Shown here: piece after piece, positions 1 through 40,306 of the stretch
How positions within the stretch are numbered: the stretch's first letter is position 1
How the letters are laid out: every line of letters starts with the position of its first letter
Translations under genes and position numbers: made by a program
Notes under the pieces: generated by a model
The model's database searches: none
The model's input: the letters and a program-made list of their open reading frames with translations, nothing else
What the model was told of the DNA's origin: nothing
Assembly (NCBI GenBank): GCA_903825575.1
Contig: CAIKAW010000103.1
Span: 1-40,306 of the forward strand
DNA: 40,306 nt
Source of the DNA: an uncultured bacterium
GTDB lineage: Bacteria > Actinomycetota > Actinomycetes > S36-B12 > CAIKAW01
Direction of reading: 5' to 3'

Positions 1-2
1 CC

Positions 3-677
3 GGGGTAACGACTCCGGGACGATCCAAGGAACAGGCCGAGGATTACCGCTACTTCCCAGAGCCAGATCTGGTCCCGATCGCACCTGATCGCGACTGGAT
101 TGCTGCCCTAGGTGCAGCTCTTCCGGAGTTGCCTGCCGCGCACCGAGCGCGGCTGCAGGCGGACTGGGCTTTGAGTGACTTCGACCTAGCTGCGTTGGTT
201 AACTCCGATGCACTCGACGTCGTGGAAGCCACCGTGGCCGCAGGAACTTCGTCGGCGTCGGCGCGCAAGTGGTGGCTTGGCGAATTGGCCAGAATCGCCA
301 ACGAACGGGGCGTCGAACTGGTTGAACTTCCGATTACGCCCGGCGACGTCGCACGGATCGAGGCACTCGTCGTCGATGGGTCGCTCAACGACAAACTCGC
401 GCGGGACGTTATCGACGGTGTCCTTGCCGGTGAAGGTGATCCGGACGCAGTTGTTACTTCCCGCGGCTTAGTGATCGTAAACGACGATGGCGCACTGCTC
501 GTCGCGATCGATGCCGCGATTGCCGCTCAACCTGATATCGCCGAGAAGATTCGCGAAGGCAAACTGCAGGCTGTGGGCGCGCTGATCGGGGCGATCATGA
601 AATTGACCGGCGGCAAGGCAGATGCCGGTCGGGCTCGAGCCCTCTTGCTCGAACGCCTCGGGGTCGAAGCCGGTTGA
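3..677 (+). CDS. gatB: GatB, aspartyl/glutamyl-tRNA amidotransferase subunit B (3' part)
   Basis: This is the C-terminal part of GatB; the start lies outside the window and the frame is open from base 3. GatB is the kinase/transamidase subunit of GatCAB, which converts Glu-tRNA(Gln) to Gln-tRNA(Gln) in bacteria that lack glutaminyl-tRNA synthetase. The visible part opens with the family signature EDYRYFPEPDL, followed by a helical middle segment. It ends in the YqeY-like tail domain that contacts tRNA (GKLQAVGALIGAIMKLTGGKA near the end). About 224 residues are visible of a usual 480-500. The window also holds gltX and a tRNA-Gln, the other parts of this indirect charging route. The stop overlaps the next gene by four bases (TTGA). 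Confidence 0.95.
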   Translation, partial: GVTTPGRSKEQAEDYRYFPEPDLVPIAPDRDWIAALGAALPELPAAHRARLQADWALSDFDLAALVNSDALDVVEATVAAGTSSASARKWWLGELARIANERGVELVELPITPGDVARIEALVVDGSLNDKLARDVIDGVLAGEGDPDAVVTSRGLVIVNDDGALLVAIDAAIAAQPDIAEKIREGKLQAVGALIGAIMKLTGGKADAGRARALLLERLGVEAG

Positions 678-1585
678 GCACACTCACGGCCCTGTTGCCG
701 TGGCGGGCCGACGAACTCCCCGGTCCGCTCCCGCTAGGTGTCGTGGCCGAGTACTTCGCCGGGTTTGAGCAGCCGGCCGCTGCGGTCTTGGCCGCTGTCG
801 AGTTCTATGTCCTGCCGTATATGGGCCCTAGCGATCACGTTGCACTTATGAAACAGATGCCTCGCTTGCGTGTGGTGCAGACGTTGACGGCCGGCGTGGA
901 CAACGTGCTTGGCCACGTCCCGCCTGGGGTCGTGTTGTGTAATGCGGCAGGCGTTCATGACGCAAGCACCGCTGAATTGGCGGTTGGTCTGATCTTGGCC
1001 AAACTGCGCGGTATCGATTCGGCGGCCCGAGATCTGGCCACGGCGACTTGGGACCACGGCAACCATCAGTCACTTGCCGACTCAACTGTGATGATCATCG
1101 GATTCGGGCACGTCGGGCAGGCGATCGGTGCGCGACTTGCTCCGTTCGAGGTTGAGCTGGTTCCCGTTGCCTTGCATGCCCGGCCGGGAGTGCATGGGGT
1201 GGAAGACATCCCAGCGCTACTGCCAAATGCGGACGTCGTCGTACTGGCCCTTCCACTTACGCAGGGAACGGAAAGGTTCGTGGATGCTCAGTTCCTTGCC
1301 CTGATGAAGGCTGGCGCCCTACTCGTCAACGTAGCTCGCGGGCGCGTGGTCGACACTGATGCGCTGGTCGCTGGTCTACGAAGTGAGCGGATTCAGGCGG
1401 CCTTGGACGTGACCGATCCCGAGCCATTGCCGCCTGATCACCCGCTCTGGACTGCACCAGGGGTTCTGATCACCGCACATCTCGGTGGTGCTACCACCGC
1501 GTTTCCACCTCGCGGGAAGCGGCTAGTGCTTGAGCAGCTCGAGCGATATGCCGCCGGCCAGCTGCTGGCCAACCTGATCTCCTGA
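674..1585 (+). CDS. D-isomer-specific 2-hydroxyacid dehydrogenase
   Basis: A 303-residue NAD(P)-dependent dehydrogenase of the D-2-hydroxyacid family (relatives: phosphoglycerate, glyoxylate and hydroxypyruvate reductases). The Rossmann motif GFGHVG is near residue 140. The segment NVARGRVVDTDAL carries the catalytic Arg, DPEPLPPDHPLW the catalytic Glu, and ITAHLGG the catalytic His. The start is a TTG overlapping the gatB stop (TTGA), which suggests translational coupling; no good Shine-Dalgarno sequence is visible. It is shorter than serA further on and has no ACT domain, so it is not the main serine-pathway enzyme. The substrate cannot be told from sequence. It is followed by a separate ilvD promoter, so it probably ends the gatB operon. 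Confidence 0.85.
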   Translation: MSTLTALLPWRADELPGPLPLGVVAEYFAGFEQPAAAVLAAVEFYVLPYMGPSDHVALMKQMPRLRVVQTLTAGVDNVLGHVPPGVVLCNAAGVHDASTAELAVGLILAKLRGIDSAARDLATATWDHGNHQSLADSTVMIIGFGHVGQAIGARLAPFEVELVPVALHARPGVHGVEDIPALLPNADVVVLALPLTQGTERFVDAQFLALMKAGALLVNVARGRVVDTDALVAGLRSERIQAALDVTDPEPLPPDHPLWTAPGVLITAHLGGATTAFPPRGKRLVLEQLERYAAGQLLANLIS

Positions 1586-1634
1586 CGCGCTACTCGTAGC
1601 GTCGCCTGACGTGTGGGTCATTAGGCGTCGGCCT

Positions 1635-1640
1635 TAGGGT
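1635..1640 (+). promoter_or_regulatory. -10 box of a probable leaderless ilvD promoter
   Basis: TAGGGT lies exactly six bases before the ilvD ATG. Transcription starting about seven bases downstream of a -10 box would begin at or next to the A of the ATG, giving a leaderless mRNA. No convincing -35 is visible. No Shine-Dalgarno sequence precedes this start, which fits. Confidence 0.55.
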
Positions 1641-1646
1641 GTCGCC

Positions 1647-3338
1647 ATGGCCCAAGACAATTCTTCCCAAGACCTGAAGCCCCGCAGCCGGATCGTCACC
1701 GACGGGCTCGAACGTGCAGCGGCTCGCGGCATGCTGCGCGCGGTCGGTATGGGAGATGGCGACTGGGAGAAGCCGCAAATCGGCATTGCGTCGTCTTGGA
1801 ACGAGATCACCCCTTGCAACCTGTCGCTTGACCGCTTAGCGGTTGCGGCGAAGGAGGGGGTGCATGCGGCCGGTGGTTATCCGCTGCAGTTCGGCACGAT
1901 CTCGGTCTCCGACGGAATCTCGATGGGTCACGAAGGCATGCACTTCTCACTGGTTTCGCGCGAAGTGATCGCTGACTCCGTGGAGACGGTGATGAATGCC
2001 GAACGACTGGACGGCATGGTTACGTTCGCTGGTTGCGACAAGAGTTTGCCCGGCATGCTGATGGCGGCGGCGCGAACTGATGTGGCATCGGTATTCGTCT
2101 ACGCCGGTTCCACGCTACCGGGCAATGTAGATGGCCATAACGTGACGATCATCGACGCCTTCGAGGCTGTTGGAGCATGCGCGCGTGGCTTGATCAGCCG
2201 TGACCAAGTCGACCGCATCGAACGAGCGATCTGTCCCGGTGAGGGCGCGTGCGGTGGGATGTACACCGCGAACACGATGGCGAGTGCCGCCGAAGCACTT
2301 GGCATGTCGTTGCCCGGTTCAGCCGCGCCACCTGCCGTGGATCGCCGTCGTGACGGTTATGCGCGACGTTCGGGCCAGGCTGTCGTCGAACTGATTCGTC
2401 AGGGAATTACGACTCGCGACATTCTGACCAAGCCAGCATTCGAGAACGCCATTGCAGTGGTGATGGCGTTAGGCGGCTCGACGAACGCCGTTCTGCACCT
2501 GCTGGCGATCGCGCACGAAGCCGACGTCGACCTCGAACTCGAGGACTTCCACCGCATCGGGTCACGGGTTCCTTTGTTAGCGGACGTCAAGCCGTTTGGG
2601 CGTTTCGTTATGAGTGACATGGACCAGGTCGGGGGCGTGCCGGTGGTCATGCGTGCGTTGCTTGACGCTGGTCTGATGCACGGCGACGTCCTGACCGTGA
2701 CTGGGCGGACGATGGCGGAGAACCTGGCTGAAATTGCGGCACCGGATCCCGATGGTGAGATCTTGCACGCAATCAAGACTCCACTGGGCACATCTGGCGG
2801 GATCATGATTTTGGGCGGCACGCTGGCACCCGAGGGCGCTGTCACCAAAGTAGCCGGAGTTTCGGTGCCGTACTTTGAGGGCACCGCACGAGTTTTCGAA
2901 CGCGAACAAGCCGCCATGGCTGCCCTTGAGGACGGAACCATTCAGGCTGGCGACGCGGTGGTTATTCGGTACGAGGGCCCCAAGGGAGGGCCGGGCATGC
3001 GCGAAATGCTGATGATCACCGGGGCAATCAAGGGCGCGGGCCTGGGTAAGGACGTCATGCTGATCACCGATGGGCGATTCTCGGGCGGAACCACTGGGCT
3101 TTGCATTGGCCACGTGTCTCCCGAAGCCGTCGATGGCGGTCCAATTGCGTTGGTGCGCGATGGCGACCGGATTCGGATCGACTCAGTCACGCGAACGCTA
3201 GATCTGCTGGTAGATGCGACTGAACTCGAAGCCCGCCGGGCGGCTTGGGTGCCGGTCCCGCATAAGTACACCCGCGGAGTATTGGCCAAGTACTCGAAAC
3301 TGGTCGGCTCGGCCTCCTATGGTGCGGTCTGCGACTGA
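1647..3338 (+). CDS. ilvD: Dihydroxy-acid dehydratase IlvD
   Basis: IlvD dehydrates 2,3-dihydroxy-isovalerate and 2,3-dihydroxy-3-methylvalerate to the 2-oxo acids that precede Val/Leu and Ile. The 563-residue length is normal. The three cysteines expected to bind the [2Fe-2S] cluster in this family are present: C57 (TPCN), C130 (AGCDKSLPG) and C202 ([12 protein letters not shown]). The C-terminal catalytic segment [20 protein letters not shown] is intact. The ATG at 1647 is chosen because TAGGGT lies six bases upstream and the N-terminus ([19 protein letters not shown]) matches the family. It is transcribed separately from ilvBNC, which follows after a 278-base leader region. Confidence 0.97.
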
Positions 3339-3399
3339 TCCCCGGGTGCAGACGCCACAAATCGTTCGTCTCGGATTGTGAGATAAGTGTCCACCGGTG

Positions 3400-3428
3400 G
3401 TGACGGGTGTGGCTGGAGGGGCTAGGGT
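3400..3428 (+). promoter_or_regulatory. ilvBNC promoter (leaderless leader ORF)
   Basis: GTGACG at 3400-3405 (four of six match the -35 consensus) and TAGGGT at 3423-3428 are separated by 17 bases. The -10 ends six bases before the ATG of the leader ORF at 3435, so the transcript should begin at that ATG or one base before it. This is the best formed -35/-10 pair among the leaderless promoters in the window. Confidence 0.65.
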
Positions 3429-3434
3429 CTGGTC

Positions 3435-3479
3435 ATGCTTTCGACACTCGTAGTAGTACCGATGGGGCCCGTCGCCTGA
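3435..3479 (+). CDS. ilvL: ilvB leader peptide (14 aa, Val-Val-Val)
   Basis: ATG to TGA encodes MLSTLVVVPMGPVA. Three consecutive GTA valine codons lie at 3450-3458 and leucines at positions 2 and 5, but there is no isoleucine. It sits between the promoter and a rho-independent terminator ahead of ilvB, the classic layout of ribosome-mediated attenuation. Leader peptides with terminators upstream of ilvB are known in Corynebacterium, Mycobacterium and Streptomyces from comparative genomics. There is no Shine-Dalgarno sequence, and the -10 box is six bases upstream, so it is probably read from a leaderless mRNA. The ilvL symbol is used by analogy. Confidence 0.8.
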   Translation: MLSTLVVVPMGPVA

Positions 3480-3500
3480 CGTCCACCGGTGATGCGCCCC
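3464..3500 (+). promoter_or_regulatory. Predicted antiterminator hairpin of the ilvB attenuator
   Basis: GGGGC (3464-3468) pairs with GCCCC (3496-3500). After one C/C mismatch, C3470 pairs with G3494 and GTCGCC (3471-3476) pairs with GGTGAT (3488-3493) using two G-U pairs. The loop is 3477-3487. It uses the 5' arm of the terminator at 3497-3500, so the two folds exclude each other. A ribosome stalled at the first Val codon would leave 3464 onward free; a ribosome at the leader stop would cover this region and let the terminator form. Confidence 0.6.
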
Positions 3501-3529
3501 CCTGCCTGCAAGTGGCCGGGGGGTTTTTT
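3497..3529 (+). terminator. Rho-independent terminator of the ilvB attenuator
   Basis: Six C (3497-3502) pair with six G (3518-3523). After a T/C mismatch, GCC (3504-3506) pairs with GGC (3514-3516) around a seven-base loop. Six T follow at 3524-3529. It lies 17 bases after the leader-peptide stop and 87 bases before ilvB. Confidence 0.85.
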
Positions 3530-3616
3530 ATTGCTAGGTAGAACTACTCGTAGGTAAGGCAAGGACACTGCAAGGCCCGCACCGCCGGGGCAACCCGGCC
3601 AAAGCAAGGACATGTG

Positions 3617-5359
3617 ATGAGCGAAAAGATCACCGGAGCACAGAGCCTGGTTCGGTCACTCGAGATGGCCGGCGTCGACACGGTGTTCGGGATTCCCGGT
3701 GGAGCGATCCTTCCCCTCTACGACCCGCTAATGGACTCCACGAAGCTGCGGCACATCCTGGTGCGCCACGAGCAGGGCGCTGGGCACGCCGCCGAGGGAT
3801 ATGCCTTGGCCAGTGGACGGGTCGGCGTTTGTATGGCGACAAGCGGTCCGGGTGCAACCAACCTCGTGACACCAATCGCTGACGCTCACATGGACTCGGT
3901 ACCTATCGTGGCTGTCACTGGACAGGTCCCCAGCGCTTCCATCGGGACCGACGCCTTCCAAGAAGCCGATATCCGTGGCATCACAATGCCAATCACCAAG
4001 CACAACTACTTGGTGACCGATCCTGACCAAATCCCGCGGGCAATTGCAGAGGCCTTCCATATCGCATCGACCGGTCGCCCCGGTCCCGTGCTTGTGGACG
4101 TTTCTAAGGATGCACTCCAGGGGATGACGACTTTTGAGTGGCCCGATCACATTGATCTTCCCGGTTACCGTCCGGTTACCCGACCACACGCCAAGCAGAT
4201 ACGCGAAGCCGCACGCCTGATCGTTGAGTCCCGCCGTCCAGTGCTCTACGTCGGCGGTGGCGTGATTCGCGCACGCGCTTCGAAGCAGTTGCGAGAACTG
4301 GCCGAACTGACCGGCATCCCAGTGGTAACCACGTTGATGGCGCGCGGGGCGTTCCCCGATGGGCACCCGCTTCACCTCGGGATGCCAGGCATGCATGGCA
4401 CCGTCGCGGCGGTTGGCGCGCTCCAGAAAGCCGATCTACTGATCACGCTGGGGGCCCGCTTCGACGACCGTGTGACTGGCAAGTTGTCTTCGTTCGCGCC
4501 CGACGCAAAGGTGATCCACGCAGACATTGACCCAGCCGAGATCTCCAAGAACCGCGTGGCCGACCTACCGATCGTCGGCGATGCGGGCGAGGTGATTTCC
4601 GACCTGATTGTCGCAATCAAAGCCGACTACGCGGCCGGTCGAGTTGGCGACTACGAAGGTTGGCGTCAGACGGTTACTGGTTGGCGCACGACCTACCCGT
4701 TGGGCTGGGAAGGCAACGCCGACGGCATGCTCGCGCCGCAATCAGTGATTCAGCGCCTCGGCAAGATTGCTGGCCCAGACGCGATCTACGTCGCCGGCGT
4801 TGGGCAGCACCAAATGTGGGCTGCCCAGTTCATTGATTACCAGAATCCGGGCACCTGGCTCAATTCCGGCGGACTAGGAACTATGGGTTTCGCAATCCCA
4901 GCGGCCATGGGCGCAAAGGTTGGGCGTCCGGATGCCACAGTCTGGGCGATCGATGGCGATGGCTGTTTCCAGATGACCAATCAAGAACTCGTCACCTGTG
5001 CCATCAACGACATTCCCATCAAGGTGGCGCTGATCAACAACTCATCCCTTGGCATGGTGCGCCAGTGGCAGACGCTGTTCTACAACGAGCGCTACTCGAA
5101 CACTGATCTGCATTCGCATCGGATTCCGGATTTCGTGATGCTGGCCGAGGCCTATGGCTGTGCCGGACTGCGATGCGAATCTCCTGAAGACGTTGACGCA
5201 ACAATCGAGAAGGCAATGTCAATCAATGACCGACCGGTGGTGGTGGACTTCGTCGTCCATCGGGATGCGATGGTTTGGCCGATGGTCGCCGCAGGCACAA
5301 GCAACGACGACATTTTGGTGGCGCGCGAAATGGCCCCTGATTGGGAGAGTGAGTACTGA
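3617..5359 (+). CDS. ilvB: Acetolactate synthase large subunit IlvB
   Basis: IlvB is the ThDP-dependent catalytic subunit of acetohydroxyacid synthase, making 2-acetolactate from two pyruvates or 2-aceto-2-hydroxybutyrate from pyruvate and 2-oxobutyrate. It has 580 residues from the ATG at 3617; AAGGA at 3606-3610 fits this ATG better than the GTG just before it. The ThDP-activating Glu is in [14 protein letters not shown] (E52). The ThDP/Mg motif begins GDG at residues 447-449 and runs to [12 protein letters not shown]. It heads the ilvB-ilvN-ilvC cluster behind the leader-peptide attenuator. ilvN, the regulatory subunit, follows after 49 bases. Confidence 0.97.
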
Positions 5360-5408
5360 TGTTCACACCCAGCGGCCGGATGCAACTTCCATTGGTTAGG
5401 AGTCAGTC

Positions 5409-7050
<1,642 letters not shown>

Positions 7051-7188
7051 TTTTGGCGCGGCGGGTTCGGCGGTTAGCGGCGCGGCGGTGTGGTGCTGTG
7101 GTGAAGGCCAGGCCGGTGGCGCGCCGTTGCGCGTCGGTCGCCCGCTAGAGTTGCTGATTCCGCAACAGTCCTAGCAAAGGTGTCTGCC

Positions 7189-8775
7189 GTGACTCCCGTC
7201 GTCCTCATCTCCGAGGAGCTTTCCCCTGCCACCGTGGATGCGCTTGGTCCTGACGTAGAGGTGCGCACTTGCGACGGGACGAACCGCGCCGAATTGCTCG
7301 CCGCGGTCGTCGGCATCGATGCGCTGCTAGTCCGGTCGGCAACGCAGGTGGACGCTGAGGTCTTTGCGGCCGCCCGCGGAATGCGCGTCGTCGCCCGGGC
7401 CGGGGTCGGACTGGACAACGTCGATGTCAAGGCGGCTACCCAAGCTGGCGTGATGGTCGTCAATGCGCCGACCTCGAACATCGTCAGCGCCGCTGAGTTG
7501 GCCGTTGGATTGCTGCTCGCGAGTGCCAGAAACATAGTTCCTGCGAACTTGGCGCTGCGTAACGGAAAGTGGGAGCGCTCAAAGTTCACCGGCGCCGAAA
7601 TCACCGACAAAGTAGTAGGCATTGTCGGCCTTGGCAGAATCGGCCTCTTGGTCGCACAAAGGCTGGCGGGGTTTGGCGTCGACCTAATCGCTTACGACCC
7701 TTACATCCAGCCGTCACGCGCCGCGCAGATCGGTGTGCGAATGGTGGAGCTGGATGACCTGCTGCGCGAGAGCGACTTCATCACAGTGCATTTGCCGAAG
7801 ACGCCCGAAACGGTGGGCCTGATCGGGGCGGATGCGCTGAAGCTTGTTAAGCCAACCGTGCGGATCATCAACGCAGCGCGGGGCGGCATCGTCGACGAGG
7901 CCGCCTTGTACGACGCGCTCGTGTCTGGCCGGGTGGCCGGTGCTGGGCTCGACGTCTACGCGACAGAGCCGTGCACGGATTCGCCGCTGTTTGGGTTAGG
8001 GAACGTCGTGGCAACTCCGCATTTGGGTGCGTCCACGGACGAGGCTCAGGAAAAGGCCGGCGTTGCCGTGGCTCGTTCGGTACGACTAGCACTTGCGGGG
8101 GAGCCGGTGCCAGATGCCGTCAACGTCCAAGGCGGAGAACTTTCCGATGAGGTGCGCCCGGCAATCGGGCTGGCCGAGCGACTTGGGCACCTAGGTGCGG
8201 TCCTTGCCCAGGCGCCGCTGGCTTCGGTAGAAGTAGATGTGCGCGGCGAGTTGGCGTTGCATGACGTCAAACTTGTCGAACTTGCCACCCTCAAGGGTGT
8301 GTTCGGTGCTCTCGTCCACGAACCAGTTTCTTATGTGAACGCACCGGTGCTTGCAGCCGATCGCGGCGTTACATCGCACCTGACGACCAATCGCGACAGC
8401 CCCGACTTCCGCAGTTTGGTCGGCGTTGTGCTCGCTTGCACTGACGGCAGCCGAGTGTCAGTGGCGGGCACGGTTACTGGCCCGCGCGGGATTGAAAAAC
8501 TTGTTGCGATCGATGGTTTTGACATTGACGTGCCGTTCAGCCGGCACTTGGCATTCTTTACTTACCACGATCGCGTTGGGGTCGTCGGTATCGTCGGCCG
8601 ATTACTTGGCGAGGCTGGCGTCAATATTGGCGGCATGCAGGTCAGCCGTCGGGCCGAAGGGGGATCGGCATTGATCGCACTGACCGTCGACTCTGAAATC
8701 CCGGCAGCAGTCATGACCGCTATCAGCGCCCAAATCGGCGCCACCCAAGGTCAAGCAGTAACCCTCGACCTCTGA
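7189..8775 (+). CDS. serA: D-3-phosphoglycerate dehydrogenase SerA
   Basis: SerA catalyses the first step of serine synthesis, 3-phosphoglycerate to 3-phosphohydroxypyruvate. It has 528 residues, the long type with a catalytic part (about 1-310), an intervening regulatory domain, and a C-terminal ACT domain (GVVGIVGRLLGEAGVNIGGMQVSR). Signatures are GLGRIGLLVAQRL (Rossmann), INAARGGIVDEAALYDAL (Arg) and VVATPHLGASTDEAQEKAG (His). I start it at GTG 7189 because AAAGG ends eight bases upstream; the in-frame GTG at 7180 overlaps that site. A -10-like TAGAGT lies at 7146-7151. The 138-base gap after ilvC is very GC-rich and shows no clear terminator. Confidence 0.93.
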   Translation: MTPVVLISEELSPATVDALGPDVEVRTCDGTNRAELLAAVVGIDALLVRSATQVDAEVFAAARGMRVVARAGVGLDNVDVKAATQAGVMVVNAPTSNIVSAAELAVGLLLASARNIVPANLALRNGKWERSKFTGAEITDKVVGIVGLGRIGLLVAQRLAGFGVDLIAYDPYIQPSRAAQIGVRMVELDDLLRESDFITVHLPKTPETVGLIGADALKLVKPTVRIINAARGGIVDEAALYDALVSGRVAGAGLDVYATEPCTDSPLFGLGNVVATPHLGASTDEAQEKAGVAVARSVRLALAGEPVPDAVNVQGGELSDEVRPAIGLAERLGHLGAVLAQAPLASVEVDVRGELALHDVKLVELATLKGVFGALVHEPVSYVNAPVLAADRGVTSHLTTNRDSPDFRSLVGVVLACTDGSRVSVAGTVTGPRGIEKLVAIDGFDIDVPFSRHLAFFTYHDRVGVVGIVGRLLGEAGVNIGGMQVSRRAEGGSALIALTVDSEIPAAVMTAISAQIGATQGQAVTLDL

Positions 8776-8780
8776 CCGAA

Positions 8781-8986
8781 GAAAGTGCCGTGGGTGCGCA
8801 TAGGCAGCACAAACGGTGCATTGCGATTGTGCGCAGCGTTTCGCAATATGCCCTCTAACGGCCGAGACCTTTTGTTGCGCAGGCTTGTTTGAAGTCCTTC
8901 CCGCCGTAGGCCACTTAGGACCTGACACATAACGCACATTGATGGTGGTGCCTTTTGTGTCACCTATGCGTACGCACGGCACTTTC
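8781..8986. repeat. 206-base element with imperfect terminal inverted repeats
   Basis: The left end at 8781-8815 and the right end at 8952-8986 are inverted copies. The outer 12 bases (GAAAGTGCCGTG) match perfectly, then two bases, then CGCATAGG, then CACAAA and GG, separated by a few mismatches. About 135 bases lie between the arms, including a smaller pair TTGCGA/TCGCAA. It fills the gap between the convergent serA and leuA genes. I see no ORF and no target duplication. It could be a MITE-like element, a structured RNA, or an unusual convergent terminator. Confidence 0.55.
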
Positions 8987-8993
8987 CTCAAGC

Positions 8994-10921
<1,928 letters not shown>

Positions 10922-10928
10922 GTGCAAA

Positions 10929-10934
10929 AGGGTA
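10929..10934 (-). promoter_or_regulatory. -10 box of the leuA leader transcript
   Basis: TACCCT on the minus strand is seven bases before the leader-peptide ATG (10921). This places the transcript start at or next to that ATG. No clear -35 is seen at the expected distance. Confidence 0.5.
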
Positions 10935-10968
10935 GCAGGGTGAATCGGTAGCGACCTGAGTCGGTAGC
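10931..10968 (+). repeat. Three GGTAGC words at 16-base spacing between leuA and leuB
   Basis: GGTAGC occurs at 10931-10936, 10947-10952 and 10963-10968, with exactly 16 bases between starts. The outer copies overlap the -10 boxes of the leuA leader (minus) and leuB (plus). This could be an operator array shared by the divergent promoters, or chance reuse of a -10-like word. Confidence 0.45.
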
Positions 10969-10970
10969 CT
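10965..10970 (+). promoter_or_regulatory. -10 box of a probable leaderless leuB promoter
   Basis: TAGCCT lies exactly six bases before the leuB ATG. The bases between are a pyrimidine run with no Shine-Dalgarno sequence. No clear -35. Confidence 0.55.
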
Positions 10971-10976
10971 TCCCCC

Positions 10977-12023
10977 ATGTCTAGCACCCTGCGGCTCGCT
11001 GTTATCCCCGGTGACGGGATTGGTACTGAGGTCACCACGGAGGCCGTCAAGGTTCTCGATGCGGTCGCTTCCCAGCACGGCGTTGCGGTGGTGCCAAGCG
11101 AGTACGACCTCGGGGCGCGACGCTGGTTGGCCAGTGGCGAGACCCTGCCGGACTCGGTTTTGGCCGAGCTTCGCGGGCATGACGCGATCCTTCTGGGCGC
11201 AGTAGGAGATCCCAGTGTGCCCCCCGGTGTCCTAGAGCGAGGGCTGTTGTTGCGCTTGCGTTTCGAACTGGATCATCACGTCAATCTGCGTCCGGTGAAG
11301 TTGTACCCAGGGGTTGCCAGCCCGCTGTCGGGCAAGGGACCGGCCCAGATCGACATGGTCGTCTGTCGCGAAGGTACGGAGGGCCCTTACGCCGGTTCCG
11401 GAGGATTCCTACGCAAGGGGACACCGCACGAGGTTGCAATTGAAGACAGCCTCAACACGGCTTACGGAGTCGAACGGATTGTTCGCGACGCATTTGGTCG
11501 TGCGATGCGTCGTCGCAAGCACCTGACACTCGTGCACAAGACCAACGTGCTGGTCCATGCCGGCGATCTGTGGCAGCGCACCTTCACACGCGTGGCCGCC
11601 GAGTTCCCGGAGGTCGCTACAGACTACTGCCACGTTGATGCAGCGGCGATGTTCTTCCTTACGGCACCTGAGCGTTTCGATGTCGTCGTGACCGACAACT
11701 TGTTCGGCGACATCATCACCGACATCGGGGCGGCAATCGCCGGCGGAATTGGGCTGGCTGCTTCCGGGAACCTTGATGTGAGTCGAGTCAACCCAAGCAT
11801 GTTTGAGCCAGTCCACGGGTCTGCGCCGGACATCGCGGGCCAGGGGATAGCTGACCCCACCGCTGCGATCTTGTCCGTTGCAATGTTGCTCGACCATGTT
11901 GGGCACACCGCGGCTGCGGCCCAGGTGGAGTCCGCAGTGGCGGCAGATCTGCTTAGCCGCACTGGTTCCCGGAGTACTTCCGCGGTCGGCGACGCGATCG
12001 CGGCGCTTGCCGTCGGGTCGTAG
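10977..12023 (+). CDS. leuB: 3-Isopropylmalate dehydrogenase LeuB
   Basis: LeuB oxidatively decarboxylates 3-isopropylmalate to 2-oxoisocaproate. The same activity on 3-methylmalate would make 2-oxobutyrate in the citramalate route started by CimA. It has 348 residues. Signatures are [17 protein letters not shown] at the N-terminus, the substrate-binding arginines in [23 protein letters not shown], and the metal-binding [20 protein letters not shown]. The ATG at 10977 is preceded by TAGCCT at six bases, indicating a leaderless transcript. It is divergent from leuA. Its stop TAG abuts the -10 box of ilvE. Confidence 0.96.
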
Positions 12024-12029
12024 TAGCGT
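12024..12029 (+). promoter_or_regulatory. -10 box of a probable leaderless ilvE promoter
   Basis: TAGCGT directly follows the leuB stop codon and ends six bases before the ilvE ATG. There is no Shine-Dalgarno sequence in the 12-base gap, which fits leaderless initiation from this promoter. Confidence 0.5.
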
Positions 12030-12035
12030 CACGCC

Positions 12036-13139
12036 ATGGCCAACGTCGATCTAGAACTCATCAGCTTGCGTCCGGGTCCCGGTCTGCCCGCTGAAAAGCG
12101 CGAGGAAATCTTGCGCGACCCTGGATTCGGTCGAGTGTTTACGGACCACATGGTCTCGATTCGCTGGTCGGTCGACGGGGGATGGCACGATGCCGAACTG
12201 ATTCCGTATGGACCTTTGACGCTGGACCCTGCCACGAACTTCATTCACTACGGCCAGTCGATCTTTGAAGGGCTCAAGGCTTACCGGCATCCGGACGGCG
12301 GCATCTACACGTTCCGACCGAAAGCCAATGCGGCCCGGTTCCAACGTTCGGCGGCTCGCTTAGCGATGCCGGAGTTGCCAATTGAGTTGTTCATTGCCGC
12401 TGTCGAAGCGTTGGTGCAACAGGACGCTGTGTGGGTGCCGGATGATCCCGAGAAGTCGCTCTACTTGCGGCCGTTCATGTTTTCCACCGAGGTGGGCTTG
12501 GGTGTGCGGCCCGGAAACGCCTATCAGTTCTTGTTGATCGCTTCTCCTTCTGGGGCTTACTTCCCGCGCGGAGTGAAGCCGGTGTCGGTCTGGTTGTCTG
12601 AGGAATATGTGCGAGCTGCCCCCGGTGGTACTGGGGAGGCCAAATGCGCTGGCAACTACGCAGCCTCGCTGATCGCTCAGGCCGAGGCGACCGCGAATGG
12701 TTGCGATCAGGTGGTTTGGCTTGACGCCATCGAGCGACGTTGGGTCGAGGAAATGGGGGGCATGAACCTGTACTTCGTGCTCGGAAGTGGCAAGAGCGCC
12801 CGCCTGCTTACTCCTTCGCTGACGGGCACGCTGTTGCCCGGAATCACGCGCGATTCCTTACTTACTCTCGGCGGCGATATCGGTCTGGTGACAGAAGAGG
12901 GCCGGATTGATGTCCAGGCCTGGGAAGCGGGCTGTGCTGACGGTTCAATCACCGAAGTCTTCGCTTGCGGCACTGCCGCGGTTATTACCCCGGTCGGCAG
13001 CGTTAAGTCGCGCTCGGGCGGCTGGTCGGTGGGGGCTGGTGAGACCGGACCGGTTACGGCAGCTCTTCGACACGCGTTGCTTGAGGTGCAGACTGGCCGG
13101 TCCGAGGACGTCCATGGCTGGCTGCATCGCCTCGTGTGA
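12036..13139 (+). CDS. ilvE: Branched-chain amino acid aminotransferase IlvE
   Basis: IlvE is a PLP enzyme (fold type IV) that aminates the 2-oxo acids of Val, Leu and Ile with glutamate. It has 367 residues, typical of the larger actinobacterial/eukaryotic group. PLP Lys is K203 in [12 protein letters not shown]. Other signatures are INFGQ-like [16 protein letters not shown] and the [11 protein letters not shown] and [16 protein letters not shown] segments near the phosphate site. It is 12 bases after leuB and may be expressed both with leuB and from its own leaderless promoter. The cimA leader region follows directly. Confidence 0.96.
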
Positions 13140-13150
13140 CCTGCGTATGG

Positions 13151-13156
13151 CACAAT
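13151..13156 (+). promoter_or_regulatory. Possible -10 box of the cimA leader
   Basis: CACAAT lies exactly six bases before the leader ORF ATG, the same spacing as the TANNNT boxes elsewhere in the window. The first base does not match and no -35 is clear. Read-through from ilvE is also possible. Confidence 0.35.
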
Positions 13157-13162
13157 CGGGCC

Positions 13163-13189
13163 ATGACAGTTCGGCAGATCATTTTCTAG
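13163..13189 (+). CDS. cimA leader peptide (8 aa, Ile-Ile)
   Basis: ATG to TAG encodes MTVRQIIF, with two consecutive isoleucine codons (ATC ATT) at 13178-13183. It lies just after ilvE and before two hairpins and a terminator that precede cimA, the isoleucine-specific gene. No Shine-Dalgarno sequence is present. The match between the codon content and the end product of the downstream enzyme is the main evidence. The ORF is very short, so chance is possible. Confidence 0.6.
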   Translation: MTVRQIIF

Positions 13190-13213
13190 CGCGTCGACCA
13201 TTAGTCGACGCGC
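13189..13213 (+). promoter_or_regulatory. Perfect 10-base hairpin in the cimA leader
   Basis: GCGCGTCGAC (13189-13198) pairs with GTCGACGCGC (13204-13213) around a five-base loop. It begins in the last base of the leader-peptide stop codon, so a ribosome on the Ile codons or at the stop would block its 5' arm. Its freed 3' arm could pair imperfectly with 13222-13230, inside the following terminator (seven of nine pairs). Confidence 0.65.
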
Positions 13214-13247
13214 CGCCCCTACGCATCCGCGAGGGGCGTTTTCATTT
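13214..13247 (+). terminator. Rho-independent terminator before cimA (attenuator)
   Basis: CGCCCCT (13214-13220) pairs with AGGGGCG (13232-13238), extended inward by CGC/GCG around a four-base loop with one bulge. T-rich TTTTCATTT follows. Only 17 bases, holding the ribosome site, separate it from the cimA ATG. No promoter fits there, so cimA transcription must pass through this terminator. Confidence 0.75.
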
Positions 13248-13264
13248 CCCGACCGGAGAAGCAG

Positions 13265-14854
13265 ATGCGACCGCAGGATGCGTTCCACGTCTACGACACC
13301 ACCTTGCGCGACGGCGCACAGCAAGAGGGCCTGAACCTCTCGGTCGCCGACAAGTTAACAATTGCGCGCCACTTGGATGCCCTCGGCGTGGGCTTCATCG
13401 AAGGTGGTTGGCCCGGCGCCAACCCGAAGGACACTGAGTTCTTCCGTCGCGCCCAGACCGAGCTGGTGTTGAAGAGCGCAACGTTGGCTGCTTTCGGGGC
13501 TACTCGCCGCCCTGGTGTTGCTGCAGCCGATGATCCGCTGATCATCGCCTTGCGCGACAGCGGTGCATCGGTGGTGACGCTGGTTGCCAAAGCGCATGAC
13601 CGTCATGTGGAGTTGGCGCTGCGAACCGACCTTGCCGAAAACCTCGCCATGGTCCGAGACACCATCAGGTTCTTGCGCGACGGCGGGCAGCGAGTGTTCC
13701 TTGATGCTGAGCATTTCTTTGACGGCTACCGCGCCAATCCGGCGTATGCCTTGGAAGTTATTCGCGTGGCGGCCGAAGCCGGTGCTGATGTGGTCGCCCT
13801 TTGCGACACCAACGGGGGGATGCTCCCGAACGAGTTAGCGGACGTCGTCGGTGCTGTGTTCGGTGCGACCGGCGCCCGACTTGGGATTCACTGTCACGAC
13901 GACACTGCTTGTGCGGTAGCCAACACTCTTGCGGCTGTGGACGCTGGGGTTACGCACGTTCAGGGCACCGCCAATGGGTACGGCGAGCGCAGCGGCAACG
14001 CAAATCTGTTCAGTGTGGTAGCCAATCTGCAACTCAAACAAGGTCGTAACGTGGTGCCGGCCGAGTCACTGCGCGACATGACGCGCATCGCTCATGCGAT
14101 CAGTGAAACGACTAACGTCGCGCCCGATCAACATCAGCCGTACGTTGGTCTTTCGGCTTTCGCTCACAAGGCGGGGCTTCACGCCAGCGCAGTTAAGGTT
14201 GATCCAAACCTGTATCAGCACATTGATCCGGCAACAGTCGGTAACGACATGCGAATGCTGGTCTCCGACATGGCCGGCCGGGCCTCGATTGAGATGAAGG
14301 GCCGCGAACTCGGCTACGACTTGTCCGAAGATCGCGACGCCATCACGAGGGTGATCGACCGAGTGAAGTCGCTTGAGTCCGGCGGATACACGTTCGAGGC
14401 TGCTGACGCATCCTTTGAGCTGCTGTTACGTGATGAGGTTCTTGGACATCGCGAGCGGTACTTCACCGTCGAGTCCTGGCGAACAATCGTCGAACAGCGA
14501 CCGGACGGTTCGGTAGTCAGCGAGGCAACAGTCAAGATCCACGTCGCGGGCCAACGCTTCGTTTCGACGGGGGAGGGCAACGGTCCGGTTAATGCACTCG
14601 ACAACGCCCTGCGCAGTGCGATCACGACTGTGTACCCGGAACTTGCTGCGCTGGAACTGGTCGACTACAAGGTTCGGATCCTTGACGGCGGCGGCGGTAC
14701 GGCGTCGGTCACTCGGGTCTTGATCGAGACCACCGATGGGACCACTGAGTGGGACACGATCGGGGTACACGAGAACGTCATAGCTGCGTCGTGGTCAGCG
14801 TTGGAGGATGCGATTTCCTACGCCTTGATGCGTTCTGGACGGTCGCCGATCTGA
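13265..14854 (+). CDS. cimA: Citramalate synthase CimA
   Basis: CimA condenses pyruvate and acetyl-CoA to (R)-citramalate, starting a threonine-independent route to isoleucine. It has 529 residues with an HMGL-like barrel: YDTTLRDGAQQEGLNLSVADK at the N-terminus and metal-binding IHCHDDTACAVAN. The segment ANGYGERSGNANLFSV is also typical. The C-terminal part is a LeuA-type allosteric domain (STGEGNGPVNALDNALR). It belongs to the branch sharing N-terminal features with homocitrate/2-isopropylmalate synthases, but the length and FIEGGWPGANPKD motif point to CimA. ATG 13265 has GGAG upstream. The Ile-Ile leader and terminator upstream support a role in isoleucine synthesis. The substrate assignment is from family features only. 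Confidence 0.9.
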   Translation: MRPQDAFHVYDTTLRDGAQQEGLNLSVADKLTIARHLDALGVGFIEGGWPGANPKDTEFFRRAQTELVLKSATLAAFGATRRPGVAAADDPLIIALRDSGASVVTLVAKAHDRHVELALRTDLAENLAMVRDTIRFLRDGGQRVFLDAEHFFDGYRANPAYALEVIRVAAEAGADVVALCDTNGGMLPNELADVVGAVFGATGARLGIHCHDDTACAVANTLAAVDAGVTHVQGTANGYGERSGNANLFSVVANLQLKQGRNVVPAESLRDMTRIAHAISETTNVAPDQHQPYVGLSAFAHKAGLHASAVKVDPNLYQHIDPATVGNDMRMLVSDMAGRASIEMKGRELGYDLSEDRDAITRVIDRVKSLESGGYTFEAADASFELLLRDEVLGHRERYFTVESWRTIVEQRPDGSVVSEATVKIHVAGQRFVSTGEGNGPVNALDNALRSAITTVYPELAALELVDYKVRILDGGGGTASVTRVLIETTDGTTEWDTIGVHENVIAASWSALEDAISYALMRSGRSPI

Positions 14855-14858
14855 TCTG

Positions 14859-15128
14859 CTACTCGGCCGGGATCTCTTCCCACCACTGGCACCACCACTC
14901 GGCGCCAACCAAGATCCGCAACTTCGGGTGCCAGCAGTAGGAAACGTCCTTGTCAGTGTCGAGGTAGTACACGCAGGTGTGGCAGTCCTCGGACTGGTAC
15001 GGGCGCCCACGCAGGATGGCATCTTCGGCCAGTAGCCCAAGTTTCGTCGAGAGTTCCTCGTCGATTTGCTGGGGCTCGGGTGCTGAGATGACCTCGTCGT
15101 ACAGGTTCTCGCCGCCGGATTCGCTCAC
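14859..15128 (-). CDS. Small four-cysteine protein, HiPIP-like Cys pattern
   Basis: An 89-residue protein starting at GTG 15128 with AAGGAG seven bases upstream. The N-terminal half is acidic and shows no signal peptide. The C-terminal half holds C49, C52, C65 and C80 (C-X2-C-X12-C-X14-C), with CHTC, CWHPKLRILVGAEWWC and a Trp-rich end. This order and the aromatic residue before the last Cys resemble high-potential iron-sulfur proteins, whose usual spacing is C-X2-C-X16-C-X13-C. It could bind an Fe-S cluster or zinc. It is convergent with cimA with four bases between stops. The gene is well formed, but I do not know its function. Confidence 0.8.
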   Translation of the reverse strand: MSESGGENLYDEVISAPEPQQIDEELSTKLGLLAEDAILRGRPYQSEDCHTCVYYLDTDKDVSYCWHPKLRILVGAEWWCQWWEEIPAE

Positions 15129-15241
15129 TGGGTGCTCCTTGCCGTAGTCGTTCGACCAGCGTGGTCTAGTCCTGTCCTATCACTATCTCGGAGTTCAGGC
15201 ATCCGCAAGGTTGGCGAGGTCGGGCTCGACTTCGGCGTCGG

Positions 15242-15247
15242 CTAGCC
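15242..15247 (+). promoter_or_regulatory. Possible -10 box upstream of the FAH-family gene
   Basis: TAGCCT lies nine bases before GTG 15257. No Shine-Dalgarno sequence precedes that GTG, so a short or absent leader is likely. The spacing is slightly longer than in the other leaderless genes here. Confidence 0.35.
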
Positions 15248-15256
15248 TTGCTAATC

Positions 15257-16048
15257 GTGAGAATCGCCAGGTATTCGCTGAACGGGGAAGTCGGCTATGG
15301 ATTGGTCGATGGGCTGACAGATACCGGAGACCCTGGACCCGATTCGACCATCGCCGCCATCGATGGGCATCCGATCGGGGTGGTTCAGACCACCGGAGTC
15401 GTTCATCGACTGGCCGACGTACGGCTTCTCGCACCGATCCTGCCCAGCAAGGTGGTGGCGGTTGGAAGGAACTATGCCGACCATGCAGCCGAAATGGGAG
15501 GCGAGGTTCCACCCGAACCCTTGATCTTCCTCAAGCCGTCGACGTCAATTATCGGACCGGATGAGCCAATCGTTTATCCGAGCGTCTCCAACGAAGTCAG
15601 CTATGAAGCCGAACTGGCCATTGTGATCGGCCGGTTATGCCGCGACGTGCCGATCGATCGGGCCGCCGGAGTCATCCTTGGTTTCACTTGCGCGAACGAT
15701 GTGACGGCACGTGATCTGCAGCGTACTGACGGGCAATGGACCAGGGCCAAGGGATTCGACACCTTCTGCCCCCTAGGTCCGTGGATCGTCACAGAATTGG
15801 ATCCCAGCGATCTAGCAATCGGATCTCGAGTGGACGGTCAGGTGCGCCAAGCCGGCCGCACTTCGCAACTGGTCAACAACGTGCCGAAATTGGTTAGTTG
15901 GATTAGTCACGTGATGACCTTGCTTCCCGGTGATGTGATCCTCACCGGGACCCCTGCTGGTGTCGGACCCATCGTGGTGGGCAATGTTGTCGAAGTTCAG
16001 ATTGAAGGCATCGGCACTTTGCGGAATCCGGTGGTGACTCGTGGCTGA
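15257..16048 (+). CDS. Fumarylacetoacetate hydrolase family protein
   Basis: A 263-residue FAH-superfamily enzyme that probably hydrolyses, isomerises or decarboxylates a 2-oxo dicarboxylic or acylpyruvate-type compound. The metal-binding acids are in the usual places: [11 protein letters not shown] (Glu) and NDVTARDLQ (Asp). The lid and catalytic signatures [23 protein letters not shown] and [14 protein letters not shown] are present. The GTG at 15257 fits better than the TTG at 15248 because family members begin MR(I/L). The true substrate is unknown. Its stop overlaps gltX by eight bases, so the two are cotranscribed. Confidence 0.88.
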
Positions 16049-17537
16049 TATTCCGGCGCGAGCAAGCAACCCAAACGTGCGGGTCCGCTTCTGCCCTTCG
16101 CCAACTGGCAACCCGCACGTCGGGATGGTGCGGACCGCACTCTTTAACTGGGCCTACGCCCGGCGCACCGGTGGCACTTTCGTATTTCGGATCGAAGACA
16201 CCGATTCCGCCCGCGATACCGAGACGTCGTACCAAGATCTGCTTGACGCCTTGCGCTGGCTTGGGCTGGACTGGGACGAGGGCCCCGAAGTTGGCGGACC
16301 CGTCGGGCCTTATCGCCAATCGCAGCGGCTCGAGTTGTACGCCGACGTGGCTTCCCGCCTGCAGGCGGCCGGTCTTGCGTATCCGTGCTACTGCACTCCA
16401 GAGGAGTTGGAGTACCGACGAGAACAGGCGCGCGCTGCTGGTCGAACTCCTGGCTATGAGCGCACTTGTCGCGACCTAACCCAGGCTCAGCGGAGCACAT
16501 TAGAAGCCGAAGGCCGCACCTCGGCGCTGCGTTTTCGAATGGCTGACGCTGACTGGACTTGGAATGACTTGGTCCGCGGCGATGTCACGTTTACCCGCGA
16601 ACATGTGCCGGACTATGTGCTGGTGCGGGCCAATGGCGACCCGCTTTACACGCTGACCAACCCGGTCGATGACGCGTTAATGGGTATTACGCATGTGTTG
16701 CGCGGGGAAGACCTGCTTTCCAGCACGCCGCGACAAATTGCGTTGTATCAAGCGTTCGCACAAATTGGGCTGGGCAGCGGCATAACCCCGGCGTTCGGGC
16801 ACCTGCCTTACGTAATGGGTGAAGGCAATCGGAAGTTGTCCAAGCGCGATCCTGAATCCAGTCTTGGTATGTATCGGGAAAAAGGCTTCCTGCCCGAGGG
16901 GCTGCTGAACTATCTGGCATTGCTGGGGTGGTCCCCAGGAGAGGACCGTGAGTTCTTCTCGCTCGTCGAGATGGCTGAGGTTTTCGATGTGGCTCGCGTA
17001 AATCCAAACCCGGCACGTTTCGACATTAAGAAGTGCACGGCGATCAATGCCGACTGGGTTCGGGCAATCAAGCCAAGCGATCTTGCAGAGCGACTGGAGC
17101 CCTATTTGGTGGCTGCCGGACTCGTCGAAGTTGGCGACGAGGATGCCAGAGCGGTGGTTGCGGCTGCGGTTCCGCTGATTCAGGAACGGATGCAGGTGCT
17201 TACCGAGGCTGTAGATCTGCTTCGCTTTCTGCTGGTTACCGAGGCCGAATTCGTTGTCGACCCGGACGAGGCACAGCGTTCCTTGACCGGCGAGGCCCTG
17301 GTGACGCTGGCGGCCACGCGATCTGCCCTCTTACCAGTTCTGGAATGGACAGCCGAGACGATCGAAGCGGCGCTACGACTGGCGTTAATCGAAGGCTTGG
17401 GCCTCAAGCCTAAGTTGGCATTTGGTCCGGTCCGGGTGGCCACAACCGGCGCTCGAATCTCGCCGCCGTTGTTTGAATCTCTGGAGTTACTGGGTCGCGA
17501 CCGAACCTTGTCCCGGTTGGCAGCGGCACTGACCTAG
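16041..17537 (+). CDS. gltX: Glutamyl-tRNA synthetase GltX
   Basis: GltX is a class I synthetase that charges tRNA-Glu and, in bacteria with GatCAB, also tRNA-Gln. It has 498 residues. The HIGH-type motif is in [21 protein letters not shown] (residues 18-38) and the KMSKS-type motif is KLSKR (residues 265-269). A zinc-site Cys pair CYC is near residue 120. The anticodon-binding domain occupies the C-terminal third. The start is GTG 16041, overlapping the FAH stop. The tRNA-Gln and tRNA-Glu genes follow within 200 bases, and gatB is at the start of the window, so all three parts of indirect Gln-tRNA formation are represented. Confidence 0.97.
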
Positions 17538-17603
17538 GTCAGACCCGGCGTGATCGGCCGGTATGCTACTGCGGCGCGGATCCTTCAGGGTTCGCGTGTG
17601 CCA

Positions 17604-17675
17604 TGGGGTATGGGGTAATTGGCAGCCCAACTGGTTCTGGTCCAGTTAGTCTAGGTTCGAGTCCTGGTACCCCAG
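17604..17675 (+). tRNA. tRNA-Gln(CUG)
   Basis: A full cloverleaf can be drawn. Acceptor TGGGGTA (17604-17610) pairs with TACCCCA (17668-17674). The anticodon stem ACTGG/CCAGT encloses loop 17635-17641 with anticodon CTG at 17637-17639. The T arm CTAGG-TTCGAGT-CCTGG is at 17651-17667. The discriminator is G17675 and CCA is not encoded. The weak U1-A72 pair at the acceptor end is typical of tRNA-Gln and favours GatCAB recognition. Confidence 0.95.
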
Positions 17676-17677
17676 CT

Positions 17678-17718
17678 CGTGAAAGCGTTGTCTTTCGCGG
17701 CCAACCCTGATGGGTTGG
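17678..17718 (+). other. Two hairpins in the tRNA-Gln/tRNA-Glu spacer
   Basis: CGTGAAAG (17678-17685) pairs with CTTTCGCG (17692-17699) with one G-U pair. CCAACCC (17701-17707) pairs perfectly with GGGTTGG (17712-17718). No U-tract follows, so these are more likely processing or folding elements of a common tRNA precursor than a terminator. Confidence 0.5.
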
Positions 17719-17725
17719 AAGGTAC

Positions 17726-17798
17726 GGCCCCGTTGTGTAGCGGCCTAGCACGCTGCCCTCTCAAGGCGGTAGCGCGGGTTCGAATCCCGTCGGGGCTA
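17726..17798 (+). tRNA. tRNA-Glu(CUC)
   Basis: Acceptor GGCCCCG (17726-17732) pairs with CGGGGCT (17791-17797) with one G-U pair. The anticodon stem CTGCC/GGCGG encloses loop 17758-17764 with anticodon CTC at 17760-17762. The T loop GTTCGAATC is standard. The discriminator is A17798 and CCA is not encoded. It lies 50 bases after tRNA-Gln in the same direction and is followed at once by a strong terminator. Confidence 0.95.
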
Positions 17799-17803
17799 CC
17801 TTG

Positions 17804-17834
17804 ATCGGCCCCCGTGGTTACCGCGGGGGCCGAT
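17804..17834. terminator. Bidirectional terminator between tRNA-Glu and the IclR gene
   Basis: ATCGGCCCCCG (17804-17814) is an exact inverted copy of CGGGGGCCGAT (17824-17834) around a nine-base loop. On the plus strand TGCTTT follows. The IclR stop codon (TAA, minus strand, 17820-17818) lies inside the loop, so the stem ends both the tRNA transcript and the regulator transcript. Confidence 0.8.
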
Positions 17835-18606
17835 TGCTTTCCCGGGCCACAAGCGGGGTCGCCGAGGTTGTCGGCACTTCGCGAATGCCCGGCGTGGAAC
17901 GGCGAACAGCCTCGGTAAGTCGAGCTGCGGCGGCCAGTACTGCGTTGGCATGGGACCTTCCAGGGGCGCGTCCAAGTCTTTCGATCGGGCCTGAGACTGA
18001 AACGGCTGCCACGATTCGCCCGCCGGGTCCGCGCACTGGCGCTGATACCGACACCACACCTGGTTCCCGTTCGCCGATGCTCTGCGCCCACCCGCGGCGC
18101 CGAACGGCCGCCAAGGTCGTGGCGGTGAACCGCGACTCAATCAGCCCACGGTGCAAGCGTTCAGGTTCCTCCCAAGCCAGCAACACTTGTGCGGCTGAAC
18201 CGGCGTGCATCGTTAGGACCGTGCCGACCGGGACGGTGTCACGAAGTCCGCTGGCACGTTCGGCGACGGCAACGCAAATCCGCTGATCGCCTTGGCGCCG
18301 ATAAAGCTGGGCACTTTCACCGGTCGCGTCGCGCAAAGTTGTTAGAACGGGTCCAGCCGCCGCGATGAGTCGGTCTTCTCCGGCAGCTGCCGCAAGCTCA
18401 ACTAATCTCGGGCCTAGCACAAAGCGCCCGGTCACATCGCGGGCCACAAGGCGGTGGCATTCCAACGCTACGGCCAGGCGATGGGCGGTAGGTCTTGGGA
18501 GCCCAGTGGCAGCGACCAGGCCCGCGAGCGTAAGAGGTCCGGCCTCGAGGGCAGCAAGGATCCCCGCCCCTTTGTCTAAGACTCCGACTCCGCTACGATT
18601 GTCCAT
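17818..18606 (-). CDS. ndgR: IclR-family regulator, NdgR/LtbR type
   Basis: A 262-residue transcriptional regulator. The N-terminal winged helix-turn-helix (about residues 10-65, with [25 protein letters not shown]) is followed by the IclR effector domain. The sequence closely resembles NdgR of Streptomyces and LtbR of Corynebacterium, which control leucine biosynthesis and, in LtbR, repress leuB and leuCD. It is divergent from leuC with 54 bases between starts, the conserved arrangement for this regulator. The start at ATG 18606 ([13 protein letters not shown]) matches the family; longer reading frames run antisense through leuC and are not real. It probably binds the palindrome at 18622-18636 and represses both genes. 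Confidence 0.93.
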
Positions 18607-18621
18607 AGGCTGATATTGCCG

Positions 18622-18636
18622 TCTCAGTATGCGAGA
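18622..18636. promoter_or_regulatory. Candidate operator for the IclR regulator
   Basis: TCTCAGTATGCGAGA is an interrupted palindrome with arms TCTC/GAGA, located midway between the divergent regulator and leuC starts. IclR proteins bind short palindromes of this size next to their own promoters. Position and symmetry are seen; binding is inferred. Confidence 0.5.
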
Positions 18637-18660
18637 AGCAAGTCTCTGGTGGGAGGACGT

Positions 18661-20061
18661 ATGGCTAGCACACTTGCCGAAAAGGTCTGGGCAGCACACG
18701 TTGTGCGACAGGCACCTGGTGAACCTGATCTGCTCTACGTTGACCTGCATCTTGTGCACGAGGTGACGAGTGCGCAGGCATTTGACGGATTGCGCTTGGC
18801 CGGTCGCAGTGTGCGTCGTCCAGACCTGACCTTGGCTACCGAAGATCACAACGTTCCGACAACCGATATCGACAAGCCAATCGCCGATCCGGTGTCGGCG
18901 CTGCAGGTCGACGCATTGCGCCGCAACTGCGCCGAGTTCGGGGTCCCGATCTTCTCCCTTGGAGACGTCGAACAAGGGATCGTGCACGTCGTCGGTCCGC
19001 AGCTGGGACTGACACAGCCAGGCATGATTGTCGTGTGCGGTGATAGCCACACCTCGACGCATGGCGCATTCGGTGCCTTGGCTTTCGGGATGGGCACAAG
19101 CGAGGTAGAACACGTTCTGGCAACGCAGACTTTGCCGCTGAAGCCGTTCCGAACAATGGCGGTCACCATCAACGGGACCTTGCCGGCCGACACCACGGCT
19201 AAGGACCTGATTCTGGCGATCATCGCGCGCATTGGCACCGGCGGCGGGCAGGGTTATGTGATCGAATACCGCGGCCCAGCTATTGAAGCGTTGTCGATGG
19301 AGGCCCGGATGACGATTTGCAACATGTCGATCGAGGCTGGCGCCAGAGCAGGCATGATCGCGCCTGACCAAACCACTTACGACTACCTCGAAGGGCGCGC
19401 ACATGCGCCCAAGGGCGCCGACTGGGATGCCGCGCTTGCGTACTGGTCGACTCTTCGCACAGATGCCGACGCCAAGTTCGACCACGAAGTGGTCATCGAA
19501 GCCAGTGAACTAGCCCCATTCGTGACGTGGGGCACCAATCCCGGTCAAGGTGCCCCGTTATCGGCAAACGTCCCGGACCCGAAGGACTTTGCTGATGCCA
19601 ATGACCGGCTAGCGGCCGAGCGAGCCTTGGTCTATATGGGTCTGATCGCCGGGACCCCGTTGCGAGAGGTTGAAATTCAGACGGTGTTCCTCGGTTCCTG
19701 CACCAATGGGCGGATTGAAGATCTGCGGGCCGCGGCTGCGGTAATCCAAGGACACAAGGTTGCCGATGGGGTGCGGATGCTGGTGGTGCCCGGATCAGTA
19801 CGGGTGCGAATTGCGGCCGAAGCTGAAGGCTTGGACAAGGTTTTCGTCGAAGCCGGCGCCGAATGGCGACAGGCGGGTTGCTCGATGTGCTTGGGCATGA
19901 ACCCAGATCAACTTGTCGCTGGTGAACGAAGCGCATCAACGTCGAACCGAAATTTCGAGGGACGCCAAGGTGCTGGTGGGCGGACCCATCTGGTTTCGCC
20001 GCAAGTAGCCGCAGCGTCGGCAGTGGTCGGTCGGCTTGCATCGCCCGCGGACTTGGGCTGA
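18661..20061 (+). CDS. leuC: 3-Isopropylmalate dehydratase large subunit LeuC
   Basis: LeuC carries the [4Fe-4S] cluster of isopropylmalate isomerase, which moves the hydroxyl of 2-isopropylmalate; the same enzyme would act on citramalate in the CimA route. It has 466 residues. The cluster cysteines are C347 (GSCTNGR), C407 and C410 (GCSMCLGMN). Other aconitase motifs are [36 protein letters not shown] 18661 is chosen because GGGAGG ends four bases upstream; an earlier in-frame TTG at 18616 would run through the operator. leuD follows after nine bases. Confidence 0.96.
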
Positions 20062-20070
20062 GGAGGGGTA

Positions 20071-20670
20071 ATGGAGAAATTCACTGTTCACGAAGGTCGT
20101 TGTGTCCCGCTGCAACGCAGCAACGTCGACACGGACCAGATCATCCCTGCCGTGTATCTAAAGCGGATCACCAGAAACGGTTACGAGGACGGGCTATTCC
20201 AAGCGTGGCGCCAGGATCCAGACTTTGTCCTAAATCGTCCGGAGTTCGCCGGGGCCTCGATTCTTGTGGCCGGGCAAGAATTCGGCACTGGTTCCTCCCG
20301 CGAGCACGCGGTCTGGGCATTGCAGAACTACGGCTTCAAGGTCATCCTCTCGTCGCGATTCGCCGATATCTTCCGCGGCAACTCGGGCAAGGGAGGCCTA
20401 CTGACTGCTCAAGTGACCCAAGACGTAATTGAGGTTTTGTGGTCCATGATTCTTGCGGACCCGACGTTGGTGCTGAAGGTCGATCTTGTTGCGCGCGACA
20501 TCAGCGCGGGCGATTTCCGAGCGCCATTTGAGGTCGACGATTACGTGCGGTGGCGGCTGCTCGAAGGTTTGGATGACATCGGGATCACGCTGCAGCAAGA
20601 TGCCGCAATCGCAGATTTCGAGGTTGGCCGGCCTCGATTCTTACCGCAAGTCGTTCCCATCCAGCAGTAA
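20071..20670 (+). CDS. leuD: 3-Isopropylmalate dehydratase small subunit LeuD
   Basis: LeuD is the swivelling small subunit that completes isopropylmalate isomerase with LeuC. It has 199 residues, the normal length. It begins [27 protein letters not shown], and the substrate-specificity loop region [37 protein letters not shown] is intact. The ATG has GAGGAGGGG immediately upstream. It is the second gene of the leuCD operon, which ends at the terminator at 20745-20767. Confidence 0.97.
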
Positions 20671-20694
20671 CAAACACTTGCCGCGGGTGCTCGT

Positions 20695-20723
20695 TTGACT
20701 GGACAGCACATTTGCGTTGTGAT
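20695..20723 (+). promoter_or_regulatory. Possible promoter in the leuD-hup gap
   Basis: TTGACT (20695-20700) and TGTGAT (20718-20723) are 17 bases apart. A start near 20730 would give a very short RNA ending at the terminator at 20745-20767, or read through to hup. There is no other support. Confidence 0.25.
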
Positions 20724-20744
20724 AAGCGACACGTTTGGCCTGTA

Positions 20745-20767
20745 ATCCTTGCAGAGCAAGGGTTTTT
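20745..20767 (+). terminator. Terminator of leuCD
   Basis: ATCCTTG (20745-20751) pairs with CAAGGGT (20757-20763) around a five-base loop, with a run of T to 20767. It lies 75 bases after the leuD stop and just before the hup promoter. Confidence 0.65.
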
Positions 20768-20780
20768 CGGCGCGTCGCGG

Positions 20781-20809
20781 TTGTACGTAGGCGGTCAACG
20801 GACTAGCGT
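20781..20809 (+). promoter_or_regulatory. hup promoter
   Basis: TTGTAC (20781-20786) and TAGCGT (20804-20809) are 17 bases apart. The expected start is near 20816, giving a 5' leader of about 42 bases with a strong ribosome site. Confidence 0.55.
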
Positions 20810-20857
20810 TACGCCGACTCGGACACCGGTCCGACATCTGGATTCTGCGGAGGAACT

Positions 20858-21352
20858 GTGAACAAGGCTGAGCTGATTGACGCGCTCGCCGCCAAGCTTG
20901 ACGGCAGCAAGAAGCAGGCATCGGAGGCAGTGGAAGCTGTCTTTGATGCGATCCAGCACGCGGTTGCGGCTGGCGAGAAGGTAGCAATCACTGGCTTCGG
21001 CGTGTTCGAGCGTGCAGAGCGGGCAGCCCGCACCGCACGCAACCCGCGCACCGGCGAGACCGTGAAGGTCAAGGCCACCTCAGTCCCGAAGTTCCGTGCT
21101 GGCTCGGAATTTAAGGCAGTTGTAGCTGGCAAGCGTAAGGCCGCCCCGGCCAAGAAGGCCGCAGCGAAGAAGGCTCCGGCCAAGAAGGTTGTTGCCAAGA
21201 AGGCTCCGGCCAAGAAGGTTGTTGCCAAGAAGGCTCCGGCCAAGAAGGTTGTTGCCAGGAAGGCTCCGGCCAAGAAGGCTGTTGCCAGGAAGGCCCCGGC
21301 CAAGAAGGTTGCAGCGAAGAAGGCTCCGGCCAAGAAGGCCACGCGCCGCTAG
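20858..21352 (+). CDS. hup: HU-type nucleoid protein with Lys/Ala/Pro repeat tail
   Basis: A 164-residue two-part DNA-binding protein like Streptomyces HupS and mycobacterial HupB. Residues 1-90 form the HU fold, including the DNA-binding arm region ([19 protein letters not shown]). From about residue 95 a basic tail repeats the ten-residue motif [10 protein letters not shown], like eukaryotic linker histone tails. HU compacts DNA as a dimer; the tail increases binding and bundling in relatives. The start is GTG 20858 after GGAGGA. It has its own promoter and a terminator just downstream. The gene lies next to leuCD as in other actinobacteria. Confidence 0.95.
21151..21330 (+). repeat. Six 30-base tandem units in the hup tail
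   Basis: Six units start every 30 bases from 21151. The units at 21181 and 21211 are identical and the others differ at a few positions; a partial copy ends the gene. Each encodes ten residues of the [10 protein letters not shown] type. The near identity at DNA level suggests recent expansion or conversion, and copy number may vary between strains. Confidence 0.9.
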
Positions 21353-21361
21353 TCGCAAGAA

Positions 21362-22246
21362 TTAGTGGCCCGGCTCCCAAGTGGAGTCGGGCCACTGTGC
21401 GTTATTGGGCCACTGAATCAAAAAGTCCGGGTCGCCACCGGGGTTAGGGACGGCCGTTAGTCGCTGGCCGGCACGCCAAGGTTGGCCAGTAACTGGGCCA
21501 AGTGTCACGACGGTTCCGTCATCCAGGAAGCCGGTCATAAACCCTAGGTCGGCTGGGTCAGGCGTCGTGCGGATAGTGATCGAGATGGCATCGCTGGGCG
21601 GTGCTGCAGCGCCGGCTAGTGCTACGGCAACCAAGCGGCTTGTGTATTTGCCGGTCCCAAGTTCGCACGCGCGGCGAAAGTCGCCTCTGGTGTCGACATC
21701 GAGCCGCAGGCTGGCCCCGACGTCAGACAACTGCAAGCTCCCGGACTGGATATGGCGTTGATTTGAGTCCTGACCAAAGTGTGCGTTTAACGGTTCGCCT
21801 ACGGCGGCCAGCAGTGTCGTGCCCACGTTCGCGTCATCGCTGACATGGAACCGGCCAGCGGCCGGGCCCGCCTGTAGGGCCGCAGTTAGATCTTGGGGAC
21901 GCAATGCAGGCAGGTCGCCAACAAGTGCGGCGATGCGGACAGCTCCGGCGCGTCCAGCAGTCTCGGCCCCGAGATTCACGGCCGCATTCAGGCCCACACC
22001 GACCTCAACGATGACTTCGGCGCCCAGGGCACGGACGGCAGCTGCCACCGTGTCGTCCGCGGTAACCACAAGAACGGATTGGACGATCGGACAGGCCCGG
22101 GCAGCGGCGACCGTATCGCAGGCAAAGGCGAGCGCAATGGCTATCCGAGAGCTGGGCCCTAGCCCCGGGATATCGGCGAGCCGTGTTTTGGCTGCAGCCA
22201 GTTCCTTCACTGGGATGACCACTGTCCAGTCGGAAGCGTCGGCCAC
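21362..22246 (-). CDS. cofC: CofC/FbiD guanylyltransferase with C-terminal extension
   Basis: CofC/FbiD activates 2-phospholactate or phosphoenolpyruvate with GTP for coenzyme F420 synthesis. From GTG 22246 the protein has 294 residues. Residues 7-206 match the family: [29 protein letters not shown] (110-115), and the metal/GTP region [12 protein letters not shown] (182-193). FbiD is usually about 210 residues, so residues 208-294 are extra: a Pro/Asp/Trp-containing segment ([24 protein letters not shown]...) that I do not recognise. The exact start is uncertain; another GTG lies at 22288. It is convergent with hup and divergent from plsC. Confidence 0.85.
21364..21396. terminator. Terminator of hup overlapping the 3' end of cofC
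   Basis: AGTGGCCCGGCTCC (21364-21377) pairs with GGAGTCGGGCCACT (21383-21396) with one G-U pair, a 14-base stem with a five-base loop. It begins 11 bases after the hup stop and lies within the last codons of cofC on the other strand. U-tracts on either side are weak. Confidence 0.65.
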
Positions 22247-22304
22247 CGCGCCATCTTGCCAGCAACACCTCTGCGGTTGCTGCAGCACGGGGATCCAGAG
22301 CCGC

Positions 22305-22310
22305 TAACCT
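22305..22310 (+). promoter_or_regulatory. Possible -10 box for plsC-gpsA
   Basis: TAACCT lies 30 bases before the plsC ATG and the GGAG ribosome site. No good -35 is seen at standard spacing. Confidence 0.35.
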
Positions 22311-22340
22311 GACAGGCGGGGATTCAGGGGACGGAGACCA

Positions 22341-23123
22341 ATGGCCCAGCCGATACCGGTCGGACCTGGTCGACGCGTGAAGCACGGGCTGCACATCGGT
22401 CCTTGGTACCTGCTGTGCATCGTCTTGCTTCGACCATTGCTGATGCTGCTGACCAAGCGCGATTGGCGTGGCCGAGAGAACTTGGGCAAGTCTGGGACTG
22501 GCCTGGTCGTGGCCGTGAATCACTTGTCTTGGTTCGATCCGCTGGCCTCTGCGCATTTTCTTTACGATGCTGGCCGCGTCCCTAGATTCCTTGGGAAGGT
22601 GGCCGTATTTGAGGTCCCAGTTATCGGGCGCATCCTGCGGGGGGCCGGACAGATTCCGGTCTACCGCGAAACCCGCGAAGCGGTCCAGGCCCTGCAGGCA
22701 GCCATCGCTGCAGTCGAAGCGGGGGAATGCGTAGGGGTGTACCCAGAGGCAACGATCACCCGCGACCCAGATCTGTGGCCGATGACTGCCAAGACTGGGG
22801 CTGCCCGGATTGCGCTTGTGACTGGGTGTCCCTTGATTCCGTTAGCGGTTTGGGGTCCTCAGGAGGTCATGTGGCCATACCGAAAGCAGTTCAAGATTCT
22901 CCCGCGCAAAACCATGCACGTTTGGGCTGGGTCGCCGGTGCAGCTGGACGACCTGCGTGACAAGCCGCTGGATTCGGCCACTCTACGTTTGGCAACCGAT
23001 CGGCTGATGTCAGCGATCACCGAATTGCTGGAGCAAATCCGCGGCGAAACTGCACCCGCGGTACGTTTCGACCGACGACGGGTCTATGACCCGACTTTCG
23101 AGCCGGACGGAGACAATCCCTGA
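22341..23123 (+). CDS. plsC: 1-acyl-sn-glycerol-3-phosphate acyltransferase
   Basis: A membrane-associated acyltransferase that makes phosphatidic acid for phospholipid synthesis. It has 260 residues. The catalytic HX4D motif is in VNHLSWFDPLAS and the substrate motif is YPEATITRD, the usual actinobacterial form of the PEGT block. A hydrophobic segment (HIGPWYLLCIVLLRPLLMLL) near residues 19-38 is a probable membrane anchor. The start is ATG 22341 after GGAG. The stop overlaps the gpsA start by one base (TGATG), joining two steps of glycerophospholipid synthesis in one transcript. Confidence 0.92.
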   Translation: MAQPIPVGPGRRVKHGLHIGPWYLLCIVLLRPLLMLLTKRDWRGRENLGKSGTGLVVAVNHLSWFDPLASAHFLYDAGRVPRFLGKVAVFEVPVIGRILRGAGQIPVYRETREAVQALQAAIAAVEAGECVGVYPEATITRDPDLWPMTAKTGAARIALVTGCPLIPLAVWGPQEVMWPYRKQFKILPRKTMHVWAGSPVQLDDLRDKPLDSATLRLATDRLMSAITELLEQIRGETAPAVRFDRRRVYDPTFEPDGDNP

Positions 23124-24130
23124 TGCGTCATGCGGTGCTCGGTGGCGGTTCGTGGGGGACGGCTTTTGCCATGGTGCTTGCGGACGCCGGTGCCGAAGTT
23201 GGCCTCTGGACCAGAGAATCCGATGTGGCTGAGAGCATCACCAATCAACATCGAAACGACAGATACCACCCAGGCGTCAGGCTGCCCGAGCAGGTATGGG
23301 CCACAACCGATCCCATCCGCGTCCTCAGCGGGGCAGAAGTGGTGGTTCTCGCGCTGCCTGCCCAAATGCTGCGCGTCAACTTGGCCGCCGTGCGCGAGTC
23401 CCTTCCAGCCGATGCCTACTACGTGAGCTTGATAAAGGGAATAGAAACTGGCTCGGCGCTTCGGATGAGTGAGGTCATAGGGCAAGCGACCGGAGCGGAT
23501 CCTGATCAGATCGCAGTGCTCAGCGGCCCAAATCTGGCCCGCGAAATTGTGCAGCGCCAACCCGCTGCCACCACGATCGCCTGCGAATCACCCGACGTCG
23601 CGCAGTTGCTGCAAGAGGAAATCTCAGCTCCCTACTTCCGGCCTTACTGGACGACCGATGTAATCGGAACTGAAATCGGCGGTGCGGTGAAGAACGTGAT
23701 CGCACTCGCAAACGGAATGGCCGTAGGCCTAGGTTTTGGCGAAAACGCCCAAGCGGCATTGATCACCCGCGGATTGGCAGAGATGACCAGACTCGGCATC
23801 GCATTGGGTGCTGATCCGTTGACCTTCCAAGGGTTAGCAGGAGTCGGGGATCTGGTCGCCACGTGTACTTCGCCGCTATCGCGCAATCGTACGTTCGGCG
23901 AGAATCTGGGCCGCGGTCTGAGCGTTGCTGAAGCCGAAGCAGTGACCAGAGAAACGTGTGAAGCTGTCAAATCTTGTGCGTCAATTCTGGAATTGGCCCG
24001 ACGTAATGACGTTGATGTCCCCATCACCGAGCAGGTGGTACAGGTCGTGCATAACGGGATGGCACCGCGCGAGATGTTGGCTCATTTCATGGCTCGCGCC
24101 CCTAAACCCGAACTTGGCGCCGAGGACTAG
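23123..24130 (+). CDS. gpsA: Glycerol-3-phosphate dehydrogenase [NAD(P)+] GpsA
   Basis: GpsA reduces dihydroxyacetone phosphate to sn-glycerol-3-phosphate, the backbone for phospholipids. It has 335 residues. The nucleotide motif VLGGGSWGTAFA is at residues 5-16. The catalytic Lys lies in EIGGAVKNVIALANGMAVGLGFGENAQAALITRGLAEM, and GLAGVGDLVATCTSPLSRNRTFG follows. Start and stop are typical. It is translationally coupled to plsC. Confidence 0.97.
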   Translation: MRHAVLGGGSWGTAFAMVLADAGAEVGLWTRESDVAESITNQHRNDRYHPGVRLPEQVWATTDPIRVLSGAEVVVLALPAQMLRVNLAAVRESLPADAYYVSLIKGIETGSALRMSEVIGQATGADPDQIAVLSGPNLAREIVQRQPAATTIACESPDVAQLLQEEISAPYFRPYWTTDVIGTEIGGAVKNVIALANGMAVGLGFGENAQAALITRGLAEMTRLGIALGADPLTFQGLAGVGDLVATCTSPLSRNRTFGENLGRGLSVAEAEAVTRETCEAVKSCASILELARRNDVDVPITEQVVQVVHNGMAPREMLAHFMARAPKPELGAED

Positions 24131-24160
24131 TTGACGGTCGGATCGGGCAGTTGCAACCTG

Positions 24161-25300
24161 TCAACGAGATGCGGTTAGGGACTGCAATAAGTCAGACCAG
24201 AGATCCTCAACATCCTCGCAGCCGACCGAGAGCCTAATCAGACTTGCCGGCACATCGGGCTGTTCGGCCGCCCAGCGAGACCGACGCTCAAGAGTCGACT
24301 CGACCCCGCCCAAACTGGTGGCGTGTGTCCACAATGAGGTTCCTGAACACCACCGTTCGGCGCGCTCGCCGTCACCGAATGCGTCAACTGCAATGATCGC
24401 CCCGAAACCGACCATCTGAGACGCTGCGGTCGAATGCCCTGGATCGGTGATTAATCCCGGATAGCGAACTCGTTCTATGTCACCATGACCTGCGAGGCGA
24501 AGTGCCAATTCTTGAGCATTCGCTTGGGCTTTCGCCATTCGCAAGGCAAGGGTTCTGACGCCGCGCAGGGCTAGGAAGGCTTCCAACACACCAGGCGTGG
24601 CACCCATTAGCGCCCGCGTCTGGCGAATCCGTTCGGCAAGGTCGGGGTCGGTGGCTACAGCAACCCCGAGCAGCAGATCGCTGTGACCGCCAATCGATTT
24701 CGTGGCGCTGTGCACCACAACGTCGACGCCAAGTTGCAGCGGCAATTGGCCGAAGGGAGTTGCGAAGGTGTTGTCGCAGAACACGAGCGCTCCCGCCGAA
24801 TGGGCGGCCGCAACTGCCGCGCGCAAATCGCAAATCTCCAGAAGCGGGTTAGTCGGGGACTCGAGCCAGACTGCCGATGCTCCAGTCGCCGCGGCCGCAA
24901 TTGCGGATGCATCGTTCATCGGGACGCTGCGCACAGTTAAGGCGCCGCGGGACTGCAATTGTTTGAGGCGCAGCAAAGTTCCCGAGTAGCCGTGAGACGG
25001 CGCCACCACTGCCGCCCCACTGGGCAACAGATCGAAGCACGCCGCAATGGCGCCCATGCCGGAGGCAAACGACACTGCCGTTCCACCCTCTAGGGCCCCT
25101 ATGACCGCCTCGAACGCCTCCCAGGTCGGTTGCCCTTCGCGGGCATATGCGTGCTCGCCTCCGGCCCGAAAGCTTGAGGCCGCTGTGATTGGCGTGTTAA
25201 GCGGTGCCCCGGGTACGGCTGTGGGGCGCCCAGCGGCGATGGCGATCGATGCGGGGTGCAGACCGGAGAGGTTGTGACCGGAGTCGGCGGCAGGTGTCAT
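24161..25300 (-). CDS. Cys/Met-metabolism PLP enzyme (cystathionine gamma-synthase/lyase family)
   Basis: A 379-residue fold-type-I PLP enzyme of the trans-sulfuration family (cystathionine gamma-synthase, gamma-lyase, methionine gamma-lyase). The Schiff-base Lys is K201 in HSATKSIGGHSDLLLG. Y52 in YAREGQPTWEAFE and FASGMGAIAACFDLL match the family cofactor-binding segments. Residues that separate synthase from lyase cannot be judged by eye, so no symbol is given. The ATG at 25300 is chosen because TATGGT lies six bases upstream and the frame beyond is antisense to ddl. It is divergent from ddl with 33 bases between start codons. A weak 6-base inverted repeat (GTTGAC/GTCAAC) lies in the gap after gpsA. 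Confidence 0.88.
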   Translation of the reverse strand: MTPAADSGHNLSGLHPASIAIAAGRPTAVPGAPLNTPITAASSFRAGGEHAYAREGQPTWEAFEAVIGALEGGTAVSFASGMGAIAACFDLLPSGAAVVAPSHGYSGTLLRLKQLQSRGALTVRSVPMNDASAIAAAATGASAVWLESPTNPLLEICDLRAAVAAAHSAGALVFCDNTFATPFGQLPLQLGVDVVVHSATKSIGGHSDLLLGVAVATDPDLAERIRQTRALMGATPGVLEAFLALRGVRTLALRMAKAQANAQELALRLAGHGDIERVRYPGLITDPGHSTAASQMVGFGAIIAVDAFGDGERAERWCSGTSLWTHATSLGGVESTLERRSRWAAEQPDVPASLIRLSVGCEDVEDLWSDLLQSLTASR

Positions 25301-25306
25301 CCCCAG

Positions 25307-25327
25307 ACCATAGGTGACGGCTAGGGT
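25307..25327. promoter_or_regulatory. Back-to-back leaderless promoters of the PLP gene and ddl
   Basis: TATGGT on the minus strand (25312-25307) ends six bases before the PLP-enzyme ATG. TAGGGT on the plus strand (25322-25327) ends six bases before the ddl ATG. The two boxes are nine bases apart, so each promoter's upstream region would lie inside the other gene. Neither has a Shine-Dalgarno sequence. Confidence 0.6.
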
Positions 25328-25333
25328 CTGGGC

Positions 25334-26449
25334 ATGGACTCCACCCACGCTCGCCAACGCGTGGCGGTCGTTTTCGGTGGCCGCAGCACGGAACACGCGA
25401 TCTCGTGTATTTCGGCGGGGAGCATTCTGCGCTCGATCGATCGGGATCGCTTCGATGTGATTCCGATCGGCATCACCCCCGCGGGCAGTTGGGTGTTGCA
25501 GGCCGACGAGCCGGACCGAATGGTGATAGCCGACGGTCGACTGCCGGCCGTGGACGTTGCTGGTACCGCTCTGACGCTGTGGCTTGATCCGGCTGGGCCC
25601 GACTTGATGGTCTCGGCGCCGGGTCAGGTGCCGGAAGTGCTGGGGTCGGTCGACGTTGTATTCCCGGTCCTGCATGGCCCGTGGGGCGAGGACGGAACCA
25701 TCCAAGGACTGCTCGAACTAGCTGGGGTTCCGTACGTGGGCTCCGGTGTCTTCGCCTCTGCGGCAGCGATGGACAAGGGCTGGATGAAGCGGTTGTTCCA
25801 GGCCGCCGGGCTAACGGTCGCGCCCTACCAAGTGGTGACCGACCGCGAGTGGACGAACGGGCGAAGCCAAACTCTTTCGGACTTGGGGCGCTTGGGGTTG
25901 CCGGTATTCGTGAAGCCAGCTCGGGCTGGCTCGAGCCTTGGAATCAGCCGAGTCAGTTCGGCGTCGGAATTGGAAGCAGCCATTGAGACCGCCCGCAAGC
26001 ATGATCCACGCGTCATTGTTGAAGCGGCCGTCGTTGACGCTCGCGAAATCGAGTGCGGAGTCCTAGTAGCTCCGGATGGAAGCGCGGAAGCCAGTTGCTG
26101 CGCGGAGATTCGAGTGGGTGCCGGCCATGAGTTCTACGACTTCGCGGCCAAGTACCTCGACGATGCTGCCGAATTGATCGTCCCTGCCGAGTTGTCGGAA
26201 GCCACGGCTGCTCGGGTGCAAGAAGTCGCGGTCGCGGCTTTTGAAGCCCTCGGTTGTGAAGGTTTGGCCAGGGTCGACGTTTTTGTGCGCGCTGATGGTG
26301 AAGTGATCGTCAATGAGGTCAACACCATGCCCGGATTCACGCCCATTTCGATGTATCCGCGAATGTGGGCGGCTAGCGGAATCGCCTATCCCGAACTCGT
26401 CGCGCGCCTACTCGACGATGCCTTGCGGCGCGGTGTTGGCCTGCGCTAG
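25334..26449 (+). CDS. ddl: D-alanine--D-alanine ligase
   Basis: Ddl joins two D-alanines with ATP for peptidoglycan precursors. It has 371 residues, an ATP-grasp enzyme. The N-terminal domain begins [22 protein letters not shown]. The central domain has [34 protein letters not shown] and the Lys of [18 protein letters not shown]. The metal-binding end is [20 protein letters not shown]. The family member that makes D-Ala-D-Lac for glycopeptide resistance differs in the omega loop; I see no reason to call that here. It appears to be transcribed as a leaderless mRNA. Confidence 0.95.
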
Positions 26450-26473
26450 CAGCCAGCAACTACCCGACCGTTA

Positions 26474-27265
26474 TCAGGTTACCTGGAATGAACGCTTTGC
26501 GAGTCCGAGCCAGAATCCATCAATAACTTGTTCCGGGGGGAGTTGGGGATCACTTGCCGCGCCCAGCGTGACAAACATCGGTGCGAAGTGTTCAGTAGTC
26601 GGGTGAGCGTAGGGCATCCCTGGGGCCCGGTGTTCGAAGTCCATTAGCTCCTCGATGTCACCGCGACCTAGTGCGGCTGCTGCCCAGGCATCGAACTCGG
26701 CGGACCAACCTGGGGGAGTGGCATCGACCCGCCAATCGCGCAGGAATGGAAGTCCGTGGGTGGCGAAGCCGGAGCCGATGATCAGCACGCCTTCGTCGCG
26801 TAATGGGCGAAGTCGTCGGCCCAAGTCGAGCAACTGGCTCGGGTCCAGCGTCGGCAGCGAGATTTGCAGCACTGGCATGTCGGCCTTCGGGTACATGACA
26901 CTTAACGGTACGTAAGCGCCGTGATCAAGGCCGCGGGATTCGGCGCGGGCGACAGGTTGGGTATCGGGCATTAGGGCAGCCACCTGATCCGCCAACTCGG
27001 GGGCTCCCGGCGCCTGGTACTGAGCCGTGTAGTACTTGGCGTCGAAACCGCCAAAGTCATAGATCAAAGGGACCTGTTGGGTGGCGCCAATCAGCAGCGG
27101 GGAGGACTCCCAGTGGGCGCTGACCATGAGGATGGCATTGGGGCGTGGCAATCGCCGGGCCCAAGCTCGTAGTTGACTAGTCCAAAGCTCGTCGTCGACG
27201 AGCGGGGGAGCGCCGTGGCCGAGGTACAGGGCCGGAAGCTGCTCCTGAACTATCGCCTCAGTCAC
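26474..27265 (-). CDS. DODA-type extradiol ring-cleavage dioxygenase (LigB family)
   Basis: A 263-residue protein of the class III extradiol dioxygenase family (4,5-DOPA dioxygenase type). Candidate metal ligands are H17 (LGHGAPP) and H51 (SAHWE). Further conserved histidines are H115 (GLDHGAY), H170 and H226 (HPTTEHFAP). The E. coli relative YgiD cleaves DOPA; the natural substrate here is unknown. GTG 27265 is preferred to the upstream ATG 27301, which would overlap the preceding gene by 22 bases; GGGA lies five bases before this GTG. It is 14 bases downstream of the Lrp/AsnC-domain gene and probably cotranscribed with it. Confidence 0.85.
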   Translation of the reverse strand: MTEAIVQEQLPALYLGHGAPPLVDDELWTSQLRAWARRLPRPNAILMVSAHWESSPLLIGATQQVPLIYDFGGFDAKYYTAQYQAPGAPELADQVAALMPDTQPVARAESRGLDHGAYVPLSVMYPKADMPVLQISLPTLDPSQLLDLGRRLRPLRDEGVLIIGSGFATHGLPFLRDWRVDATPPGWSAEFDAWAAAALGRGDIEELMDFEHRAPGMPYAHPTTEHFAPMFVTLGAASDPQLPPEQVIDGFWLGLAKRSFQVT

Positions 27266-27279
27266 GATTGTCCCGTCGC

Positions 27280-27516
27280 CTAAAGGTGCACGACCGGGCA
27301 AGTCAGGGTGCGCGTGATTCCGTCGACTGCTTGGATTCGGGCAACCACGAGTTTTCCGAGGTCGTCGACCGTGCGAGCTTCGGCACGCACGATCACGTCG
27401 TAGGGTCCGGTTACGTCCTCGGCCTGCGTCACTCCTGGGATAGCCCCGATCGCTTCGGCCACGTTTGCGGACTTCCCGACCTCGGTCTGGATAAGGATGT
27501 AGGCCTGTACCACCAT
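27280..27516 (-). CDS. Single-domain Lrp/AsnC effector-binding protein
   Basis: A 78-residue protein made only of the RAM (AsnC_trans_reg) domain, without the helix-turn-helix. The sequence (AYILIQTEVGKSANVAEAIGAIPGVTQAEDVTGPYDVIVRAEA) shows the beta-alpha-beta fold and the G-DY/PYDV motif of the family. Such proteins bind amino acids and may form oligomers or mixed complexes with full-length Lrp proteins. The ATG at 27516 has GAGGAGG upstream. It is divergent from thiL and lies upstream of the dioxygenase gene. Given the surrounding branched-chain amino acid genes it might sense one of those, but that is a guess. Confidence 0.9.
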   Translation of the reverse strand: MVVQAYILIQTEVGKSANVAEAIGAIPGVTQAEDVTGPYDVIVRAEARTVDDLGKLVVARIQAVDGITRTLTCPVVHL

Positions 27517-27575
27517 GGTCGTCCTCCTCGTCAGTTAACTAACGGGGACGATAGCGCGTCGGCGTCGAGGAGAAG

Positions 27576-28544
27576 ATGATGGGTCAGAACGTGGGCGACC
27601 TCGGTGAGTTCGGGCTACTGGCTCGCATCGCAGCTCGACTAAACGAAACCGATCAGCCCGACGATGGCCGAGTCGTCGTCGGGCCGGGTGACGACGCCGC
27701 TGTAGTTACCGTGCCCGATGGACGCGTGGTAGTTACCACAGACATGCTCGTCGACGGCCGTCACTTCCGTCGCGATTGGTCCTCCGCCTACGACATAGGA
27801 CGCCGGGCGGCGGCCGCGAATCTGGCTGATGTGGTAGCGATGGGTGCGGACCCAGTGGCCCTTGTGGTCGGTCTGGCCCTGCCATCGGACACCGAAGTTG
27901 CCTGGGTGACAGGGCTAACTGACGGGCTCCGAGATGAGTGTGCCGAACTCGGAGCCACAGTGGTTGGTGGCGACATCGTCCGCGGCGACCTAATCGTCAT
28001 TTCTGGTACTGCGTTAGGAGATCTCGGCGGTCGCAAACCAATCTTGCGCAGCGGCGCTCATCCGGGTGACACGGTGGCCGTAGCCGGCCGGCTGGGCTGG
28101 GCGGCCGCTGGACTGACCGTTTTGCGCCGGGGCTTTCGTTCTCCGCGGGTGCTGGCCGACGCACATCGTCGACCGGATCCGCCGTATGCGGCGGCATTGG
28201 CCGCAGCGCGGGGGCCGGTGACCGCTATGGCTGACATCAGTGACGGCCTGGTAGCTGATGCAGGGCATTTGGCCGCGGCATCCGGGGTATCAATCGAGTT
28301 AGTGAAGAGCCAACTGCCAGTGGCCAAGGAACTCTTGGAAGCTGCCGCGGCGTTTAACGTCGACCCGCTGAACTGGGTGCTAACCGGCGGCGACGACCAC
28401 GGTTTCGTGGCGACGTTTACCAAGCGACGCAAACTTCCGGCCGGATTCATTGCCATTGGCGTGGTAGTCGAAGGCGCTGGACAGGTGCTCGTCGACGGCG
28501 AGCCCTACGCCAATCAGGGTGGTCATGACCACTTCCGCGACTGA
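27576..28544 (+). CDS. thiL: Thiamine-monophosphate kinase ThiL
   Basis: ThiL phosphorylates thiamine monophosphate to thiamine diphosphate, the cofactor used by IlvB among others. It has 322 residues and the PurM-like fold. Metal and nucleotide motifs are GPGDDAAVV, TTDMLVDGRHF, AAANLADVVAMGA and GGDIVRGD; the substrate region is MADISDGLVADAGHLA. GAGGAG precedes two adjacent ATG codons (27576 and 27579); I take the first. Its stop is 19 bases from the convergent rpmB. Confidence 0.95.
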   Translation: MMGQNVGDLGEFGLLARIAARLNETDQPDDGRVVVGPGDDAAVVTVPDGRVVVTTDMLVDGRHFRRDWSSAYDIGRRAAAANLADVVAMGADPVALVVGLALPSDTEVAWVTGLTDGLRDECAELGATVVGGDIVRGDLIVISGTALGDLGGRKPILRSGAHPGDTVAVAGRLGWAAAGLTVLRRGFRSPRVLADAHRRPDPPYAAALAAARGPVTAMADISDGLVADAGHLAAASGVSIELVKSQLPVAKELLEAAAAFNVDPLNWVLTGGDDHGFVATFTKRRKLPAGFIAIGVVVEGAGQVLVDGEPYANQGGHDHFRD

Positions 28545-28563
28545 GGCCGCGGTGGAAGCCAGA

Positions 28564-28755
28564 TCAGACGGCGCGAGTTACCTTGCCGGCCTTGATGCAC
28601 GAGGTGCAGACGTTCAGTCGCTTTGGGGTGCCGTTCACGCTGGCCCGAACCTTCTGGATGTTGGGGTCAAAACGTCGCTTGGTGCGAACGTGGGAGTGCG
28701 AGATCGTGTGCCCGAAGCCCGGACCCTTGCCGCAGACGTCGCAGTTGGCAGCCAC
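28564..28755 (-). CDS. rpmB: Ribosomal protein bL28 (zinc-ribbon form)
   Basis: A 63-residue large-subunit ribosomal protein. It carries four cysteines as two C-X2-C pairs, C5/C8 and C50/C53, so it is the zinc-binding (C+) form; many actinobacteria also have a cysteine-free paralogue made under zinc starvation. The rest ([32 protein letters not shown]) is typical of bL28. The gene is on the strand opposite to its neighbours. Its upstream region holds two hairpins and a -10-like box. Confidence 0.96.
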
Positions 28756-28777
28756 GGAAACTCCATACTCTCAGGGG

Positions 28778-28828
28778 TCGCCGGTCGGCGATCAGGTCTG
28801 CTGCCCGTTGGGCAACTGCATAAATCTA
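28778..28828 (-). promoter_or_regulatory. rpmB promoter box and two leader hairpins
   Basis: On the minus strand TAGATT (28828-28823) is a possible -10, placing the start near 28816. The leader of about 60 bases contains TGCCC/GGGCA (28802-28814) and TCGCCG/CGGCGA (28778-28791). They could be a regulatory leader of a ribosomal-protein gene or only GC-rich structure. No -35 was identified. Confidence 0.35.
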
Positions 28829-28979
28829 GCCGAGGATCGGCCGGCTACTCAAATCGGGTCCGCCTTAGGCCCTCTAGAGTCGAGGCTGCAGCAATGTTTG
28901 GCAGATCCGAAACCGGTGGTTGAGGTCGAAGTACGGTCTAGGGCAATGGGATTTTAGAACGGAATCGGGAGGAGGGTGA

Positions 28980-30656
28980 ATGCGGGTGCATGAGGCCTTG
29001 GATGCCGAAGGCGTCCGGCTTTGGGCTGAGAGCGCCTTGGCCGCGCTCGGGCTGGTTCGGGCCGAGATCGACGCCATCAACGTCTACCCCGTGGCCGACG
29101 CAGACACCGGCACCAACTTGTACTTGACGCTCGAAGCGGGAACCGAATCCGTTGCCCGCGCCCTTTCTGAATCGGCCGAAGGCAAGGATGGCCTAGATAG
29201 TTTGGCCATCGCGGCCGCAGCCCTTTCGCGAGGCACGCTGCTGGGCGCACGCGGGAACTCTGGTGTGATCCTGAGCCAATACCTGCGGGGGGCAGTTGAC
29301 GTCTTCGCCGAAGGGGTTTCCCTGCGGACGGTTCCTCCCGGCCGGGTGTTGGCTTCGGCCTTGGAGCGAGCCGCCGCCTTGGCCTACGCGGCTGTCGCTC
29401 GTCCCGTCGAAGGAACGATGCTCAGCGTTGGTAACGCTGCAGCCGCCGCCGCGCGGATTGCAGCAGCCGCTGATCCCAGCGCCTTAGGTGCTGTGGCCAG
29501 AGCCGCGGCTGATGGTGCGGCTGAAGCCCTTGCCCGCACGCCCAGCCAACTGGCCGTCCTTGAGCGATCCGGAGTCGTCGACGCGGGCGGACGTGGCCTA
29601 GTCGTCCTACTTGAAACCCTCGCCGATGTGCTCGGGGGTGTTCGACACGTCGGCCAATCCCTTGGCGCACAGCGCTCGGCGCTTGCCGGCGCCCGATCAG
29701 TCACCATTCCGAGAATTCCGGCCGCCGAATTCGAATACCACGGTCCGGCCTTCGAGGTTATGTACCTGCTTGAAGCTGATCCCGAGCCTGCGGCCGAACT
29801 TCGAGAACGACTTGCGCACCTAGGCGAGTCGGTTGTCGTTGTCGGCGCTGACCAACTCTGGAATGTCCACGTGCACGCCGATGACGCTGGAGCGGCAATC
29901 GAAGCAGGCATCGAATCCGGGCGGCCGTTTCGAATCCGTGTAACTGCATTGACTGTGGTCGCCAGCGATGATCGTCGAGTTGTCGCGCTTAAGCCGACCC
30001 GCAGATTGGTTGTGGTGACCCATGGCCCGGGCACGGCCGAGTTGTTCGAGGCAGCAGGTGCCCTCGTCGTCCCAGCCCAGCCACAAGGCAGGCCAAGTTC
30101 GGCCGAACTTCTTGTCGCAATTCAGGGCGCCGAATCCGCTGAGGTTGTCGTACTCCCTAGCGATGCCGGAGCCCGCGCGGCGGCTGAAGCTGCGGCGGCC
30201 CAAGCTCGAGAATTTGGAATTCGCACCGCGGTGCTTCCGATCCGTTCGATCGTCCAGTCCTTGGCTGCTGCAGCTGTCCATGTTTCTGGTGCAACCTTCG
30301 ACGAAGACGTTGTCGCCATGACAAACGCCGCAAGTGCAACTCGGTACGCAGCAATCACGATTGCCGATCGTGAAGTGCTGACTTCAGCCGGCGTCTGTCG
30401 ACCTGGCGATGTCATGGGTTTGGTTGAAGGCGACGTCGTGGAGATTGGGTCAGTTGTTGCCGATGTGGCCGTGGCTGTCATTGAACGTTTGTTGGCGGGC
30501 GCGGGCGAATTAGTTACCCTCTTGGCTGGTGTCGATGGGAATGACGAACTCATGCGCACCGTCGCAGCCGCAGTGCGGGCCAGGCATCCAGGAGTCGAGG
30601 TGAGCCAGTATTACGGCGGGCAACCGTTGTGGCCGCTGATCATCGGAGTGGAATGA
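28980..30656 (+). CDS. fakA: DAK2-domain protein, FakA/YloV-like fatty acid kinase
   Basis: A 558-residue protein with an N-terminal DAK2 (kinase) domain and a C-terminal FakA-type domain. The Mg/ATP motif is NVYPVADADTGTN with D40 and D42; GARGNSGVILSQYLRG follows near residue 85. Relatives in Firmicutes phosphorylate fatty acids carried by FakB so that they can enter phospholipid synthesis. No fakB (DegV family) is visible in this window. Canonical motifs read PVPDGDTGTN; here the residues between the aspartates are altered (ADAD) but the aspartates remain. ATG 28980 has GGGAGGAGGG upstream. It overlaps recG by four bases. Confidence 0.82.
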   Translation: MRVHEALDAEGVRLWAESALAALGLVRAEIDAINVYPVADADTGTNLYLTLEAGTESVARALSESAEGKDGLDSLAIAAAALSRGTLLGARGNSGVILSQYLRGAVDVFAEGVSLRTVPPGRVLASALERAAALAYAAVARPVEGTMLSVGNAAAAAARIAAAADPSALGAVARAAADGAAEALARTPSQLAVLERSGVVDAGGRGLVVLLETLADVLGGVRHVGQSLGAQRSALAGARSVTIPRIPAAEFEYHGPAFEVMYLLEADPEPAAELRERLAHLGESVVVVGADQLWNVHVHADDAGAAIEAGIESGRPFRIRVTALTVVASDDRRVVALKPTRRLVVVTHGPGTAELFEAAGALVVPAQPQGRPSSAELLVAIQGAESAEVVVLPSDAGARAAAEAAAAQAREFGIRTAVLPIRSIVQSLAAAAVHVSGATFDEDVVAMTNAASATRYAAITIADREVLTSAGVCRPGDVMGLVEGDVVEIGSVVADVAVAVIERLLAGAGELVTLLAGVDGNDELMRTVAAAVRARHPGVEVSQYYGGQPLWPLIIGVE

Positions 30657-32863
30657 GCCTCACAGTAGCGACGCCACTTGCCGGCGTGATTGGCGGACGA
30701 ACCGCAAGCGCGCTCGAATCCGCATTTGATTTGAAGACTGTCGGCGACTTGCTCCACCACTACCCGCGCCGATATGCCAGGCGTGGCGAACTAACGGCGC
30801 TCGACCAATTGATGGAAGAGCACGCCACCGTCTTTGCTGAAGTTGCATCAGTTCGCGAGGTGCCTAATCGAACTCGAGGTGGTTCGCGACTTGAAGTCGT
30901 AGTCACCGACGGATCCGCGAAACTTTCGATCACATTCTTCAACAAGATCAGTTATCACCGACGCCGGCTGCGGCCCGGTGCGCAAGGACTGTTTGCGGGC
31001 CGCGTTGGCAGTTTCCGCGGTCAGTTTCAATTGACGCACCCGGAGTACGTCTTGGTTGCCGCTCCAGGTGACGAACCTGATCCGGAGGCCACTGCTGCCT
31101 TTGCGCGAAATCTGATTCCCGTATATCCCGCGACGTCGACGTTACCGTCGTGGCGAATTGCTAAGAGCATCGATGTCGTGTTTGAGGGCTTGGTCATTGA
31201 AGACGATTTGCTACCGGATCTCGTCCGAGCGGAGCACGGTTTGCTCGAACTCGGTGAGGCGCTGCGGCGAATTCATCACCCGGACACCGATGAGGACTAC
31301 CAAACTGCACGCGAGCGACTGAAGTTTGACGAGGCATTTGTGCTGCAGGCTGTTTTGGCGCAACGTCGAAATCGCACCGCCCACTTGCCGGCGGTCAAGC
31401 GCATCGAGGTATCGGGTGGGTTGCTCTCGCGCTTCGATGCGGCGTTGCCATTCGACTTGACCGCGGGCCAGCACGAAGTCAGTGCGGCGGTGTTTGCCGA
31501 TCTTGCTCGGGCACATCCCATGCATCGCTTACTGCAAGGTGAGGTCGGTTCAGGCAAGACGGTTGTCGCACTGCGGGCGATGCTTGCCGTTGTCGATGCA
31601 GGTGGCCAAGCAGCGCTCCTTGCCCCCACCGAAGTTCTGGCGCAGCAGCACGTTCGTACCATCCGCAAGCTGCTCGGGCCACTGGCCGAAGGTGGACTGC
31701 TCGGTGGCTCATCGGATGGCACCCGGGTTGCGCTGCTGACTGGTTCGGCCACGGCTGCGACACGCAGGGCCGCGCTGCTCGATGTTATTTCGGGTGCTGC
31801 CGGCATTGTTGTTGGAACACATGCTTTGCTCGAGGATCGAGTGCAGTTCAACGATCTCGGACTCGTTGTGGTCGATGAACAACACCGATTCGGGGTGGAG
31901 CAGCGAGCTGCCCTTGCCGCCAAGTCTGGCGATGGTTCACGGCCGCACGTGCTGGTAATGACTGCCACTCCGATTCCCCGCACGGTGGCAATGACTGTGT
32001 TTGGCGATCTCGAAATCTCTACTTTGAGGGAGTTACCGGCCGGAAGAGCCGAGATCACTACGCACGTGGTCGCCCCATTGGAAGCCCCGGCGCATCTTGA
32101 TCGAGTTTGGACGCGCATTCGCGAGGAAGCAGCAAAGGGCGGGCGTTCGTACATCGTGTGCCCACGGATTGGCGGCACCGGAGTCGAAGATGAAGCAGAG
32201 CCGGGCGATGCCGAAACGGACGAGGAAGCCAAACGGGCGCCCTTGGCCGTACTCGACGTGTACGAATCTTTGGTGGCCGGACCGCTGGCCGGCCTGCGGG
32301 TGGCTGCGCTACATGGACGACTGGCTGCCGACGAGAAAGATGACCTCCTGCGTCGATTTGCGGCCGCACCAGGAGAGGGCGATTACATCGACGTGTTGGT
32401 CTGTACGACGGTCGTGGAAGTTGGCGTTGACGTCGGACAGGCAGTCGTAATGGCAGTACTGGATGCTGACCGCTTTGGGGTTTCGCAACTTCACCAGTTG
32501 CGCGGTCGGGTAGGCCGAAGCGGGCTGCCGGGTTTGTGTTTGCTGGTGACCGAAGCACGGGCTGATTCGCCGGCTAGAGAACGCCTTGCTGCGGTTGCCG
32601 CCACAACCGACGGATTCGAACTAGCTCGAATCGATCTGGCTGCTCGTAAGGAAGGCGATGTTTTGGGTGCTGCACAATCGGGGCGTCGCACCAGCCTGAG
32701 ACTGCTGTCAGTGCTGCGGGACGAGTCGGTGATCATCGCGGCTCGCGAGGCTGCGACCGCGCTGCTTGCTACCGATCCGGAGTTGGCCGCGCATCCGGAA
32801 TTGGCCCGGGCCGTAGCCGAGCTCGGCGGCGATCAGGCGGCGGCCTTCTTGGAGCGTTCATGA
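30653..32863 (+). CDS. recG: ATP-dependent DNA helicase RecG
   Basis: RecG remodels stalled replication forks and branch-migrates Holliday junctions. It has 736 residues. An OB-fold wedge domain occupies about residues 50-160. The Walker A motif GEVGSGKT is at 296-303, the DEQH box at 408-411, and VMTATPIPRTVAMTVFGD follows. The second helicase domain has CTTVVEVGVDVGQAVVMAVLDADRFGVSQLHQLRGRVGR. The start is the ATG overlapping the upstream stop (ATGA at 30653-30656), and the stop overlaps rsmD in the same way. It is part of a tightly coupled fakA-recG-rsmD-coaD operon. Confidence 0.96.
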   Translation: MSLTVATPLAGVIGGRTASALESAFDLKTVGDLLHHYPRRYARRGELTALDQLMEEHATVFAEVASVREVPNRTRGGSRLEVVVTDGSAKLSITFFNKISYHRRRLRPGAQGLFAGRVGSFRGQFQLTHPEYVLVAAPGDEPDPEATAAFARNLIPVYPATSTLPSWRIAKSIDVVFEGLVIEDDLLPDLVRAEHGLLELGEALRRIHHPDTDEDYQTARERLKFDEAFVLQAVLAQRRNRTAHLPAVKRIEVSGGLLSRFDAALPFDLTAGQHEVSAAVFADLARAHPMHRLLQGEVGSGKTVVALRAMLAVVDAGGQAALLAPTEVLAQQHVRTIRKLLGPLAEGGLLGGSSDGTRVALLTGSATAATRRAALLDVISGAAGIVVGTHALLEDRVQFNDLGLVVVDEQHRFGVEQRAALAAKSGDGSRPHVLVMTATPIPRTVAMTVFGDLEISTLRELPAGRAEITTHVVAPLEAPAHLDRVWTRIREEAAKGGRSYIVCPRIGGTGVEDEAEPGDAETDEEAKRAPLAVLDVYESLVAGPLAGLRVAALHGRLAADEKDDLLRRFAAAPGEGDYIDVLVCTTVVEVGVDVGQAVVMAVLDADRFGVSQLHQLRGRVGRSGLPGLCLLVTEARADSPARERLAAVAATTDGFELARIDLAARKEGDVLGAAQSGRRTSLRLLSVLRDESVIIAAREAATALLATDPELAAHPELARAVAELGGDQAAAFLERS

Positions 32864-33432
32864 CTCGAATAATCGCGGGAACCTCTCGCGGGCGACGATT
32901 ACGGGTGCCGTCGGTGGGCACCAGACCTACTAGCGACCGCATCCGGGAAGCGTTGTTTTCTACGTTGGATTCGATGGACGCAATTCGTGGGACCAACGTG
33001 CTCGACCTGTATGCCGGGTCCGGAGCTCTGGGGCTCGAAGCGGTCTCTCGCGGTGCTACGACGGCCACCCTTGTCGACAGTGATCGTGGGGCGGTCACCA
33101 TTTGTCAGCAGAACGCCCTTACAGTGGCACCGGCAGCTGTGACCGTGGTTGCCGCCGACGTCGTTCGGCTGTCAGGCGCGCCTTATGCAGCGGGTCTAAC
33201 TTTCGACTTGGTCTTCCTTGATCCGCCATATGAAGTGGCCGACGCCGTCGTTGCTCAAGTGCTTGAGGGACTCGCCGCGTACGCCTGGTTGGCGCCTTCG
33301 GCCCAAGTTGTGATCGAGCGCACCGCTTCGAAGGCGCAGTTCCCATGGCCGTCTGCTTATGTTGGGGACCGACGGCGCGACTACGGTGGAACGGCCCTTT
33401 GGTACGGTCACCTTCGCGGCTCTCTAGATTGA
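32860..33432 (+). CDS. rsmD: 16S rRNA (guanine966-N2)-methyltransferase RsmD
   Basis: RsmD methylates G966 of 16S rRNA using S-adenosylmethionine. It has 190 residues. The SAM-binding motif LDLYAGSGALGLEA is at about 48-61 and the catalytic DPPY at 121-124. The N-terminus RIIAGTSRGRRLRVP is typical. The ATG overlaps the recG stop (ATGA). coaD follows after 16 bases, a very common pairing in bacteria. Confidence 0.95.
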   Translation: MTRIIAGTSRGRRLRVPSVGTRPTSDRIREALFSTLDSMDAIRGTNVLDLYAGSGALGLEAVSRGATTATLVDSDRGAVTICQQNALTVAPAAVTVVAADVVRLSGAPYAAGLTFDLVFLDPPYEVADAVVAQVLEGLAAYAWLAPSAQVVIERTASKAQFPWPSAYVGDRRRDYGGTALWYGHLRGSLD

Positions 33433-33448
33433 CCCGGGAGGAGTTCAA

Positions 33449-33925
33449 ATGCCTAGTGCAGTGTGCCCAGGCTCGTTCGACCCGGTGACTAACGGCCATC
33501 TCGACGTTTTCGCTCGCGCTGCGGATGTGTTCGACGAAGTTGTGGTTGCCGTACTCGAGAACAAAAGCAAAGCTGGACTGTTCACGGTCGAAGAGCGAAT
33601 CCAGATGCTGCAAGAAGTGGTTGCGCCGTACCCGAACATCAAGGTCGAGGCCTTCCACGGCTTGCTAGTTGATTTCTGCGCCGCTCGAAGCATCAAGTCA
33701 ATCGTTAAGGGGCTTCGTGCCGTCAGCGACTTCGATTACGAGTTGCAGATGGCTCAGATGAACTTCAGGCTTGCTGGGGTCGAGACATTCTTCGTGTCGG
33801 CAAATCCGCTGTACTCGTATCTTTCGAGTTCCCTAATCAAAGAAATTGCCAAGTACGGTGGCGATGTCAGTGGTCTGGTGCCGGACATCTTGCTAGCTCG
33901 GCTCAACGCCGCGCTCGCCAAGTAG
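33449..33925 (+). CDS. coaD: Phosphopantetheine adenylyltransferase CoaD
   Basis: CoaD transfers AMP to 4'-phosphopantetheine, the fourth step of coenzyme A synthesis. It has 158 residues, the normal length. The nucleotidyltransferase motif GSFDPVTNGHLDV is at residues 8-20. The substrate-binding GLRAVSDFDYELQMAQMN and the C-terminal SYLSSSLIKEIAKYGGDVSGLVP are intact. ATG 33449 follows GGGAGGAG. Confidence 0.97.
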   Translation: MPSAVCPGSFDPVTNGHLDVFARAADVFDEVVVAVLENKSKAGLFTVEERIQMLQEVVAPYPNIKVEAFHGLLVDFCAARSIKSIVKGLRAVSDFDYELQMAQMNFRLAGVETFFVSANPLYSYLSSSLIKEIAKYGGDVSGLVPDILLARLNAALAK

Positions 33926-33935
33926 GAGGAGCGCT

Positions 33936-34451
33936 TTGGACGTCCACGACAAACTCGATGAGCTAGCGGCAGTCTTGGAGACTGCTCGGGCGATGCCCAT
34001 GTCGGCTTCCTGCGTGGTTAACCGGGGCCAGGTGCTGGGGATCGTCGACGAGATCCGTTCCCTGCTGCCCGATGAGCTGCGCTACGCCGACCAGTTGCTA
34101 GCCGATCGCGAGCGGGTTGTTTCCGATGGGCTGAACGAAGCCGACCGCCTCGTGACTCGAGCCCAAGACGAATCGACTCGGCTGGTCTCGGAGCACGAGG
34201 TGTACCTGGCTGCGGTGGCAGCCGCCGAGGCCACGCGGGATGAGGCTTTCGACGAGGCCGCCAAGATGCGGGCCGAGATCGACGACTACGTCGACGCAAA
34301 GTTGGCGAATTTCGAAATCGCGCTCCAGAAGACGATGAATGCCGTCTCGAAGGGGCGGGAGAAGATCCGAGCCCGGACCCCGGTAGAACCTGACGGTGAA
34401 GATGATGACCAGTACACCGGTCCGATCCAGACCGGCTATCTGGACCGCTGA
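33936..34451 (+). CDS. sepIVA: SepIVA-like DivIVA-domain protein
   Basis: A 171-residue cytoplasmic, mostly helical coiled-coil protein. Its ends match mycobacterial SepIVA: an N-terminal block LDELAAVLETARAMPMSASCVVNRGQVLGIVDEIRSLLPDEL and a C-terminal block YVDAKLANFEIALQKTMNAVSKGREKIR. SepIVA is an essential septation factor in mycobacteria, and its gene also sits next to yceD-rpmF-rnc. The coiled-coil middle here is shorter than in the mycobacterial protein of about 245 residues. The start is TTG 33936 after GGAGGAG. The acidic tail (EPDGEDDDQYTGP) is a likely flexible region. Confidence 0.85.
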   Translation: MDVHDKLDELAAVLETARAMPMSASCVVNRGQVLGIVDEIRSLLPDELRYADQLLADRERVVSDGLNEADRLVTRAQDESTRLVSEHEVYLAAVAAAEATRDEAFDEAAKMRAEIDDYVDAKLANFEIALQKTMNAVSKGREKIRARTPVEPDGEDDDQYTGPIQTGYLDR

Positions 34452-34464
34452 GACCGCCTTGGGT

Positions 34465-34493
34465 TTGGGCTCAGCGCCTGGCTCGGCTACCCT
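34465..34493 (+). promoter_or_regulatory. Promoter of yceD-rpmF
   Basis: TTGGGC (34465-34470) and TACCCT (34488-34493) are separated by 17 bases. The expected start near 34500 gives a leader of about 50 bases with GGAAGG before the TTG start. This is one of the best promoter matches in the window. Confidence 0.6.
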
Positions 34494-34549
34494 TACCCAG
34501 CCGGTCTCTAGTAGACCCGGATCCGTCGTGCCCGCATTGGAAGGTTCTC

Positions 34550-35122
34550 TTGTCTGGCCTCGATCCGCGCGCTCCGCTAGTCCTTGACACCAGGGACCTA
34601 GGCAGGCGTGCAGGATCGCTGCTGCGCTTGAACCTGAAGGTGCCGGCCCCGGCAGACCTCGGGACTGCAGTGATCGGTGTTCCCACCGGATCTGAGATCG
34701 AGTTGGATTTGCGACTCGAGTCGGTTATGGAGGGAGTGCTCGTGTCGGGGACGGCGCGGGTGTCGATCGAGGGAAACTGTTCGCGCTGTCTTGACCCAGT
34801 CGGGTACGAGTTCGAAGCGGACTTGCAGGAGCTGTTCTGCTACCCCGATGCGAACCCCGATCCGGAGGCCGACGAAGATTTGCGTTGGATTGAGGGCGAC
34901 TTGCTCGACCTCGAACTGACTTTGCGCGATGCGGTAGTGCTCGATCTGCCGCTAGCACCGGTGTGCCGGGAAGATTGTCCCGGATTGTGTCCCGAGTGTG
35001 GGATCAATCTGGCGGCCGACCTGGATCACCACCACGAAGTGTCAGACCCAAGATGGGCGGCACTTGTGGATCTGCTCGAACCCGGCCGAGACCTCGGCCC
35101 CGATAGATCGAAAGAGGACTGA
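34550..35122 (+). CDS. yceD: YceD family protein (DUF177)
   Basis: A 190-residue protein of the YceD/DUF177 family, almost always encoded just before rpmF and implicated in 23S rRNA or ribosome maturation. The conserved centre is [30 protein letters not shown], and the C-terminal [13 protein letters not shown] matches the family. Cysteines C77/C80 and C139/C143/C147/C150 could bind zinc. The start is TTG 34550 with GGAAGG five bases upstream. rpmF starts one base after the stop codon. Confidence 0.92.
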
Positions 35123-35123
35123 A

Positions 35124-35297
35124 GTGGCCGTCCCGAAGCGGAAGACCTCGCGCTCCAACACGCGTCACCGTCGGTCCCAGTGGAAGGCCACCGCGCCTGC
35201 CCTGGTCACCTGCGACCGTTGTCGCGCGCCGAAACTTGCACACACCGCTTGCCCGACTTGCGGCACCTACGCCAAGCGTCAGGTCCTCGACGTCTAA
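35124..35297 (+). CDS. rpmF: Ribosomal protein bL32 (zinc-ribbon form)
   Basis: A 57-residue large-subunit ribosomal protein starting at GTG 35124 with AAAGAGG upstream. It begins [21 protein letters not shown] and carries a zinc ribbon of two C-X2-C pairs, C30/C33 and C43/C46. Like rpmB here it is the zinc-binding form. The order yceD-rpmF is conserved across bacteria. Confidence 0.97.
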
Positions 35298-35301
35298 GGC
35301 C

Positions 35302-36120
35302 TTGCGCCTGATTGTCTGCCAAACCGGAGTTCACGGGGCGGCGGCGGATTTGACGATCCCAGCCGGCTTGGAGCTACTCCGCGTCGGTAGCGCTGGCGAC
35401 CTCAGCGACGTAGTCGAGCTTCCCTTTGGTGAAGACGCAAGCCGTTTCCTGCGGGCCCAGCCGCGCGCGGCGTTGAGGATTGCGGTCGAACGGGCCGGAC
35501 CAGACATCGCACTAGTAACAACCTCGCCAGCAGCTTCGGTGGCCGCGGCCATCAGGTTTGGGCACCAACGAGTGCCAGGCACGCCGGACCCTGTGGTACT
35601 CGCGCAGTTGGCCACTGGCTCTTGGATTTGTGATGTTTCGGGTGCTCCCTTGGTGGCTCCAGCATTTCCGTTTGCTGTGGCGCTCGTTCGGGCGCTGACC
35701 GGGCGAGCAGTGTCGGCGGCGCTACTCGACCCCGGAATCCTTTCCGATCCCCAGTGGGCGAGTTTGGACGCGGGGATAGACCGACTCACTCCAGACGCAG
35801 TTGCGGACCCGGCACCAGACCTGCTGTTTGCGGCCGGGCCGGTTGGAAGGACTTGGTACGAACTGCGAACCCCTGCGCCCGAACGAATCGGCGTGGTGGT
35901 CGGCGTTGGTATCCCCGTCGTGGTTTGCGGCGGACCAGTAACCACGGCCGCGGTCGAACTGGCTTCCCGACTGATCGATATCGATTGGGCGCAGCAGGTC
36001 CGGGATCTGGCCGCGAGCGAGGTCGCCCGGCGTCGGATTGCCGGTGGTGGGCTACCGTCGCGCTATGACAGATCTGAGCGAACTTCAGGAACGGCTGGGG
36101 CTGGCCGTCCCGCAACTTGA
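35302..36120 (+). CDS. Divergent PlsX-like protein, probably catalytically altered
   Basis: A 272-residue protein that I place tentatively as a distant PlsX (phosphate acyltransferase) relative. The location is right: plsX follows yceD-rpmF in many bacteria. Several segments align by eye: MRLIVCQTG with PlsX MRIAVDAMG, and [17 protein letters not shown] (68-84) with the ADAxVSAGNTGA block. [10 protein letters not shown]...WICDVSGAP (91-116) aligns with IPGVxRPAL...LLDVGANVD. The signature residues GGDH, GNTGA and GAN are not kept, so it is probably not an active PlsX. The start is TTG 35302, four bases after rpmF, with a weak ribosome site. The frame is intact and overlaps rnc by 56 bases. 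Confidence 0.6.
36053..36058 (+). promoter_or_regulatory. -10 box of a possible leaderless rnc promoter
   Basis: TACCGT lies exactly six bases before ATG 36065, inside the end of the PlsX-like gene. No -35 is clear. Confidence 0.4.
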
Positions 36121-36739
36121 ACTAGCGCTCACCCACCGCTCCTTCGCCTACGAACACGGTGGTCTACCGACCAATGAACGTTTGGAGTTTCTCGGGGATT
36201 CGGTGCTCGGCATCGTCATTACCGACGCGCTCTATCGTCGAAATCCCGAACTGCCCGAGGGCAACTTGGCCAAGATGCGGGCAGCTGTGGTCAACTCGCG
36301 GGCTTTGGCTGAGGTCGCGCGTGCCTTGGGCGTGGGCGAGTTTTTGCGCCTTGGCAGGGGCGAAGAGTCCACCGGTGGTCGCGATAAGTCTTCGATCTTG
36401 GCCGACTGTATGGAGGCCATCATCGGAGCGGTGTACCTAGACCACGGAATCGTCGCAGCGGATGAATTCGTCCATCGGCTTTTTGATCCGTTACTTCATT
36501 CGGCCGCTGCCCTTGGCGCGGGCCTGGACTGGAAGACAAGTTTGCAAGAATTGGCAGCCGCTAATGGTCTTGGCTCCCCAGAGTACGTAATCACTGAAAC
36601 TGGTCCCGACCACGATAAGAACTTCCAGGCCCAAGTTCGACTAGGAGAACGCCATTACGGCCGAGGCAATGGCCGCAACAAGAAGGAAGCTGAGCAGGAG
36701 GCCGCTGCCAGTGCCTACGCGGAATTAGAAGCAGACTGA
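36065..36739 (+). CDS. rnc: Ribonuclease III
   Basis: RNase III cleaves double-stranded RNA in rRNA processing and mRNA control; its Streptomyces homologue (AbsB) affects antibiotic regulation. It has 224 residues. The catalytic signature [16 protein letters not shown] is near residues 37-52, with the second acidic site in [17 protein letters not shown]-terminal dsRNA-binding domain starts at [13 protein letters not shown] and ends [19 protein letters not shown] 36065 ([12 protein letters not shown]) is preferred over an in-frame start at 36038, because TACCGT lies six bases upstream and the protein fits the family. mutM follows after six bases. Confidence 0.96.
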
Positions 36740-36745
36740 CCGCCG

Positions 36746-37609
36746 ATGCCGGAACTGCCAGAGGTTGAAGTTGTCCGGCGCGGGCTGGAGCGGGGAGTCC
36801 TTGGCCGCACCGTGTCCGCCGCCGAAGTCCTGCATCCACGCGCAGTTCGTCGACATGTCCCGGGACCAGCTGACCTGACCCGTCGGCTCAAGGGCCGGAC
36901 GATCACGGGCGCGCATCGTCGTGGGAAGTACCTCTGGCTCACCCTCGATGACGGAGAACAGGCGCTTGTGGCACATCTGGGAATGAGCGGGCAACTTCTC
37001 TTGACCCCGCCGAATGCCGATGTCGGGCCGCATTTGCGCGTTCGACTGGATTTCGCCGACGCGGGCTCGCAACTTCGGTTCGTCGACCAGCGCACCTTCG
37101 GCTGGGTCGCGCTGGATGAGGTAGTCGCAGGGGTGCCCACCTCGGCAGCCCACATAGCCAGGGACCCGCTAGATCCGAACTTTGATTTGGCTAGCGTCTG
37201 TGCCGATCTGCGGCGCCGGCGCAGTGAGGTTAAACGGGCGCTACTGGACCAAACCTTGGTTTCGGGCATCGGAAACATCTACGCCGACGAGGCGCTATGG
37301 CGAGTTCGGCTGCACTACGCGACTCCGGCCGCGTCCCTGTCTGCGGCCCGGGCTCGCTCGCTAATCGAGGCGGCGGCCGCGGTGATGACCGAGGCCCTGG
37401 CTCGGGGCGGAACCTCGTTTGACCGGCTCTACGTCGACGTTGAGGGCCACCAAGGGTGGTTCGAGCAATCCTTGAACGCCTACGGGCGTGAGTCGGAGCC
37501 ATGTCGGCGGTGCGGGCGCCTGCTTCGCCGTGAAGCCTGGGCTAACCGGTCCTCGTTCCGCTGTCCGCAATGTCAGCGCCCGCCCCGGACAACCAACCGC
37601 CCGGGCTGA
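36746..37609 (+). CDS. mutM: Formamidopyrimidine-DNA glycosylase MutM (Fpg)
   Basis: MutM removes 8-oxoguanine and formamidopyrimidines from DNA and nicks the strand. It has 287 residues. The N-terminal MPELPEVE supplies the catalytic Pro2 and Glu3. Later signatures are [15 protein letters not shown] and [14 protein letters not shown]. The C-terminal zinc finger is [24 protein letters not shown]. It lies between rnc and smc as in other actinobacteria. Confidence 0.97.
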
Positions 37610-37633
37610 TCGCGGCGGCGGGGTTCCGGCCGC

Positions 37634-37639
37634 TAAAGT
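37634..37639 (+). promoter_or_regulatory. Possible -10 box for smc
   Basis: TAAAGT lies in the 79-base mutM-smc gap, about 50 bases before the smc GTG. No convincing -35 is seen. GGGAG precedes the start codon. Confidence 0.35.
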
Positions 37640-37688
37640 GCAACCTTCGACCCACGCCGGGACGATCGACGCACCGGGAGAACCGCGC

Positions 37689-40306
37689 GTGTACCTGAAG
37701 AGCCTGACCCTCAAGGGGTTCAAGTCGTTCGCGTCTGCGACGACGCTGAACTTCGAGCCGGGTATCACGGCGGTGGTCGGCCCTAACGGGTCAGGCAAGT
37801 CCAATGTGGTCGACGCCTTGGCTTGGGTGATGGGCGAGCAGGGCGCGAAGTCGCTGCGTGGCGGCAAAATGGAAGACGTCATCTTCGCCGGAACAGCCGG
37901 TCGGGCCCCGCTGGGGCGAGCCGAGGTATCTCTGACGATCGACAACTCCGATGGCAGTTTGCCAATCGAATACACGGAAGTCACCGTTACCCGGACGATG
38001 TTCCGCAACGGCGGTTCGGAGTACGCAATTAACGGCTCCACCTGTCGGCTATTGGATGTGCAGGAGTTGCTTAGCGACTCCGGCATCGGACGCGAGATGC
38101 ACGTCATTGTCGGACAGGGCCAACTTGACTCGGTGTTGTCCGCGACTCCGGAAGAGCGACGCGGGTTCATCGAGGAAGCAGCCGGAGTCCTAAAGCACCG
38201 TAAGCGCAAGGAAAAGGCGCTGCGCAAGCTTGAAGCAATGGCTGCAAATCTGGTGCGGCTGCAGGACCTGACGGGTGAGTTGCGCCGCCAACTTAAGCCA
38301 CTGGGTCGTCAAGCTGAAGTTGCCCGACGGGCTGTGGTGATTCAGGCAGATGTCCGCGATGCCCGACTTCGACTACTTGCCGACGATCTTTTGGCATTGA
38401 GTTCGGCCCTTGATCAAGAAGTGGCTGACGAAACGGCTCTGCGGGAACGGCGTTCTGAAGTCGAAGCCGACCTCGCCGGACGCCAAGCCCGTGAGGCAGA
38501 GCTCGAACTGGAACTTGCCGATGCTGCCCCGTTGGCTACCCGCGCCAATGAGACTTGGTACCGGCTCTCGAGCATTCGCGAACGCTTCCTGAGCACAGCG
38601 TCGCTGGCTCGAGAACGACTTAGACTCCTTGGACCTGAGGATGAGCCGGCCGCACCCGGCACCGATCCAGAAGAGTTGGAAGCCCAGGCCCGCGCCGCCC
38701 GTGCCGAAGACTTTGAACTTGGTCGCACGGTCGAAGGCGACAGGGCTGTCCTCGCCGAAACCGTTCGGGCTCGCTCGGATGCCGAGAACCTGCTGACTAG
38801 TGAAGAGCGGCGCATTGCGGCCGAGTTGCGGGCCGCGGCCGATCGCCGGGAGGGTCTGGCCCGACTGGTTGGTCAGGTTTCCGCAGCCCGATCCCGGCTC
38901 GAGGCAAGAGGTGCCGAAGTTGATCGACTGGGTGCCCAGACTTCCGAGGCAAGAGCGCGATCCGAAGCGGCCACAGTCGAATTTCGGGCCCTTGAAACCC
39001 AAGTCGCTGGTTTGGACCAAGGGGAAGAAGGCCTTGACGAGGAGCATGAAGTAGCGGCAAACGCATTAGCCGCGGCTGATGATCTTGTCGCTGACCTACG
39101 TCTACAAGAGCAAGAAACCGAGCGATTGCGCTCGGGACATGCCGCTCGGGTCGATGCCCTTGCTTCAGGTTTGGCCCCCAAGGATGGAACCGCCGCGCTG
39201 CTCGATGCTGGTGAGCAAGTGGCGCAACTGCTGGGGCCAGTTGCCGGACTCGTTGCGATTCGGGCCGGGTACGAGATAGCAGTCGCGACCGCGCTTGGCT
39301 CAGCGGCTGATGCGCTTGCTGTTGTCGGCATCAAGGATGCCGTGTCGGCGCTTAAGCATCTGCGCGTCAGTGAAGGCGGGCGAGCGACCCTGTTGGTGGG
39401 TTCGAATCGTCCGTCCGACTTCCGCGGCCCGGTGTTGCCGCCTGGCGCCACGTATGCGATCGAAACCGTGACGGCGGCCGAACCGTTGAAGTCCGGTCTT
39501 GCCGCCGTGCTGCGTGCCGTCGTCGTGGTTGATGACTTGGATTCGGCACGTTCGTTGATCGAAGCTCATCCGGAACTCACTGCAGTAACGCGAGACGGCG
39601 ATCTACTAGGCGGTGGCATCGCCCGTGGCGGGATGAGTGGGGCTCCAACCTCAATCGAGGTGCAAGCCAATCTCGACGCAGCGCGCTCGTTGCTTAGCGA
39701 TGCCGAACATCGCAGTGAGCGGATTCGGTTCGAGTTGGCGGCAGCAACGACCGCCCAATCTCGGGCCGCAGCAGTCGTAGCGTCGACGTTGTCGCGGTTA
39801 CACGAATCCGACGCTGGCTTAGCTGCTGTGGCTGAGGCGTTGGGACATCTTGGCCAAGCGGCGAGAGCCGCGGCGGCAGAAGCAGATCGACTCCAGGCTG
39901 CAATGAACGCAGCTTCAACTGCCCGCGATGACGATGCTCGTGGGCACGACGAATTGGCCGCGCGACTGGCCGCTGCAGAGGCCACACCGGAATCTGGAGA
40001 CCCCGACACCGATGCGCGCGACGAATACGTCGTCACCGTCGAGACGGCCCGGGCTGCCGAGGTCGAGGCCCGCCTTGCGGTGCGTTCTGGCGAAGAACGT
40101 CAACGGGCCTTGGCTGGGCGTGCAGATCAACTCGAGCGGGCGGCTGCCGCCGAGCGAACTGCCCGCATCCGCGCAATTCAAAGGCGCGAGCGCCGGGCTC
40201 GTGAACTCGTAGTGGCAGCAGCAGTGTTGGGCGCCTGCGAACTTGCCTTGGCCCGCCTAAGCGAGTCGATCGAGGCCGCTGGCCAGGCTCGCACTTGGGC
40301 CGAAGC
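37689..40306 (+). CDS. smc: Chromosome segregation protein SMC (5' part)
   Basis: SMC is the ATPase of the SMC-ScpAB condensin that organises and separates chromosomes. The frame is open from GTG 37689 to the window end, 872 codons of a usual 1150-1200. The N-terminus is MYLKSLTLKGFKSFAS and the Walker A site is VVGPNGSGKSNVVDAL near residues 29-44. VIVGQGQLDSVLSATPEERRGFIEEAAGV follows. A long coiled coil leads to the hinge domain at about residues 510-655, with GGGIARGGMSG near its end. The returning coiled coil is cut by the window edge, so the C-terminal Walker B half is not seen. Confidence 0.97.
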   Translation, partial: MYLKSLTLKGFKSFASATTLNFEPGITAVVGPNGSGKSNVVDALAWVMGEQGAKSLRGGKMEDVIFAGTAGRAPLGRAEVSLTIDNSDGSLPIEYTEVTVTRTMFRNGGSEYAINGSTCRLLDVQELLSDSGIGREMHVIVGQGQLDSVLSATPEERRGFIEEAAGVLKHRKRKEKALRKLEAMAANLVRLQDLTGELRRQLKPLGRQAEVARRAVVIQADVRDARLRLLADDLLALSSALDQEVADETALRERRSEVEADLAGRQAREAELELELADAAPLATRANETWYRLSSIRERFLSTASLARERLRLLGPEDEPAAPGTDPEELEAQARAARAEDFELGRTVEGDRAVLAETVRARSDAENLLTSEERRIAAELRAAADRREGLARLVGQVSAARSRLEARGAEVDRLGAQTSEARARSEAATVEFRALETQVAGLDQGEEGLDEEHEVAANALAAADDLVADLRLQEQETERLRSGHAARVDALASGLAPKDGTAALLDAGEQVAQLLGPVAGLVAIRAGYEIAVATALGSAADALAVVGIKDAVSALKHLRVSEGGRATLLVGSNRPSDFRGPVLPPGATYAIETVTAAEPLKSGLAAVLRAVVVVDDLDSARSLIEAHPELTAVTRDGDLLGGGIARGGMSGAPTSIEVQANLDAARSLLSDAEHRSERIRFELAAATTAQSRAAAVVASTLSRLHESDAGLAAVAEALGHLGQAARAAAAEADRLQAAMNAASTARDDDARGHDELAARLAAAEATPESGDPDTDARDEYVVTVETARAAEVEARLAVRSGEERQRALAGRADQLERAAAAERTARIRAIQRRERRARELVVAAAVLGACELALARLSESIEAAGQARTWAE

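Follow-up and report, generated by a model that had tools for sequence, protein, structure and literature searches.

Leader peptides before ilvB, leuA and cimA

The window, by which we mean the whole stretch of 40,306 nt that was analysed, contains ilvB, leuA, leuB, ilvE and cimA (Table 1), with the local gene order leuB-ilvE-leader-cimA around the last of these. A sequence-only reading had placed short leader peptides before ilvB, leuA and cimA, and all three were present as described when their coordinates were checked. The same reading had noted that a Shine-Dalgarno sequence is missing at each, which agrees with start codons sitting 6-7 nt behind -10-like hexamers. Because the starts follow these hexamers so closely and lack a Shine-Dalgarno sequence, their arrangement suggests that the three leaders are translated from leaderless mRNAs. 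In the covariance-model alignment, both hairpins of the ilvB leader (P1 and P2) fall within 3455-3531.

Table 1. Positions of the three leaders, their elements and the neighbouring genes in the window
Feature	Position	Strand	Remarks
-10-like TAGGGT, ilvB leader	3423-3428	+	6-nt spacer to ATG
ilvB leader ORF MLSTLVVVPMGPVA	3435-3479	+	ATG to TGA; GTA GTA GTA at 3450-3458
Hairpin P1, ilvB leader	3467-3497	+	Arms 3467-3475 and 3489-3497, with mismatch; model alignment
P2 terminator (3498-3523) and T-run, ilvB leader	3498-3529	+	
ilvB, acetolactate synthase large subunit	3614-5359	+	NF005860, 1112.4 bits, cut-off 881
leuA, 2-isopropylmalate synthase	8994-10811	-	NF002991/TIGR00970
leuA leader ORF, LEU-type	10877-10921	-	
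-10-like TACCCT, leuA leader	10929-10934	-	7-nt spacer to ATG
leuB (10977-12023), then ilvE (12036-13139)	10977-13139	+	
Extended -10-like element TGGCACAAT (TGG-CACAAT), cimA leader promoter	13148-13156	+	6-nt spacer to ATG
cimA leader ORF MTVRQIIF	13163-13189	+	ATG to TAG; Ile codons ATC ATT at 13178-13183
Hairpin P1, cimA leader	13189-13213	+	Adjoins P2
Intrinsic terminator hairpin P2, cimA leader	13214-13238	+	
T-tract of cimA-leader terminator	13239-13242	+	Read from sequence
cimA, citramalate synthase	13265-14854	+	TIGR00977, 644.9 bits, cut-off 450

The leuA leader belongs to the known actinobacterial LEU type, as had been supposed: a leucine-run leader was found upstream of leuA, as in the LEU element (Seliverstov 2005; PMC1262725), and GGCUC within this leader can face a GAGCC at the ribosome-binding site of leuA. 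No terminator is described for that element and it is unrelated to the P1-P2 layout of the cimA leaders; the leuA leader of the window has no such layout and is not detected by a covariance model of cimA leaders. A search over 29 loci for the LEU-element duplex, the base stem of a pseudoknot expected between Leu codons and the leuA SD, gave mixed partners.

Conservation of the cimA leader

The Ile leader before cimA is conserved in relatives. Among 128 cimA upstream regions, 72 had a short ORF that carries Ile-Ile close to its stop codon, compared to 1.4 in first-order Markov shuffles, and an Ile-Ile run together with a terminator in 82 of the 128 (139 regions were fetched, and 11 where a search gave no start motif were left out). 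Val and Leu runs were near expectation (Val, 6 vs 4.0; Leu, 7 vs 7.9), and Arg (41 vs 26) and Thr (15 vs 6.8) runs exceeded it, far less than Ile-Ile. Both Ile synonyms occur in the runs, and the regulatory codons of the leaders are minority synonyms. In a survey of named loci (56 of 80 examined, 5 of those 56 with no start motif), carriers included Streptomyces, Micromonospora, Amycolatopsis, Kribbella and Cellulomonas. The leader is missing in the small-genome relatives L004, L012, L014, L015 and L017, in which cimA overlaps or closely follows ilvE, and also in L024, L028, L104, L107 and L116, for which no such overlap or closeness gives a reason.

The architecture is likewise kept. Of 82 cimA leaders, 47 have a -10-like hexamer with its end exactly 6 nt upstream of a start codon, and 65 have one with its end 5-8 nt upstream (displaced-start control for 5-8 nt: mean 6.8, maximum 13); an SD-like sequence is present in four, and the distance from the Ile codons to P1 is narrow (10-12 nt in 62/82). 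Covariation was examined over 56 aligned Ile-Ile leaders that passed length, gap, spacing and identity filters: double changes occurred at 12 of 20 pairs, double-change cells numbered 102 vs 25 in shuffles, and 91.5% of cells were paired vs 43-56% in slid controls. The GCGC base of P1 is invariant (56/56) and U-G is frequent within P2. Since this alignment was picked for Ile-Ile, codon conservation is argued from the shuffle and codon-run tests instead. Of 94 leaders, 77 have P1 and P2 abutting with no nucleotide between them; 12 leaders with P1-P2 and no Ile-Ile run were admitted only with GCGC near the terminator. The abutment is only partly beyond chance: a zero gap was found in 85% vs 41% in shuffled interiors, and a gap of at most 1 nt plus at least 8 pairs in 95% vs 38%. 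Zero gap as a strong constraint was weakened, since 41% arises by chance.

One layout before several genes

When run on other genomes, the covariance model built from cimA leaders matches the same layout, with other codons, before other genes, and for this reason the leaders of cimA, ilvB, ilvA, some leuA genes and leuB-first operons look like one re-codable attenuator layout. Among the 150 class matches listed, coordinates place 109 upstream of cimA and 23 upstream of ilvB; 17 of the other 18 were read (G118 was left unread) and stand before cimA (5), ilvB (1), ilvA (8), an ACT-like ORF (2) and leuA (1). Among the listed non-class matches 38 of 64 were read, four with no assigned gene. The eight ilvA matches, among the matches listed, are all in family f23, and seven of these leaders have a single Ile codon; in four f23 genomes whose ilvA and cimA loci were both read (G134, G163, G092, G172), such a leader stands at ilvA and none at cimA. 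The layout also precedes some leuA genes, with Leu codons, and leuB-first operons, with Ile codons. In the window, the ilvB leader was a weak second match (18.8 bits, E 0.062 genome-wide), little above a chance-like coding-gene match at 15.9 bits. The third match in the window, at 27641-27695, falls within a probably thiL-like ORF and was taken as chance.

Run codons scored by one rule in gene-anchored upstream regions followed the gene. Before cimA, in order and class together, 190 of 299 were Ile; within the order alone, 79 of 84 before leuA were Leu and 51 of 83 before ilvB were Val. None of 5000 label permutations was as extreme. Among the order regions, 5/30 at ilvB and 1/30 at leuA had no start motif. 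The core of the ilvB leader in the window is LVVV; across the wider class, ilvB leaders carry a mixture of Leu, Val and Ile in genomes with CimA (L71 V67 I25) and in those without it (V34 L22 I11), and the order gave V58 L24 I10. By eye, the composition did not clearly differ between genomes that have CimA and those that lack it, and a division of labour between ilvB and cimA leaders is accordingly not claimed. From the sequence-only reading we thus retain leaders kept in relatives and runs that follow the gene; we give up Val specificity at ilvB, and also a separate RNA structure for each leader, as ilvB and cimA use one layout and leuA has the known LEU type. Sensing for the whole pathway is at most a proposal.

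The ilvB leaders that this reading called known in Actinobacteria have indeed been described before, with mixed branched-chain codons both in S. lividans (PMC8079986) and in C. glutamicum (PMC11857589). Published codon tests of ilvB leaders conflict: PMC1262725 quotes a test in S. coelicolor where substitution was without effect, whereas a loss of the response is quoted in PMC11857589 for C. glutamicum and given in PMC13236596 for M. tuberculosis. Like the cimA leader, the ilvB attenuators (C. glutamicum ilvBNC/ilvB-II motif, M. tuberculosis ilvB1, S. lividans IlvL) have a short uORF rich in branched-chain codons, a hairpin and a terminator, and those of C. glutamicum and S. lividans are (nearly) leaderless according to these papers; the cimA form differs in being Ile-coded and before a different gene. 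Leaders of leuS, leuA, trpE, trpS, alaS, ilvB, metN and thrS in S. lividans also have mostly leaderless peptides (PMC8079986); Streptomyces carries the cimA leader too, and a term search of the main text of that paper did not find cimA named. The cimA leader shares with the ilvB type a uORF, a P1 whose 5' arm would be covered by a ribosome at the stop codon (footprint assumed) and P2, and a single covariance model detects both, with at least 23 matches before ilvB. The cimA element would be best explained as an Ile-coded, leaderless form on the RNA layout of the ilvB leader.

The suspicion that an Ile leader before cimA had not been described was borne out in that none was found in literature searches or Rfam; the literature searches gave no description of the ilvA form either, and a scan of 9 loci against Rfam gave no covariance-model match up to E = 1. 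The cimA leader, on a layout that recurs in many Actinobacteria, seems to be an on/off control of amino acid synthesis that had so far gone undescribed.

A possible mechanism of the cimA leader

The comparative data establish, at the level of sequence, the leader, its codon run, the leaderless-type start, P1, the terminator, their spacing, conservation and codons that follow the gene. The element at 13163-13242 is likely an Ile-responsive leader-peptide attenuator of cimA; the response to starvation, its direction and the action of P1 on P2 are what we infer. In the E. coli ilvL, ivbL, thrL and leuL attenuators, too, a ribosome is held up at codons for the amino acid that the pathway makes, as proposed here for cimA; these have classical alternative hairpins and SD-led leaders, and none is known at citramalate synthase. 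An ORF with end-product codons and an intrinsic terminator are both present before cimA, and mutually exclusive antiterminator pairing was not found in folding, duplex or boundary tests, so the cimA leader would work like a trp-type attenuator and is not filed as a classical member.

With a ribosome footprint assumed to reach from -15 to +12 nt of the A site, the P1 5' arm would be covered by 15% at the first Ile codon, 38% at the second and 92% at the stop (79 unique cimA leaders), the last value being 0.90 for stops before P1 (n = 53) and 1.00 for stops 4-6 codons past the Ile run (n = 19). In 83 ilvB leaders coverage was 3% at the first regulatory codon, 41% at the last and 93% at the stop; the ilvB leader of the window is an outlier, with 57% of the folded P1 covered at the stop codon and 9/9 of the model's P1. 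Under the proposed mechanism, the transcript would start at the leader AUG and a ribosome would bind at once. When charged Ile-tRNA is scarce, the ribosome would wait at the Ile-Ile codons, the downstream P1 could form and RNA polymerase would read through into cimA; when isoleucine is plentiful, a ribosome at the stop codon would cover the P1 5' arm, P1 would be blocked and P2 would terminate transcription. For the related ilvB leader, PMC13236596 gives published support.

How P1 acts on P2 was approached by pairing tests. Thermodynamic folding with a modelled stalled ribosome found no alternative antiterminator fold (P2 probability 0.91 to 0.94). Duplex tests gave no clear excess complementarity of P1 arms and loop to P2 (loop vs P2 3' arm, -4.04 kcal/mol; shuffled loops, -3.80; swapped loops, -4.03), and in a boundary-sharing test extension of P1 into P2 was impossible in 71 of 79 unique cimA leaders. 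As these tests turned up no alternative pairing, the likeliest action of P1 is to hinder the adjoining terminator by direct abutment and not as a classical antiterminator; the role of P1 alone in the cimA switch is a close call that we put slightly below even. It is possible, if doubtful, that a phylum-wide cassette of leaderless leader, P1 and abutting terminator has been re-aimed by two to four codons, at Ile before cimA, ilvA and leuB-first operons, at Leu before some leuA genes and at a mixture before ilvB, and that it switches without alternative pairing, P1, exposed or hidden by the ribosome, deciding termination.

If these readings are true, isoleucine synthesis in many Actinobacteria, Streptomyces included, would be under product-specific translational sensing at a committed step, and ilvA, leuB operons and some leuA genes would join one re-codable attenuator layout. 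The natural codon swaps on one scaffold would offer a way to test the working of leaderless attenuators, and the cimA leader could be a target for engineering precursor supply. The system would also be a clean test case for switching by two abutting hairpins in the absence of alternative pairing.

The same signal could also act with the opposite role of P1, which would aid termination by end-on stacking on P2 or by polymerase pausing, so that an Ile-stalled ribosome covering the P1 base would weaken termination. This is consistent with the zero gap in 77/94 leaders, with an invariant GCGC (56/56) that a ribosome on the second Ile codon, covering 38% of the arm, could reach and with a slight fall of basal P2 pairing, from 0.935 to 0.856, when the P1 5' arm is masked. 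However, covering 92% of the arm at the stop codon would relieve termination at plentiful isoleucine unless release is fast, the hairpin next to the terminator of C. glutamicum ilvB is treated as an antiterminator (PMC11857589), and a stop-codon ribosome prevents an anti-terminator in the ilvB leader (PMC13236596), all of which makes this reading unlikely. About as improbable to us is a classical trp-type mechanism whose antiterminator pairing escaped the folding, being short, kinetic or built on a shared boundary as in C. glutamicum. Adjacent bases of antiterminator and terminator share GCC in C. glutamicum ilvBNC (PMC11857589), PMC10272879 has part of the P1 loop pair with P2, on its lower right arm, and the invariant GCGC with frequent U-G in P2 hints at a second partner; in contrast, no GCC-like sharing was seen in the cimA leaders, and the absence of a stable alternative, loop energies close to those of shuffled or swapped loops and the 71/79 leaders with no shared boundary speak against such a pairing. 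A terminator by itself would conserve a hairpin and T-run, but in-frame Ile runs 10-12 nt from P1 in 62/82 leaders, use of both Ile synonyms, gene-matched codon swaps and promoter-to-start spacing make it very improbable that the Ile ORF is a by-product. Least probable of all is a metabolite- or tRNA-binding RNA (riboswitch or T-box) in place of a translated leader, since in spite of T-boxes predicted before actinobacterial ileS (PMC1262725) Rfam had no match at E up to 1 in the 9 loci and, at gathering score, only two tRNAs in the window, and what is conserved is codons and two simple hairpins.

Conservation of an isoleucine leader before cimA

The short ORFs before ilvB, leuA and cimA are present in the window exactly as the sequence-only reading gave them, so that its observation of three leaders was right. 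They belong to the gene block ilvD-ilvB-ilvN-ilvC-serA / leuA / leuB-ilvE-cimA, in which we take four genes to be ilvD, ilvN, ilvC and serA, as named by eye from the sequence. Its statement that all three lack a Shine-Dalgarno sequence also held; each start codon directly follows a -10-like hexamer, which accounts for the lack, and from this arrangement the three look leaderless. Among 82 cimA leaders this hexamer is [TC]ANNNT, mostly in the extended form TGNCANNNT, and it ends 6 nt upstream of a start codon in 47 leaders and 5-8 nt upstream in 65, compared with a mean of 6.8 leaders for the 5-8 nt spacing in a displaced-start control. Two tRNA genes lie elsewhere in the window, downstream of a presumably gltX-like gene.

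Positions of the leaders and other features
Feature	Locus	Position	Strand
cimA leader	window	13163-13189	+
Invariant GCGC base of P1 (cimA leader)	window	13189-13192 and 13210-13213	
ilvB leader	window	3435-3479	+
leuA leader (LEU type)	window	10877-10921	-
tRNA gene	window	17604-17675	
tRNA gene	window	17726-17798	
P1-P2 layout with leader before leuA	L394 (f16 genome G071)	1213-2848	minus
Ile leader layout before ~100 aa ORF	L384 (family f25)	2290-2628	minus
Ile leader layout before ~100 aa ORF	L385 (family f25)	2289-2651	minus

Comparison among relatives makes it very probable that the cimA isoleucine leader is a genuine and widely conserved attenuator. Short ORFs that carry an Ile-Ile run close to the stop codon were found in 72 of 128 cimA upstream regions sampled from the order and class, versus 1.4 in first-order Markov shuffles, so the run noticed in the window is kept in relatives. 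In these 128 regions Leu runs (7 versus 7.9 expected) and Val runs (6 versus 4.0) were close to chance, and Arg runs (41 versus 26) and Thr runs (15 versus 6.8) were in mild excess, the Arg excess probably reflecting a GCGCGC arm translated in some leaders. When an Ile-Ile short ORF and a terminator were required, the count was 82/128. A hairpin after the leader ORF (P1) followed by an intrinsic terminator hairpin (P2) was found in 94/128. The Ile-Ile run is missing from 12 of these, and most of the 12 that were read show IVI, a lone Ile or a similar variant. Under a rule that admitted ATT and ATC, not ATA, the Ile codon pairs were ATT-ATT (27), ATC-ATT (26), ATT-ATC (23) and ATC-ATC (3), both synonyms being used.

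A survey of named loci, covering 56 of 80, gave 36 matches among the 51 with a start motif, one of which (L216) is merely the ilvE end. Carriers include Streptomyces, Nonomuraea, Planotetraspora, Streptomonospora, Kribbella, Pedococcus, Motilibacter, Cellulomonas, Cellulosimicrobium, Demequina, Micromonospora, Asanoa, Amycolatopsis, Kutzneria, Lentzea and Pseudonocardia. Under the search rule used, no cimA leader was found in S. anulatus, S. himalayensis and one Kitasatospora. It is also absent from small-genome relatives with cimA overlapping or close behind ilvE (L004, L012, L014, L015, L017, L113-L115, L118, L119), where it was possibly lost in genome reduction, and likewise from L024, L028, L104, L107 and L116.

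The cimA leader is apparently undescribed so far, as the sequence-only reading had supposed: no leader peptide at citramalate synthase was reported in titles or abstract openings of the open-access literature, and no Rfam family matched it. Seliverstov 2005 (PMC1262725) covers leaders of ilvB and of cys genes, LEU elements, attenuators of leuS and trp, and T-boxes at ileS, but cimA does not appear in it; nor is cimA among the eight leaders in the accessible part of a S. lividans survey (PMC8079986). The layout is common to ilvB leaders, a kind already known, of which the cimA leader would be a further form. The leuA leader of the window belongs to the known LEU type.

Codon specificity

Specificity was judged on gene-anchored sets, because R1, our covariance model of cimA leaders, was trained on Ile-Ile leaders. 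Run codons were Ile in 190/299 before cimA, Leu in 79/84 before leuA and Val in 51/83 before ilvB, with the leuA and ilvB counts drawn solely from the order, and none of 5000 label permutations was as extreme as the observed match between codon and gene. The suggested Val specificity of ilvB leaders does not hold in general, since Leu is as abundant as Val in them class-wide. Across relatives, the regulatory codons of the three leaders are minority synonyms with respect to the downstream genes: ATT makes up 41/68 Ile codons in leaders versus 98/590 in cimA genes (34 genomes), GTA 31/48 Val codons versus 72/1133, and CTT 36/87 Leu codons versus 120/1143. In the theory of other attenuators, starvation-sensitive codons are selected, and in our own reading these synonyms would have been chosen for starvation sensitivity.

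Leader structure and ribosome position

Both hairpins are supported by covariation. In 56 aligned cimA leaders 12 of 20 pairs showed double changes (102 cells versus 25 in shuffles), and 91.5% of cells were paired versus 43-56% with slid partners. Upper P1 varies with compensation; its four basal pairs, GCGC/GCGC, are found in 56/56 leaders, which suggests constraint beyond pairing because compensatory changes would preserve the pairs.

With a ribosome footprint assumed to span -15 to +12 nt from the A site, coverage of the P1 5' arm in 79 cimA leaders was 15% with the first Ile codon in the A site, 38% with the second and 92% at the stop codon, where at least 90% of the arm was hidden in 61/79. 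Both ORF layouts gave a consistent picture: coverage at the stop was 0.90 when it lay at most 3 codons past the run (n = 53) and 1.00 at 4-6 codons (n = 19). The 83 ilvB leaders gave 3% at the first regulatory codon, 41% at the last and 93% at the stop, and the distance from the last regulatory codon to P1 is most often 8 nt in both groups. The ilvB leader of the window was an outlier in the folding set (57% covered at the stop); with the P1 of R1, 9/9 arm nucleotides were covered at the stop and 2/9 at the third Val. According to these figures, a ribosome waiting on the regulatory codons would leave P1 able to form and one reaching the stop codon would hide it. This geometry agrees with the model proposed for M. 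tuberculosis ilvB1, in which a stop-codon ribosome prevents the anti-terminator and a LVVI to AAAA change abolished induction (PMC13236596).

How P1 would act on P2 is inferred. In C. glutamicum the bases of antiterminator and terminator are adjacent, with a GCC common to both (PMC11857589), whereas Narunsky 2023 (PMC10272879), on the Corynebacterium ilvB-II motif, has part of the P1 loop paired to the lower right arm of P2. In the cimA leaders, unlike C. glutamicum, we found neither nucleotides common to P1 and P2 nor alternative pairing. P1 directly abuts P2 in 77/94 leaders; the gap is zero in 85% of the unique Ile-Ile set versus 41% in shuffled interiors, and at most 1 with at least 8 pairs in 95% versus 38%. 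We therefore favour the view that P1 would hinder the closing of the abutting terminator; the main rivals are that P1 helps the terminator and that folding missed a classical antiterminator.

Related leaders before other genes

In the genome of the window, R1 at E up to 10 matched two places: the cimA leader, with 62.5 bits, and, at 18.8 bits and E 0.062, the ilvB leader. The latter is a weak match, since scanning the window unfiltered also gave 15.9 bits inside a coding gene, and it is therefore other genomes that tie the cimA and ilvB leaders together. Matches at E up to 0.01 occurred in 163/197 class genomes. Among the 150 class matches listed, coordinates placed 109 upstream of cimA and 23 upstream of ilvB, and 17 of the remaining 18 (G118 aside) lay before cimA (5), ilvB (1), ilvA (8), a small ORF (2) and leuA (1). 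The eight ilvA matches are all in family f23, with a single Ile codon in 7/8. Three of these ilvA-like genes were scanned and best matched threonine ammonia-lyase models, under curated cut-offs; the others were identified by eye or solely from similar upstream sequence. No Ile-Ile leader was found in 9/9 f23 cimA regions analysed, four genomes (G134, G163, G092, G172) being read at both loci, and the open-access literature search returned nothing on actinobacterial leaders for threonine dehydratase.

At E up to 1e-4, R1 matched 70/296 phylum genomes, 57 of them outside the class. Of the 64 matches listed there, 38 were read: 26 before ilvB (LVLIT*, LVVVT* and similar), 4 before leuB (LIVIIS*, VIIIE*, VVIIR*, IVIIR*; a weak ilvE match follows leuB in three), 2 before cimA (AIIIIR*, SIIIIA*), 2 before leuA (NLLLT*, ELLLR*) and 4 without an assigned gene. 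The leader codons fit the downstream gene. Within the class, the match before leuA, in f16 genome G071, combines the P1-P2 layout with the leader MTNLLLT*, and differs in this from the LEU-type leader of the window; its leuA exceeds the TIGR00973 cut-off, and no CimA match was found in this genome at E up to 1e-60.

Additionally, two genomes of family f25 have a stand-alone ORF of ~100 aa behind the Ile leader layout, with leaders MFTPRIII* and MFALVIIM*. The L384 ORF had no Pfam or NCBIfam match; its structure model, built from two sequences (pLDDT 69), has an ACT-like fold, and its best structural matches include ACT domains of GTP pyrophosphokinase and IlvN, and the ORF is possibly an undescribed Ile-controlled ACT regulator.

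Follow-up and report, generated by a model that had tools for sequence, protein, structure and literature searches.

The window, a stretch of 40,306 nt from an uncultured member of the Actinomycetes, carries an ilvE gene (12036-13139, +) followed on the same strand by cimA (13265-14854, +). The latter encodes a citramalate synthase of 529 aa, has homologues in relatives that are full-length in most of them, and is the gene which we propose to be regulated by the element lying between the two. This element opens with the -10-like hexamer CACAAT (13151-13156, +), recognized by its position relative to the leader start in homologues. Seven bases 3' of the hexamer begins an 8-codon ORF, MTVRQIIF-stop (ATG ACA GTT CGG CAG ATC ATT TTC TAG; 13163-13189, +), with adjacent isoleucine codons at 13178-13183; an Ile-bearing ORF occupies the equivalent position in 100/100 aligned homologues. 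Within the leader stop codon starts hairpin 1 (13189-13213, +), a perfect 10-bp stem formed by the arms GCGCGTCGAC (13189-13198) and GTCGACGCGC (13204-13213) around a CATTA loop. It is directly adjoined by the predicted terminator stem-loop (13214-13238, +), whose U-rich tail TTTTCATTT (13239-13247, +) reaches 13247, the T-run being conserved in alignments A1 and A4. Both hairpins were assigned on the basis of fold and covariation in homologues, and the terminator also on junction length. The gap from the terminator end to the cimA ATG (13265) is 17 nt and contains a Shine-Dalgarno-like GGAGAAG (13255-13261, +). The ORF with its Ile-Ile pair, the hairpin beginning in the stop codon, the terminator and the 17-nt gap had all been described in the original prediction and lie exactly where it placed them. 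The leader RNA folds at -39.2 kcal/mol (z = -6.1), and 0/200 shuffles folded equally well. Scans of 13001-13400 for consensus promoters and terminators gave no match; a bulge and a broken U-tail probably kept the terminator from being recognized. Rfam returned no match to 13050-13350 at E-values up to 5, where the sequence does not qualify as a T-box either, only tRNAs in a gathering-threshold scan of the window, and nothing credible at 16 homologous loci.

The covariance search with homologues that the original prediction had put forward was performed with R2, a model built from 29 cimA leaders of the same order with the window left out. It recovered the cimA leader of the window as the sole strong match in the whole 2.2 Mb genome, with 59.7 bits and E = 5.8e-9 (a rough value, as are all E-values of R2 and of R1, the model built from cimA leaders of the same order). 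The next-best matches had E > 2, one of them being the ilvB leader of the window (3467-3532). CimA, or a fragment or relative of it, is present in 60/60 relatives searched. We found the element 5' of cimA in 43/58 same-order loci, for which upstream regions were read, and, using R1, in 52/68 loci of the class and 59/79 CimA loci of named Actinomycetes, the sequences counted being related and not independent; locus L109 (G262) was left out. Named R1-positive genera include Streptomyces, Kitasatospora, Nonomuraea, Planotetraspora, Actinomadura, Amycolatopsis and Kutzneria, as well as Pseudonocardia, Kribbella, Micromonospora, Cellulomonas, Demequina and Motilibacter. Genome-wide, R1 matched 132/198 genomes of the class, other branched-chain genes included; outside the class matches were fewer and weaker, and those inspected lay at ilvB and a leuA-type gene. 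Neighboring ilvE and cimA genes that are free of the element are mostly <= 27 nt apart, chiefly in small-genome lineages. Such lineages (L018-L023, L078, L082-L086, L187-L201) possess neither the leader nor most of the ilvE-cimA gap, and apparently lost attenuation with genome streamlining.

Isoleucine codons occur in 100/100 aligned leaders and account for 26% of leader residues. A start codon 22-45 nt 5' of hairpin 1 was detected automatically in 98/100, while leaders L090 and L120 proved to be longer and Ile-bearing when read. Homologues that keep the hairpins and lack the ORF, which the original prediction had named as evidence against itself, number 0/100 among the aligned leaders. An Ile codon is located shortly 5' of hairpin 1 in all leaders, the last one at 8 nt in 66/98, and the share of AUU among Ile codons is 50% in the leaders vs. 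10% in the corresponding cimA ORFs. In turn, the stop codon lies at -2 in 54 leaders and at +10 to +23, i.e., within hairpin 1, in 28. As read from the alignments, it is the position of the Ile codon, and not that of the stop codon, which is conserved. Upstream, the motif [TC]ANN[CA]T ends 5-9 nt 5' of the leader start in 67/94 homologues, in comparison with 0-7 in shifted control windows; the extended -10-like consensus is TGTGGCAnACT, ending 7-8 nt 5' of most leader starts. A -10 at this distance would suit leaderless transcripts such as have been described for other leaders of actinobacteria (PMC8079986), and the cimA leader ORF is probably translated in this way, from an RNA starting at its own ATG.

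All 100 leaders form exactly two hairpins, with a junction of 0 nt in 88/100 and of 1-2 nt in 12/100, and nearly the same two-hairpin layout, with junctions mostly of 0-2 nt, was observed in the ilvB, leuS and ilvA modules described below. In the 100-leader alignment, 94.4% of pair cells hold standard pairs, both hairpins covary and double changes occur in 7/12 pairs. This level of covariation was reached by 0/500 shuffles and slid control structures scored far lower. At the base of hairpin 1, the GCGC is virtually without change across the leaders, while the upper stem varies.

Although built on cimA leaders, R1 also matches leaders of ilvB, leuS and ilvA, and the codons of these leaders differ with the gene. 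The ilvB modules carry LVV, VVL and similar codons (Val/Leu), the leuS modules of several families LL/LLL (Leu) and the modules of leuA-type genes (L174, L360) LLL. The ilvA modules of family f23 (L263-L273) have, in 11/11 loci, leaders ending in AIT-stop, VIT-stop or similar (Ile), and we know of no report of such a module at ilvA (threonine dehydratase). Moreover, a module with II/III precedes a gene for a small ACT-domain-like protein in two f25 genomes (L168, L169). The sensor codons change so as to match the pathway, and we regard this as the best evidence for codon sensing, since a swap of codons with the gene is predicted by codon reading and not by a nascent-peptide or operator mechanism. 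In the related M. tuberculosis ilvB1 leader, changing LVVI to AAAA abolished induction (PMC13236596). However, replacement of candidate regulatory codons in the S. coelicolor ilvB leader was without effect, and the leuA result is at odds with classical attenuation, both as reported in PMC1262725; these results count against reading the element as a codon-sensing attenuator.

We consider it highly likely, in line with the original prediction, that the element attenuates cimA transcription by a ribosome-mediated mechanism that senses isoleucine; conservation, covariation and natural codon swaps strongly support this reading, whereas promoter activity, translation, termination and the direction of regulation are predicted from the sequence. 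A promoter in the ilvE-cimA gap would give rise to a leaderless RNA, the first codon of which opens the 8-codon leader. As long as Ile-tRNA suffices, the ribosome would finish the leader and depart, hairpin 1 and the adjoining terminator would form, and transcription would stop at about 13247, so that cimA is very probably shut off when isoleucine is plentiful. When isoleucine is short, the ribosome would wait at the Ile codons, its leading edge (about +4, as estimated from known footprints) resting on the GCGC base of hairpin 1; termination would be weakened and cimA made.

How a stalled ribosome might weaken termination can be conceived in two ways. A classical trp-type switch, the general kind of which is known, would have the stalled ribosome free the 3' arm of hairpin 1 for pairing with terminator bases 13222-13230 as an antiterminator, as the original prediction suggested. 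This part of the prediction is not supported. The duplex proposed in the window is weak (-4.4 kcal/mol) and not conserved, and by static folding, blocking the entire 5' arm of hairpin 1 leaves the terminator of the window with a P of 0.98. No conserved antiterminator, the mark of a classical trp-type attenuator, was found in the 100 leaders, and a covariation scan revealed clear excess pairing only inside the two hairpins. When cognate and non-cognate duplexes were compared, both hairpins, serving as positive controls, gave p 0, whereas the hairpin-1 3' arm showed no cognate preference for the terminator (B:T5 p 1.0, B:T3 p 0.5). Family f2 (L032, L033, L040, L052, L055) speaks for the switch in that a strong alternative pairing is possible there once the 5' arm is fully blocked. 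Yet, this requires wider coverage of the arm than is expected from an Ile-stalled ribosome, as static folding still gives P(terminator) 0.67-0.99 in f2 with coverage to +4; we rejected the f2 pairing as proof of a classical switch, for most of the 5' arm must be covered. Altogether, the trp-type switch seems unlikely. Alternatively, hairpin 1 could stack on the base of the terminator and help it to close, and an Ile-stalled ribosome sitting on GCGC would remove this help, with no antiterminator needed. The adjoining hairpins with their near-fixed spacing, seen in 100/100 leaders (0-2 nt) and mostly at ilvB, leuS and ilvA too, suggest such assistance, which also agrees with the invariant basal GCGC under a variable upper stem and with the Ile codon usually 8 nt from hairpin 1. 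On the other hand, the terminator stem is predicted to be strong even when unstacked (mean duplex about -18 kcal/mol), and losing the stack may therefore make too little difference. Hairpin assistance is a possibility that we put forward tentatively. With slightly greater reserve, it might be generalized to a modular, antiterminator-free actinomycete attenuator, in which hairpin 1 abuts and supports the terminator, a ribosome paused on the sensor codon disrupts hairpin 1 at its base alone, and the module, fitted with a codon for the pathway in question, serves cimA, ilvA, ilvB, leuS and leuA-type genes.

Two further readings would dispense with attenuation. As the element lies 3' of ilvE in the window, it could be an ordinary ilvE terminator next to an unrelated short ORF, but 59/101 leader-bearing cimA loci are without ilvE in their 5' flanking sequence, most of these flanks being 1.2-1.5 kb long. 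This already contradicts the idea and indicates that the element belongs with cimA and not with ilvE; furthermore, the element is absent where ilvE abuts cimA, and the leader is universal in the aligned elements and Ile-rich. We judge this explanation very improbable, and equally so the idea that a regulator protein uses the inverted repeat as its DNA operator. In the window, the two arms do make up a perfect palindrome at the DNA level, but above GCGC they change in a compensating manner, loop lengths vary widely, a terminator adjoins the repeat and the codons swap with the pathway.

The proposed isoleucine attenuator of cimA is of a known kind. Actinobacterial ilvB attenuators (Seliverstov et al., 2005, PMC1262725; S. 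lividans ilvL, PMC8079986; M. tuberculosis ilvB1, PMC13236596) resemble it in having a short or (at cimA, by prediction) leaderless leader that contains codons for the pathway and is followed by hairpins and a terminator, and one covariance model matches both; they differ in their codons (Val/Leu(/Ile) vs. Ile-Ile) and gene, cimA being absent from those papers. Streptomyces leuS attenuators (PMC1262725, PMC8079986) have the same layout, and the same model matches leuS leaders in several families, but they carry Leu codons before a tRNA synthetase gene and an antiterminator has been described for them, which is not supported at cimA. Like these ilvB/leuS-type attenuators, the cimA element combines a leader ORF with pathway codons, a terminator with a U-tract and membership of a homologous module. 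The LEU element 5' of leuA (PMC1262725) also comprises a short leader peptide with branched-chain codons and has a counterpart in the window (10877-10921); unlike the cimA element, it forms a pseudoknot without a typical terminator. The trp and ilv leaders of E. coli are ribosome-mediated attenuators in which codons for the end product are followed by hairpins and a terminator. The cimA element shares this order, but departs from the E. coli type in that no conserved competing antiterminator was found, in its predicted leaderless 8-codon leader and in its abutting hairpins. The elements of Seliverstov et al. (2005) cover trp, cys, ilvB, leuS, leuA and ileS, and the S. lividans reannotation (PMC8079986) eight leaders, cimA being absent from both. 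In agreement with the original prediction, we found no report of a cimA attenuator in the open-licence literature, beyond which one may exist; the kind of switch is known and its occurrence at cimA is, as far as that search goes, without an earlier report, including in Streptomyces. By this reading, cimA, whose product acts first in the citramalate route to isoleucine, would be under specific control across most Actinomycetes families sampled. Codon sensing can readily be tested with the swaps that nature has made among homologous modules, and with no antiterminator found, a question on actinobacterial attenuation that was noted already in 2005 becomes directly testable.

As for isoleucine physiology, the IlvA regulatory domain was not found in the genome of the window (95% complete) nor in 58/60 genomes searched, and the IlvA core had no match in the former at 1e-15. 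With no biosynthetic-type ilvA found, citramalate synthase is likely the entry to isoleucine, which fits the Ile codons in the cimA leader.

Three genes clustered in the window, namely ilvB, leuA and cimA, have leaders of their own with Val/Leu, Leu and Ile codons, respectively. The ilvB leader region (3435-3532), of the known actinobacterial kind, consists of the ORF MLSTLVVVPMGPVA-stop (3435-3479, +), a Val/Leu counterpart of the cimA leader, followed by hairpins and a terminator, with a weak R2 match at 3467-3532. The leuA leader (10877-10921, -), preceded by TACCCT, is the Leu counterpart and of the leuL/LEU-element kind described in PMC1262725. The LeuA protein (8994-10856, -) contains a repeated Gly/His/Ser-rich insertion in its C-terminal part. 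CimA of the window, in turn, lies nearer to homologues from outside the order (f26, 80%; f22, 77%) than to those of the same order (61-72%).
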